Origin: Phytoseiulus persimilis
Taxonomy: Eukaryota > Arthropoda > Arachnida > Mesostigmata > Phytoseiidae
NCBI GenBank assembly: GCA_037576195.1
Contig: CM075104.1
Coordinates: 15,888,211-15,952,210 of the forward strand
Length of the DNA: 64,000 nucleotides
Direction of reading: 5' to 3'
A model generated the notes under the pieces. It was not told the DNA's origin. It searched no databases and saw only the letters and a program-made list of their open reading frames with translations. The position numbers and the translations under genes are program-made. Positions within the stretch are counted from its first letter, which is position 1. The number at the start of each line of letters is the position of its first letter. This document shows positions 1 to 64,000 of this stretch, one piece after another.

Positions 1-1879
1 GTGTCTGTTCGGGACTCGTTGCAACCGATGGTTCGTCTTCGGCTTGAGAACTCGGGAACTGGCCGTGCTCGTAGAAGTGTTTCAACAGCTGCTCTTTCTC
101 AACCCACCGGTCGTACATCCACGTCGTCAGCTTATCGGAATCACCAAACGGAACGTCCTTCACGGCGAATTTTCTGTGGGACGAAGGGAAACGATTGACG
201 GAGTGCCGTTAACGATGCCATCGCTTGATGTCAAAAACAAAGCCGGAATACCTCGATGCCGTCGAACCTTGATCGAAGCTAATTAGAGCTTCAAATGCAT
301 GAAATTCACTTGCCGATAATGGAAGTGGACAGCGTGAGGTTTTCTGTAGCCTGTCACGATTGCCAAAATGTCGAGGGGTCTCTGGGGGGCCCCCGGGTAT
401 CCGATTGTCAAGTCGACCACATACTCCATCGGAGCCTGACCTCGCAGATGCTCTTTGTCCGTCAAGATCTCCAAAGCCAGCTGTTCGAAGAGTGACCCGT
501 TAGTTGGAAGGAACGAGAATGGGTGAGACGGAGAGGATGAATGGATAGACACAACGGATCGAGTGTTTATTGACCGCGCAGTCGGTACCTGAGTGGCTCC
601 AACGCGAGGCAGTGTAACATATTCAAGTTTGGGGAAGCCGTGTTTCGCAGCGAAGCGCTGGCTGCTTTCCAGACGCTTGCTGAGGAAGCCTCCTTCGGGA
701 AAGATCACCATCCATTCGAGTTGCCGAGGGAGATAGACCTAAAAGCATAACCAGTGTCCGTAAGCATTAGATGAGCAGCCCTACTCAGCATGAGTTCAAG
801 CGCAGCGAGGAGAGGAGGAAACGAAATCGACATAGGAGAGCCTCCTCTTCCGGAAATACACTGACCTCGAGGAGGTGTTGTTTGAAGGTGTCCAGCTGGG
901 ATTGACGAGTGTCTTTGCCTTGTGTAATGAAGAAATCCCCGTGTGTGATCGAGACCACACCGAAGTTCGTATACTTGAACATCGCATCCATCACCCACAT
1001 CACATTATCACAGACATACTTCTTCACCTGGAAAGAGCAAACAGATCTACGGTCATCGAGCTGCCAAAGGCTCCTGGCAGCAGTGCTCCAAGTAAACATG
1101 CGGCTGATTCGATTGCTCAACGTCGAGCGACTCTGAGTCAATAACAGAAGTTGCTGATACTGGCTCCATGACGATTTTCTGCCCATGGAGGATGTTTTGC
1201 TCATGATCGCAATGCATGGCATTCGCTTGCACACACTCCACCGGAATCGAGAAACTTGCGGAAACCTGCAGATCATGAGCTCGAGAGAGCGTTCGGAGGA
1301 GAGCCCTCCCTCAGCAACGCAGCGACGGCAGCCGGCCAAGCACGTTACCGCTTAGGAATTGAGTCACGCCACGTTCAGTAATTAATGCCGTTAACGCGAA
1401 AGTTTCTCTTTGAAACGCTGAATCAAACGCAGCCTAACTCACCTGAAAGCACGCCATAAGGAGAGGCACGTCGCCCGTACTTTGGTGGTTAGCGATGAGT
1501 AACGTGCGTTTGTCGTGAAGGTCTTCGATGTCATCCCCAGCCTCGTGGATGACGTAGCCGGCTGAAAAACTCCAGTAGCCAACCTGCAAAGTTGAAAAGC
1601 ATAGGAGATGTCGGGTTGGCGGCGCGAGAATGCTCCTATGAGCCTGGGCCCTCTATCTGATTTCGAAGGAAGCTTCTTTGAATAGGGGAGACTCACCATG
1701 AGCAGCAAATTTTTGTAGAGAACCTTCTCAACCCAAGTATAGAATCGAGTCCCGCGAATCGGGAGCAGGCACACCCACATCCAGATCAAGTAGGTTGGGA
1801 TGCAATAGATGTTGTTGACAATGACGAACGCCACTCGCAGGACACATTGCAACTGAGCCATCACCTGCGCCACCTGCAT
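1..1879 (-). CDS. LPGAT1: LPGAT1-like lysophospholipid acyltransferase (3' end off window)
   Basis: Transfers an acyl group to a lysophospholipid at the endoplasmic reticulum, by family. Coding exons on the minus strand: 1697-1879, 1443-1583, 866-1027, 589-738, 314-480 and 1-173; all phases agree and 325 residues are visible, against 370 in the human protein. The match to human LPGAT1 as I recall it runs the whole length: a hydrophobic N-terminal segment with 'FVIVNN' (residues 18-23), catalytic motif NHQSTGD (93-99, His94 and Asp99), 'KYTNFG' and 'GDFFI' in exon 3, motif FPEGGF (175-180), 'TLPRVGAT' and '[13 protein letters not shown]' in exons 4-5, and 'KDVPF...LTTWMY' in exon 6. The ATG at 1879 lies just inside an exon whose acceptor is at 1883-1885, so at least one 5' UTR intron is likely; the start fits the human N-terminus in length. 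Introns are 113, 415, 127, 108 and 140 nt. The last begins with GC, not GT. The C-terminal 45 or so residues and the stop lie left of the window. Confidence 0.93.
174..313 (-). other. LPGAT1: GC-AG intron of LPGAT1
   Basis: On the minus strand exon 5 ends '...CATTATCG' and the intron opens GCAAGT (313-308), the usual consensus of the rare GC-AG class. It closes with a pyrimidine-rich CCCACAG at 180-174. Only this donor puts exon 6 in the right frame: it gives '[11 protein letters not shown]', matching human 'HYRIFPIKDVP'. The tempting GT four bases downstream (309-308) would shift the frame. Confidence 0.85.
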
Positions 1880-1905
1880 CTCCTGTGAAATAGAATGAAA
1901 GTGAT

Positions 1906-4900
1906 GTCCTCCGATTCGATCAGCTCACAAACGCTCGCTACAAACGATTCCTGAGTTCGGTTCCATCCATCGTTCACTCGAAACATTCGGAGAGAACAGA
2001 TACTCTGCTACTTCGTGATCTTTGACCGTGCGGTCTGATTATCAGGACCCCCGGGCAACGCCCGTGAGAGCTTCGCGGTTTCCGACGCTGGTTTTGATTC
2101 TTAATCTAGAGTTCTAGGAGATCCGATAATCAGCTGGAGGGTATCCAGCATTGAGACGGGGGAAAGTTTTCATCCAACGTGTGTCGAGCGATTGGGAGTC
2201 AGTGTTCATCCGAACGACGAGGAATCTTCCGCTGGAGGGATCATCCCGTTCGCAGTGACAGCGACTCGTTTCCGTTACACCGGACGAGTTTGGCTCGTTT
2301 GGTCGGGCAAAAGCAATGACATCATCGGGCGTAAGCGTCGAGCAGCCTGGCAAGATTTTCAGAAGATCCACAGAAGAGTGGCATTTCGCAAAGTTCTGAT
2401 ATTGTTTCACCATCGATTCGATTTCATTCGTAAACAGGCTCTTGATAACGAACCGGTGCCGGCCATAGAAAGCGAGCGGGCAATGAGCCAGTCATCCATC
2501 GGGCAAATTACTCACTTACGTGAACCCGTTCGTAACACCTGCAGTTATTTTAGACCGAGCACGGTGCGGGAAAAGAAAGCGCAGCTCAGTAACAAACTGT
2601 TTTTCGTCTCTAACTTCAATCTGGGTGATTCATCTGAATTTACGCAACCGCGGAACGAGAGACGAGCGATCCAGACAAAGTTGAATGGCGTTTGGCTCCA
2701 AAGGGCGTATCATCTATTCTCAGCTCGAGCCGGGTAGCGAGAAAGGTATTTTTGATTCGGTTCACGTGGACATCGATCAGAACTAGCAACCGCCACCACC
2801 AGAAAGCCGCGTGGCCTTGGGATGACTTTCTGTTTCGAGTTCCCCCTGAATCTTTTCGAAGTCCTTCGAACAACAATCGAGCCACTGATGCGTCGGGTGG
2901 AAGTCAGCGGTTTAAATCGCTGTTAGCGAGAACGGTCCAAGACTCGCCCCGATCTATCCGTCCATTCACCCTCCAGACCGTTAGTACGCGAGAGGTTGAC
3001 CGAACGAGTCAAGTCGAACTTTGAACTGTGTCACAAGAACACCCGACACAACTCAGTAAGATGTCACTGATGATCCGAACCGCTACTTCCGAGCGCGGAC
3101 ACAAATGATGGAACCGCCTTCGCCTTCCCGCACTAGTGGTTCGGCGACTGTTTTTCGGGCAGTCCCGCTCCGCTCTCAGGTGGGATTTCTGATTTCCCAG
3201 CGAGCGGATTCAGAGTGAGACATCCGTGCTAACCGAATACCCTAAATTATGTCAATCCGGTCCAACAGGTTGGCGGTGATCTGAACGCCGTCATTTGCTT
3301 GAAAGCTACTGTTGTATGCGATTACACGAACGGCGCACTCCACCCACAGGAGCTAACAATCGTTCGAAGGTCGATGAAAGCCCCCGAAAACCGAGCGACA
3401 GAGCACAGACTCGCTGGAGGGACGATATCGATGCCCAGGTGCTCCCTCCGGATACTTCTACGGAACCGACCATGTCGAGCCGGTCTCCAACGTACGATGC
3501 GACCGAAGTTTCGAAGTCGAAGAGTAGATTCTTGACAATCGCGATTCGTGGACCTGGCATGTGGTCCACGTGGATGGCTTTTCTCCGTACTCAATGAATG
3601 AATTCAAACAATGACCTCTCCCATCATACGTGAGGGCCAATGAAACACTACAGCGAAGTATTCATGAAACTCGGGGTCTGAACGAGCCCATGACGAAACC
3701 AAGAGTCAACGCGGAAGTTTGGTCTCAAGTTACCAACTTGCGAAATCGCTTCGTTTCAGTTTGTCGCAAAACGCGCCACTCCATTGATTTCACCGGCCAG
3801 GCTCCGGTCAAACGCCGTGTTGGACGACAGTTTGCAATGTCGTTGTCGTCTCCGCCGTCGTTGTTCTTGTTTGGCTGCGTTTGCCAAGTCCCAAATTTCG
3901 CCGAGGTCCGTGATTCGCGTGTTCGCAGGGCATAATAATTACATTTCTGAGTGGCTCAAGTTTCACAACATTTCCGCGAGCTTTTACCCGACCAAAGGAA
4001 TGTTAGACTGAGAGACTAAGCAGGCGCTTCTAAAGACGTTACCTTGATACACTCTGAGATTCTACATCGCTGGTTAGGGCGGGTCGCGTAAACGCACCAT
4101 TGATTTCGTTTCAAGCTTTTCGCCTTACAATCTTTCGTCACAGAACCGATCGATTCGTTCACTCAAAGAATATTTCAAGGCAGAGAGAAGGCCGGAATTC
4201 CTCAAAACAGCACCATCGCCGAGCGTCGACATTACGCATAATTTCCACGCTTAGCTATAGAAGCCCTGATCTTGATCAGCACCTACATCGTCAAGATTAT
4301 TCCGAGCCAGTGTGATTATGGCAATACTTTCGGAATCAAGTTATCACACAGCGCTGCTAATAGATGAGACGAATCTGCGAGGGAACTTGAGAGAGAAAAC
4401 ATGCACTTCAAGGCAATGCCGTGTTTGAGAAAGGAACTCTATTCGGGAACGATTCCACGGCCGGAAGCTTCCTCGAACCACCCGCGGTGTGTACAAAAAG
4501 ATAACGACCGTAATTACTCAACTACTGATCGAATTCTGATCTCGACGGTCGCCAAGCACATTCCATCTCCTGTTGGACAAGGACCGTCTGACTTAGACTT
4601 CCTATCCAGGTCATCGAGTGCACGAGGGACAGACTATGAAATCATTGTGGGGTCCCGCGACAATTCCTGACCAATTGGTTGATGAGAATAAGAATCACGT
4701 CCCAGAAGCAGTGATATCTACCTAAGGACGATACGGTGGCCATCTTCAGAGAATCGAGAGACAATGCGAGTTCGCACGGAAGAATACGCAAACGTGCGAA
4801 AAGGTGATTGCGGTGAGGGAGTTCCCTGCGGGTTCTGGCCGGGGGTTTGCGTGGGCGGTTCCGGAATGAGTGACCAACTACACCGTGAGAATTCTCCTGT

Positions 4901-7900
4901 CATCGAAACTCTTCGCAAACCAGGGCATTCCATCGGTTAGCTCGCCCACCGTTTGCGGACTCTAACAGTACCACTCAATTGAGCGAGTTCTCGTCACGGG
5001 ACAGACACAGGGCACCGTTCTCTCTACCGTATGCAAAATGGAATAGCCAACCGCAGAACAAGATACGACCTTATCTCAGTCAGCACAGAAAATAAAGGGA
5101 AGCAAGTCAAGGGCGTAACGAAGTGTTCGGTTAAGCGTTCGGAATCGCTGCCGTCCAGAAAAAAAAAGATGATCAAGAGAAAGTTGACGAACTAGCGGCC
5201 AAGCACACTTCCTTTGGTTGCGTGCGCGACACGATGCTAAGCTTTTGATGATGAACTGCCATGGTCATCACGCATCTCGCACGCCGCATCTTCGCGATCT
5301 ACCTGCAGGCTTTCTGTTCGGTCGGCGACCACCATCCCGATGTTTGTCAACAGGATCGCAACTGACCATTGCCGCAAATCCAAGTGACAGTTGCGGTGAG
5401 GCCGTCTCCTTACCAACGCACAAGTGCCAGCAATCAAACAGGGCCACTCACCGTCGCTTCAGCAGCCAGAGAAGAATACGAACGGCCACGGAAAAATAAC
5501 GAAACGGTCCAAACTACAACGAGTCGCCGTTCCGCGACTCACTGTTATAACCAGTCGAAGAAGTTACTCAAATATTTCTTCGCGAACAACGACGACAACC
5601 TTGCAATGACAATATTCATCGATGCCCACATTCAGGATTGTTTTCCGATTTCACCGAGTGGTCTCTTGCTCAATGCAACGACGACGGCACTTCCAAAGTT
5701 CAGTGCCTCCAACAACAACATCCTGAGAAAGAGTCCCAGTATTCCTTCGTTCCTTCCTTCCCGCATGCGAAGTCACTCAACCCTGACAGCGAGCAAGCAG
5801 ATCGAGCGGCGCCTTGGATCGCTCAGAAATTGATTGGGACTCACTTTGAGTGTGTAAGCACTATTTCTGAATCGAGAGAGGAACTAATGCGCTGCACAGC
5901 ATGTTCGTTGTTCTGTCATTCTTTTCAACTCGAGCGTTCACTCTCGTAGTTGGATCATCACAGCGAAACTCTCCGGCAAATGGTCTCGCCCGAAAATCCA
6001 CGTCGTTGCGTCAGTTATCCATGACTCACGCAAAAATCGCCTCAGAATCGGCGGAGCAGGCCGCCAGACAGCGAGAGCTCATGAAACTGGTTGGCACAAC
6101 TGGCTGAAGGACAGTAACGATCTCGAACGGAAAAGGAAGCCACCCTGACCGATCGTCTCGAGAAGAATGATCGATTAGTGCTGCTTCCAATTAGACAAAA
6201 CAATGATATCGCACGACGGCTAGCATCTGCGTCTGGACGGACCTATCTCATACTGGCTCATTCATCGAAAGCCCCTTCAGGGACCGATCAAGCCGAGCTT
6301 GGGAATGAGCTTCCTTCGATCAACCATGTGAAACTGTGCGACATGTGAGTCGAAGTTTGATCGTCCAGATCGAGCAGCCGGTCAGCTGATCGGTGCGTTG
6401 GCCGCCAAACACAGCAGGAATCGATAGGATTGATGGAAGTGATAACCGTGGAAAGAGTTGATAGGATCCGATCAACTCTTTCGGCACAGCATATTGGAAC
6501 AGCGAAAGGCAACGCCGTTCCGTACGCTTGACTTTAGCCTTGCTGTAGAGCAAATCGATGCTACAGAATGGAACCTGTCTCGTGGGCGCGCAGTCACTCC
6601 TCCTCGATCAAGATTTTCGAGCTGGAGGAAAGATACGGAGTCTTTATCAGCGGCGACTCAGAAAAACCGGCGCTTCCCCGAAAAATGAAGCCGAAATGGA
6701 CCGAAAGAAACTCGTTTCCGAGGACTCCAGCTGATTCGCTGGAGGCCTGGCTTGTTTCAACAGTTTTTCCAGACGCGGCTTCGTCCGAGCTCACTGCTGG
6801 AGACACGCGTAGGAGAAGCGAGACAGATCCCGCCGGAATTCCCGATCCCTGGCTACGCGGTGAGCGCGTCCGATGCATTATCCGACGTTATCGAGGGAGT
6901 TGAACGAACAATTGACAAAGTTCGAGCGGAAGATCGATGGTTCTCAACTATGATCTCTCGTTCGCTAGCCGCGTGCCAGACCGTGTGTTGCTCATGAACG
7001 CCGAGTGGAAGCCGGATCAGATCACCGAATTCTATGAGAAAAACTCGATGCGTTCTCCGAATCACGACAAAGCTATCTCTACGCAGCCACCCCGATCTGC
7101 GAGCTTGCATCTCCCCGCCTGTGAGTGCACTGCGCGCAGCTGATTTCGGGCGCTTTTGAAGCAGGATGATTCGATCAGCTCCGAGTCGAGAGAACAGCTT
7201 GTCGGCGAATCCGCGTTCCATTCACCGTCTGATCGCTTGAGAAGCTCACGCAGGAGTAACGTGTGAACCACACACCGTAGACGAAAGCACGAATTCAGGC
7301 GTCGGGGCTGTCGCCGCCGAGAATACCACTGCCATGGAAGAGTTGGGATTGAGTCACAAACCTTTTTGTTTCTCCATTGTCGAATGTTATTCCGATATTG
7401 GGCTAGCTCGACGCCGCGGATCATTTCGGCCTCGCTGTTGGGGCTCACCGCTGGTTCGCTCGCCTTCCCGATTCCACAACGCGCCCACCCTGCTCGGAGG
7501 CTTGCTGAAACTCGGGCAGCGCACTTTTCCACCTCGCGTGGCGAACACTCTTCGTCGGTGAATCCCACCGGCGGCGGTCGCTCTCACGCCGAACTGTGCA
7601 ACGCTCTCAGCTGAGGGAGCTGGTTCGCTGTGGACAAGGCAAGGAGCGGTCGTGAATCCAGTAACGAATGAGCAGACGAGCTTCCAGCCGCATGTGCCAA
7701 AGACGGTTGGAGGGAGGACGGCCGGAGAGAGGGAGAGATTTGACAGGAGCACGCTCTCTCGAGTCCGCTTTTCAGAATCCCGGCGGAGCAGAGTTCGGAG
7801 CGAACAACACTATCAGCCACCACTTAGAACAACCTCACAGCGACTTCGATTCGATAGAAGTGTGCGCGAGGTACGTTCCAACGACTCGAGAGTTGGCGAC

Positions 7901-10900
7901 CGACGATCTGGGAACACCGGGACCGCAGCACAACAACACTAGATCATGCAGCGCTCAGCGGCCGTTGCTGTTGGAGCAAGCTTCGTTGGAGAGGAGTGTG
8001 CGACGAGTGAAGGGACCCCACCGCCGCCACGGCTGCCGCTACCAACACCGCTCCCACCGTTTGTAGAGGGCTCTGCCGTCGACCTATCATCAGCATCATC
8101 ATTGACGGCGCGTTGGCGGGTATAGCAAGCTTCCGAACCGGCTACCGAGTAAGCAAGTCAGCCGGGTAAGGCGGGGACGCCCAACCGAGAGCACCGGGAT
8201 AAAAAAACAGATGAAACTCATCGGAGGGTTTTCAATTTCGAACGAGAGGTCGTTGCTGCCAGCGAATCGTCCGAGAGAGAGAGAGAGAGAGAAGCTAACC
8301 AGCTTCATCCGGGGGCTGTGGCAAGCTCGAGGGGCCGGCGATAATCTGCGAGTTTTGACCAACTTCTCGAAGCAGTAAACCTCCAGGGACTTCCCCTGCC
8401 TCTGGCCATCACCGTTTCCAAATCCGATAGCATCCGAGAAGTTGGAGTTCGGATATTTGATGTGTTCTTGCAGAGCCCGTGAACTGAGATGGGATCCCCG
8501 TCGACACTGTGATCCCGAGCGAGACGAACGGGCTCGGATTCACGCCGACAAGAATCCAGTTTCCCGGTTGTATCTCAACAGCGAAGAGGCGGCCAGGATT
8601 CCAACAAGGCAGCTTGAACTCACCTCTCAGTGCAGAGAAGAAAACGCCATCCTCCGATCACTGGGCGAGGCGCTGTTTCGAAGGGGGATAGGGGGGATGC
8701 AGTTGTCACTATTTGAATCAGAGACTGTACGTTCCTCTCAAACAAAATTGGAATCTCGAAATGTCGCCCGAAACCTGCGGAGGGGTTACGGTCTCTGAGC
8801 GTGACTGCTCCCCACCGCGCTGGCTCAACGCCGCCTCGTGGGTCCGAGTCGGGCAGAAATGACACCGTGTCGCATGATGATTATGATGGTGAGCGTTTAC
8901 CTCTGGTGTTTCAATGGTTCCACACGAGGTCAAACAATAGGGCCGTTTTCCTCGAAGAGTATCATGAGGAGCCGAGCTCGTTCTACGTTTCCACGCACTG
9001 CCACTCATCATATAAGAAGCGTGCGACCTTCCCAGGCAGCGACTTCGCTTGGGGACCATGGCAAGAATTAGTCGAATTTGACCCGTCGAATGTTCAAGGT
9101 CACCAACAATAGAGTAGACGCGGGCGCTGAGCTACGTGCGCAGCAAATTCATCTTCAACAGTAACACCTGTGAATTCCGGCTGTCAACTCTGACTAACTT
9201 CTTTCTCAACGTCGCAAACAATTTCAGAAATCGTGGCCAGCACTACAACTATGCCAGAATCAATGAGTAAGGATGACTCGACTCCTATCAGTTTTCGCCC
9301 TTCCTACGTCAATGGCAGGGCTCTCCCACTGAGTTCTGCACTTGACCTGCGAAGCCTGGCTGGAGATCGACTGAATTGATAACGAACGACTCGCAACGGA
9401 TGGACCCAAGGATGGGTTGAATATGCGTCAAGCGAAACGATTCCAAAGTACTCAACCTATTAGTTTCGTCTCGCCGAGTGTCCAGCATCACATTGGAGCG
9501 GGAACAATCGTTCGAGAAGAGGTGGCGACCGTACTGAGCTGAAGGCAAGGACGGCGCAAGGGCCTGAGCGCCGTTCTAGTGAGGAATCGGGTTTGGTTCG
9601 CCCGACGGCCAGAATGCGGAATAATAATAAGCGCGATCTATCAAAGCAGGACAAAAGACATCAAAAGCCGACGCCGCCGCAGATGTCATTGCATGAGAGA
9701 AAAATTGCAGCAGAGTAGCGGAACAGCAAAGCGGAACTCTCACTCGGTGGACCCATGGACCGCCTCCCTGCAACCATTTCGCCCCTTGCCATTCCGGAGT
9801 CAGGAAATCTCCCGAGAAATGCCGAGTTTGCTACGAAGAAAATACGAGCCACCAGTCGATCGGTCGTCTGAAACGATGAACTACAATCGATGACTGCTAC
9901 GTCCACCTTTAATCGAGGGAATAAATATCACGGCTGCTCCAACAGAGGACGGCGCCGAGGCTACAGAATTTTCTTCGGCGAGATTGGGAATTTCGATGAT
10001 TCTGTGTAACGCGCCAGTGGCACGGATAGTTTTTACGTATGGACGCCGCCGGACGGCGCAAAGGGACTGCAAACAGCCTCCGATGAGAACTGAAAAAACT
10101 TCACGACTTCCTCCAGAAATCCACCGGAAATCTCAGCTTCTGGGACATCTCTTGCGCTCGAAACAACCGAGTCCAAGAGGAACGGCTCTGGTGAAACACG
10201 CGCACGTGGAGGCAGCACCTCAAAAAACGTGGTTAATGAGAGTTCCAACTTCGATGTTATCGATGCATTCATCTGCGCCGGCAATCACCGCTCGGGCTAT
10301 TGCGCGCGTTTCACCGGCGAGCTTTTGGAACGCAAGCTTGTTGGTGGGGAGGGTATGCTCATCTTTCGTACAAACAAAACGTTCATTCCCTATCTTACAC
10401 ACTGCGTTGAATGAGAACGTGTCGCCTCGAAAGTTGTTTTCAGTTTGGATTCGAAAGCAGCCCCGCGAAGATTATCGCGGCTTTCAACATTCTCGCAGAA
10501 AGAGCCGGAAATCGCAAGACACACCGACAGTTCCAGATAAGGGTTTTCGATCACGCACCACGGGAAATGTTCTGGTGCAGCTGTAGTTCGGGACTTCAAA
10601 CATGAACACTCGCTAAAACATCGGCGGAGACATGAGCAACTGTGCCAAAAGAGCTCATCGAAAGCCCCTGTGAACACATGCTCTGAGGATGGTGACGGAT
10701 GTTCGCGAGGCCTGCTCGGACCAAGCTCCCAGCCTGACCATATGATCGGACCGCGCGGTGTCCGTCTCTCTGATTACGGCAGTGTGGTCGACAGGATCAC
10801 TCACCTGTGTCGGAGGAGGGACTGCGTGACGTAACACACCTCGGCTTCCCATAGAGAATTCACTGTCGTGGAGACGCAGCAGCAGCGGCTTTGTTGAAAG

Positions 10901-12143
10901 CCATATCGTTCGACTCACTTGGCGGGAGTCTCCACTGTCGTTGATTCGTCGAGTCGAGATGTGTATCCCGCTGCCGCTACTGCAGCGGAGTCACAGAGAC
11001 AGTGTCCATGGATGGAGACGTCGTCTGCTGCAGAGTTTGCAGAGAGGGCGCCTCGATCGCCTCAGGCAGACGCGGTGAGCTCACAAACAAGCGCTCCGGG
11101 TGGATGACAGAATCGTGCACCTTCACGGCGGGTGGAAGTCGAAGCAAGAAAAGCGGACCTGAATCCGTTCGCTCGGGGACGCTGCGTGCCTGTCCTATTC
11201 ATCGGCTCCATGACGCATAAAAGCGATTGCTAATCGTCTGATGTTCCACAACTCATCCAGACATCATCGGACCCAGCCCGGGCGGGTTCGTGTTTCCTTC
11301 CGCCGAAGGGAAGCTGCCGAGAACCATCACGAGGACGAATGGTCGAGTTGCGATGAGCCAGACTCCGAGCCATCTGAACCAGAATCTTCGCCTGGAGAAC
11401 TTCACGAAGTTGCGAGAAAATTTTGAAGCTCAAATCAGAGATGGCACCACTCTCGCGGGAGAAGGGCGTCCCCGAAATTCTGAGAGCTATCCGCCGTTGC
11501 GGCCAGAAAATACCATCGAAAAGTCTAAGTCAGCTTTTCACAAGTCAAAACTTCCGTCATGCTTCCCCGATCTATTATTTGGAATAGGAAGCCACGGAAA
11601 GCTGACAGCAAACTATGCTGAAAATTACGCCTGAGGGAGAAACAATGCTTCTCGGCAGACTCTCAATTGAGCTTCTCTCGGTGGCAGGCTACCTCATCCT
11701 GTTTCCGAATGACTGTCCAAAATGGATATCCCAATGGCTCTCAACATCCTCAGGCTTCGCAGACCATTCGAACATTTCGAGGTGAAGCTTCCGCAGCACA
11801 GAGCGTAGATCGTCCAAATAGGTCACTCGATGGAAACGCATGGTTCCGAGATTGTTCCGAGTGGATTTGCCTCCGATGGCCGATGACTGCGAGAACGGTT
11901 TCCATGGTTCCCGTTTTCTTCGGGCAAATGTTGGATTTGGTGCCTCAGGTCTTTGGTAGCAAGGGTCAGGCCCCCTACGACGAAACCGAGCGCTACAAAC
12001 CAGAGGAGCCTCTGCCGAGGCACTTCAGGAGGCAGGAAGCAAAGAGCGTGGAGTTGGTGGGTACTTTTGGCAGTGGATTTCAAGGACGACCTTGTTCGGT
12101 CCCACTGGTAAGCACCAAAAGCTGAGCTAGTACTCGATGATGA
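1906..12143. other. Intergenic stretch, no defensible gene
   Basis: This stretch lies upstream of LPGAT1 and may hold its promoter and 5' UTR exons, which I cannot place. A (GA)n tract sits at 8273-8292. Several short open frames exist on both strands, none with a recognisable domain or a convincing splice chain. I see no RNA gene and no transposon ends. Confidence 0.5.
8273..8292. repeat. (GA)n microsatellite
   Basis: About ten GA units in a row, read directly. Confidence 0.95.
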
Positions 12144-13029
12144 TCTATATATATAAAAATCCAGGGTCTGTTTGTTTGTTTGTTTGTCCTCAATAGGCTC
12201 CTCCGGTATTGATCGGATCGACTTTGAACAAAGTGCATAATGTAGGGCGGCTCACCGGGAAGGACATAGGCCACCCACCCCTCCCCCCTTACCCCCTCGC
12301 GATTTACCCCAACTTTGACCCCCTCCATACTGTCACCCGCATCCAAATTCTGACGATAAGGTGCACCGCCCCGATATGACGCCAGCCAGACTCTTAGGCC
12401 TCATCCCATCGTCGTCGGACATACTTCCCCACCCCCTCATCTAACATGAAAATCTATCATAAAATAATCTGGAGGGGTGATTCCGAGACCAATCTGGCCG
12501 TTACTTCCCAACTCTGGAGGGGTGATTCTGAGACAAACCTGAGCATTACTTCCAATCTGACCATTACTTTCCAAGTTTGGAGGAGTGATCTCGGGACCAA
12601 TCTGACTATCACTTTCCAAGTCTGGAGGGGTGATCTCGAGACAAATCTAACCATACTTTTCAAAACCTGGAGGGGTGATTCCGGGACCAATCTGACCATG
12701 CTTCTCCGAATCTGGAGGGGTGATCTCGACACAAATCTGACCATACTTTTCAAAACCTGGAGGGGTGATTACGACACCAATCTGACCATGCTTCTCCGAA
12801 TCTGGAGGGATGATTACGACACCAATCTGACCATACTTCTCGAAACCATGATGCTGACCAACTGAAGAGAGAGGAAAGTGCCTCGATTCCAGGTCAGAAT
12901 CCTATCGAGAATCGGTGGCCACTCCCGAAGGTCTCATGACACTACATGTAAGGCAATGTGTGTCTGTCAGCAGTAGACTCCCGAAGCAAGGGACGGGCCG
13001 GTCAGCGTAGTCGGCCGAAGGCCGGCTAG
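12144..13029 (+). mobile_element. Non-autonomous Helitron, complete ends
   Basis: The element opens with TC (TCTATATATATAAAAATCC at 12144), followed by a TGTTTG run, and ends with CTAG at 13026-13029. Immediately before that end is a stem-loop, CGGCC-GAA-GGCCG (13012-13024), extendable to eight pairs. The base before the element is A and the base after is T, the A|T target typical of Helitrons, with no target duplication. These are the family's 5'-TC, 3' hairpin and CTRR hallmarks. No Rep/helicase coding is present in its 886 bp, so it would need enzyme from elsewhere. Its middle carries a 45-bp minisatellite, as some insect Helitron-related elements do. The orientation follows from the hairpin being at the right-hand end. 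Confidence 0.8.
12450..12855 (+). repeat. 45-bp minisatellite, about nine copies
   Basis: The word CTGGAGG (or TTGGAGG) recurs at 12469, 12514, 12577, 12622, 12667, 12712, 12757 and 12802. The spacing is 45 bp except once, where an extra 18 bp lies between the second and third. Later copies alternate between a 'CAAAACCTGG' and a 'CCGAATCTGG' form, giving a 90-bp higher-order unit. Because 45 is a multiple of three, frames stay open on both strands; I do not regard the 139-codon plus-strand reading as a gene. It lies wholly inside the Helitron. Confidence 0.92.
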
Positions 13030-16000
13030 TGGTCAATAACATGATATGAACGGGAGTTTTGAGGGAGCCATCATAATTTTCTTCCGAATGATACTCATTT
13101 GGAGCTCCAAACGAGCCTACGCAGGTGCGGTCCCTTTGTTTTCCGGCTGAACCTCTCAGCCAGCCTTCAGAAGTGTCCCGGAATCACCTTTCGGTATTGC
13201 TTCGGCAGGTGCGGTCCCGGCATCCTTCTTCTACCTCTGCACAGTTGACCATGACCCGCTTGAATGCGGGATTCTGCGTGTCCTCGATTTCCGGAGTCTC
13301 GATTTATCCTCAGCAGACGTTAGAGGTAGAGTTTTCTTGGTAAAAAAAAATGGAGAATATCGGGTGATTACCAAGAATCACTCATGACCCCGCTTTCAGA
13401 AGTTTCAGAAAAATCATCGAGAATCAAAAAGCGGGGCATCCAGTCGGCTCTCAGGTTCAAAGGAGCTCGAGTGGATCAGGTTTACATAATTGAGCGAGAA
13501 CCGGCGATTCGGATTTTAGGATTCCGACAAAACTGGGATTGCGAACCCCGGCTTTCACGCCATCATGGAACCTGTCAAGAAATACGCTGGCTCATGAAGA
13601 GAATAGGCCAGCCGAAAATTCGCAAATATCGTTTTCTTTCGGATCTGTCGTCGAATGTGAACCGCTCAACCGATCCGAGTGAGACGGCACCAGAATCCCG
13701 ACCTCGAGCCTGGGACCGGTACGCTCCGTTCGCGGCAGCCGATCTCCCCATCATCCTTCTCAAATCAGAATAATCTTCAACGATCATGATAATGGTGGGA
13801 AGACAGAGGGTCACAGTCGTATGTGCGCCGGAAACGCAGAATCGCTATTCTGTGATCTTTCGACCCTTCCAGGTCGACAGGATGTGACGGCTGGTGCGGG
13901 TGCGCCATTCCGATCGGATCTGAAAGCTCGCCCAATTCCGCGCATTGCGACATTTCTTCAACTCTTTGAGCTGCTGATGGCGGACCTTTGAGAGATCAGA
14001 GTAGAGCTCTTGGATTACCCGGTACAGAATCGGCAGAAGCGAATGTCCCCCAAGGCCTGCCGATAACGCATTCCTTTTTTTTCGCTCTATTTTTCAGAGA
14101 ATGTGTGACACAAAACGGCAGCTCTGCTCTCTCAGAGTTGATTTCTTTTTTTCCGTTTGTGATCACCATCAACGTCGATGCGTTCCAAACAGCAACGCTC
14201 GTGCATCAAATCCAACGAAAACGCCTTCCGGAGTTCACAACAGAAGATTCTCCGAGACGTGAGAACAACCCTCTCCAAACTGTTCGCTCCACGCTTCGCT
14301 GTGAGTAGGGTATAACTTCCTGCTTCGTTTCAGAAACACTCATCTCAACTGCGAAGTGCAACATTCCTCAGAATCCCGATGGTTTAGCGCCGTATTCGTA
14401 GCGCCGTTCACGGCTCTTTGCAGTCCTGATCATCCGGACACGTCCCTTGGAATCTTGAAGGAAGCCCATGGGTGAATGTTTCAAGGATCGAAGAGATCAA
14501 TGATGATACTACTGAGAGGGTTCAATGTCGAAAATTATTTCAACGGAAGGGGCAGGATCCGTGAATGTCTCGACCGAGACTCAGTCCCGAGTATGCTCAG
14601 TTGTAAATTCGTGTAATGAATGATGTCACTCACAGCCGTGGGCTCGATTGGATCAAAAGAAGGATCAGACTGAAAAAACATGTGAACGGATATCCATGAA
14701 TCGGCTCATATGGCGTGAGCTAGATGGACCGCGTGCAATTCCAATCAAGTCGGGGAAACCACGGATGATCGGGGTCGAGTCGGCAGCTCTGCGACGGCAA
14801 TCAGTTTACATTCATGTACGGAGTATCAAATCCGACAGATGACCACCGTTGTATCCTCGAAAGACCCGATGCCTCTTGGCACGCCACCATGGACACTCAA
14901 TGACGCGTAAATCACATCGCGGGAGATGCGGAGTCGCTCAACGAGCAGATGGCTTCTCGTTTCATGAGCTTCGCAAACCCATGAACGCTGTTTAGACTCT
15001 GAAATGGTTCTTGCGCATGGCCACGGACAAAAGCTGATAGGGATCGTCACGGTGAGAATCACAACAATGTGCCTGTTCAATATCAGCATGGACGACGAGT
15101 GTCACAGGCATGGGAGTCCTCAACAAGCTCCATGAGTTCTTTCCAGCACTCTCGGAACCCATGTTGGGATGGAGTGGGAATTGCTTATAAGGCAGGGCAT
15201 TCAGGGGGGGGGGGGGGGGGCGTAAAAGTCCGTTATGATACCGCTGTGCTGTATTGAACTGCGTAAAACGGTGATTTTCAGAGAGGATCCTGGCAAGTTC
15301 TCGATGGAGTCCAGCGTCTCGAAGCTCAATCTCACTATCGATGCCGCTTTGCTGTCAAGTCTTGTCACCTACCTCGATCTTCTCGAAACACCAATGGGCA
15401 ACGGATTTGGATCTGACTTGAAACATTCTTCATCGAGCTCTGCTCGAACAAATAATTTCACATTCGCTCGACCGACGCTGGAACGGGGTCCAAGAGTAGC
15501 TGGTTGAGTCTGGAATAAGAATACGCGATGTCAGCCTTGTTCGGAAAATGGCGGCATACTCAGCTGCTCGAATGAAGCTGGTCGTGTTGAATTCTCCGTG
15601 GCAAGCTCAAAAGCTACCGAAATGCTTTTCGTATTACCCTAGTAGAGTTCCGGCTCAGAGCGCGAAATAATTCTACGGCCGAAGGGAAGTCAAATGGTTC
15701 TCCGCAGTGTTTGTTATTGAACCGGATCCCAGGCGACCGGAGCACATCAGAATGTCAGCTTCCAGGGGATTCTGGAGCTTGTCGAACCTATACTCATGCT
15801 GCTCGCCCCAATCAGTTTTTCTCTCATCCCGACGAGAATCGTGTGCGCCGTCCAGCAGCCGTCTTCTTTCTTGATGTATTCAGAGCGTTTGACTTTCCTG
15901 TTGCTCTGGTCTCTTCCCTGATTCATCTTTTGCGTTGTGGTTTCTCACCGACTACTCCTGAAGCATTGCTGATGATTGATATCTTCGAGTGCGTTTAGAG

Positions 16001-17120
16001 CTGGTCGGATTGCTTGCATTCCCGGTGACCAAGGACCATGGACGATTTTCCCGACGACGCAACTGCCAAAGTATCCTCGTTCGCAATGAAGCGAGGGATT
16101 CCGATGTTTATCGATAACCTCAGAGCTAAGGCGCTCGACGCGGAAGACCCGCGAAACCCGAGCTCGAGGTTGGCAGGTTCCGAAAGCCGAAAGGGATCAA
16201 GTCGCCGTGGCCGGTCAGAGTTCTAGGAGTGCTCGTTCCCTTTTCCCCACTGCGTTTCGGGAGAGGCCATTTCCCGGGTTGGCCATGATTTGATAAGCGA
16301 AAGGGAGAGAGAATCAGACTGTAATAATTCCTGGAACAGGATTGGAAGGAACTCACACGGACCCATTTCTACCACGAGACGGAAAAACGACCCGACCAAA
16401 TCAGTAGAACGTGGGGACTGCATGGAAAGAGTGTGGGGTGATTTGGGGAACTTGGGGTATCATGCAATATTGTGGAAACGTGAGTCAACACAGGGGAAAC
16501 TCTGGATATCATGGGGGTGGCACCCACGGAGCCCATATCATGGCATAGTGAGCCGAGTCTCAGGAATACTACGAATCCAGAATCCATTCATGGATTCATA
16601 CGAATCATTCATGAATTGGGATGATGAGACTTTCGGTTATCTTCAGGTCCCAGTTGGAACTATGTCTTACCGGCTGTCCGTTTATATTGGTTATCGGTGA
16701 TTTGCATATACGAAATATGTCCTTACTGCTCCTGTCTGTCTCGATCACTATGATTCTACCAGAATTATCTGCTTCGGTGTCTCGACGGCCTTCCACATGT
16801 ATTTTCTGATCGAGGAGTAGAGCGGCATTGGCTTCCGAAGCAGCGTTTCCAACCGCTATTTCGAGGTTGAGATAGGAAACATTGAGCTTCGAAAATCCAC
16901 CAGGAGAAACCCGCTGAGATTCCAGGATCGGCCCCGTGAGTCGGAGGACAAGGACAAGATCATTGGCAAGGTGAGCACTCCCCCATGGCCCGATCGATCA
17001 TTCTGGGATCGGAAATTTCGGGCCCACGCAAGTTCGAGCAACTTCGGAAGTAACTTCGGGGGAATGCAGCGTTCGAGAGCTGAGGTCTAGTTTCCAGGAG
17101 GTGCGTCCCGGAAAAAGTTA
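13030..17120. other. Intergenic stretch with a G17 run
   Basis: No gene, RNA gene or transposon was recognised. The only structural feature is a run of 17 G at 15204-15220. Small inverted words such as GAATCCATTCATGGATTC occur near 16576. Confidence 0.5.
15204..15220. repeat. Poly(G) tract, 17 G
   Basis: Seventeen consecutive G on the plus strand. A run this long can form G-quadruplexes and is prone to slippage and sequencing error. Confidence 0.97.
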
Positions 17121-17314
17121 CTCTAAAATCCCGAAGATAACGAACCTTTTTCTCACGTTTTCTCCTGAACGAACCGCATCAGATGAGGTCGCTGTCTGCA
17201 AACTTCTAAGAAGTTGTTATCGGATGGAGTCGCTATCGGGCAAGTTCGTTATCTGATGCGACTTTCCAGGGAAAAAACGAAAAAGAAAGGTTCGTCATTC
17301 GCGGTGTTTTAGGG
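17121..17314. mobile_element. TA-flanked foldback MITE, 194 bp
   Basis: The left end reads CTCTAAAATCCCGAAGATAA and the right end, reverse-complemented, CCCTAAAACACCGCGAATGA. The two arms keep matching inward through 'ACGAACCTTT', 'CGTTTT' and 'CGCATCAGAT', so about 70 bp at each end is inverted and nearly the whole element can fold into one hairpin. TA dinucleotides flank it (17119-17120 and 17315-17316), the target duplication of Tc1/mariner-type elements. It has no coding capacity. Arm identity of roughly 70-75% by eye suggests an old copy. The superfamily is inferred from the TA flank only. Confidence 0.72.
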
Positions 17315-17316
17315 TA

Positions 17317-20300
17317 ATGATCAGAGCTCCCTTGTGACCGGACATGTCATTTTCCGTCCGTTTGTCCGGTTTTCTCGAGCAACCGAGAAAATGTCCGGTT
17401 TTCAAACTCATAGATCGAGTGATCAACCATGGCTTTGAATGAACTTCTCCATTGAAAAGTTTGGTGATTTTCGGGCAACAGAACGCGAGATGACTCCGGG
17501 ATTGTAAAGGGAAGAGTGGAGAGCGGTTTTCCAACGGCCGGAATATCGGTCCTCGGTCTTTATCTGCGGAGCTATGTATAGACAGTGTTAACGGAGTCTC
17601 AAACGATCGCGAGGTGTAGTTCCCGATCGACGTCACGCCCTCTGGCGGCTTCGTCGATATGAAACCACCTGAGCCAGTGATCACACGCGCCACCCTCTTT
17701 AATGTAGGAGTGGAGCCATCATTTTCCATGCACAAAATCTTTTTTTTTTTCGGACAGACGACATGGTTTGTCGCGATCGGACATAGGGAGGCTCTATCGA
17801 TACAGTCAATGCGGAGCTACTTCTTGACGAAGAAAGAGCCTATGACGGTATTTAAGGTGGTCCGATCGAAGAGGTCACCATTTGACACTCTCACATGCTC
17901 AATTTATCTGAAGGGAGTCCGAAATTCGCATGTCCGGGGGACTGATGTCCGTTTCTCGCAGAGAAAAATATCATATGAGAGCTCTGGTTATGATCGATGG
18001 ACAAATATGGCCAATAGGTTGGGATCAAGTGAACGCACCTCTTCTTTTTCGATTCCTCGCTCGAGAGTGTTCTCAGAACGGATCGATTTCCACAGACGTT
18101 CCACAGATTTTCGAGTTCATTACGCTGCACTTCGAAAATCAACGACGTCGAGTATCGAGACGCGTCTGGGGGCAGGTTCTGGCAGTTCCATTGGAGAGAG
18201 CCCGACTTGAGTACTGCGCAGCTCGGGGAAGGATGACTGGAGTTGCCATTCTACCCCAAAAATAGAATCATTAGACCGATCCTACGACTTTGACCTTTCC
18301 TCGAACTATTCATCGATGGCCGTGAGCTAAGGATGTTCTGCAGTGGCGAACACTCCTCATCTGGAAGAACCTCGAATGTTTTCTTCGGAAACGCGCGGAA
18401 AGATTCCGGGGGTAAAGTGTCGCTCTGACAGAGAACGAGAATGAGTGGCTCATTGCGTGCTGTAGAATACGATCCATTCCCCGTCAAAAAAAATCACACA
18501 GAACACAGGAACCATGAGTCAACGAAAATTGCTCACACTGCATGGAGCGGACAACAAGGCGTGAGATCGTGTGACCTGCTTCGATAGTCTTCAACAACCT
18601 TCCAAGAGTCACAACCTCGACTCAGTTCCTTCAAAACCGACATGACGCCGGTCACAAAGCCACAGAGGCCGAAACGCTAGATGCTGGAATTGATTGTATC
18701 CATTGTTATCTAGGTATCGATCGTATAAATACTCGGTATTGAACCACAACAGTCTGTGATCCATCCGCTGTGTTCACTCCGGCAAAGTTTCGTCCACATA
18801 TCGCTCAAATATTCGGTATCATTCTTGTAGTAGAGGGTGAATGACATCTCGCAGTACACGAGCTTGAAACCGTCGACGTAACTCCGGTATCTGCCAATGC
18901 GGACGACATCTGGGAGGGGCCGTTCGAAGCATCAGGCTCAACAGTGGAAAATTCCCGAGATTAGGTTCGGATCAGAATGAGCGGGTGTTCCGAATATCTG
19001 ATGGCCCGAATGAGCGATTACGCTGAAGCGTCACCCAAGAATCCCGGGAATCAGATTTAATATCTGTGCTTGTGGAGCGGCGGCCAAGTACACCTCACGA
19101 GAGGATCCGGAGTGAGAATCGAAGAATCAGGGAACTTGACGTTCCTCGCAGGTTACAGCCATGTCTTCTCAGGACGTCCTACACTCGTGGTGGAGGCTTC
19201 GAGACGGGATACCTAAGCTCAAACGGCGCTTTTGAAAGAACCAACGAGCGGACCTGACTCTTGGGGCTCTCGCGACTTTCGCAGAACACCCTAATGGTGT
19301 GGGCGAAATTCCTGGCCTAAACGCTCCTAGTACGCGTAGGGCATTGTGTGAATGCGATATCAGCGTAGCCCTTCGCGACCATGAGTGGGGATCGAGGTTC
19401 GCCAGGTGACGGCAGGGCCGCGAGACAGCCTTCGTATCGTCCGGGTTCGTCCCTGGGGAACGATTCCGTGTTCCACGCTCTTGAGTGGATCCTCTAATTC
19501 CGTTTCGTGTCGGTTCCTGGAAAGTCGATTGAAAATCTCCGGATCTCCGAATCTATTCCGGTCCCAGGATTCTACTGATTGTCGACTTCAGGGCGAAGAA
19601 CCTCGGTTTGGAGGCAGCGATCGATCTCGGTCGTCGTCAGTTCCCAAGATGCAATCCCGAGCTCGTCATTCTCCATCGCTTTCGCATTGCCCATCCCGTT
19701 ACGCCCCGGCTCCTCAGAACGATCCTTCGTTACACCGCCTCGTTCAAACTCGAGCCCAACCGTCCGAGAACGCATCGCCTTCTGGAGAAGGACTGTGTTT
19801 CCCACGTTGCGGCGTCGTCACGTAATTCCGCAAGCTCAGCGATGGCATCCCGGATCTGGTTGATATTCCTCCTCCAGTGCAACAATTCTGTTTTCAACAG
19901 CGATCACTGTGTACCTCCCGTTCTCTGGGATCGTCAGGGCGAGCTGGAAGACTCTTCGCATTCCCTGCCGATTCATTCACTACGGAAAATGTTACGTCGT
20001 CTAGAGGAATAACTTCGGATAAAACACCTTCTCCGACCTGCCAACGGCTGCCGAGACCTGGCGGGTATCCATCCCTTGTCTCAGAATTGAGCGCTCAGCT
20101 TTTTTGTCTCCTCTCAAATGGATGGCGTGGAATATCCGGAAACTGGAACTTTGAGGAGAGGCACGTCTCCTTCTGGGGAACCCAAGATCTGTCAGACCGC
20201 CAGGAATTGTCTCTGACGGAAATGGGGGATGTCAGCTTACGGCCTCGTCAGATCTCAGGATCTAGAGACCGCACAAGGACTCCGGCATTCCTTCTTCGGA

Positions 20301-22184
20301 GAACTTGACGGAAGTACAGGCACTGAAAGCATTCTTACCGGAGGTAACTGGACGAGATTCGATTCAACCCGATTACGGCGAACACCCGGAATCAGTTAAA
20401 TATTCCCGAATCGAAGAGACTTTTAAGTGCCATCGCAAGCGCGATATAAAACGGAGTGCTGGTTTCAACTCCACATTCATATCTCTCTTCACTTTGTTTG
20501 CTGGACTCCCAGTAGGACGATTACGTCTCAAAGAGGAGAACGGATGATCTCGGAACATGAGGAGTCTGGTAGCTAAGCCCCCGAAGATCGTTGGACTCTA
20601 TTAGAGTATCACTCAATTCAGTGTAGAGAACGAGTCGTCGAGTCTGAGCGGTAGGTATATGTAGCGAAGGAGCCTTAGTCATGTTTGTTCGTGTGTTACA
20701 ATGATCTGTGGCTTGCTCTGATGTCTGCGGACGTACAGCGCCATCCGTGCTCAAATCATTAGAAGTCATTCGGTCAATAACCACGTTCTTCGTTCCCGAG
20801 TTTTCGAGGGGTTGAAATCCAGGTACCCAGCTCGATTGTTCCGGTCGTGGAGCTCAAACTCAAAACCGCGACTTTCATGACAATGAGACCGTCTTCGGTT
20901 AAAGCAATCGACCGGGACTTTCTGTGGCAGACCCAACAAGAGAGAGGAATCATCGGAGAGAGATATTTGCTTCCCAGATGTGTTAGATGAACGGACGGAT
21001 CGGAACGCTCCCACTCGGAACCTCTGGGCTCTTTCATCGGAATCATTCCCGAAATCCTCCTGAGGAAATTCGCTCTTGCCTACACACCATACTGGCCTGG
21101 TATCCAAACCGCGAGGGAGTCTTAAGCCTACTATCGAGCGAATTAATGACCGAGAACGTCAACGAGCTTATCGCATACGTCACTTAGTATCCGGCACAGA
21201 AGAAGCAGATAGGCCTTACCTGATCGGCGGACGCATCGAGGGAGTCGAGGAGTAATTCTCGAAGCTGAGAGAGGCAAGCAGAGGAACTGGCAAGGGCGGA
21301 GCTATTTGCTCCACGATGTCAGCGTCCGTGCAGGAACCCATGGCCACACGGTGCGCGGTTTTCCGAGCTTTACCAGATACCAAGGATTATGGAGAGGAGT
21401 CGAGTTCGGGCTCCCATCAATTGGCCTTCCAAATTGGAATTTCTCCACTTTATCCGATCGGTGATCTGAGCTGAGGACAAGTTCATCGCATGGATCCTGC
21501 TCCCCAATGAAACATGGCTCTATGTTCCTAAGCCCGCCAACCTGCCTTAATCGAACTGATTCAGTTTTCTGTCCTGGATGGAAAAACTGGATAGGTTCGA
21601 GTTTCCAGCGGAAAAAAGAGGGCACATCGACCCGGCAACTCTTTAGACGAAAAGGTTTGAATAAATCCCAAAACTCCCTAGCTTCGGGAGAGAATTCGAA
21701 TCCAGCCTCCGTGACGAGATACGGGGCATTGGATCGAGGACGAGATTCATTCAACAGGTCAGTGATTTTGTGGCACTGATGAGATCGTTTGTCGATTTCG
21801 AGCTCTGGGTGATCGTCGTCATTTCTTGAGCGAATCCATTGAATCTTTTCCCGCATCCGGTAAAACCCACACGAACTCCACCGGTTGACTTGAGACGTTT
21901 CCCGGGCAGTTTTCTGGATCAGGTCGAAATGAATGGCATTTCCTGAGCCGCTCTAGGAGAGGCAATTTTCGACCGATAGATGCGAATAAAAAGAGGAATA
22001 AATGCGTCATCCTCCTAGCTATCCATCGCAGAAGGAGCCGTGTTGTGAGCTAATGAAAGAAGCGGACGAAAATCCCGAGCTACGTTGACCGCCCTGTGTG
22101 CGCAGAACAGTGGAACACTACACGCAACGTACGGGGACACAATACAACCTGATGATGAACATCTTCTAAAGGCTCGGATATTGG
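17317..22184. other. Intergenic stretch, nothing recognised
   Basis: Only scattered short open frames are present, without domains or splice-compatible chains. No repeats or RNA genes were recognised. Confidence 0.45.
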
Positions 22185-22237
22185 AGCGTTCCTGCGAATG
22201 ACTGGGAAGGGATCTCTCGGATTCGAAAACCTCCCAT
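22185..22237. repeat. Left copy of 53-bp LINE target duplication
   Basis: It begins AGCGTTCCTGCGAATGACTG and matches 23004-23056 at all but about four of 53 positions. The two copies bracket the LINE fragment exactly. Confidence 0.82.
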
Positions 22238-23003
22238 TCTATTCGCAAACAGCCAGATAGGCCGGAAGCCTGGCTGTTGGCACTGATTGCACAGCAAAAG
22301 TGATTACAAATGACAAATGTCCAGACATAGATGGCCAAAACTGATCCCAGAGGCAATGGAAACATGCAACATATTTAGCTTAGCATACAAGAGAATGCGA
22401 CACCTCAAGACAATGTACGAATGTGAGAACATAGAAGCTCCGAAACCGACAGTAGGTGGTAGAAGCTGGAAATCCTTCCGCAAAGAGGTGGAAGAACAAA
22501 TAAATGCATAAAAGGACAAGGAATGGAAAGTAAATCCAGCCTAGAAAGATATGTGAAGAACAAGAGGCAGAAAGGCACGATAGATCATATATATGACAAC
22601 TCCAGAGGGAGCACACTCATTGCCAGTGCAAGAGCGGGCTCCCTCAACACCAACTCTTTTAGAGCAAGATTCGAAGGAGGCGATGGTAAATGTGTGTAAT
22701 GCGGACATCTTACAGAGTCCCTAGAACACGTGATAATGGAGTGCAAGGAAGAACAGCGAAATGAAGCGGAGATCTGCAGAAGACTAGGCCTGCATGAAGA
22801 CTCAACGAGAGGAAATGTAGAGCGGAGCAAACGGAGTCTTGAAAGATGGGAGAGAGCCACGAAAGAACACATCCCACGCTCCTGCTAGATTGACGACTAA
22901 CAACCCTAACCAGCAGAGTGTACTCGTCCCCGCGCACGGGGTTTCTGGCATATAACAAAGTGTATATGGGTAAGAAATGGTTAATAAACCAATCCATCAA
23001 TCA
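22238..23003 (+). mobile_element. 5'-truncated non-LTR retrotransposon (LINE) 3' end
   Basis: The fragment keeps only the C-terminal part of the second LINE protein. One frame (22317-22511) gives 'SWKSFRKEVEEQ'. After a frame change the reading from about 22522 gives 'SKSSLERYVKNK', 'YDNSRGSTLIASARAG' and a zinc-knuckle-like C-x2-C-x7-H-x4-C ('CGHLTESLEHVIMEC', with one stop between its first two cysteines), then 'SLERWERATKE' to a stop near 22888. The 3' end carries AATAAACC and a short CAATCCATCAATCAA tail, like the tetranucleotide tails of several LINE clades. It is dead: severely truncated, one frameshift and at least one stop. The sequence type resembles tick/mite LINEs as I remember them; the clade is not settled. 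Confidence 0.8.
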
Positions 23004-23056
23004 AGCGTTCCTGCGAATGACTGGGAAGGGATCTCTGGGATTCTAGAACCTCCCAT
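23004..23056. repeat. Right copy of 53-bp LINE target duplication
   Basis: It starts directly after the CAATCAA tail and repeats 22185-22237 with about four mismatches, which implies an old insertion. Confidence 0.82.
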
Positions 23057-25990
23057 GATACCGATGACACGAGAAAGAAAAGAAAAAAAAAACATTTTCC
23101 GGCGTAACAACAAAGCTATTACCGGGGTTGGAGGTCATTGATTCCGATTTTATCAGCCGTTTCTCCGAATTCGCTCTGTTTTTTCCTTGGTTTATGCCCC
23201 ATCCGATCACGCTCAACTTTGTCTAAAAATGTTCGCAATCGTGGTTTCTATTGGGGAGTTCAAGCGGAGTTGGCTCTGAGGGCTCAGTTTTTCCGTCATG
23301 AGCTGAAGGAGTGGCAGCTCTCCAGAGGCAACTCGCCCACACTGACGTGTGATCTTTTCCAGCTCGGGAACTGTGGCTCCGAATCACACAGACCGAAACC
23401 AAACGGACAAGAAAATCACGAAAGCTCGCAAAATCAATGAATCAAAAAACTGGAGCGATAAGCCTCTGCCCAGGTGATAGATTTCCCGTTACGTTTCGGA
23501 TGTCGGGCTGTGTTATAATCGAGGTTCTCATGTTCAGGGTCAATATAGATTATCTGCCATGAGACGTGGATTTCTCTCCGGAAAATGCGTTGCATGAGCA
23601 GTGGTTTTCAAACCTGTCAAGCCCGTGGCAGCCCTAACACCAGAAAGAGAGTGGAGGGTTCAATGTCAAGTGTCGGATCATCAAGTCTCACCGCCGTTGT
23701 CGTCGTCGATCCCCGTGAACGACTCTCATTACAGCAGCTCAATGCCCGCCCCGCACAAAAGGAACAGACGACGGAGCATTGTCTTCTCGGCATCGCTCCG
23801 GAGGATCAGTGATTGCCACCGGGGGATGTCTTTCCTCTGGCCGGTACGGAAGAGCAGGCATTGCTCCTTCAAACGCTTTGCGAAACATTCCAATTGACGG
23901 GAAGAATTCAGATCCAATGGATCCTTCGGCGAAAACTTCCAGAAAAGTTTCTTCTGGTTCCTTGACGTTATCTGTCCATTCCCGAACGAGATCCTCGTTG
24001 AGCTTCCCGATCGTGTGCGAGTGACATGCAGATTTGGAAAGTCCTGCAGAACAGGAGCCATTTGTGGACCCCACTCATCATTCACACCTCGCAGATGAGC
24101 GCGAAGGTTTCCAACGAGGCAACCATTCATGTTCAATAGTGGCTGTATCGATCCCAGCTGAGTATTCCGAGGTGGTCAAATTTCCCTGCACTTCCATCCA
24201 GACGTAAACTGCCACGATCTCAGGCGCCTGCGTCGTCAATCTCCATCGCGTGGAGTTTCCTCATGATGGTTCCAATACATATTGTTCATTTCCCATGTGA
24301 ATTCTCGGGTGTCGCAAGTTGCCGTATTTTGTGGGCGCGGGGTGTGGGCAGCTAGGTCATTCGGCTTTGTTACAGTTTCGGGGTGAAATTCATCCCATCT
24401 CGACCAAATCTCCGACGATGAATTGGTCCAGGTCCCTTGTGAGAGCCAGAGTGTTCCGATACATCTAAACCGCTGAATCATGACTCTCCGAACTCGATCA
24501 CCCTCTGGTAGATGAGACCTGCTCCTCCTCTGTTCCGATGCAAATCGGGTTCAATTAGTCAATAGTCGCTTCGTTCCCATGGAAATTATTTAAAAACAGT
24601 ACACAGTAGTCCGAAGCGTTTTTTTTTTTACAGGCCAACTGTCATGCGAACGCGTCTCAGAAGTATCTGAACTGGAGGAGGCTTATGGTGAAGAGTTCGT
24701 CTTTGAGTACCCCAGTAATACGGCGCTACGGAACCTATCATTGATACGAACCGTACCGTAGCACGGTAGTACGGAGTACGGTCTCAGACTCGGATGCCGC
24801 ATCAATAATACGGTCCGTAGCGCCGTATTACAGTACGGACCGTATTATGATACGGACCGTATTTTCGGAAATCAGCCGTATTCCGTACTACGGAGTGCAG
24901 GGTGTAGTGGTGAAGATGAATAATATTCTCTCGAGACTCGGAAACTCTCGGCAGTTTAGGACTTGTCTTCCTGATTTCACGGCACCATCGTATCGATCCC
25001 TTGTCACTGCATGGGAGGCCGATGACACAGGCGGTTTCCTCGCATTCGCCGCGAGGTCTTCAAACTACGATTAGGGTCCCGATACAACCAATATGCCGTT
25101 CAATAAAGAGTCACCGAACTCTGATGAGTCATTTCAATATAGGTTCAGGTTGAGCCTGCAGGCCGGCATGATTTGAGGATCAGTATCTCAGAACAGTGCT
25201 CCTCACAGAAGGGCCTGCGGCCCCCGGGGCAGCCTGACGGGGCGCGGAGTCTCGAGGCCGATTCATACCATCAATGTAGTCTTGCTGTCGTGTCATGTTC
25301 TCTCGGAACTCCGGGAAACAATCGTTCCGCTGACTTAGAGGAGACTGCTCGAGGCGCGCATGCGTTGCCGACGAGAAGAATCGTCAAAGACACAATCAAA
25401 AGGACGACTCGAGATCGAAAGTGACGGGATCGGCACCTTTGGTTGGGTTTGCATCTCTCACGGGGAGAACTGATCTCAGTGAATGGGGCGACCTCTCACT
25501 TCGAGCTTGTCATCTTATTCCTCCACGGAGAATCCGAGGAGTATGAGTAGAACAGTCCTCATCATTTGGTTTTGTTGTTGGTTTCGCCCTGAAGCTTGAG
25601 CTCATCGGGACCTCAGTGACAGGGTATAGATCAACCTGGAAGAAGTTCTTCCGGAGGTGATAAGTAGGTTACCATCTTCATCCCAAGTCACGCTCGTTCA
25701 TAACTGCACGAGGGTCAGCACTTGCGTCAAAGTTAATGTGTTGCATGGAATCGCTGCTCCATCGTGGCGTGAAGGACCAGCGGCCTCTCGTTCCTCTGTC
25801 ATCGTCAAACATATCTCAACGGGATGCCGATCATGCTATTGGCGCGCAGACATCAACTGCAATTTCTCACCCGAAACCAAGTCCGGAACCGAGTCTGCTT
25901 TGCCCGACATTCAGGATGGATCTGAGGCATTTTCCCCCGGAAATATTCATCTCATGGATCCCGGGTCGCGCATCCTCCATATCCTGAATG
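23057..25990. other. Intergenic stretch with one palindromic cluster
   Basis: No gene was recognised. A T11 run lies near 24620, and the TACGG palindrome cluster (24716-24870) is listed separately. Confidence 0.45.
24716..24870. repeat. Foldback cluster of TACGG palindromes
   Basis: TAATACGGCGCTACGGA (24716-24732) recurs as its exact reverse complement at 24814-24830, a 17-bp perfect inverted repeat around an 81-bp loop. The loop and right flank are themselves full of TACGG/CCGTA words, and TACGGACCGTATT occurs twice in tandem just right of the hairpin (near 24834 and 24849). It looks like a small foldback element or the core of a satellite. I see no target duplication and no coding. Confidence 0.75.
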
Positions 25991-26039
25991 TGGAGATCGG
26001 AACTGGAGGAATCTCAATGAGAGTGATCGGAGATGTGCA

Positions 26040-27245
26040 GTGAAAACGTTGCGAGTGGAGTTCCGCCGGACCTTAGAACTCATATATGTTCAGAATGCGT
26101 CAGATGCGAGTTTTCTGCGAAGATCGCTGAAGAGTTGTTGGGATTTTGGATTTATGCCCTCAGGCTCACTGAGCCGTCATCGAGGGACGGATGATGGTAT
26201 CTCTGCAACAGTTCTCAAAAATTGCGCCCCCGAACTAACTCCTATCCTCTGTAGACTTTTTCGTCTTTCCTTCGATTCCGGCCTCTTCCCAGATTGCTGG
26301 AAGCTTACCATCGTCCAACCTATCCCCGAGAAGAGTGATGAATCCCTGGCCAGCAATTATCGTCCCATTTCACCAGTCTCCATTCTATCCGAGGTTATGG
26401 AAAGAGCCATCAATTGTCAGCTCCTCTCCTACCTCGAATAGTCCTCCGTCAGCAGTGATCATCAGTATGGCATTCGAAGAGATCGCTTCTTTGGCGATCT
26501 TTTACTCTTTACAACCCACCTCTGGAACGCAACTATCGGAAAACTAGCGAGACTATTGCCGTTGCCCTCGATGTCTCCAAGGCATTCGATAGAGCTTGAC
26601 AATCAACTCTCCTCAACAAGCTCCCCGCCTTCGGGATCCAGCCGAAGCTCTGTAACTGGATTTTAAGTTTTCTCAGTCACCGCTCCATGGAGCTCACAGC
26701 CGAAGGTGTCCTCTCCAGGTCTTCCTCATTGAATGCGGGCGTACCCCAGGGCTCAGGACTCGCCCAACTCTCCTTCTGATGCATATCAATGATCTTCTCG
26801 TCTCCACATCGAACCCCATCTACAGCTTTGCGGATGACGGTACGCTTTACGCTGGGTACTCTTTCAAAAAGTACCCGACCCCCGCCCGATCCTCGATTCT
26901 ATACAAAAGCGTGCTGTTCGTCTCATTGGTGATGTGACCCTGTCCTCCTCCCTCGAAACCTTGTCGTATCGACGCAAGGTCGCCGACCTCTGTCTATTCT
27001 ACCGATGCTGCCATGGAAGATGTCCAACTGAAATCTCTGCCGTCGTTACTTCCCTTCCCGCCCCCGCCCGTGTGACCAGACGGAGTGCCAAACAATACCC
27101 CTATTTCGTCCAATTGTTCACAAATCGTTCTGCTCAGTTCGACTCTACCTTCTCCCCTCGCACATCTCGCCTCACAAGCCTTCCCTTGAGCCTAAAATCC
27201 CAAACTCTTCCGAACTTCTACCCTCTTGCATCTTCCAGATAATGA
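26040..27245 (+). mobile_element. Broken LINE, reverse transcriptase fragment (CR1/L2/jockey type)
   Basis: Reverse-transcriptase motifs follow in order: 'DDGISATVLKNCAPELTPI' (about 26187), 'ASNYRPISPVSILSEVMERA' (26349), 'DHQYGIRRDR' (26460), 'VALDVSKAFDRA' (26562), 'SLNAGVPQGS' (26735) and the catalytic 'FADDGTLYAG' (about 26827). The C-terminal region follows from 'IQKRAVRLI' (about 26905) to 'RTSRLTSLPL' and a stop at 27240. Relative to the family, several hundred bases are missing between the FADD motif and the C-terminal part, and there are two in-frame stops and several frame changes, so it is inactive. The left boundary is uncertain because nothing clear precedes the first motif. The 3' UTR may run past 27245. 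No target duplication was found. Confidence 0.85.
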
Positions 27246-30200
27246 GCCATAGGTTTCTCTAGTGGGTTTTATCCAAATGAGCCCCACGCTCCAGCTGAGT
27301 TTTCCACTCTTCTGGGTCGTGCGTTAATGCATTTTTTCCCCTATGGCTCTTCTACCTTCTCCCATTCTTCTTTTTCTTCGCACTCGCAGTTCCTTCTGTG
27401 AGTCATAGGGTCTACCCTTTGTTCCCGGAGGATTCGATAATCTGAGGTATGAAAGCAACACTGCTGTGAAGCTCCCAACTTGGCTCCGGAAAATCTAAAG
27501 GACATCCGGATTATATCCATGAAGACTTTCCGTGAATTCCAGTTGAGTTCGTATTTCATATATTAGAGGCAGCGAACAACCCAAACTTGCTTGCTCTTGG
27601 AGCGCGAAATCTGGTCACTCATTCCGAAAAGTTACTCTGCTCTCCGTATTTTTAAGCTTCCCCCGATTGGGTCATCAAAAGAATACCTGTGGTGGATAGC
27701 GGAGATTTCATTTCAGCGTTCGTGAGAGGAGCCGGCTGTCATAAACAAGTTTGGGGAATGCTATCAGGACGTTCCACCAATACAGAGAAATCGACATGCT
27801 CGTATTCAAGGAGGATATCCCCTGCAAGCCGCTCAAAGACTTGAGGATGAGCACACTCTCGTGTTCGGCGCCAGTCCCTCCTCCTCGGATCCAGTCGACC
27901 GCGGCGCCCTCTATACCCCAAGAACGAACTTTCGTCCTCTCCCCAAGGCAAACCCTCTCCCCGGAGAGTTTGCGCACCATCCTGAGCAAAACCATGTGCC
28001 CTACTGAGGTCCGAAGAGTGTAAAAGCCGGCCGAGTGAAGTTGTCGAGTTTGCGTTAGAGTGCCCACGAGTCCGGATACTGCAGCTGGTGGAGTGTCGAA
28101 TTTCAAATCAGGAATACTCACGATGTTCGGATGAACAACGAGTTCTCATTGGAATCGCTCTCGGATTTATTTCGAATCGCAACGAAATTTTTTCGCCAAG
28201 CGTTATCAGCAACAGGAGCTCAGCGTTCCCCAGGATTTTGGCAGACGGGGACAACTGAGTGAAGATATCGGTGAACATTGAAACACTACGGTAGGTGCCG
28301 AAATGGAATCTGAACATGACTCCGGGTCAGCTCGCAGGAAACCCCGAGAAATCAATCTGCCACCACCTCTGAATTATCTTCAAGCGCTCCGAAAGCATCG
28401 TGAGCAAAGAGGCGATTCGGCTCGAACAGAGCCCGGTCAACAAAACTCGGCGCAGGTCGCGAAAACCCTCCGAACTTCATTTCCCGAGGCGAATCGATTC
28501 CAAAATATTTTTCGGAGGGCTTATAGCGGCTCTGTTGACCACCGTTCTGTTCCGTTTTCCTTGGACGACTCAAACACATCCCGAGCGAGGCTCCATGTCT
28601 TTCAGCTCAAGCAGCTGAAGCTCTAGAGGATGAAACCACGAGAGGAGGCGACGAGAGGCCTCACGAACGCTGCTGCATTGTGACTCGCATGTCACGGGAG
28701 GCAGGGTCGGAGGGGGACCAGAGGAGTTTCGAGCGAGAACGGGGGACTCGCACCGAGGGTACGGTGGGAAGTATCGCTTCAGTGCCTATCCAGCGGCGGC
28801 CGTCGACCATCTGTCCTTCATAGAGGAGAAACAATGGGCCGAAACTTGGTGTTCGAACCTCCTGAGAGAGAACAATATGTGTCAAACTCTGCTCACTGTA
28901 TCAGTCACGACTCGTATCGAGACAACGCGGAGCTCAGCGGAATACAGTTTGGAATCAATCACGAGAAACCTCTCCTCCTTGGAAGGAAAGGAGAGCTGCG
29001 TATTCGAATTTTTCACATTGCCGTGTTTCCATTCGTGACGGCGGTTCGATTCCGGATGAGAGACAGTCAACTCGAGCGGCAGAGTGGCTGCGGCCGAGAC
29101 AAATACAAACTTGCCTATTTTCAACTGCGGAGCGTGTCGTGTATCACTCGGTGGCAGACTCCCACGAGTCTTCAAAATCGATATCGGATGACGCGTTGCT
29201 ACTACACACGCTTTTGTGGAGGAATTTCACAGCTCGTTGTCGAAACGAATTCTGAAGAACGCCAGCTGTATGTCTCCCGTGCTCTCAGGGAAATTGAAGT
29301 TGCGAATCGAATTTCGCGCTCATTTTCCCTTCCTTCGAGGTGCTGCGTTGTGGGGAGGGGAAAACGTTCGGCGAGTTCCGACCAGAGGACGAAGAACCAG
29401 AACACAACATTGTTCCATCCCGCTGAGGCGCGAAAGAACGCGACGGCGGGCGAACGGTTGCTGTCGGTGCTGTTTGTTGGATTGGTGAATGGAATCCGGA
29501 ATTGCTTAGTATTCACTTGGGCTCGTTTGGGAGCACGTGCCATACAAGAGAGCCCCACTCGTATACTCAGAGCCCTTATTAGATTCATATGGTCAAGTTG
29601 GTCAGAAACTTCAAGACGAGGGCCTTCCTCAAGACGATAACTGAACCCGCCGAAACGGGTTGCTGTCAGCAAACCCTCGGGACAGCTCGAGTTCTTTGGC
29701 ACGAAGCTCTATGAAAGAGCTCGCTTCAGGGGACCCCGAGGATATATATCCTTCAGCCGCCTCTCGGCAGAATGTCTCCAAAGCGCATTCTGAGGGAAAA
29801 CCCACCGCCAAGACAAATGTCTCGGATCGAGTGCTTTTTTGCTCGTTTCCGAAAATTCATATATTTATCGTGCCGCAGTTCATTCGGTCTGAGGCCGAGA
29901 CAAAGGCGCCGTCCCGCAGAAGCGAGAAGCACGAACTGGGCCGTAGACGACGGAAGAGAAAGAGAGGATATCGCGACAGTGTCGTAAGTTCGCTCGCTCC
30001 TCCGTCCCCCAGCGACAAATGAGCGGCGAAGAGCAGCCTTTGTGCGTAAAACCGACCATGTGTTCAACAACGAGAAGCAGCGGAACTCTTTTCTCCAATT
30101 TAGAACAGCTGTTGGAACAGGTTAGTGGGTCTTTCCCGCGCCCCTTTCGCAAGGAAAGCCCGCCCCCGCTCCCGAGAGTGCGATGAATAATTTGCATCCG

Positions 30201-33200
30201 CGCTTTAATAAATGAAGGCTCTCTCGAATGAAAGAAGACTCCCATTCCTTTCGTTGTTTCGCCCACTATACCCGATCGCCTGTAGTCCTCAGTCCCGAAA
30301 TTCCCGCCGGCTAACCTACGCTCATGCGAGATTGTAGAGGAACAGGAAACACAGAGCGCTGCTGCTCCGGGAATGGCCTGACAAGTTCTCAGCTAGGTTG
30401 CGGAGCCATTCCGTGATCTTCCGCAGCTTGCTTCCGCCGCTGGAACGCCTACATTGAGCACATTCCGAGAGAAGGCTCAAAAAATCGGGGTGCCAAGCTT
30501 CGGGAGTGAAAAAGTCAGTAGTGACTCTCAATTTACGAACAATGTACGACTCCGAATATAGCCGCGCCTAATAAACACGGGAGATCGTTCGCGGTCCGTA
30601 ATGCGGAGAACAGACGTCGGCTGCTAACGTGTTTTTAACTGCGAACCTGTTGCCGTGCGGGGCTTCCTTCAATCGACGCAGAATCTGACGGAGGATCGGT
30701 CTCGCGTATTGACTTAATTGATTCGAGACGTGGCTCCGTCCAGCGAACGGAGAAGCAATGGCGGAATAAATGAACGGGTCCGATGTATCGCTCGTTCAAA
30801 TCGATGAAAGGAGAGATGGGGCATGTCAGATGTCCGACGGAATTGTCTGTGACAAACATTGAGAGGGCTCGTGACGGTGCCGTCTTTAATTGAGCTAATA
30901 ATCTCACGGCAGTCGCGGCAGAGGCTACGTTTGTGGTGCTGCCCTCACTATATATAGTTGAGTGATCGACCCCTTCCTCTGTGCGTGTAAGCGTGGGTGC
31001 TGCTTCGAGCCATCTATCTTCATCTTGGGTTGCGTCTCACGTCCCATCCACTTGACGTCTGATAAGCGCTGGCTGCTGAGGAGAGTGTCGTATCGTGGAT
31101 GATGCGGCTGCAGGAGCAGCCAGACAGGCACAGCAACATCCCCGAGGCCAGCAGGCAGCGGCACTCGCTCACTTTGCGTAACAGACGTAGAACACCCAGC
31201 GTGCATCCGATACCGGCGCGGTGGGTTCGAGACCGGGTCTTTCCTGCGTTTTGAACGCCTTGGGGAGCCATACAACGGATACTCCACCGGTCGGTGATTC
31301 CCGTTCTCATCCATCCATGTCCCGGGGGTCTTGTGAATCTGTGTTCGCATCCGGAATCATCTACAAGTGACGCGATCTCGATGACTACCCTTCCAGCCCT
31401 CCTTTCCGGAGTTTTCGACGGAATTCGCGCCATCCACTCCGTGAAGTGTGCTGTGGAGAATGTCCCTTGGGGCGCGAGATGCCCCCTCTTCTCGAATCGA
31501 GCGAGATATTCCCAGCTTGATTCTTCCCGTTTCGATTCCCTCTCGCACGATTTTCCATCAGATTGAGCTGGGGTGCAGTGGGAGAGTCGTGCGGAGAATC
31601 CTCCGGCAAGTTGTCCCTTCGGTGAAGTCATTCTGTGAGCGATCAGGCTTTCTCTCGACGCCGCTACGGGGAGGAGGAGGGAGGGGGAGTGGGGGGGCAG
31701 CGGTTGAGTGATCGGGAAGTCGTCATAACGGGTCGCGTTGTTCTGCCCACACAAAAGGGATCGAACCTCTGACGATTCTTGTTCCCATTCTGTGGCCGCA
31801 TTGCCATTCCCACATGAAAAAACGAAGGTTGCCTGGGAGCTGATGAACCGATGCTTCCGACGCAAGGCAGGGGCGACGTGGCTCTCAATGAATGAACGAA
31901 CAATGAATGAATTTCCCTGTACAACCCAAGAAACCTGTTCTTCCCTCCGCGGCACGGCTTTCTGTCTTATCTCGCCGTCGCCGTTGTTCGGAAGGTTGCA
32001 GGAGTTCAATTGAAAGGCCAACTGGAAGGAGGAAGTCAGAGATTTCCATTAGGCACTCTCTCCGCACGTGACGGTGCTCGGAAGGTAAAATTTCGTTCTA
32101 CGGAATCACCTCCGGGTCCTCTCGTTCGGTCGACGATCCGTTCCTCCCCTCGCGAGTCGATGGCTCCAGTGATACACACGCAGTGTGACCCCCGTTGCCA
32201 CGCTTGCTACAGGGCACGTTTTTCGCGCAAGAGCGGTTCACAGAGTGGGTTGAAACTCCGATTCGAATATTGGTCGTCTGGACCGCAAAAGTTCAGACCG
32301 CGCCTCCTCGGTCGGGAGTATTCCCCCAGTTACTCTCGCCCTCAGGCGCGAGTCGGACGAACTCTGAGGTCCGATTCATGCGTTCACTTAGAACGGACTC
32401 AATAATCGAGCCACGAAATTACATGAAGTGTTGGGAAGAATCAACTTCTTCCCGAAATGACCACACTTTGTTCATCAGGATTCGATATCTCCAAACGCCT
32501 CTAAAGCAATACTCCACCGCGGCTCCCCCGTTCCGTCAGGGAAGATCTGAGCCCGAGTTTTCCCGGCCCAGAATCTAATTCGCAGGGTTCTCCCGGACTC
32601 GATTCGGATCATCTTTCCTTGACGAAGAATATCTCGAGGCCCGGATGAACTACAGTGTACGAGAGTCGACTGCTGTGATCCCTCAGCGGGGTCACTTCCC
32701 TGGACTTTTGGAGCTCAAAACGGATCCAACTCCTCCAAGAGCCCCCTCGCCATACAGCGGGTGTCCTGACCGTATGATGTCCTGGACCAGCTGTGCATTT
32801 TCCCACAGCTTATCTGGGTCCGAAAGGAGCGCAACGCAACCAGCGTCTTCCCCTCTCGAATGTATTTAATGTTTCACCTGCCATTCAAAGGGGATACTCG
32901 AGCGGGCCAGAATTAATCATAGCTCGATCTCTGGCCATCGAGTGGGGCGAATGAAGATGGCCGCCTCATTATTCTGACGCACGAAAACCTGTCCGATAGC
33001 GTTTCCTGGCCGATTCTCGCATGAGAGAGAACATCATTTCATGAGGCATCGCGTGTCGTCGCCAGCTCATTTGAAGGTTTCATGAGCGGCGCTCATCGAG
33101 TTCCGATTCCTTGAAAATTCCCTATAGGTCGCTTTCAATGAGAATCCACCAGCATGATCGGAGCCCGATCAGAGATTTCCGTTTGAGGTCGCCAATCTGG

Positions 33201-33900
33201 GAAACGCTCTCCGACTCTGAAGTCCTCTGGCCCGAAAAGACCTTGAATCTCGAGGCAATATACGACTATCCTCCAAGCCTCAGTCTCGTTAGTCGTCTCT
33301 GACCGGCGGGACGTCTTTATATAGTGACGACCTGGGATCGCACGCAGTATTATACGAGCTCTGCCGATAGCTTTACAACCCGCGTCGTTCGTGCGAAAAA
33401 CTGCCGTGGACCCTGTCTGGCGGGAACGTCGCGAAGATAATTTATACATCGATCCTCCCGTGGATTCATTGACAAAGTTGTCAGGTTAGCTTTTGCTCAT
33501 TTCGAGAGCTGGCCTCCATGTCGCTAACGTGCTGAATCATTCATCGTTCCAGATAACTCTGGCTTCGCTCACCTGCTCGGAAGGAAGTCGACATCAAGCT
33601 GGAAGCAGTTGATGACAAGCAGCCACAGCGTCAACAAAAACAGGAACTATTGACGAGGCTCGGCTTGGGCCTCGAGGTCCACCGGAAAAGCTCCCGGATG
33701 TCGGCGGGCTCTCGGAGGGCGGTCTTCAGGGGGCTCTTCGGCAAGGGAGTTCCAAGATGATGACCGATCTGAGAGTCGATCTCGGAACGTCGCCGTTTAG
33801 TCTTTGTTAGTGCTCATCTGTGCCGCTTAGAACTGTGAGATCGCGTGTGCTTTTGTTAGCTTCGATTCGTCGTCATCGGCCACGCGCGGAGCGAGGAAGA
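27246..33900. other. Intergenic stretch, long open frames but no known domain
   Basis: It contains the longest open frames of the window (minus strand 31020-32021, 333 codons; plus strand 28834-29640, 268 codons). Neither shows a domain, a signal peptide or a supporting splice chain, and long chance frames are common here. The stretch just left of 33901 should hold the promoter and 5' UTR of the Ig-CCP gene, which I cannot delimit. Confidence 0.4.
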
Positions 33901-36900
33901 ATGGCCGAACTTCAATTTCGGAATCGACATTGTCTGCTAGAGAAGAAACATTTGCCAAACTGTTTTTTCGTTGGCTTACTGCTGCTTTGGATCGCTTCAC
34001 TCGTGCAAAGTGAGTATACCTGAAAGATTGCCGCCGGATTTGCCGAGTGAAAGGGCAGCTGGACTTGTCCTCCGACCGCCCCTCCACTCATCGGCTCCAC
34101 TGGCCCGGGGTGCGGGAAGCGCTCCTCCCTGCGGATGGCTCTCGTGAGCGAGCCATACTCAAGACAGAGCTGTTCGTGATTAGAGAGAGCGACACCGTCA
34201 GTCGCTGATCCAGCCATGTATCGCAACGCAGCAGTCCTTGCATAGATTGTTGAAGCGAGAGGTTTTCGGTGGCTCCGACGACAGCTGAGCCGGCCCCTCG
34301 TTGATTCATGAAGCTCCATCAATGATGTTCCAAGGGAGCGATCCGCAAACTATTTATCAGCTGATCGAACCAAAGAGAAGCGGAAAGTTAATTCAGAGCA
34401 GAGCGAAACTGACTGTATCTTTGGGACTACTCCTCTGCTCCGAACACAAACTTCGGCGACTTCCATCAGGGATGATCGCCCGAAAACACGAGAGTGCGAC
34501 TCCGATTCATATGGCCTCACTCCTCGAGGTTGGACCATTCTTGAAAAACCGTGGAGCAAGTGTATCGTTGCGTTTCGGAGCACATCTCGGCTTCAAGTTC
34601 CATGGGATCCTTCAGGTACCGCGTGTTGTCCGCTTCCGAGACCTCCAGAGGTCTCCATCGATATCACTAACTCGGTCGGAACCATTTTCCCGAATCCCCC
34701 GGAATTCCAAAGAGACCGGCGACCCGAATCGCTCCGTCGCGGCCTTTGCTTTGATCGATGTCTCCGAGCGGTTCGCCATCATTAGACATGATGGCGAATC
34801 GACCGGCGCAGACATTTATGCGGAGTGCAAGCAGGAACTCCGTTGCGTAGCGGTTGTCCGCAGGGCGACTCCAGCGTCATCAGGACCCGATCGTTTTGGG
34901 TCAAAGTTAGCTCGATACCTCGCGAGTGGCGGTGTCGTCCTCGAGAATGCCTCGAAGCTCATTGTCTACATCCAGATTCCGACCAAGCTGCTTTACAGCT
35001 GAAAAAAAATCAGGAGATATTTTGAGCGATGCCAACTCAGCCGAACGTCGCCGATCGATAGCGGCAGCTGATAGTGGAGGGGAACCGAAACTCACAACAA
35101 CTCCGGAAAGAGCGTAGCCGAGAATGTTCTACGAGCAGTGCGGATGATTTATTTATGCTGGATTACTGCGAAATCCGCCAGTCCCAAGTGAAAGACCAAT
35201 ACCCTCCATCAGCGGCATCACTACAGCGGACGTCTTTAGCGTGTTTCTTCGTTCATCGTCGAACTTGCACCTCTTCGTGAATAAGGCCGCTCGTCGCGAG
35301 CGTAGCTCCAGCTGCGGATAGTGCATGCGGTTGCTATAGGACTATAGAGTGGCGCTTTTCCCGCGGCCAGTGCAGCTGGCAGATGGGGAATCCAGGGACT
35401 GCTCCCGAAATGCAGGTGGCTCTGTTGGCCTTTGCGATGGGCGTCCGTAGCATCGAGCGATGCATCACGTTCTAGGGCGCTCACGTCCATACATAGCCAG
35501 GTGGCCGAGCTGTTTGTGCAACTAGAATCGACATCCTGCTTACCCAGCGCCTCCGCGTGAACCCGTCCCGAAAGTCTCCGATCGACGGAACGGGATCGTT
35601 GTTCATATCGCCAGCCCGTGCATCAGTTCTCCATCTGACGTATTCCCTCGTCACGACGGCCCAGTGGCAGCCTCCCGTGTACTCAATAATTCACTGCTCA
35701 AACTCATCACCGCTAAATACGACTTGGCGGAAATGCGTTCGTGTGCATACGTCCATTCCATTCATTCATGAGGCCGTTTCGGCCACGAACAGCTCGCGTC
35801 TGGGTTTCATCAGAGGCAGACAAGACTTATGGGTGTGAAGGCCTCGGATCCGAATAGCGCGCGAATTCCCTCTCGAACTCAGCGCGAAAGAAGGATCTTT
35901 GGACTCACTCCGTCCATTGGGAGCGGCAGTCTCCCGGGAGGTAGTCCGAACTCACCACATGCCCAGCGGTCCCAGTTTTTCGGAGGGAGAGGATGAATGG
36001 TCGGAAGGATGGACAAATGAAGAGACGAGGGAATGGAGTCCGCGTTTATGGTCAGTCATGTGCGCTGGACAGGTATTCGCGGAATTTCGTCATCTGGAGG
36101 GACATCTTGGCGAACCACACCATGGATGACGAGCACAAGGAAGCCGGCAGGCCCTACGCCCTTGCGCAGAGGGCCTGTCGAATCAACCGAGTCGCATCCA
36201 GCCAAAGTGCGGAGCGAGGTGGAAATATCTTCCCCTGTCTCCAGCCGCTGCATTCGCTCGCTGCAGTCGGCGTTTACCTCGTGTCCCGAACGACGACCTG
36301 ATGTCATTGTCGCCGAAATTGAAATTTGCGGGCTCGGGATGCGAGCGGGATTCGAGGGCGTCGGTCCCAAACCTAAACTTCGTAGATATTTAGCCCCCAA
36401 CGGCGAGCAACATGGCGATGTCGAGTTCGAAGATGGGAGAGAGGTTCGATACCCGGAGAGAAACAACCAGCCTCGGCTGCTTCCCTCTGAGCCCGACTTC
36501 AGCGACGGAATCGGAAATTGTGGCGAGCCGTCGTTGTTCAGCGGCTCGCATTGCGAGGGCGAGGCCGCGAGGAGAGCCTGGAGAATGAGGACAACAATAT
36601 GTGCCTGCCTCCAGCCCTCGTCTGTGTTTAGTAGTCCAGCCAACCGATTCAACAGGACACGAAGCCAGCCGGAAGAGAGCCTTGCGGCGTTTTCAGGGGA
36701 AAAACGTTATTTATCAAGCGGAAAATGTCTCGTCGACTCCATCGTAAACTTCGCTCTCTCGCAGTTACTCCGTTGCGAGAATCGAAGTGACGTTGTTTGA
36801 GCAGCGTTTTCGGTATGGAGGATCGAAACCACTCGCCGTTTCGCGAATCTCCCTCAAAGGTAGCAGGATAGCGGTGCGAGAACTCCTTCATTTGCGGTCT

Positions 36901-39900
36901 CCGTCGTAGAACCTGTTTTGAGGGAGTTTGTCACAATGGCTGTCAGCCGGCTTCCCCTCGAGTTTTTGCACTGATTCCCATCGTTCTCGGGTCGTCTCCT
37001 CCGGCGGATTCCTCCGAGAGCTCATGTGGCCTTGTCGGCATTGGCTGCCGAGTTCTGATTCGATCAACAGCAGTTCCTTACGGGGATTGATTGTTTATCA
37101 AACAAGGCCGCCGTGCGAACGCCGATCGAGACCCGCGCCCTCCTACCTGCATCACGTTTTCATCCGTCGTACTGTTTCCCCTTCTCTCTGTTCATCTCTC
37201 CATGTGTGTATTCCTCCCAAGGGCTTCTCTCTATCATTTCTGGGGATCTCCGGCCGCACCGACATCAGCGAACTCCTGAGAGCGCCTAGCCGCACTGACG
37301 ACCGCCGCCGCAACATCCTGTTATTGCATTAGGTGAACAGCCTTCTTGGGAAGCGACTCTACAAGATTGGCTCGTTGGTTTGCTTGTTCCCTCGGTGTGG
37401 CTGGCGTGCTGGCTGGCGTGCTAGCCAGCCAGCTTTTCGACCGTCCGCGAGAATAATCTTATTAGAAGAAAACGAAGCCAGCGGCGGCAGGGGCGAGTCT
37501 TCTGTCAGTCTATGGGCTCCTCTTGCCTGCGCCGACAACAAGAAGCCTTGTTCGCACTGCCCACCGCGGTCCGTCTACGAAGGGAGCAAAAAAGGCTTGA
37601 GGTCACGACCACGGGCGCTACCCATACCCGAAGCCTACAAAGAGTGCCCGTAGCTGCTGCTGGTTTGAATACCTGATGTAATTTTGCCGGCTGTCTTATC
37701 TGGCTGCCGGCCGGCCGTCCGTCCGGCCTGATTGTTCGCGAGCAGGGATCCGATACACCACGCTGAAAGACTATCGAGCCAGGCATTCGATGAGATGCAT
37801 ACAAACCAGCCCGCAAACAAACAGTTGGAGCCGCACGCTATCCGCCGGGCGAGCGAGTTGGTCTACGACGCGCCGTTCCTCGGATGCTCGAACGAGTTCG
37901 GAGTCCTGTGCGAAAAAAAGTCTCACAGCGAAAGAAGAGGAACCCGGCGCTCGGACGACGGCTCTCACTCGGTCTCCCGCATCACGCGGTCATTCGTCCG
38001 CTCGCGTATCGAAATGGCCCGTGTCTTCGAGGGTCATGTGACAATCTTCCACCGTGTTCGTAGCCATTACGTCGAGGCCAGTCGGCAGCTAGCCATCGAT
38101 TGACAAGACGGAGTTCCCTCAAGGAAGCGGGACGAACAACATCGATTCGAGAAACGTACACAGTCGATCTCACCGGCGACTGCTAGGAAAAAAGATCCGT
38201 TGAGATCAACGCGGTTCTGCTCGTCCGGTATCACAGCGTTTCCCGGAGCTCGATCGCCGAGTGCGGTCGTTCTGAATCGACCAGCTCCCGTGGTTGTTGA
38301 CTCCGATCCTTTGCCAGCGCGGAAACTGTGAAAATGAAGCTGAAGACGGGAGTGAAAAGACGGAGGATCGCGACGGGGGAAAATGAGCGAACGATGGTCT
38401 CCGCGACGCTTTTCTTTGCCTTTCGCTGAAAGTAGATGAAGATTAATAGAACTGAATAAATAGGCGGCGGCCATCCAAGCTGGGCCAGTAGCCGGCGACC
38501 AGGCAGTCAGCTGGCTCTCGTTGCTTGCCTCTCTCCGTACTTTGCCAGCTTGTGACAAATAGGGGTTGAGTAATGGCCCGCAACATGGGCTGCGTGGACG
38601 GCAGGCAAACAGGCCCGCTCGATGGGAAGCTGGCACACGGTCAGGCCTGCCTTTCCTTTCAGGACTTTGCGATATGGCCCCTGTTAACAGTGGCAGTGAT
38701 GTCGCGCAAACGGCAGCATTCACTCCTTCCGTCTTCTCGCCCCGCTCGAGGGCGAAGCCGAGCGAAAATTCTGTCGGTATGCCGCCGCCCACCTGACGCC
38801 GTGTGGGCGGTGCGACGTTCTCGATCGCGCAGCTTTCCTCTCAACTGATGAGTCGTTTGCGGGTCGGGCCTGATTCAATGCGCTCGGACGGGATGAGCAT
38901 CGAATCGAAGTGACGACTCGAACTTCAGTCCAGACCCGATTCCATATTCAGGACATCGGTCGCGATTTGTACAGAGTTAGCGCAGCATTGGATTGAGTGG
39001 TTCGATGTAAGCCGCTCGAAGTTGACGAGCGAGAGCGAATCCGCACTGTCGAGTCAGATCACATCGTTCCCACACGCACACTTTAATCTCATCAGTGTTT
39101 CGGGCGTTTTGAATCCTCGATCGAATCACCACACACTCGTTCCAGCTGGTCCGGTGGGGCTCGGTACCGCGTTGGCACTGAACGCAGCTAACTCGGATTC
39201 TGAAAAGAGTTTTCCTTCTTTCCAGGCGCCGCTGGGGTCACAGTGACCGAAGTTCGTTTGCAGACCGATACAGCGACGCAAGATCAGTTTGTCCTAGAAG
39301 GCGAACCGGCCAGTCTCGTGTGTTCTTTTCAACTTAAGCCAAGTGAAGAACTTCAGAGAGTCACGTGGATCAAGGACGGGACGGATGAAGTCTACGTATG
39401 GAGACGGAAGTTCCAGCCTCTGGCCAGGCTCCTCTTTCAGGACAGAACTGATCTGTTGAACAGGTGCGTATCGCGACACGGGCTCTGCGTCCACCGGATC
39501 CACATCCCGGCCTTCGAGACAGCCCGCCGTTTCGACCTCGAGCCTCTCCTCGTCACCTGATTTCTCACCTTGGTTCCTCAGCAGAACAGCAGAGGGACTG
39601 TATCACCATCCGAGGGCATGGGTTTCAGTTGTAGCAGCAACTTGACTTCGCTGATCTTTCGACAGTCGGATTGGAATCGGGCGTTCAGACTGACTCATTG
39701 ATCATTCAGGGATAGGCCTTGAGGCCCTGCTAGGCATGCAGGTGCTTCATCATAAGCGGCTTGCCGGGGCCGTAATCCCTCGGCCGTCGTTGGGGCGTCG
39801 CCTTCCCGTTAAAAGGCCAACGACGGTCACTTTTGCTGCAGGCCCACAGCTCCCCGCTTCTGTCATACGAGATCTCATCTCGAAGATTTTTTCTTCACAT

Positions 39901-42900
39901 CCTCGTTCTCCTCCCGTCCCGATCGACTGGTGGGCCGATCCCCTGGACGTAGACGTCCTCGTCACGATGATCCGCATCGAGGTCTAGTGGTGACTCGGAG
40001 ACTCTGCTCAGCTCTACCGGCTTCGAGCCGAAGCACTTCGAGTGCTGCATATGAGAGATCTCAGACACAAGCAACAGCAGCCGGGTGGGGGGAGAAATGC
40101 CACGACGGCTGAAAGACAGCCCGGAGGCATCCGAGAATAGGAGATACTCAGCTGTTGTCGGTGCCTTCGCCGCCGCTGTTGTTGTTGTTTCGTCTCGTGT
40201 TCCTTTCCTGCGTTCCGTTGCTTGGGCACAGTTGGTGGAAGAACAAGCGGAGCGTCTACCGAGCTCCAGTGGAAGCGAACAGCTTTGCAGTCTGCTCGAC
40301 AAGCGGGCAGGGAGCGGAGCACGCTATCACGCGAGTTGTGCTTGCCTCTAGCTTGTTGTGGAGAACGCTTTTCGTTACTCGTTCGTTCCTCGTTGGTCGG
40401 GGAGCTTGCGTCGGCCCTCCCCCCCCTCTGGACGCTCGGGTGGTCGCGGACGCGATAAACTCCTCCAAAAGGCCAGAGTCGTATCCACGAGGAAGTCTGG
40501 AGTCGGCCAGGGAGACCGAGCGATCGAGCAAGCAGGCGGGCAAACAAACAGGCAAGCTGGGAGCAGAGGCGCACCAGCTCGAAGTGCAGAGCTCGAGTCA
40601 GGGCAACTCAAGACGAGCAAGCGGAGAAGGCAATGCGAGAGGAGCGGGCGGTGGCGCGCAAAAAAGACAAATGAAAACGGCATCGGGTCCTTCTACTCTG
40701 AACTCGCGTTCCGCTCAGCGGAACCCTCCGAACGCTTGCGGAATACTTCAGCCTTCGTGCTTTCCTGCCGCGGCTGCTGCCGGCACCGCTGCTGCACAAA
40801 TGTTGCCATTCTTTTTCTACTATCCATTCTGCTGCAGGAGATGCTTCTGCATACTTTTGCTTCACTTGTTCGTCGAGACGGCAAGCGCTGCTCTGAGGGC
40901 GCAAACCAACGAAGCGATTCGTTCAAAAAGCGTGATGTCAATCGCGCACGTTTCCGGTGTCGTTGTTTCGACCCTTAGCCCGGACACTCCGTGCATTGCA
41001 CAACGCCACAGAGTCCCGAACGCGCTCTCGATAGGCTTCAAACGCCCAGCGAGGGAGAGTCTTGAGGAAAAACTGCAATAATCATCAGTCGTTTCAGCGG
41101 GCAAACGCTCATGTAAATCAGTCAATAGGCGTGAGATTCTCAAACTCCCAGTGGCTGACGAGGCTGCTGCGTTCGCTCAGCGCGGAAAAGTCCATCACCT
41201 GAAGACCGATTTCTATTATCGAAGCTGTCCGCAAGAATCCAACCTCGAGTCCCTTTCACGGTTTCAGATCACCATCTTACGTAAAGATCGACTACGCCCA
41301 CCGGTCGATGCAAGGAAACTACACGTGCCGAGTGGAGACGGATAAAGGTGTCTCAGAAAACGACTTCTACTTGATAGTAATCGTTGACTCATGCAAAGAA
41401 AAGTCGTGGACGACGTACTCCGACAGAATAGGTTGGTGTGCAAGAAGCTGCGACTGCTTCCTCCTCTCCCAATTTGGCGATACGAGCATTCGCGTTGCTA
41501 GAGTTCTCGCTCCGGTGGTGCATCTCCCCCGAACGCGGGCGCCCTCACAAGCAGTCACGGACACTTTTGATGTGGATCTTCTCGTCGCGACACGACATTC
41601 ACAGAAGCCGCTCTGGAGATGTTGTCCCCGGAGATGTCTCCTGTTCGGCGCGCGTCCTGTCACTCATTCGAACGAGACCCGGTATCCCAGCCGCGTTGCT
41701 CTCCATCGACGTCGGATTGACGATCCGTCCGTTCTCGGATCCGCGATGAAATGTTTGGGGGGTGCGACGCCGGACGATCAGACCTTCCGTCGACTGAGTC
41801 GGATTTTTGTTCCCAGGTTGTACCGAAGAAATTCGGCTCGATTGTACGGGCATGTTCCCCAAACCTTCTCCTGCGTGCGGCGTGTACAACGAGGCAACGC
41901 AATCCTATTTGTCGACTGTGAGTATTTTGTTTCCCACCACGCCTCTTATTCTCGCTCTTGTCACAGCGCGTCCGGTGCCTGTCTAACGAGTCTTCGAACT
42001 ACGAGGTCCGAGGATTTCCTAACTCGGCTCATTGCCCCTGTTCCAGGTACCTTTCGACATCGTGAAGTTAGTTAATGGGACATATGATGTACAACTGCAT
42101 AGGATATTCAGGATCAAAGATTGGATTGAGTACCGGAACATATCGTTTCGGTGTCACGTCATCGTTCTGGGCACCGAATGGAGAACTGGTGAGGCCAGCT
42201 TGTTGTCGTTACTTCCCATTTTTCTCGCCGCGATTCGGTGACAATCCTCCCTCGCGCTGGAACGAGCGCTGGATCGGCAACGGTTGTTAGACTCCGATGA
42301 GAATATACTCGAGTCGCTGCCGGAAGCTTGTGTCTCGCCTCTTCGCTCCAAAGGAAAAAAAGCTATATAAATCGCGGAACTGTGCCGAGCTCTGTTCAAG
42401 GCGCCGAAGCCAAATAGGACGCTGCCGCCGCCGCCTCAAGGTTCTGAATTCGACGAGAGCCGGCACTCGGCAATGGATCGTCCTCCTGAGCTTTCTTCTG
42501 CTCTCTCGCACTCGGAATCGACTCGCTTTCTCGCCGTTTGTGTGTGTGTGTGTGTGTGTTTCACCTCGGAAGGGACGGCTACATCCTGGTGGGGACGTGG
42601 GCGGTAGCGTCGGCAGTTTGACGTCTCCTCTCATGTGAGTCTCCTCCCTTACAGGAATGACGCACCGGCTTTTCGGCGATCCTGGCTGCTTGAAGGATCC
42701 TCCGGAAGTGAGGAACGGCTCGTTCAACCTCACGGGCGAACTATCGTGTTGGGGTACGCCAGCTGAGGGTGCCGTAGTCCAGTACTCATGTCCAGCCGGG
42801 TTCAACGTTCGAGGCCATTCTAAGATGGTCTGCAAGAACGGCGCCTGGGTCGGGGTTATAGGAAACCGGAACCTCGACGAGTTAAACTATTCCCCGTCGG

Positions 42901-44989
42901 AAGTCATCAGCTGTGGTGAGTTCGTCAACATCACGTCATTGTTCCTACTGCTCTCGCTGCTGTCTCGAGAAACGGAATGAGCGCACGTAAACAAAACATT
43001 GGCGCACAGAGAAAATATTTTCGGCCTCGAATGCCGGCGAATATGAACGCCCGGACGCTTCCGAGTGAAAAGCGAGGCTCCGTTTTTCGGTGAAAAGGAA
43101 ACGGGGATGCAGTGTCAGATTGAGAACTCTCTCGAAATACGTTCTATTTCGACTTCGATGCCTCTAACCGTTTATTTTGCCGTCCGTTCCCTCCTCCTGT
43201 GCTCAGTTCGACGCAAGTGAGACATGGCTGAGTTTCACAAGACGTCGAACAGACCACGCGGACAGTCCTGGCTCGTTGAAGAAGACAGACCTCGCTGTAG
43301 TTATTGCCCCGACTCCATCGTCTGCCGAAAATTATCAGTGATCTTATATTATTGTTTCGTTTTATGTTGCTTCGGTGATCGTTGTCATCAATAAAGAGCT
43401 TTCGTCACTTCCTTTCCTCGTACTTTTGTTTTCTCCCCCCCCCCGGAACGGCTCAAGTTTTCGAGCTCTGGATACTCGTTCGGTACTCCTGGTCCTCGTT
43501 CCCGCTTCTCCCATCATACCAAAGCAAACAAACGATCTCTGCACCGGATTTCACGCTCGTCAGGCCCCACTTGCGTTCCGTAGTTGTTGATGTAGAAGTT
43601 TTGGTTCTCGTACGAGGCAAAACTTCACGGTTGAACTCTTCGATTGAGTCTGTACGAGTTCCAATGCAAAGGACGGCGAAACTGATTTCTGTGGGTTGCG
43701 TAATCCTTCATCCCTCTGCTCACAAACTCCCTTTCTCCTCATCGCTCGGTTCAACTCGAATACTCCTCCGATCCTGTCCCAGACCCATACTTGTCGTTCC
43801 GCGAAACATCCGACCTATGCGTGCATGGGCTCGCTGGCGACATCTTGCTCTCCTTAGCTCCCCTTGATGAACGGAATTAATTACTTGGCGACATATAAGT
43901 ATGCGCGCGAGAATATTTCGGCGAGACGGGAACGCGGGAGGTACCTTGTCTGACTCGCCCGAGTGGAGCGCAGCTTCTTCTTGTGAAGTCGTCGGCGTTT
44001 CGAGCGTACACACTCCCGGTGGTTGTCGCCGCCAACCTAAAAAGAGCCAACACGGTTCGCCTGACTAGTGGAAGGGTGGCACATTGTTGACTCGCTCGAG
44101 ACAAGGCCTGATTGGAGAGCTCTGCTGGACGGCACTATATGACGTGCCCGTGGACTCATTCAAAAGCGATGATTGTCCCGGCTTGTGTGGCCATTCAGAG
44201 CGTCTTCTTCTCCAAATCTCATTCCGACTCATGTCTCGTAAACAAGCAGCAAGCCGGCGTTCGCAAACAGCGGAGCGATAAATTCAAAAAATGGGGGTGA
44301 TAGATAGCGCCGACGTGGAAACGCCGCGAACAGTGGTCAGTGACCGAACGGAGTCGGGTGGACTTACGGAACGGGTGCAGCACAATCTCCGACCCTTCCT
44401 TTTGGGATGTGTCTGGGAGCGTCTCCATTCATCATCCTACTGCGCCGCGGTCTCTATCGGAGTTTCCAGATTCTGTAAATGCTCGTGCTCCGTTCTGGTT
44501 AGATTTCACCAGTTGTCGAACTTCGAAGTGTCCCACACCCGGTACGCTTCAGGTCCCTGGGTATTCCGGTCACCGGCCAGCGTCTTCTCAATCCGAGCGG
44601 GCCTAGAGGTTTTTCCGTTCGTTTCCAGTTCGGACTGGAGCTTTATCGCTCGATGTTCGAAGAGCGTCTTATCAGCGAGTGAGTCAACGCTGCATGAGGC
44701 CGCCTTATGGAGTTGACGGAGTAGTTTTCTCTCCTCGAGGATTAAACCGATATCGATTGTTGGACCCTTCATCACACACCTCGCTGACTCATTCAACGAG
44801 TGCTTCATCTCAGTCTACTGCCTCCCTCCTTCTTGAAATCCAACTTCCGTCATCGATTCCATCCTGATTCCCAGTCGACTTCGCTAACTCAGCCTTGAAA
44901 TTCCTTTCGCAGATGAAGACAGCGCTTCGACGGCACACATTTCGAGCTTATTACTACTGTGGTGTTTAATAGTTCATCATGCACTGTAA
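33901..44989 (+). CDS. GPI-type Ig-Ig-CCP cell-surface protein (Beat-like)
   Basis: Seven exons: 33901-34009, 39226-39463, 41268-41431, 41817-41917, 42047-42188, 42655-42915 and 44913-44989; 1092 nt, 363 residues, all phases consistent. Exon 1 is a signal peptide (hydrophobic 'FFVGLLLLWIASLV', residues 22-35). Ig1 spans about 43-160: Cys69, 'VTWIKDG' with Trp84, 'GNYTC' with Cys136. Its WxKDG pattern resembles the arthropod Beaten-path (Beat) family. Ig2 spans about 172-250: Cys180 ('RLDC') and Cys240 ('SFRC'). One sushi/CCP domain, residues 263-338, has Cys263, 297, 311 and 338, 'YSCPAGF' and Trp316. The tail DEDSASTAHISS-LLLLWCLIV-HHAL ends in a hydrophobic stretch with no basic stop-transfer, as GPI signals do; residues 342-344 are candidate attachment sites. 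N-glycosylation sequons start at 133, 214, 235, 272 and 276. It probably works in adhesion or recognition at the cell surface. The weakest splice is the exon 3 donor (GTTGGT at 41432). I know no characterised orthologue with this exact order. Confidence 0.82.
34010..39225 (+). other. Intron 1 of the Ig-CCP gene
   Basis: It opens GTGAGT and closes TTTCCTTCTTTCCAG. At 5.2 kb it is the longest intron in the window; first introns of this size often carry regulatory DNA. It contains open frames of 233 (34301-35002) and 255 codons (36033-36800) without domains, and GGCT/GCCA-rich words around 37400 and 37710. No transposon was recognised. Confidence 0.75.
39464..41267 (+). other. Intron 2 of the Ig-CCP gene
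   Basis: A phase-2 intron (GTGCGT...GGTTTCAG) that splits the first Ig domain between its Trp84 and Cys136 halves. A 308-codon open frame within it (40155-41081) is low-complexity and I do not call it a gene. Confidence 0.75.
42363..42372 (+). promoter_or_regulatory. TATA-box-like site inside intron 5 of the Ig-CCP gene
   Basis: CTATATAAAT follows an A-rich run and precedes GC-rich DNA about 290 bp upstream of the CCP exon. It fits the TATA consensus and points along the gene. No initiator or transcript evidence is visible, so it may be chance. Confidence 0.25.
42539..42559. repeat. (TG)n microsatellite
   Basis: About ten TG units inside intron 5 of the Ig-CCP gene. Confidence 0.95.
42916..44912 (+). 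other. Intron 6 of the Ig-CCP gene, with possible alternative end
   Basis: It starts with a strong GTGAGT and ends TTCCTTTCGCAG. If retained, the frame runs on through a second hydrophobic tail ('SLFLLLSLLS') to a stop at 42978-42980, and AATAAA lies 410 bp further on at 43390. A short C run lies near 43435. Confidence 0.7.
43390..43395 (+). promoter_or_regulatory. Possible alternative poly(A) signal
   Basis: AATAAA followed by T-rich DNA ('CGTACTTTTGTTTTCTCC'). It would serve a transcript that keeps intron 6 of the Ig-CCP gene. Chance occurrence is quite possible. Confidence 0.3.
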
Positions 44990-45193
44990 AAAGGCCTCAT
45001 CCATAAGAAAATTTCTCTTCCAAATTCCAAGGTGAGTCTTACATCGGCCGCGTGAAATCACTCGAGGCGGCCAGCGACTCCGGCTTTGCAAAGTGAGGAG
45101 CCCAGATTCAGAATGCAACATCACCGCAGGTTTCAGATCTGGGATGTTCACAGAAATCACAGATCTTGGCAGCCGCATCCCTTATTCGGAGCA

Positions 45194-45199
45194 AATAAA
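45194..45199 (+). promoter_or_regulatory. Poly(A) signal of the Ig-CCP gene
   Basis: AATAAA lies 205 bp after the TAA at 44987-44989, a sensible 3' UTR length. It is the first canonical signal downstream of the stop. Confidence 0.6.
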
Positions 45200-48100
45200 C
45201 GCGAGAAAACAAATTGCGTAACCGCATTCCGGAATGCTCATGTCATCCACATCGACTTGCAGATCATTTTTTCAATTAAGAGCTCTCGCGCCTGCCAGGG
45301 ATTCAATCGCCTACAACGAAACGTGTATACATTGACATTTGATAGCCGATCGCTGCTCCTATCGTTCCCCGTCCCGATGTTGCCGCTACAATCTAAACTT
45401 TCCTGGCGCGATATCATCATCATCATCATCATCATCTGCTGTCCCGACTCCATTATCCGTCTCATGAACTTCATCGTCGACCGCATAAACCCCAATCTAA
45501 TCAGTTCGGTTCGTGGAGAAGTTCTCGAACTCCCCCATTAGCTCCAATATCAGGAACCTCGTCATCTTCGCCAAGGTCCTCATCATCATCATCACGGTGT
45601 TGAAAGTTGATACGTTCCCGTAGCTGGAGCCGAAGGAGATTCCACCAGCATCGCCGCGAGCGAGCGACTCGCAGTCGTTCCGCCGCTCTGATGCAGCGGA
45701 ATCGGTTCGGTTCCAAGGCAGGTCGGCCGTCTCAAGAAAAACAACAGACGAGAAAGTCGCGCGCTTGTATATACAAAACCCCGACAAACAAACTGTTCAG
45801 ACAACAGCCGTTAAGGCAAAAGTATCACCTGCAGCGGCAACCAGTCTCAGGTAGAAGCTGTTGGGAAGTGGAGAGGGAAGCAAACGTTGGAGCGACTAAG
45901 GAAAACAAAGCCGACCCGAGCTCTTCTGCGTCAATATTTCACCATCTCAGAGGATGGCAGAGGGATGATTCTAGTGAGACCACCTTGAGGCGTTCTGGTG
46001 CACGCCGGCAACCTCCGCCTCCTAGGCTGATCCCAAGTTTTGTATCACATCTTTGGCACTGATCGAATGAGTGTGCTCCTCTGAGACAGTATCATTCGCA
46101 ACAGAGAGAGTTTCAGGTGTAGAGAACGGAGCAAAGTGATATGGATGGATGAAACCATGAATGCACTCGTGAATGACTGGTGAGCGAAAATAGTTTTTTT
46201 TTTACTGCTGCGCCTCGTGTACAGAAACATGGAAGACGCTTCTTTCTGGCGAAGATCCTTCCTGAAACTAATAGACCGAGATGAGCATTTTTCAGCTGGA
46301 CACCCTCTCTCTGTCCTGTCGTTCTCGTTAATTCCTTGGGGGTCAGCTATGATGTTGGGGTTGCCGGTTGCGATGGAATGCACACGGTTGCATCGGATTT
46401 GTCTCAACGCTATGTTATTATGGAACACGATACCACTTGTACCTCCTCCAACGTTGAATGTCGATCCGATCCTTAATGGAATGCAGATATAGAAGAGTTA
46501 TCTAAGTAATGGAATTTTCTATGTAAATAGAAGAATAAATACACGAAAAAATGAATAAAATGATTTCCTGAACCCTTTTCTCTCCTGAAACGCCCACGAA
46601 CTGGAGCTGATTTATGCCCTGTACCACACTCATCAACGGGGTTTCGCCCACCGAGAGTTTCGGGCTGAGAATGAGCTCGTTGGAACTCTTTCCTCCACCG
46701 CTTTTTTCCAGACCTCATCGCGTATGCTTCTCTGGACTCCGATATTCCGGGGCGATATAACTGACGAAAATATGAGTAGAATGAGGTAAAACTAAAAATT
46801 TTCCGAGTGCTCCGCAGCAATCTACGCATGGTGATAGTTGAGGCGGCTGGCTGGCTATCAGCATATTCGGTTAGAGACCTAATCCGAGCAGGCGTTCGCC
46901 ATCAAGAGTTACCGCGTCATTACGCGGAACCTTTGCCATTATGGTACAGCAGCAGCAGAGCCGGGCTCGAGGCTGGCAAACGGGCTATCCAGCCAGCCAG
47001 TCAGGCCGGGCCTGAGCGAACAGGCCCGAGTTGAGCCGATACGAGGATGGCTTTCCTCATGGATTCACGCGTGTCTATGTACTGCTGCAATCTATGTCTC
47101 CTTTGCCTCCCGATAGTGCCATGCGCGGGCGCCAAACAGAGCTCCATTATTAGGATAGAATTCTTCTCTGCGGCGCCTCCGATTCTCGCGGGGGAAAGTC
47201 GCACATATCCAAGTCCGAGAGCTAGAGTGAGGGTGTTGCGTTCATCGCAGCCTCTATGTTCGCGATAAAATCTGCAGTTTCCTCCGTCGTGTTCATATTT
47301 TTCCGTTTCTCCGATGAGAACCGTGTCTCCCATCTGATTCACCCACGAATCTCGATTTCCGGGCGTCTTCGAGCTGACCCCAATCATCCGTTGATTAATG
47401 GCTCCCTGTCTCATCGGAGATTATCTCGCGCATAGCAGCCGCACTCCAGAAATCCCAGAAAATCTTCATGAATATTGCTCAGTAGTTGCAACTGCCAGGT
47501 TTCAGCAGCGACGGATTTTCCGCATGACCCCAGACGGCGTTGTAAAACTGTAATTGAACAGCCCGCTCTATGTTCGACTAGATCATCCACCAAATGTGAA
47601 TCATGACAACTCAGCGGAATCGGGGAGCGTGTGCGCCGAGCATTCTCCCGGGACCCCATGCGATGTTGTGGAGCTCCTAAACACAGACTTGGGATCCAAG
47701 CTCGCTCTCAGACCACAGCCAAAGGAGGATTTCCAGCTTGTGAATCCCCTCAAGAGCAGACGCCCTCTCCCCGATGCGTGTTCAGCTTGATTTCGGTGCG
47801 TTGTTCGGGGCCAAAAACATTCCGCTGTTCCAGGAAGCCGGATGCGCGTCTGGTTGCATGGGAAACCAAAAAACTCCCCGCTGTGGAGAGTCCGAAATCC
47901 GCCGCAGTCAGGCCGTGTGGCGCACGCAACCAAACGGGCACAGGACGCCGAGCACGCTGCATAAATGCATGTGCGCTCGTCGTACTCGGGATTTCAGAGA
48001 GCCGGTGGGAGGCAGCGGACGAGAACTTTGGCCTGAGGTGTCACAAACAGAGGATGTTCCCGGAGGACGATCATAGTCCGTCCCGCTCGTTCTCTCGTCG

Positions 48101-51100
48101 CACATGCGCACGCACTGACAAATACTCACGTGCGGCAAACAAACTGAAGCCGTCGGTGGAGATGGCGAAACGCCGATTCCGCTTCGCGGAACTCTGGCAC
48201 GCTCGGCGACAAACAATCGATTGGAAATGTCCCCCTCTGCACGAAAAACAGCGTCGCGAGGATTCGGGAGCGCAGGGGTCGTGAAGCGTGCGTGCGTGAC
48301 CTCGGATCGTTGTCGCGGCTATTGTAAGAGACAATGAGAATAAATCATTTAGCGCTGCTAGATGGAGGAGTGCGCTCAAGACGGCCTCCCGCACTCCTTC
48401 AACTGTGCTATGAGCGATCGCACAGCGATGCTGGTAGGACAGGTTCATCGAGAAGAAAGACAGGCTCACCGCTCGTCGTTTCACTGACTGCCTGGAACTC
48501 TGACCCGCGGCTGGATACGTCCGACTCCTTGATGACGAAATCACAACAACATGCATTATTTATCCGGGCGCATACCACGCAGCGAGCGAAACAACTCTGG
48601 TTTGGATCGAGGGTTCAACCCCACCGACCCTTTCCGCTAGATTACAGTACAGCCGCTGATCTCGTACGCGGAGTTCTCCTCGCGTGCGAACGCACGAATC
48701 GAGCTCCAAAGGCCTGCGGAACTAGCGGTTCTCCACTGCGCGCGAGTGAGCGCGTCCTGAATAACGTGCTCGAAAACTCCTTGAGCTCACCGTGAGAATG
48801 TCGCCAAGTTTTGAATCGAACGAAAGTACGGGGTGAAAAAGTCCAAGGAAAGTTCGCTTCGTGCAGGAGGTTCCCTTCCTATCCGAACCCACGAACATCA
48901 TTCCCCGCGCCGGGGAAAAATCCAATCTTCACCTCGATTCTGTCCGCAGTCGTCTCCGGCCAAATCGCCTGAGGCTTGCGAGGAAGATACAGCACAGATT
49001 AAGACCTCATATTTCCCTCACTTGCTCCCGGTGTCGAGGTCGACCTGGGAGCCTTCCTCGGCTACGATAGGAGTGGAGGAGAGCCGGAAGCTCGAAGTGA
49101 AGCTCCACAACGAATTTCCAAGACGGAACCATGTTTCAAGAAGTGTTTCCAGACCGAACGAGCTCTCGGAACGAGACGCAGACGGCGCCATGAGAGGAAC
49201 AAGGATTACTGTGGAGGGTTGTCTGCGGCGAACCTGCGGGAACGCAGCGCGGGAACATGACGCTATGAGAAGCGAGGGAAGCATCGGCGAGGCTTCCTTC
49301 AAAGTACCGATGAGGCATTCGGAGGAAAAGCGAGGAATCGCTCGAGAAAAATGGCAAAACTGGCCTGCGTAGCCGCGAACCTGATCGTCACGAGAGGTAA
49401 AGCAGAGGGACAAGAATTCCAGCAAGTCGAGTCCCTTAATTGGGGAGTTCCGTCAATGAACCCTTCGGCTCTTGGGTCGAGGTGCGTTAAATCTCCTATT
49501 TCCGAACGAGGACTTCGCTCAAGTACGGCGGCACGGAGTGGCGACCCGAGAAACAGCGCACTCTGCGGACACGCCGACTTTGAGCGACAATATCGGATAT
49601 CGCGAAACAAAGGAATCTGAAAGAGCACAGAAGTGAGGTTCAAATTCCCCCTCATATCGACCGACTTTTGGAGTCTTTCGGGAGAGCACCTCGCAAACTT
49701 CCGAAGGGGGTCGCTTCTCACGTAAAAAGAGGTCGGAATTCCTACCTGGCGAATCTGTTGGCGCGTTCGACGGTTTCAACCCGTCGGACTCTGCTAATCT
49801 AGGAGCACCGAAGGCTCTCTTTAAGCTTGAGTTGTTTGTGTATATCTCCGAGGTGAGGGTTATTGCCGTTTTTCTGCCGTCACGAGGTGAGTGGAGGCAG
49901 CCATCAAGGGAAGGAGTCCCCCCTCAGCTCTGTGGGCTGCCCGCCCGCCCGCCGGTCCGCAAGCTCCATTAGCCTGAGGCAGACACCTGCTACCTCCTTG
50001 CCTTCCCTCCTCTCTCTGGGAACGAGAGGCCCGGGAAGCAGCGTGGCGCTGGAATTACCCTTCAAGTACGTTGCACCGAACAAGTCCAGGCTACAAAGAC
50101 TCTTCCCTCCCGAGTTTCGCGGCACACTGGGAGGGAGCCGCCAGCCCAGCACTCTACGCCGAGACCGGTTTCCTATCTCAGGGATATTCCTTCCGAGTCG
50201 GTTTGCGTAAAGCCAACCTCGATGGGAGCGTTGGGAATGTCTCATCCATGGAAAATGAAACTCTGAGTCGAGGCTCTCCGAAATTCTGCGTGGCTCGCGT
50301 CAGCAACAAACTTGGCAGAGTTTTCTGCTGTTTCAAACCCCTAATCTAAAATGGTTGCACCTGCCTCGACCAGCTGCAGGATTTCAGTGAGGCTTGAACC
50401 GCACAGAAATAAAAGCGTTCAGAGATTGCAGCGCACGACGCCAAACGCTCTCAGACGGCCTTTCCTCGGTCGTTCGTTTGATCTTCCGGTCTGGAGTTCA
50501 TCCGAGCCCTTCCGATGTCGCTCTCGTTTGTTTTCCTAGCTGGGATTTCGTCACAATCGGAGCTTCGAGAACGCACTGCGGGTTACGAAGCAGCCTGGAA
50601 CAGGTTCCGCAACGATTCTCATCTCTTCTCGTTGGGATCCATGAATCGCGGGCGCCGAGCTTATGTTTAATGCACGATCCAACGCAAACGGGACCGGCAA
50701 CAGAGGGAGAAAGCGGGAGAGGGACGCAACGTGGGAATGCAAGGCGTAGCCGATTATATTGGACGAAGGGTTCTGAGGCAAACCAGACGATTTCTCTAGC
50801 CTCCCTCCGCCTGGCTATCTTCATCTGACTCCTCCGCTGCCGCTGTCGATCGCCTGCTTCGTTCGTATTTATCCTTCTTCCTTCTGTCCCTATTGCTCTG
50901 AATTTATCTTGCTGTGTTCCATCTCTATCCTCTCTGCATCGGCGCTCGACGTGCCGCGAATTGAAATCCCGTTGTAGACCTCGAGCCTTCAGAAGGCGCG
51001 TAGCTCACGGGGAACGGACCGCAATGCTGCGATTGATACAGCGGCTTTTTTTTCGGGCTCACAATCAGTTACTGCGGATGTCCCGTTCGAATGGCATTTC

Positions 51101-51360
51101 CACTAGGGAATCGTATTTTCCTGATGCGAGAGCGCCGAACCATTGATGTACCACATGGGTAGGTGTTTGAACCAGAGATGATGGCTACATAACAAGAGCT
51201 GTAGAACGTGTTCAAGGCATTCGCGTGGTGTGCAAAGGGAGGTGGCCAATAACGCATCTCGTCGAAGGAGGATTCTTGGCGCCAACACCGGTCGTGAATG
51301 GAAGAATTCCGACTTGGTGTTCTGATTCCGACAGGTGAATAGGAACTGTTGAGGTTCATA
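45200..51360. other. Stretch with no recognised gene
   Basis: An (ATC)n tract lies at 45413-45436 and a related CATCAT run near 45584. GGCT words near 46845 and GCCA words near 46988 form an imperfect inverted pair. AATAAA-like words occur near 46530 without a gene to serve. Open frames of 130-220 codons show no domain. Confidence 0.45.
45413..45436. repeat. (ATC)n microsatellite
   Basis: About eight ATC units in tandem. Confidence 0.95.
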
Positions 51361-51893
51361 CCCGATGTGCCGGAACCGATTCCGACGAACACCCGGAGGG
51401 CCGAAAAGAAACCTGTTGCAACGAAAACCCGTGGGGCCGAAGAAAAATCGCGTAGGGCCGAAAACCCCTTCTCTCGCGTTGATGGTCAAGCGGATCCAGC
51501 TAAGCTTCTATGCAGAGCACAGGGTCTGAGAGACTGCTCTTGGATGGGCAAGAAGGGACAAGTAAATCAGAATAAACTTGGGAACTGTACATCCAAAACG
51601 ATGCCCCACTTGATCGCGAGCCGAGCAGGGTAGGTTACTGATCAATGATACACCGGGTATGTAAAGGGAGCCATTGACGTCGAAGAACTTCCTGACATTG
51701 GATTTTAGCGAAGCGCCAGCAATTTCGACGTCACCGGGGATGCTTTGCTAGAATACCCTGACTTCAGAATCACACGAAGGCAGTCTCTCAGACCCGTGCA
51801 TAGAAGCTTACCTCGATTCCCTTGACCATCGAAACGAGGGAAAGGGTTTTCGGCCCTACGGGTTTTCGTTGCAATAACTTTCGACACATCGGG
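51361..51893. repeat. Inverted duplication with unequal arms
   Basis: The left arm (51361-51537) and right arm (51780-51893) are reverse complements. Shared blocks in order are CCCGATGTG, TTGCAACGAAAACCCG, GGGCCGAAAACCC, GATGGTCAAG, TAAGCTTCTATGCA and GGTCTGAGAGACTGC. The left arm is about 60 bp longer because it carries extra copies of a GGGCCGAA-containing unit. The 240-bp spacer shows no coding. It could be the ends of a worn foldback transposon or a local inverted duplication. No target duplication was seen. Confidence 0.75.
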
Positions 51894-54800
51894 AAGCCAC
51901 TGTTTATGCATCTTGCGCCTGCTTTGTCGCGAAGCTCGTACCCACTGTGCGATAAGAGCTGGAACTTGGAGCGAATGGCCATCAGAAACTTCTCGTGGTG
52001 ATCCTCCGACTCATTACCTCTCGAGTTTTGAGGTTGACGACCATGGTCTGTGGCGCCTTCTTCGGGTGATTTGAATCCTCTCTTTGGGCGCACGCGTCGC
52101 CGCTTCACTCTTGAACGAAGAAGTGAGCAGTGTTGCTCTCGCACAGAGCTTGCATCTTCGACAAGAATGGGGGGCATTGTCTTCCGCTGGAGCGTGTTTT
52201 AGATACGGGGTTTTCTACGGTGATAAGGGCGAACAGCTTCTACTTTCCGTCGAGCCTTGAGATTCCTCATGCAGAACGGAGTTTCACACGGCGCGAAATA
52301 TCAGTATTTTCTCCTGTTTCCACTTTCTCAGGCTTCCTCGTTTGGAAGTACTCCAAGGAGCACAAAAAGAAAGCCTTCTTCGAAATCCGGGAGAAATTCG
52401 GAGATTCGGTATCCCAACGCTGGAATATCACAAAATCCCTGACCGAACACGGGTCCAGGTCTTATCTCGAACAGCGAATTCCGCGCAGCTCCCAAGGCTG
52501 TCGGTGACGCCACTTGACAAACGCCTTCCCGCTGAAATTCCACTTGAGCCCTTACAAAGGCCGCGAGCCGCCTTAATTTCTTCCAGCAATTTATTTCGAG
52601 ACGTGCTTTTTGCTCCTGGAGCTCCTGCACAAGGTTCTTTCGGCCGGCCCACTCATACACCGCCGTCGACATGGGGTCGTCGACATTCGAAGCGAGGATT
52701 CCAGCGGCTCGCTGTCGCTGAGCCGGTCACTTGCTGTTGTTCGTTCTTCGCCTTGAGTAAGTAACGATGTCAACGTATATCGCGATCCATTCACGAGAGT
52801 GTCAAGCACAGCCTCGTTGCTCCATTCGCAACGGGGTGGCGCGAATGTCTCGGCTCAGAAGACCAACGACGAGGGATGCGAAATGAAATCTCTGTGTTAT
52901 TTTCTGCGAAACCGGGAGCGAATGAGAATCATCGGACGGCTATGATGATCAGGCCCCTATAACGCACACGGGCGGGGAAGTGAGAAGCGGCTGGAGATCC
53001 AAATCAATATTTGCTCATCGGCTGTCGAGTCCGATCGCCAACTTAATCGCTTCTTTGGCTTCGAGCTACGAATCGAACGAGACGATGTCTTGCTCCGGCT
53101 GAGCTGCCAGCTTCGTCGACTCTCGATCAATCTGAAGTATCGGGGAGCCAATTCCGAGGCCTTGTGGAGAATTCCCTCGATGTTGTGAGTCATGAATCAT
53201 GTCGACGGAGCTCTCTCGATTTTGAGAACAAGGAGCTCGAAAGGGTCCCGCCAGATGAGAAGCGTGGAAGGAGGAGGGAGAATAAACTGGGGGCGCCCTC
53301 CTTCCCCCACCCCTCGAATTCCTCGGACTCCATGGAAAAGTCCTCGTCCCTGGACGGACGATGTCCTGGTGTGCGGGAACTTCCGATCGGAGCCGTTTCG
53401 GTTCATACAAAATGATAATGAGCCATCAAGCATTTTTTTGATCTCGGTCAGACTCAAACAACCGATAGAGCTCATTCAAGAGCAGATCCCGGCGGAGCAC
53501 AGACTGGCAGTCAAGATTTTGAACGGATTGGAAGAACATCGACAATACTCTCCAATCTTTTCAACTCTGGTTCCGCGGGTCGCCTGACCTGATGTTTCCA
53601 CCCGAAGCATTTGCGCAGAGTTGTTCAAAGACTGTCGTCCGACGCTGTAGCTCGAACCGCCCGATGTTCATTCCAAGTGTCTTGATTCTCCAGGAAATGA
53701 GGAGGGGTGGGGGATTTCGGCCAGACCCTCTCACCAGGAAGCATGTAAACCGAAAATCGGCATTGAAGGAAGTCCAGATTAGTCACAGCTGTTGATTCGA
53801 ACAACATTTCTTGACTTCTAGCGATTTTGTCTCAGATTCTCTCTGTTGAAGGCCTGAGCTTCATGTGAAACGATTCACACACAGTTTGCTTCTGCTGTAC
53901 CGAAAGAAGAGCTGTAAAAGTGGAAGATAGAAGAGATTCATGCTTCCGATACGGAATCCCCGTTGTCGCCACAAGCTGTCCCCGTTGTTCTATCGCATGC
54001 AGATGCCGTATATATAGCAGCTGCATCACCCCGACATCATTTTCTTGAGCTTTCCTCTTTATCGACCCCCGCTTTTCAGTATCAAACATTCGAGTCGCAG
54101 GACGAAGTGTTGTTTGAAGAAGTCGGCAATAGAATCGAAAGTTTGCTTGCGTCGCTGCCGGTCGTCCTCCTTGCCTTGTTCGTTACTCCTTCCCGAAGAC
54201 ATTGGAGAAGAAAGAGCTTGATGGAAATCGACCGCCGCCACTTGGAGTATCGGCCGACAGAGACGCAACTCTAGCCTTTCTTCTCGGCCTCGGGCCTTCC
54301 ACATCCGATTTCCGAGTTGAGTTTGGTTTCCAGGATGAATCCAAAGCTCTGAATATTCGACTTCGCGTGATGAATTTCTTGCCGCCGAGGAGCCCCCGGA
54401 GCAGCGTTCTTATTAGCGAAGAGGATGAATATATGATTCCCATCAAGCTGCGTTCCGATAACAGAATCTCCAAGATTCAAATGAGAGGATACAGCCGGGC
54501 GCAGAAACAGAGCGACACTTCGAGGAGCTTGATGAATAGTGCCGCGAATTCGCTATGAGGAAAATATTCCGAAACCGTTGACAGAAATAAACTCTGAAGA
54601 CGGCGGCAGGGAAGCTCACGGCTGGCGAGGAGGTGAAAATGATGATGTCGGAGAACGACCCTGCTGCCGAGTTGCTGCCGGAGAGTAGATCGGCGACGAG
54701 GAGAAGCTTTTTATTCCCCGGGAATGAAGTGTATTTTCCGGCGAGCGAGTCGTGGGGGGAAGTTGTGCTTTCGCCCACCCTCCTGTTGGATTGCAAACTC

Positions 54801-55247
54801 CGAATTCCGAACCCGAACGGAGATTGGAAGCTGGACATCATCGCCTCTGCGTCGACTTCTTCTACCTTAAGTGATCAGCAGTACTCATGGCGCTTTTGTT
54901 TCCACCGGAAAAGACTCGGCAGCGCATTGTACTCGACAGTCACAAAGTGCAAAGTCTGGACTCCCACCTTAATTAGGGGCTGAAGTTCTATCTGTTCCCG
55001 GTGACTCGATCGCAGCGTCCGCGACATCAATCGGTCTCTGTGCAGCTAGAGGTACCGCGGCCGGCGGACCTTAGAATTGAGAGCTCCACGCTCTAATTGA
55101 ACGGCTACGCTACCAGACGTCCCGGTCCGGCTGTTTGGTCGCTCAGAGAACCGTTGCGAGCATCCCGCTGACTCCGACGACCCTCCCCATCCCCGGGAGA
55201 GACAAAAACAGACATCAGAGAGATTTTATACACCGGGCGAAGGTTCG
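51894..55247. other. Stretch with one weak candidate exon
   Basis: Apart from the candidate exon at 52556-52717, only domain-free open frames are present (for example plus strand 54202-54558 and 54633-54983). This is DNA downstream of the lipocalin-like gene. Confidence 0.4.
52556..52717 (-). CDS. Candidate internal exon, unknown protein
   Basis: On the minus strand 162 bp (54 codons, phase 0 in and out) lie between a CTCAG acceptor and a GTAAGG donor. The reading contains 'ASNVDDPMSTAVYEW' and a coiled-coil-like 'NLVQELQEQKARLE'. I do not recognise the protein. The acceptor lacks a good pyrimidine tract, and no partner exon could be placed with confidence on either side. It may be a chance open stretch. 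Confidence 0.25.
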
Positions 55248-55253
55248 TTTATT
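55248..55253 (-). promoter_or_regulatory. Poly(A) signal of the lipocalin-like gene
   Basis: AATAAA on the minus strand, 34 bp after the TGA stop at 55290-55288. The close spacing supports the gene's 3' end. Confidence 0.75.
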
Positions 55254-55287
55254 TGCAGCAGGCATTGCCCCTTCCCACGACCTCGTA

Positions 55288-56105
55288 TCATTGCGATGGA
55301 ATGCTCGGTTTCCCTTGCAGACATTCAGAAAGTTTCGTCAAATCCAGCGTGATCCCGTAAAAACTCTGGACGCTTGTGATTTCCTCTGTCGACGGCGTTC
55401 GTCTGATTTCGAAATATCTGCGCCCGGGATTTCCATTATTGCAATCCAGCGATGCGACGTAGCTGACGTCAGTAGTCTGGACGAGGGACAGCGGAACCGA
55501 ATTAGTCAAGATAGCAACCGGATGGAACCGAAACGACTGGGGTCTCGTACAAGTCAATTCGGAGAGCATACGCACGATGGACCAAATGGACGAAGATCCC
55601 GCTCTTATCAGAATTCCGTACCTTTACTCCTGAGGTTTCCACCGCAGCGTTGGAGTAGAACATCAAAGCACCGTTGATTTTGTTCTCAGGACTCTTTTCT
55701 ATCTTTAGACAGCGCGAAGCCGTTCCACAGGCCACAAGCGAACCTTCGTAGCTTCCGATTCCGGCCACAGTCCCTCTCAGCTTGGTCACATCTCCGGCTA
55801 CTTCGACTTCGAGCTCGTACGGAAGGTAGGCGTTCTGCTCGGCGAAGAAGGCACACGACTTCCGGTCGCTGGCATTGATCAGCTCCGAGAAGGCTTCGTC
55901 GTGACTCTTCTCACGACACCTCCGCTGCAGCAGGTCATCTCCAGGTATCGCTGGAGCGGCATCGACGACTGCCTTGGTCAAGACCAAAACGCAGAACACT
56001 GGAAATTAACCGACTAGCCTCGTTGGAATTCCTACAATCCGCTGCTCTTCGAACATGCGCCGAAAAAGCTACCGTTCTCTACTCACGTTGCAACTGCGTG
56101 TGCAT
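55288..56105 (-). CDS. Secreted lipocalin-like protein
   Basis: Three exons on the minus strand: 56087-56105, 55538-55998 and 55288-55476; 669 nt including stop, 222 residues. The start codon sits 19 nt before a strong GTGAGT donor, and the split codon gives 'MHTQLQ-LFCVLVLTKAVVDAAPA', a clear signal peptide with cleavage likely after Ala21 or Ala23. The mature part has six cysteines (34, 55, 97, 103, 172, 212) and a sequon at Asn48. The C-terminal region, 'SYVASLDC' then 'RYFEIRRTPSTEEI' (180-193) and 'ITLDLTKLSEC', resembles the late strands and the R-T-P-plus-helix end of arthropod lipocalins. The N-terminal Gly-x-Trp lipocalin signature is not visible, so the family call is tentative. Intron 2 is only 61 nt (donor GTCGTT, branch-like GACTAAT, acceptor CCCTCGTCCAG) and removes an in-frame stop. 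Likely role: carrying or sequestering a small hydrophobic ligand outside the cell. Confidence 0.68.
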
Positions 56106-59100
56106 GTTCTCCACGCCGATATGATCGAGAGTGGCTAAGCCTACGGCCACCAGGATGCTTATTTCTCGTTCCTCTCTCAATCCTGGAGAGTCAGCAACGT
56201 CGTTACGACGATCAACGGTCTTAATGGAGTCTCGTAACAACGTTTTCATTCCAATCTATCTCCTGGAACAGCTGACAACCGATGCAGAACATCCACCGCT
56301 ACGCGATGGAATTCTTAAGGTTTCTCCTCTGTTCCTGATAGCGTCGATGGCACCAGCTGTTGATTCAGGGGACCGCTGTAGAGCCGGTGTTTTCATGAAC
56401 GCAGCTTTCCACTAGCATCCAGCAAATTTAAGGGAGCAACATCCGACAATAATGAGGTCGTTCGGCAGTGGGGCGGCACGTGTCGAAGCAATCAAGATCC
56501 GGCTGTAGGCAGGAAGCACTGCGAGAGCGGCCTCGCTTTTGCTAGAAGGGAAAGACCGTCTTTTTCTAACTTTTCTCTCCTGAGTCCACGCTAAACTCCC
56601 CGCGACTGCATTGTTTTATCATTCTGCTTGGACTTTTGCACGCATCCAGTTTCATTGGTGCATGTACACACTGGCGAGCTCAGTGCACAACTCGCAAGGC
56701 GCACTCCGACAGGGTGACCTGGAACTCCGTACCGTGAGCCTACGCCGCGAATTTTTCAGGACAGGACATGTACACATGCATTCTCGGGACCACACATAGA
56801 GAGGGACCGATATCAAAAATGATTGGGGGCATGGGAGGAACATTTTTTTGAAGAAATGAGGCAATTCAAGTAAGCCTGCTTGCGAAAAAGCGCATTCATG
56901 ACGGGGCGCCGCCGCTGCGAAGGTTTTCTTCCAGTTCGGCTTCAAGTTTGCCAAGATGAGAGTCCTCGCATCGCTCGAGCTAACATCAATCAAATCTCTC
57001 AGAAGCATGTACCCTACAGTTTTTTCTGCGGATGAAGTTTTTTGGTATATGGAATAACGTGGGCGTGGAATTGGTTACTGATTGACAGAGGCCGGATTTC
57101 GACCCTTCAGAAGCGAACTCGGGGTTTCGCTTGGACAGCCTTTCCAATCGAGGTCCTCCATTCGTTGTGTTGCTCGGGAACTCGGTCGCTTTCCATGACC
57201 GTGTGCTAGACGAGTCCGGATTAGCGGACGTCTCACCGTGGCATCGTTCAATCTTGGCTTATAACAAACACACTTCGCGCTCCTCATGATCACCGGGATT
57301 CGTTGACACCGCGGGCGTCTCTTGGCGTGCATCCGGAACAGATCGTTCACGTTTGCAACTCGAACAACGCGATTGGTTCTGATTCGCTCGCTGGTTTCGC
57401 GATCGTTCGACCGGTGAAGACAATAATCTCTCGAGGTCGGCAGGTTAAGAATAGCTTCGAGAGGTCCCCCACCGGCGGCTCTGTGGAAATTGACTACCGT
57501 ACAGATACCCGAGCATTCAATCAGAACAAGTCTGTCGTCTACCAGAGTCCAAGGCACCAACCAAAACGACGATTGGAGCTGGGAGAGAACGCCACGAGTA
57601 GGCCTCCCGCGTTCAACAAACATCTCCCAGATCGACTACGAAAAGATCGGGACTACAGACATTGACGAGGACCACGAATGAGTATTGGCTTCAATCGACG
57701 CCTGTTTGCAAACGGAGATCGAGTTTTTCCGTCATCCCAAGAGAAGTTACGACTCCAGAGCTACGTTGTTGGCTCGCTGCGGCATTCACGAGAATAGCTG
57801 AGGCATCTCACTGTCAGCCAGTTGTTAACCGAGAAGTTTGGTGACAATTTTCCGCTCAATGGATCTGCTCAAGTATGATCCGCGGGGAAACAAGGATAGC
57901 TGGAATTGGCTTCGTCAGGATACAGAAAGCAGTGAGGCAAGGAATGGGGTTAGATTCGACGCTATTTTTAACCTCCTGCGGGCACGGCTCGGGAGCTCAT
58001 TCAGGTTGTACTCAAAGCTTCTGGCCCTGAAAATAAACAGGACACGCAAATTAGATTCAACGACATTCCACCCGATAAAGACCTTGCAGACTCCTCTGGG
58101 GGCAGGGCAGGACAGCGTCCGCTAAGAGAGGATATGACTCGAGTTCAGTCCCCAAATTGAGGAGTGTATGACACTCGTAACGTCACGGAGGAAAACAGGC
58201 CTCAGGAGACCATCCTGTCGTTCGTCTTGTCGATCGGATGTTCACAATTCTCTATTCGAGATGAATCTGGATCGGCGGGGGCGCACTAGTCGCTGAGAGA
58301 TGGTGACGGTTTTGCGTTCGCTTCATCTGAACCTGTATTCACTGACAAACCCACTCGCGATGTGGACTGGGCTTGACGTCACGCACCACTCGAGTGCATC
58401 AATTCCAAGGGGGCGTTCGGTGACTTAGAGATCACGTTGATTCGATGCATGTGTCGGACAGGGCAGAAGGTCCCTCTCATCTCACAACCTGATATCCGCG
58501 AGTCACTTCTGCTCAAGCTCCTATGTACAAGCATTGCTGCGAGGAGATCATCTCTGAGCATCGCAAAGGGTCATTGAGTTGATTGCTCGGTTCTTCCAGG
58601 AGGGGGCCGCCCACCCTTGGGAACTTTAGGGGAAACGGGTGGAACCCATTGTGAGGGTGCAACGATTCGAACATGTTGATTTGGATTCGTAGGATCGTCC
58701 ATCTATTGGTGAATTGTCTTGCGCTCACATATCACATTTCATAGTTCTCCCATCGTCCTGGGATTTCCTCCCTCTCTCCTATCCGTTTCTCGATGTCGAA
58801 TTCGGGTGAAGTCCCACACTCTCTTTATCTCTCTCTCTCCCATCCCGCTTCAGAGCAGAGTCAAGAGAAGCATGGAGTTACCGTTTGCGAGCTGAATGGC
58901 CCCTCGGAGTGGTGAGCTCGCATAACTCTTCCGAGTCTGAAGCCAGATTATCACAGCCAGGTTCGCGCGAGAAGGAACGGAAGGCCACCGTCAGAAATAA
59001 GACTTCAGCTCTGGAGAGTATATCGATCGTTCTGGCGTTGAGTACTCAGTGTCTTTGGATAGCCAGAGGTACCTTTCATTTTTTCCTCAGACATTCGGAG

Positions 59101-62100
59101 AACGCTTGCCGGTACCGCCACCGGTGCTTTTTCTGCAGTTCTTGCTGTTTTTGTGGCCCGGGGTCAAACTGGATAGAGGCCAAATATTGTGAAAACATTT
59201 CCTGTAGGAACCGGTATGTTTGCAAGCAGAGTGCTCCACAACTCGAAGACGACGGGTCGCTTGCTAGGTCGGTCGCTCGGTCGGTTTTTCGGTGGAGGCT
59301 GTGTTTGGGTGTATCTTTTTTCTCGATTTTTTTTCTCTTCTTCTCTCGCTCGGGTCTGTGCCGGTTGGTCGGGCCGGGTGTGCCGTCCCGTTGGGATGGC
59401 TGTCTTCCGAATGGCAGAAGCATTAGATAAGGAACTCGCTAGGGGCGAAAAAGCCAAACTGAAGACATTCGGCACCGGGCCGGCGAAGTTATTTTCCTTC
59501 CATTCGAATCGAGATTTCGGAAAAACCTGGGAAGTGTTCTTCCGAACCCTTGTTGTGTTAGCTCCCCGGCGGGGAACGTCGTTTCGCTGGCGGTATCTCC
59601 CTCTTCCGGCGACCTTGCTTCATTACACCTTCGGTGAGAGCCTCAAACTCTATTCGCAAGCAGGATCAAGCAGCGAATCCATCCATCTGTCGACTCCCGT
59701 CTCGCTACGCCCGTAGCAGACATCTCAGATGATCTGGTCGAGCATTTTGGTTTTCTCCGAGTGCGGACAAGAACAAGTGGCCTTGAATGTCTCACCTCGC
59801 ACAGTGGCATTCCTCCTTCGAAAAGTTCAGAAGCAACCGACGAGAACAGCGCGACGCGGACGATAATGCTGCTGATTAATGGGGTGCGTGTCAATCAAGG
59901 CGAAACCGGCTCGCGCGCACGTTCCACGTTAATTCCGCATTTTCCCATCTTTCATCGAACCATTGTCTCACCACGGCTTCTCGCGTTTGTATGCAACAAT
60001 AAACTTCCGCTCGAGAATGCGCCCTGCAGAGTATGGGAAACGGATGCGCATATTTACCGCCGCTAACTCGCCTACTGGAAATGTGAGTAAAACGTGGTGA
60101 TGAATGGAGCCTGAAAGCTCTGACGCAATTCATTCATCAATATTCATCGCTTCATGCACATGGATTGGATACCGAATGATGGGTATACAAACGAATGCCT
60201 CATCGCTAGAGCCTGGGAGACTTGGTACCATTCATTAATCACCTCCCTTCAATCCAATGATATAACAATGAACTGAGGAACGGCTCGGGCAATATAGCCT
60301 TATTGCAGAGAGGGTGGAAAATTCAGACGTCAGTAACTTGTTCATTTATCTACTCGCGTGGATAGATGGAAAAAGTGGAAAAATGTCTGCCTAGATTCCC
60401 ATGCTCTATTTGCTGCCGCGGGAACGAAGAAATCCGGTCTCCGAACACTCATTCAGCCGGCAGCCTACATGGATGGATGGAGAGTCTGGGATGATTGATG
60501 CCCGAACATACAGACTCCAGTAATGTCTGTGCCGTACTCGACTGACAGTACACGGAGCACAACATATCACAGCGGCTAGCTCGCCGCAAGTACACAGCTG
60601 ACTCGATACCATCGATCGAGATCAGGGACATCGCTGCTTTGGGTTCTCGTGGAGCTCGTCTAATGGTGACGCGGAAGATTAGACGATCACTCATATGTCA
60701 TGTCGAAGTTACGTGCCGCGTATGCTGTCCAAGCCACGGAGCGGCCTGAACTCGAGTCACGATGTGCGCTGGAGGTATGCTTCATTCATGCAGATAACGG
60801 CCTCGTCACATTCTCAGCTCCTCGGCCCGGCTGTTTCCGAGAACACTGCCCGGCTGCTTGCAATTATATGAAGAAATTCATGGAGCCTCGACATGCATTC
60901 AGCCTCGACGGAACATCATATGTCCATTCCAGGGACAACAAGCGTCAGCGGACGTCCCGCATGTCAGAAGTGATGGCTGCGCAGCAACTTGATTCTGTCA
61001 TCTACACGTTGAGGGTGCAGAGGAACGTTTATACTCCCGGAACCGTTGAGATAACGAGGAGATAACTAAGCACGCGTAGCTTGGAACAGAAATTCGCGCT
61101 CTGGATTCTCTCTTTGTTATTTCATGTTTGAATGGGAGGGAATTTCAGGGGAGTGCCGCGCGCGATAAATCTTGAAGAAAAGTGTCAACTCCGCAGTCAT
61201 AAAACTCGTCTGCAACTATTTTTTTATTGTTCCTCCTGCATTGTGGCGGGCAGCCGCATAGGCACTCAGGCAAACGCTGGGTCCACCGGCAAGCGAGCTT
61301 GCCAGGAAACTTGTCTGCGCCGGAGGCTGAGATGTCACACGAACAGCACAGTAGACACGAGCGAGATGGGAAATGCCGCATTCCGATCCAGGCAAGCGTG
61401 CTGAACTCGATCCTCATTGCAGCACTGTTAGACAAGGCGAACGAGAAGCAACCCAATCTGCTCTGTGCCAAGATCGTTCAATTCGTATTTTTCTCTCCGA
61501 CGGCTCATCTTCTTGCAGGCGAACCCAGCCTCTGTAACCGGAAACCTTGTTTTGCTTTTTAAGTCGAGCTATTTGGGGCAAAACTCCCTCAAATTTACGT
61601 GATTGAAGTTCTCGTCGGAAGTGAAGTTTCTTGATCATAGTTTCCCGCTTCGCTCGATTTTCTCACGAAGCCCAAGTCTCTGCTTTGTGCCCCTCTCATA
61701 TCGAATCGGGAGCTCTCCGGTGTGTTTCGGGGGGAAATTCCGAATTGAAACTTTCCTCCGTCGACTTAAATTCGATGGAATCCATACTAAATGGGAAAAC
61801 CGTGTGAGGTTGAAGGATTAAGCGCTGAGGAATAATGACAACGTTTCACAAAGAGGCAATGCGAAATTTTTGAGTCAATTCACGTGTCTCCTGGAAGTTG
61901 TGAGGAGCTTTCGAGAACCCGTACTCTTGGCTCTCGGGGCGTTGCGTTGATGACGGTCTGGCAAACGTCGGCTGGCTGGTGTTTCCTGGAGATTGGCTCG
62001 GACTACCAGAAGGGATCTTCCCCGATCTGTGGAGTGGCCAGTAGGCCCCGACGGCTACTTCCTAGGCCTTTTTCCAGGCCGCGTCCGGCTTCACAATCAT

Positions 62101-62437
62101 TGGGACTTCCTGTAAACGAGGGCGTTACGATCATAGATCAAACCTAAGAACCAATGCTCGAAACAGCGTCAATTCGGCGCGAATATTTTTCGCACGTGAG
62201 GCGTGAATTATGTGAACCGCTCGGGCCCGTGCTGTTTATTCATTCCATAACGTCGGAGGAGAGATCAGAGGAATCGAGAACCCGGGAAACGTTTGGGAAG
62301 CACGGACGATCGACAACGCTTCACAAATTTCCGAGAGCGGAAAAACACGCACGAGGTCACGGTTACGATCTGCGAAGTCGCACTTGCGCACTCCACTTCT
62401 CTCTTTCTGACACAGGAACGTGGTCCTCGGCGATCCC
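56106..62437. other. Stretch with no recognised gene
   Basis: The DNA just right of 56105 should hold the promoter of the lipocalin-like gene; no clear TATA box is seen. Otherwise there are pyrimidine runs (near 58830 and 59320) and domain-free open frames only. Confidence 0.45.
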
Positions 62438-62451
62438 AGGTATGCTGCGGG
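62438..62451. repeat. Left target duplication of the small retrocopy
   Basis: AGGTATGCTGCGGG, repeated exactly at 62565-62578. The first A is ambiguous because the right copy follows an A run. Confidence 0.85.
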
Positions 62452-62564
62452 CCGCAATGGGATTTGCGAGGCGATAGGGAGTGTTGCTGAAGCAATACTC
62501 TATGTGATTCCAGTGCACTCCTGAGGGCTGGCTGAGAAGTTCAGCCGAAAAAAAAAAAAAAAAA
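62452..62564 (+). mobile_element. Small A-tailed retrocopy (SINE or retroposed small RNA)
   Basis: A 96-nt body is followed by about 17-18 A and flanked by a 13-14 bp direct repeat, the signature of LINE-mediated retroposition. The body has no AATAAA, so the source was probably not an ordinary mRNA. It folds well: AGTGTTGC-TGAA-GCAATACT (62480-62499) and GGCTGA...TCAGCC (62530-62546). I find no convincing Pol III A or B box, and no match to the spliceosomal RNAs or 5S rRNA that I can recall, so the source RNA is unknown. The perfect duplication and long A run suggest a young insertion. Confidence 0.75.
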
Positions 62565-62578
62565 AGGTATGCTGCGGG
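62565..62578. repeat. Right target duplication of the small retrocopy
   Basis: The second exact copy of AGGTATGCTGCGGG, directly after the A tail. Confidence 0.85.
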
Positions 62579-64000
62579 ACCTCTATGAGCACCACGTCAA
62601 TTGATCGATCGGTATCCCCCCGACTCACCGAGCATCGTGCATAGCAACTGAACAACCGAGCGAGGGGTCGACCAAGCAGCTCACCAGTCAACCACGGTGT
62701 CTACCAGCAGAGTGCGGGAGTTAGTAACACGCTCATTTGCTGCCGAGTGCCTAATGGCTCTTCCGGTTCCACGTACTTTTTTCCTCGCACGCTTGATGAT
62801 CTTCCGTTCTAATTAGACGCATTACGGTAGATGCGCGGCGGAGGTGTGGGTGAATCATACAGCAGAACACGCTGTTTGAACTGTGGGACGCCGGCGCATT
62901 TTCGTTCGCCTGCCTAATCATTGTTAAACCGCCAACTAGCTCTCGTATCTCTGGTTTGTTCAGCGGATTCTGAGCTAGGTTTCCCGAGGATCCATCATCC
63001 GCAAGAACTATTACCATCCTAGATTCAGGATCCTCGACGGGAGCCTGGACCCGGTGGTTCTCAAGGAGCCGTGCGTGTCGGCCACTTATATCTAGCTAAG
63101 ATGCTGCGAAGGCCAGGATATTCCATGCGATAGATTGATCGAAGAGAATAGAATGGAGAGGAGGAAGCCGCTACCTGTCCCCGAACTGGGAAGCGACTGG
63201 CGGGGACGACGCAGGCTGACTGCACTCAATGAGATTGGGCTCCGAGAGGAATGGGAGCGCGATCGCTATCTAACGCGCAGGCCAACTGACACGAATTACT
63301 CTTCTGGACATCCCCTGAGCTCCTCAGGGGTTTCCCACGTTTCCTGCTTCCTGGCTGTAGGCTCTCCTACAGCTCCCATCGTCTCACGTGCGCCCGCTCG
63401 GACTTCTTTTGACGGGTCCAACAGCCAGCGCCTACCCAAGTGTTTGCCGAATCCGTAGGTTCCGATCGGTGATTTCCTCCAAGGCCGGTTCCAACAACCC
63501 GACAGACATCTTCTCCACAAGCGCGTTCCGCGGCATACTTCCGGGAAGCGGGCTCCGGCCCAACCGAGAAAAGACGTCAGGGCATGAAACGGCCTGTGGA
63601 CGTCATTCACCTGGATGGTTGGATGTATCGTACACAAAGGTTTTCGTCCGACCCGGAGCATCTGAGCGTGAAATGTGCGAACAAAAAATGAAGAACGCCG
63701 CTCGTTGATGAAGCCTAAGAAAGAACAAGAGCCGGACCGACACCGAACCTGTCCGCTGGCCTGTGGAGAAGTTGATGCACGAATGAATAGCGCACTCGGG
63801 GAGGTGAACAGCCCACCAGCAGCTGTTCGCGGAGCGGAGGAAGAAAGCTACAACCTCCGCCGTTGTTCGTTCCTGAACGTCCCGAGACCAGCGGCCGTAG
63901 ATTGATCCTTCAACGGCTTGTCAGTCGGCAGTGGAATCTCGGATCTGCAGTCTCATCGGAAAAGTTTGCGGATCGAAGCAGTTTTAAATCGACAGGAGAG
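62579..64000. other. Stretch with no recognised gene
   Basis: Short open frames on both strands show no domain. Nothing else was seen up to the window end. Confidence 0.45.

Follow-up and report, generated by a model that had tools for sequence, protein, structure and literature searches.

Does the mite Phytoseiulus persimilis encode a surface recognition protein in which a complement-type (CCP or sushi) module follows two immunoglobulin (Ig) domains, and from what kind of gene might such a protein have come? The question is raised by a locus on contig CM075104.1 (GenBank assembly GCA_037576195.1; 181 Mb, 127 contigs), in a stretch of 64,000 nucleotides (positions 15,888,211 to 15,952,210, forward strand) that we call the window and whose GC content is 48–57% in 2-kb steps. 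An earlier note had joined seven exons in perfect phase there and had read them as a Beat-like Ig-Ig-CCP protein with a GPI-type tail. Reading the sequence again, we recovered all seven plus-strand exons at the same coordinates, with AG/GT borders and joined in phase into 363 codons and a stop; the intron phases are, in order, 1, 2, 1, 0, 1 and 1, and the longest intron, intron 1, is 5,216 bp. The exons, in window positions, are as follows.

33901..34009, + strand: exon 1, start codon and signal peptide, residues 1-37; closes in phase 1
39226..39463, + strand: exon 2, start of the V-set-type Ig1, residues 37-116; closes in phase 2
41268..41431, + strand: exon 3, remainder of Ig1 including C136; closes in phase 1
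41817..41917, + strand: exon 4, putative start of Ig2 with the motif CTGMFPKP; closes in phase 0
42047..42188, + strand: exon 5, putative remainder of Ig2 with NGTYDV and with FRC at C240; closes in phase 1
42655..42915, + strand: exon 6, the whole CCP/Sushi module; phase 1 at both ends (class 1-1)
44913..44989, + strand: exon 7, GPI-like tail DEDSASTAHISSLLLLWCLIVHHAL and stop; the least certain exon

Exon 1 is well supported, for of the window's 180 GTRAG donors, counted on both strands, only its own closes a signal-peptide-like phase-1 first exon; the signal peptide proposed before is borne out. The donor of exon 3 (gttggt) is weak. A codon model trained on other genes of the same genome, mostly of Ig type, ranks the frame used here as the best of six in all five of exons 2-6; exons 3, 4 and 6, but not exons 2 and 5, outscore 95% of random open stretches of 50 codons, and for exons 1 and 7 another frame scores higher. 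Codon choice alone proves little, since, once amino-acid composition is taken out, exons 3 and 6 alone exceed zero, both slightly, and exons 1, 2, 4, 5 and 7 are negative. A search of the genome with the whole protein, which scored few candidates and detects close copies only, gave seven matches, all of them its own exons. The locus is, in our view, a credible arthropod gene whose product would be a cell-surface recognition protein with an Ig1, a more doubtful Ig2, one sushi domain and a hydrophobic tail.

The sushi domain is the clearest module. CCP modules have four ordered cysteines and a tryptophan, and C263, C297, C311, a tryptophan and C338 occur here in that order, together with an extra cysteine, C283, and a long loop between the tryptophan and C338. 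In a profile search the Sushi model PF00084 matches residues 266-317 at 25.3 bits (curated cut-off 20.7), which confirms the single sushi domain that had been placed after the Ig region. The best PDB matches of the CCP are complement-type proteins (3gau, E 8.1e-11 summed over repeats; 1e5g, E 2.5e-6); a single-sequence fold of its exon, with a mean pLDDT of 52.6, was too poor for use.

The first Ig domain also exceeds a curated threshold, matching the Pfam Ig_2 model over residues 54-144 at 28.1 bits (cut-off 27); the Ig_3, V-set, I-set and ig models each fall under their own Pfam cut-offs there. The best PDB Ig matches listed are JAML, CADM1 and CAR, all generic V-set adhesion domains, and Beat is absent among the PDB matches listed. 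For the second Ig, neither Pfam (E values up to 10) nor the PDB gives a match; the evidence for it is a cysteine pair and a motif common to four two-Ig proteins of the same genome, from which we infer that residues 158-250 may have an Ig fold. Thus, of the two-Ig head that had been claimed, Ig1 stands by profile and Ig2 does not. Four cysteines lie outside the canonical pairs (C158, C172, C191 and C283) and might brace both the hinge between Ig1 and Ig2 and the CCP, their pairing being a guess.

What is known of Beat/Side-type Ig networks comes mostly from Drosophila. Were the gene a true Beat paralog that has gained a CCP, it might bind a Side-family receptor through Ig1, but we consider this unlikely. 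In the available passages of the sources, Beat proteins, like the protein described here, have two Ig domains and occur in both secreted and membrane-bound forms (PMC5578738), and Beat, thought to be membrane-tethered, binds Side through the first Ig domains of both (PMC9743010); unlike it, they carry no CCP that those passages mention (PMC5578738, PMC9743010), and the C-terminus of Drosophila Beat Ia is rich in cysteine (PMC9743010). Sidestep differs further: its five Ig domains are accompanied by an FNIII domain and a transmembrane segment (PMC5578738). Three models give similar scores for Ig1, namely 16.1 bits (Beat), 12.2 (Side-like) and 11.6 (a local family described below), and the unrelated Ig L026 scores 13.5 against the Beat model, which was built from two putative Beat sequences, one of them partial. 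Scores by hhalign are similarly close: 36.0 for the local family (34.2 without its member M7), 34.9 for Side-like and 32.0 for Beat, with 24.8 for two domains of the unrelated L071. Ig2 gives -1.3 bits on the Beat model, a score that 465 of 1000 shuffled sequences equal or better, and the Ig1 intron lies in another phase and place. The membership in the Beat family suggested for this protein is therefore not supported; to judge from its sequence, Ig1 appears loosely Beat-like, of the V-set kind found in Beats.

Several other Ig loci came to light in these comparisons. The best non-self genome match of Ig1 is L049, which we take to be a Beat (E 0.48, 27% identity, not significant, four candidates scored); L049, together with L055 and L056 (C3:9156902-9157591 and on), is one 384-residue open frame with three Ig_2 stretches and, close to the C-terminus, a hydrophobic one. 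L017 (C3:14147804) and L018 (C3:14464969), presumably Side proteins, are two similar V-set domains that appear to resemble Sidestep Ig1; they are possible partners for Beat-type proteins in P. persimilis. Only one place, L016 (Ig KITWFKDGVEIF), matches two degenerate DNA patterns for the Beat signature, and we judged it not to be a Beat; the patterns are too strict, since they also miss L049 and the gene under study. Viral and bacterial collections, scanned for arthropod contaminants, yielded 3 and 48 pattern matches and no relative.

The same genome holds a family of two-Ig proteins with hydrophobic tails, found by a genome-wide V-set scan and then a search with one of its proteins. It has at least four full and three partial members, with a VKWFFN..P.YQWIP-like motif in Ig1, and we know of no published name for it.

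C3:36170245: M1, two-Ig, hydrophobic-tail protein
C4:25971715: M2, two-Ig, hydrophobic-tail protein
C3:35866138: M3, two-Ig, hydrophobic-tail protein
C3:18906985: M4 (L064), two-Ig, hydrophobic-tail protein in one open frame
C1:20815134, C23:7501 and C43:2509: M5-M7, partial members

These proteins share with ours a V-set-type Ig1, a hydrophobic C-terminal tail and an Ig2 motif, C-x(1,3)-G-x-F-P-x-P, which is present in M1-M4 and absent from M7 and eight other entries (mostly single domains); unlike ours, M1-M4 as read have no CCP, and M1 has another phase at its Ig2 intron. Identity to M1 is 21%. The Ig2 of M4 matches the Pfam C1-set model (22.2 bits, cut-off 21). On a profile of the local family our Ig2 scores 2.5 bits, a value equalled or bettered by 12 of 1000 shuffles, where the unrelated L071 Ig2 scores 5.3 and the member M7 only 4.0; in hhalign the E value against the family is 0.058 without M7 and 0.67 with it. 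M4 has no introns, whereas M1-M3 have them, and is possibly a retrocopy.

In M1, M2 and M3, whose junctions we checked, a phase-1 intron separates Ig2 from the tail exon, and in the present gene a phase-1 intron likewise precedes the hydrophobic tail exon, provided that exon 7 is real. Class 1-1 domains are, as a rule, inserted into pre-existing phase-1 introns, according to the part of the source consulted (PMC3927616). The CCP exon is in phase 1 on both sides and stands where M1-M3 have their pre-tail phase-1 intron, and can thus be seen as a shuffled class 1-1 module. The reading we favour, to which we give somewhat less than an even chance, is that of a secreted-pathway protein held on the outer face of the membrane, whose gene descends from, or is a distant cousin of, the local family of two-Ig, hydrophobic-tail proteins and gained its class 1-1 CCP exon in a phase-1 intron lying between Ig2 and the tail exon. 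It builds on features that can be read off the DNA, namely the exon phases, Ig1, the CCP and the hydrophobic ends.

Three 3' ends were considered for the gene: besides exon 7, reading through either of the last two donors gives a hydrophobic tail and a stop.

42189..42241, + strand: alternative end A, read-through into intron 5, giving GEASLLSLLPIFLAAIR and a stop
42916..42980, + strand: alternative end B, read-through of exon 6, giving GEFVNITSLFLLLSLLSRETE and a stop at 42980
43390..43395, + strand: AATAAA, possible poly(A) signal of end B; a T-rich stretch follows
45194..45199, + strand: AATAAA, the closest of the poly(A) signal candidates of exon 7; further ones at 46534 and 46554

Exon 7 is the weakest piece of the gene model. 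Its codon choice is poor, with two reverse-strand frames outscoring its own in the codon model. Of 36 phase-1 terminal-exon candidates that a loose acceptor filter admits in 42916-48000, it is the one that passes a GPI-like filter, but in all the DNA scanned, namely both strands of the window and of six 10-kb stretches, 21 of 1364 candidates pass, which puts the chance expectation for this interval at about 0.55. That the gene instead ends at exon 6, with the stop at 42980, polyadenylation after 43390 and no exon 7, is a real if somewhat doubtful possibility; the product would be an Ig-Ig-CCP protein with a short hydrophobic tail, which is compatible with the reading we favour. End B has the better codon score, 0.128 per codon where exon 7 has -0.536 (0.14 and -0.29 once composition is taken out), and the AATAAA at 43390 lies downstream of its stop. 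Hydrophobic GPI-like tails occur in 3 of the 137 phase-1 GTGAG read-throughs of 10-40 residues in the scanned DNA, and two of these three are introns 5 and 6 of this gene. This count is a lead, not proof, since it was made after the tails had been seen and at a cut-off (2.4; 2.5 in an earlier count) equal to the exon-6 tail's own score. A usual GPI signal has a spacer and no charged end such as SRETE, whereas the exon-6 tail closes in SRETE and has no spacer past the last CCP cysteine; in addition, M1-M3 carry a separate phase-1 tail exon. Since the C-terminus is hydrophobic at all three 3' ends considered (A, B and exon 7), the hydrophobic part of the GPI-like tail claimed earlier holds at each, while exon 7 as its source is left in doubt. 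By its sequence, such a tail probably ties the protein to the membrane.

End A bears on a different reading, in which two neighbouring genes, or an artefact of exon joining, have been taken for one: the Ig exons would stop in intron 5 with the tail GEASLLSLLPIFLAAIR, and the CCP exon would belong elsewhere. Reading through exon 5 does yield a hydrophobic tail, and with it the two-Ig-plus-tail layout of the local family. However, exons 5 and 6 lie on the same strand, 466 bp apart, in matching phase and with AG/GT borders; a search of intron 5 for AATAAA found none, and just one TATAAA, at 42366; and the scan of GTRAG donors found no other signal-peptide-like phase-1 first exon in the window. 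We consider two genes very improbable.

If the favoured reading of a two-Ig family member with an inserted CCP is correct, the hydrophobic C-terminal signal, of GPI type or a short membrane anchor, would hold the protein outside the cell. The outermost V-set Ig1 would then bind a partner on another cell, by analogy with the binding of Beat Ig1 to Side Ig1, and Ig2 and the CCP would form a stalk, perhaps stiffened by disulfides, that raises Ig1 above the membrane or offers a side contact; any signalling would require a transmembrane partner. By this analogy, we infer that the protein functions as a tethered recognition molecule. Of the reading given in the earlier note, the signal peptide, the V-set Ig1, the CCP and the hydrophobic end are supported, and membership in the Beat family is not.

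Ig and CCP modules have met in an arthropod protein before. Drosophila Hikaru genki, as described in the accessible part of the source, has one Ig-like and five CCP domains and is found in synaptic clefts (PMC9083331), so the combination as such is not new. That our gene is a relative of this secreted synaptic protein is nevertheless extremely unlikely: the two have both kinds of module in common, but their domain descriptions set them apart, with five CCPs and no two-Ig head on one side and a single CCP, a pair of Ig-type domains and a hydrophobic tail on the other. The part consulted of a paper on tick haemocytes reports CCP proteins with other domains and names no Ig-CCP protein (PMC4430169), and a limited search of the open-licence literature found no published two-Ig, one-CCP protein with a membrane tail. 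Among the 50 Sushi and 150 V-set matches listed genome-wide, no pair lies within 50 kb and one pair within 100 kb; these matches miss the gene's own exons, so the count is no proof of uniqueness.

The protein looks like an ordinary two-Ig surface protein that acquired a sushi module. If true, uptake of a CCP by exon insertion would illustrate how new cell-recognition molecules arise in arthropods from modules that vertebrates use in complement, and the case is testable, with the recipient intron, the inserted module and a candidate recipient family all within one genome. Since the CCP exon is in phase 1 on both sides, it could in addition be switchable, one gene giving receptors with or without the CCP and with three alternative anchors, and so a lineage-specific tuning of the recognition head; we think this quite unlikely. 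Skipping the CCP exon keeps the frame and, with the exon-7 tail, gives an Ig-Ig-tail protein of 276 residues.
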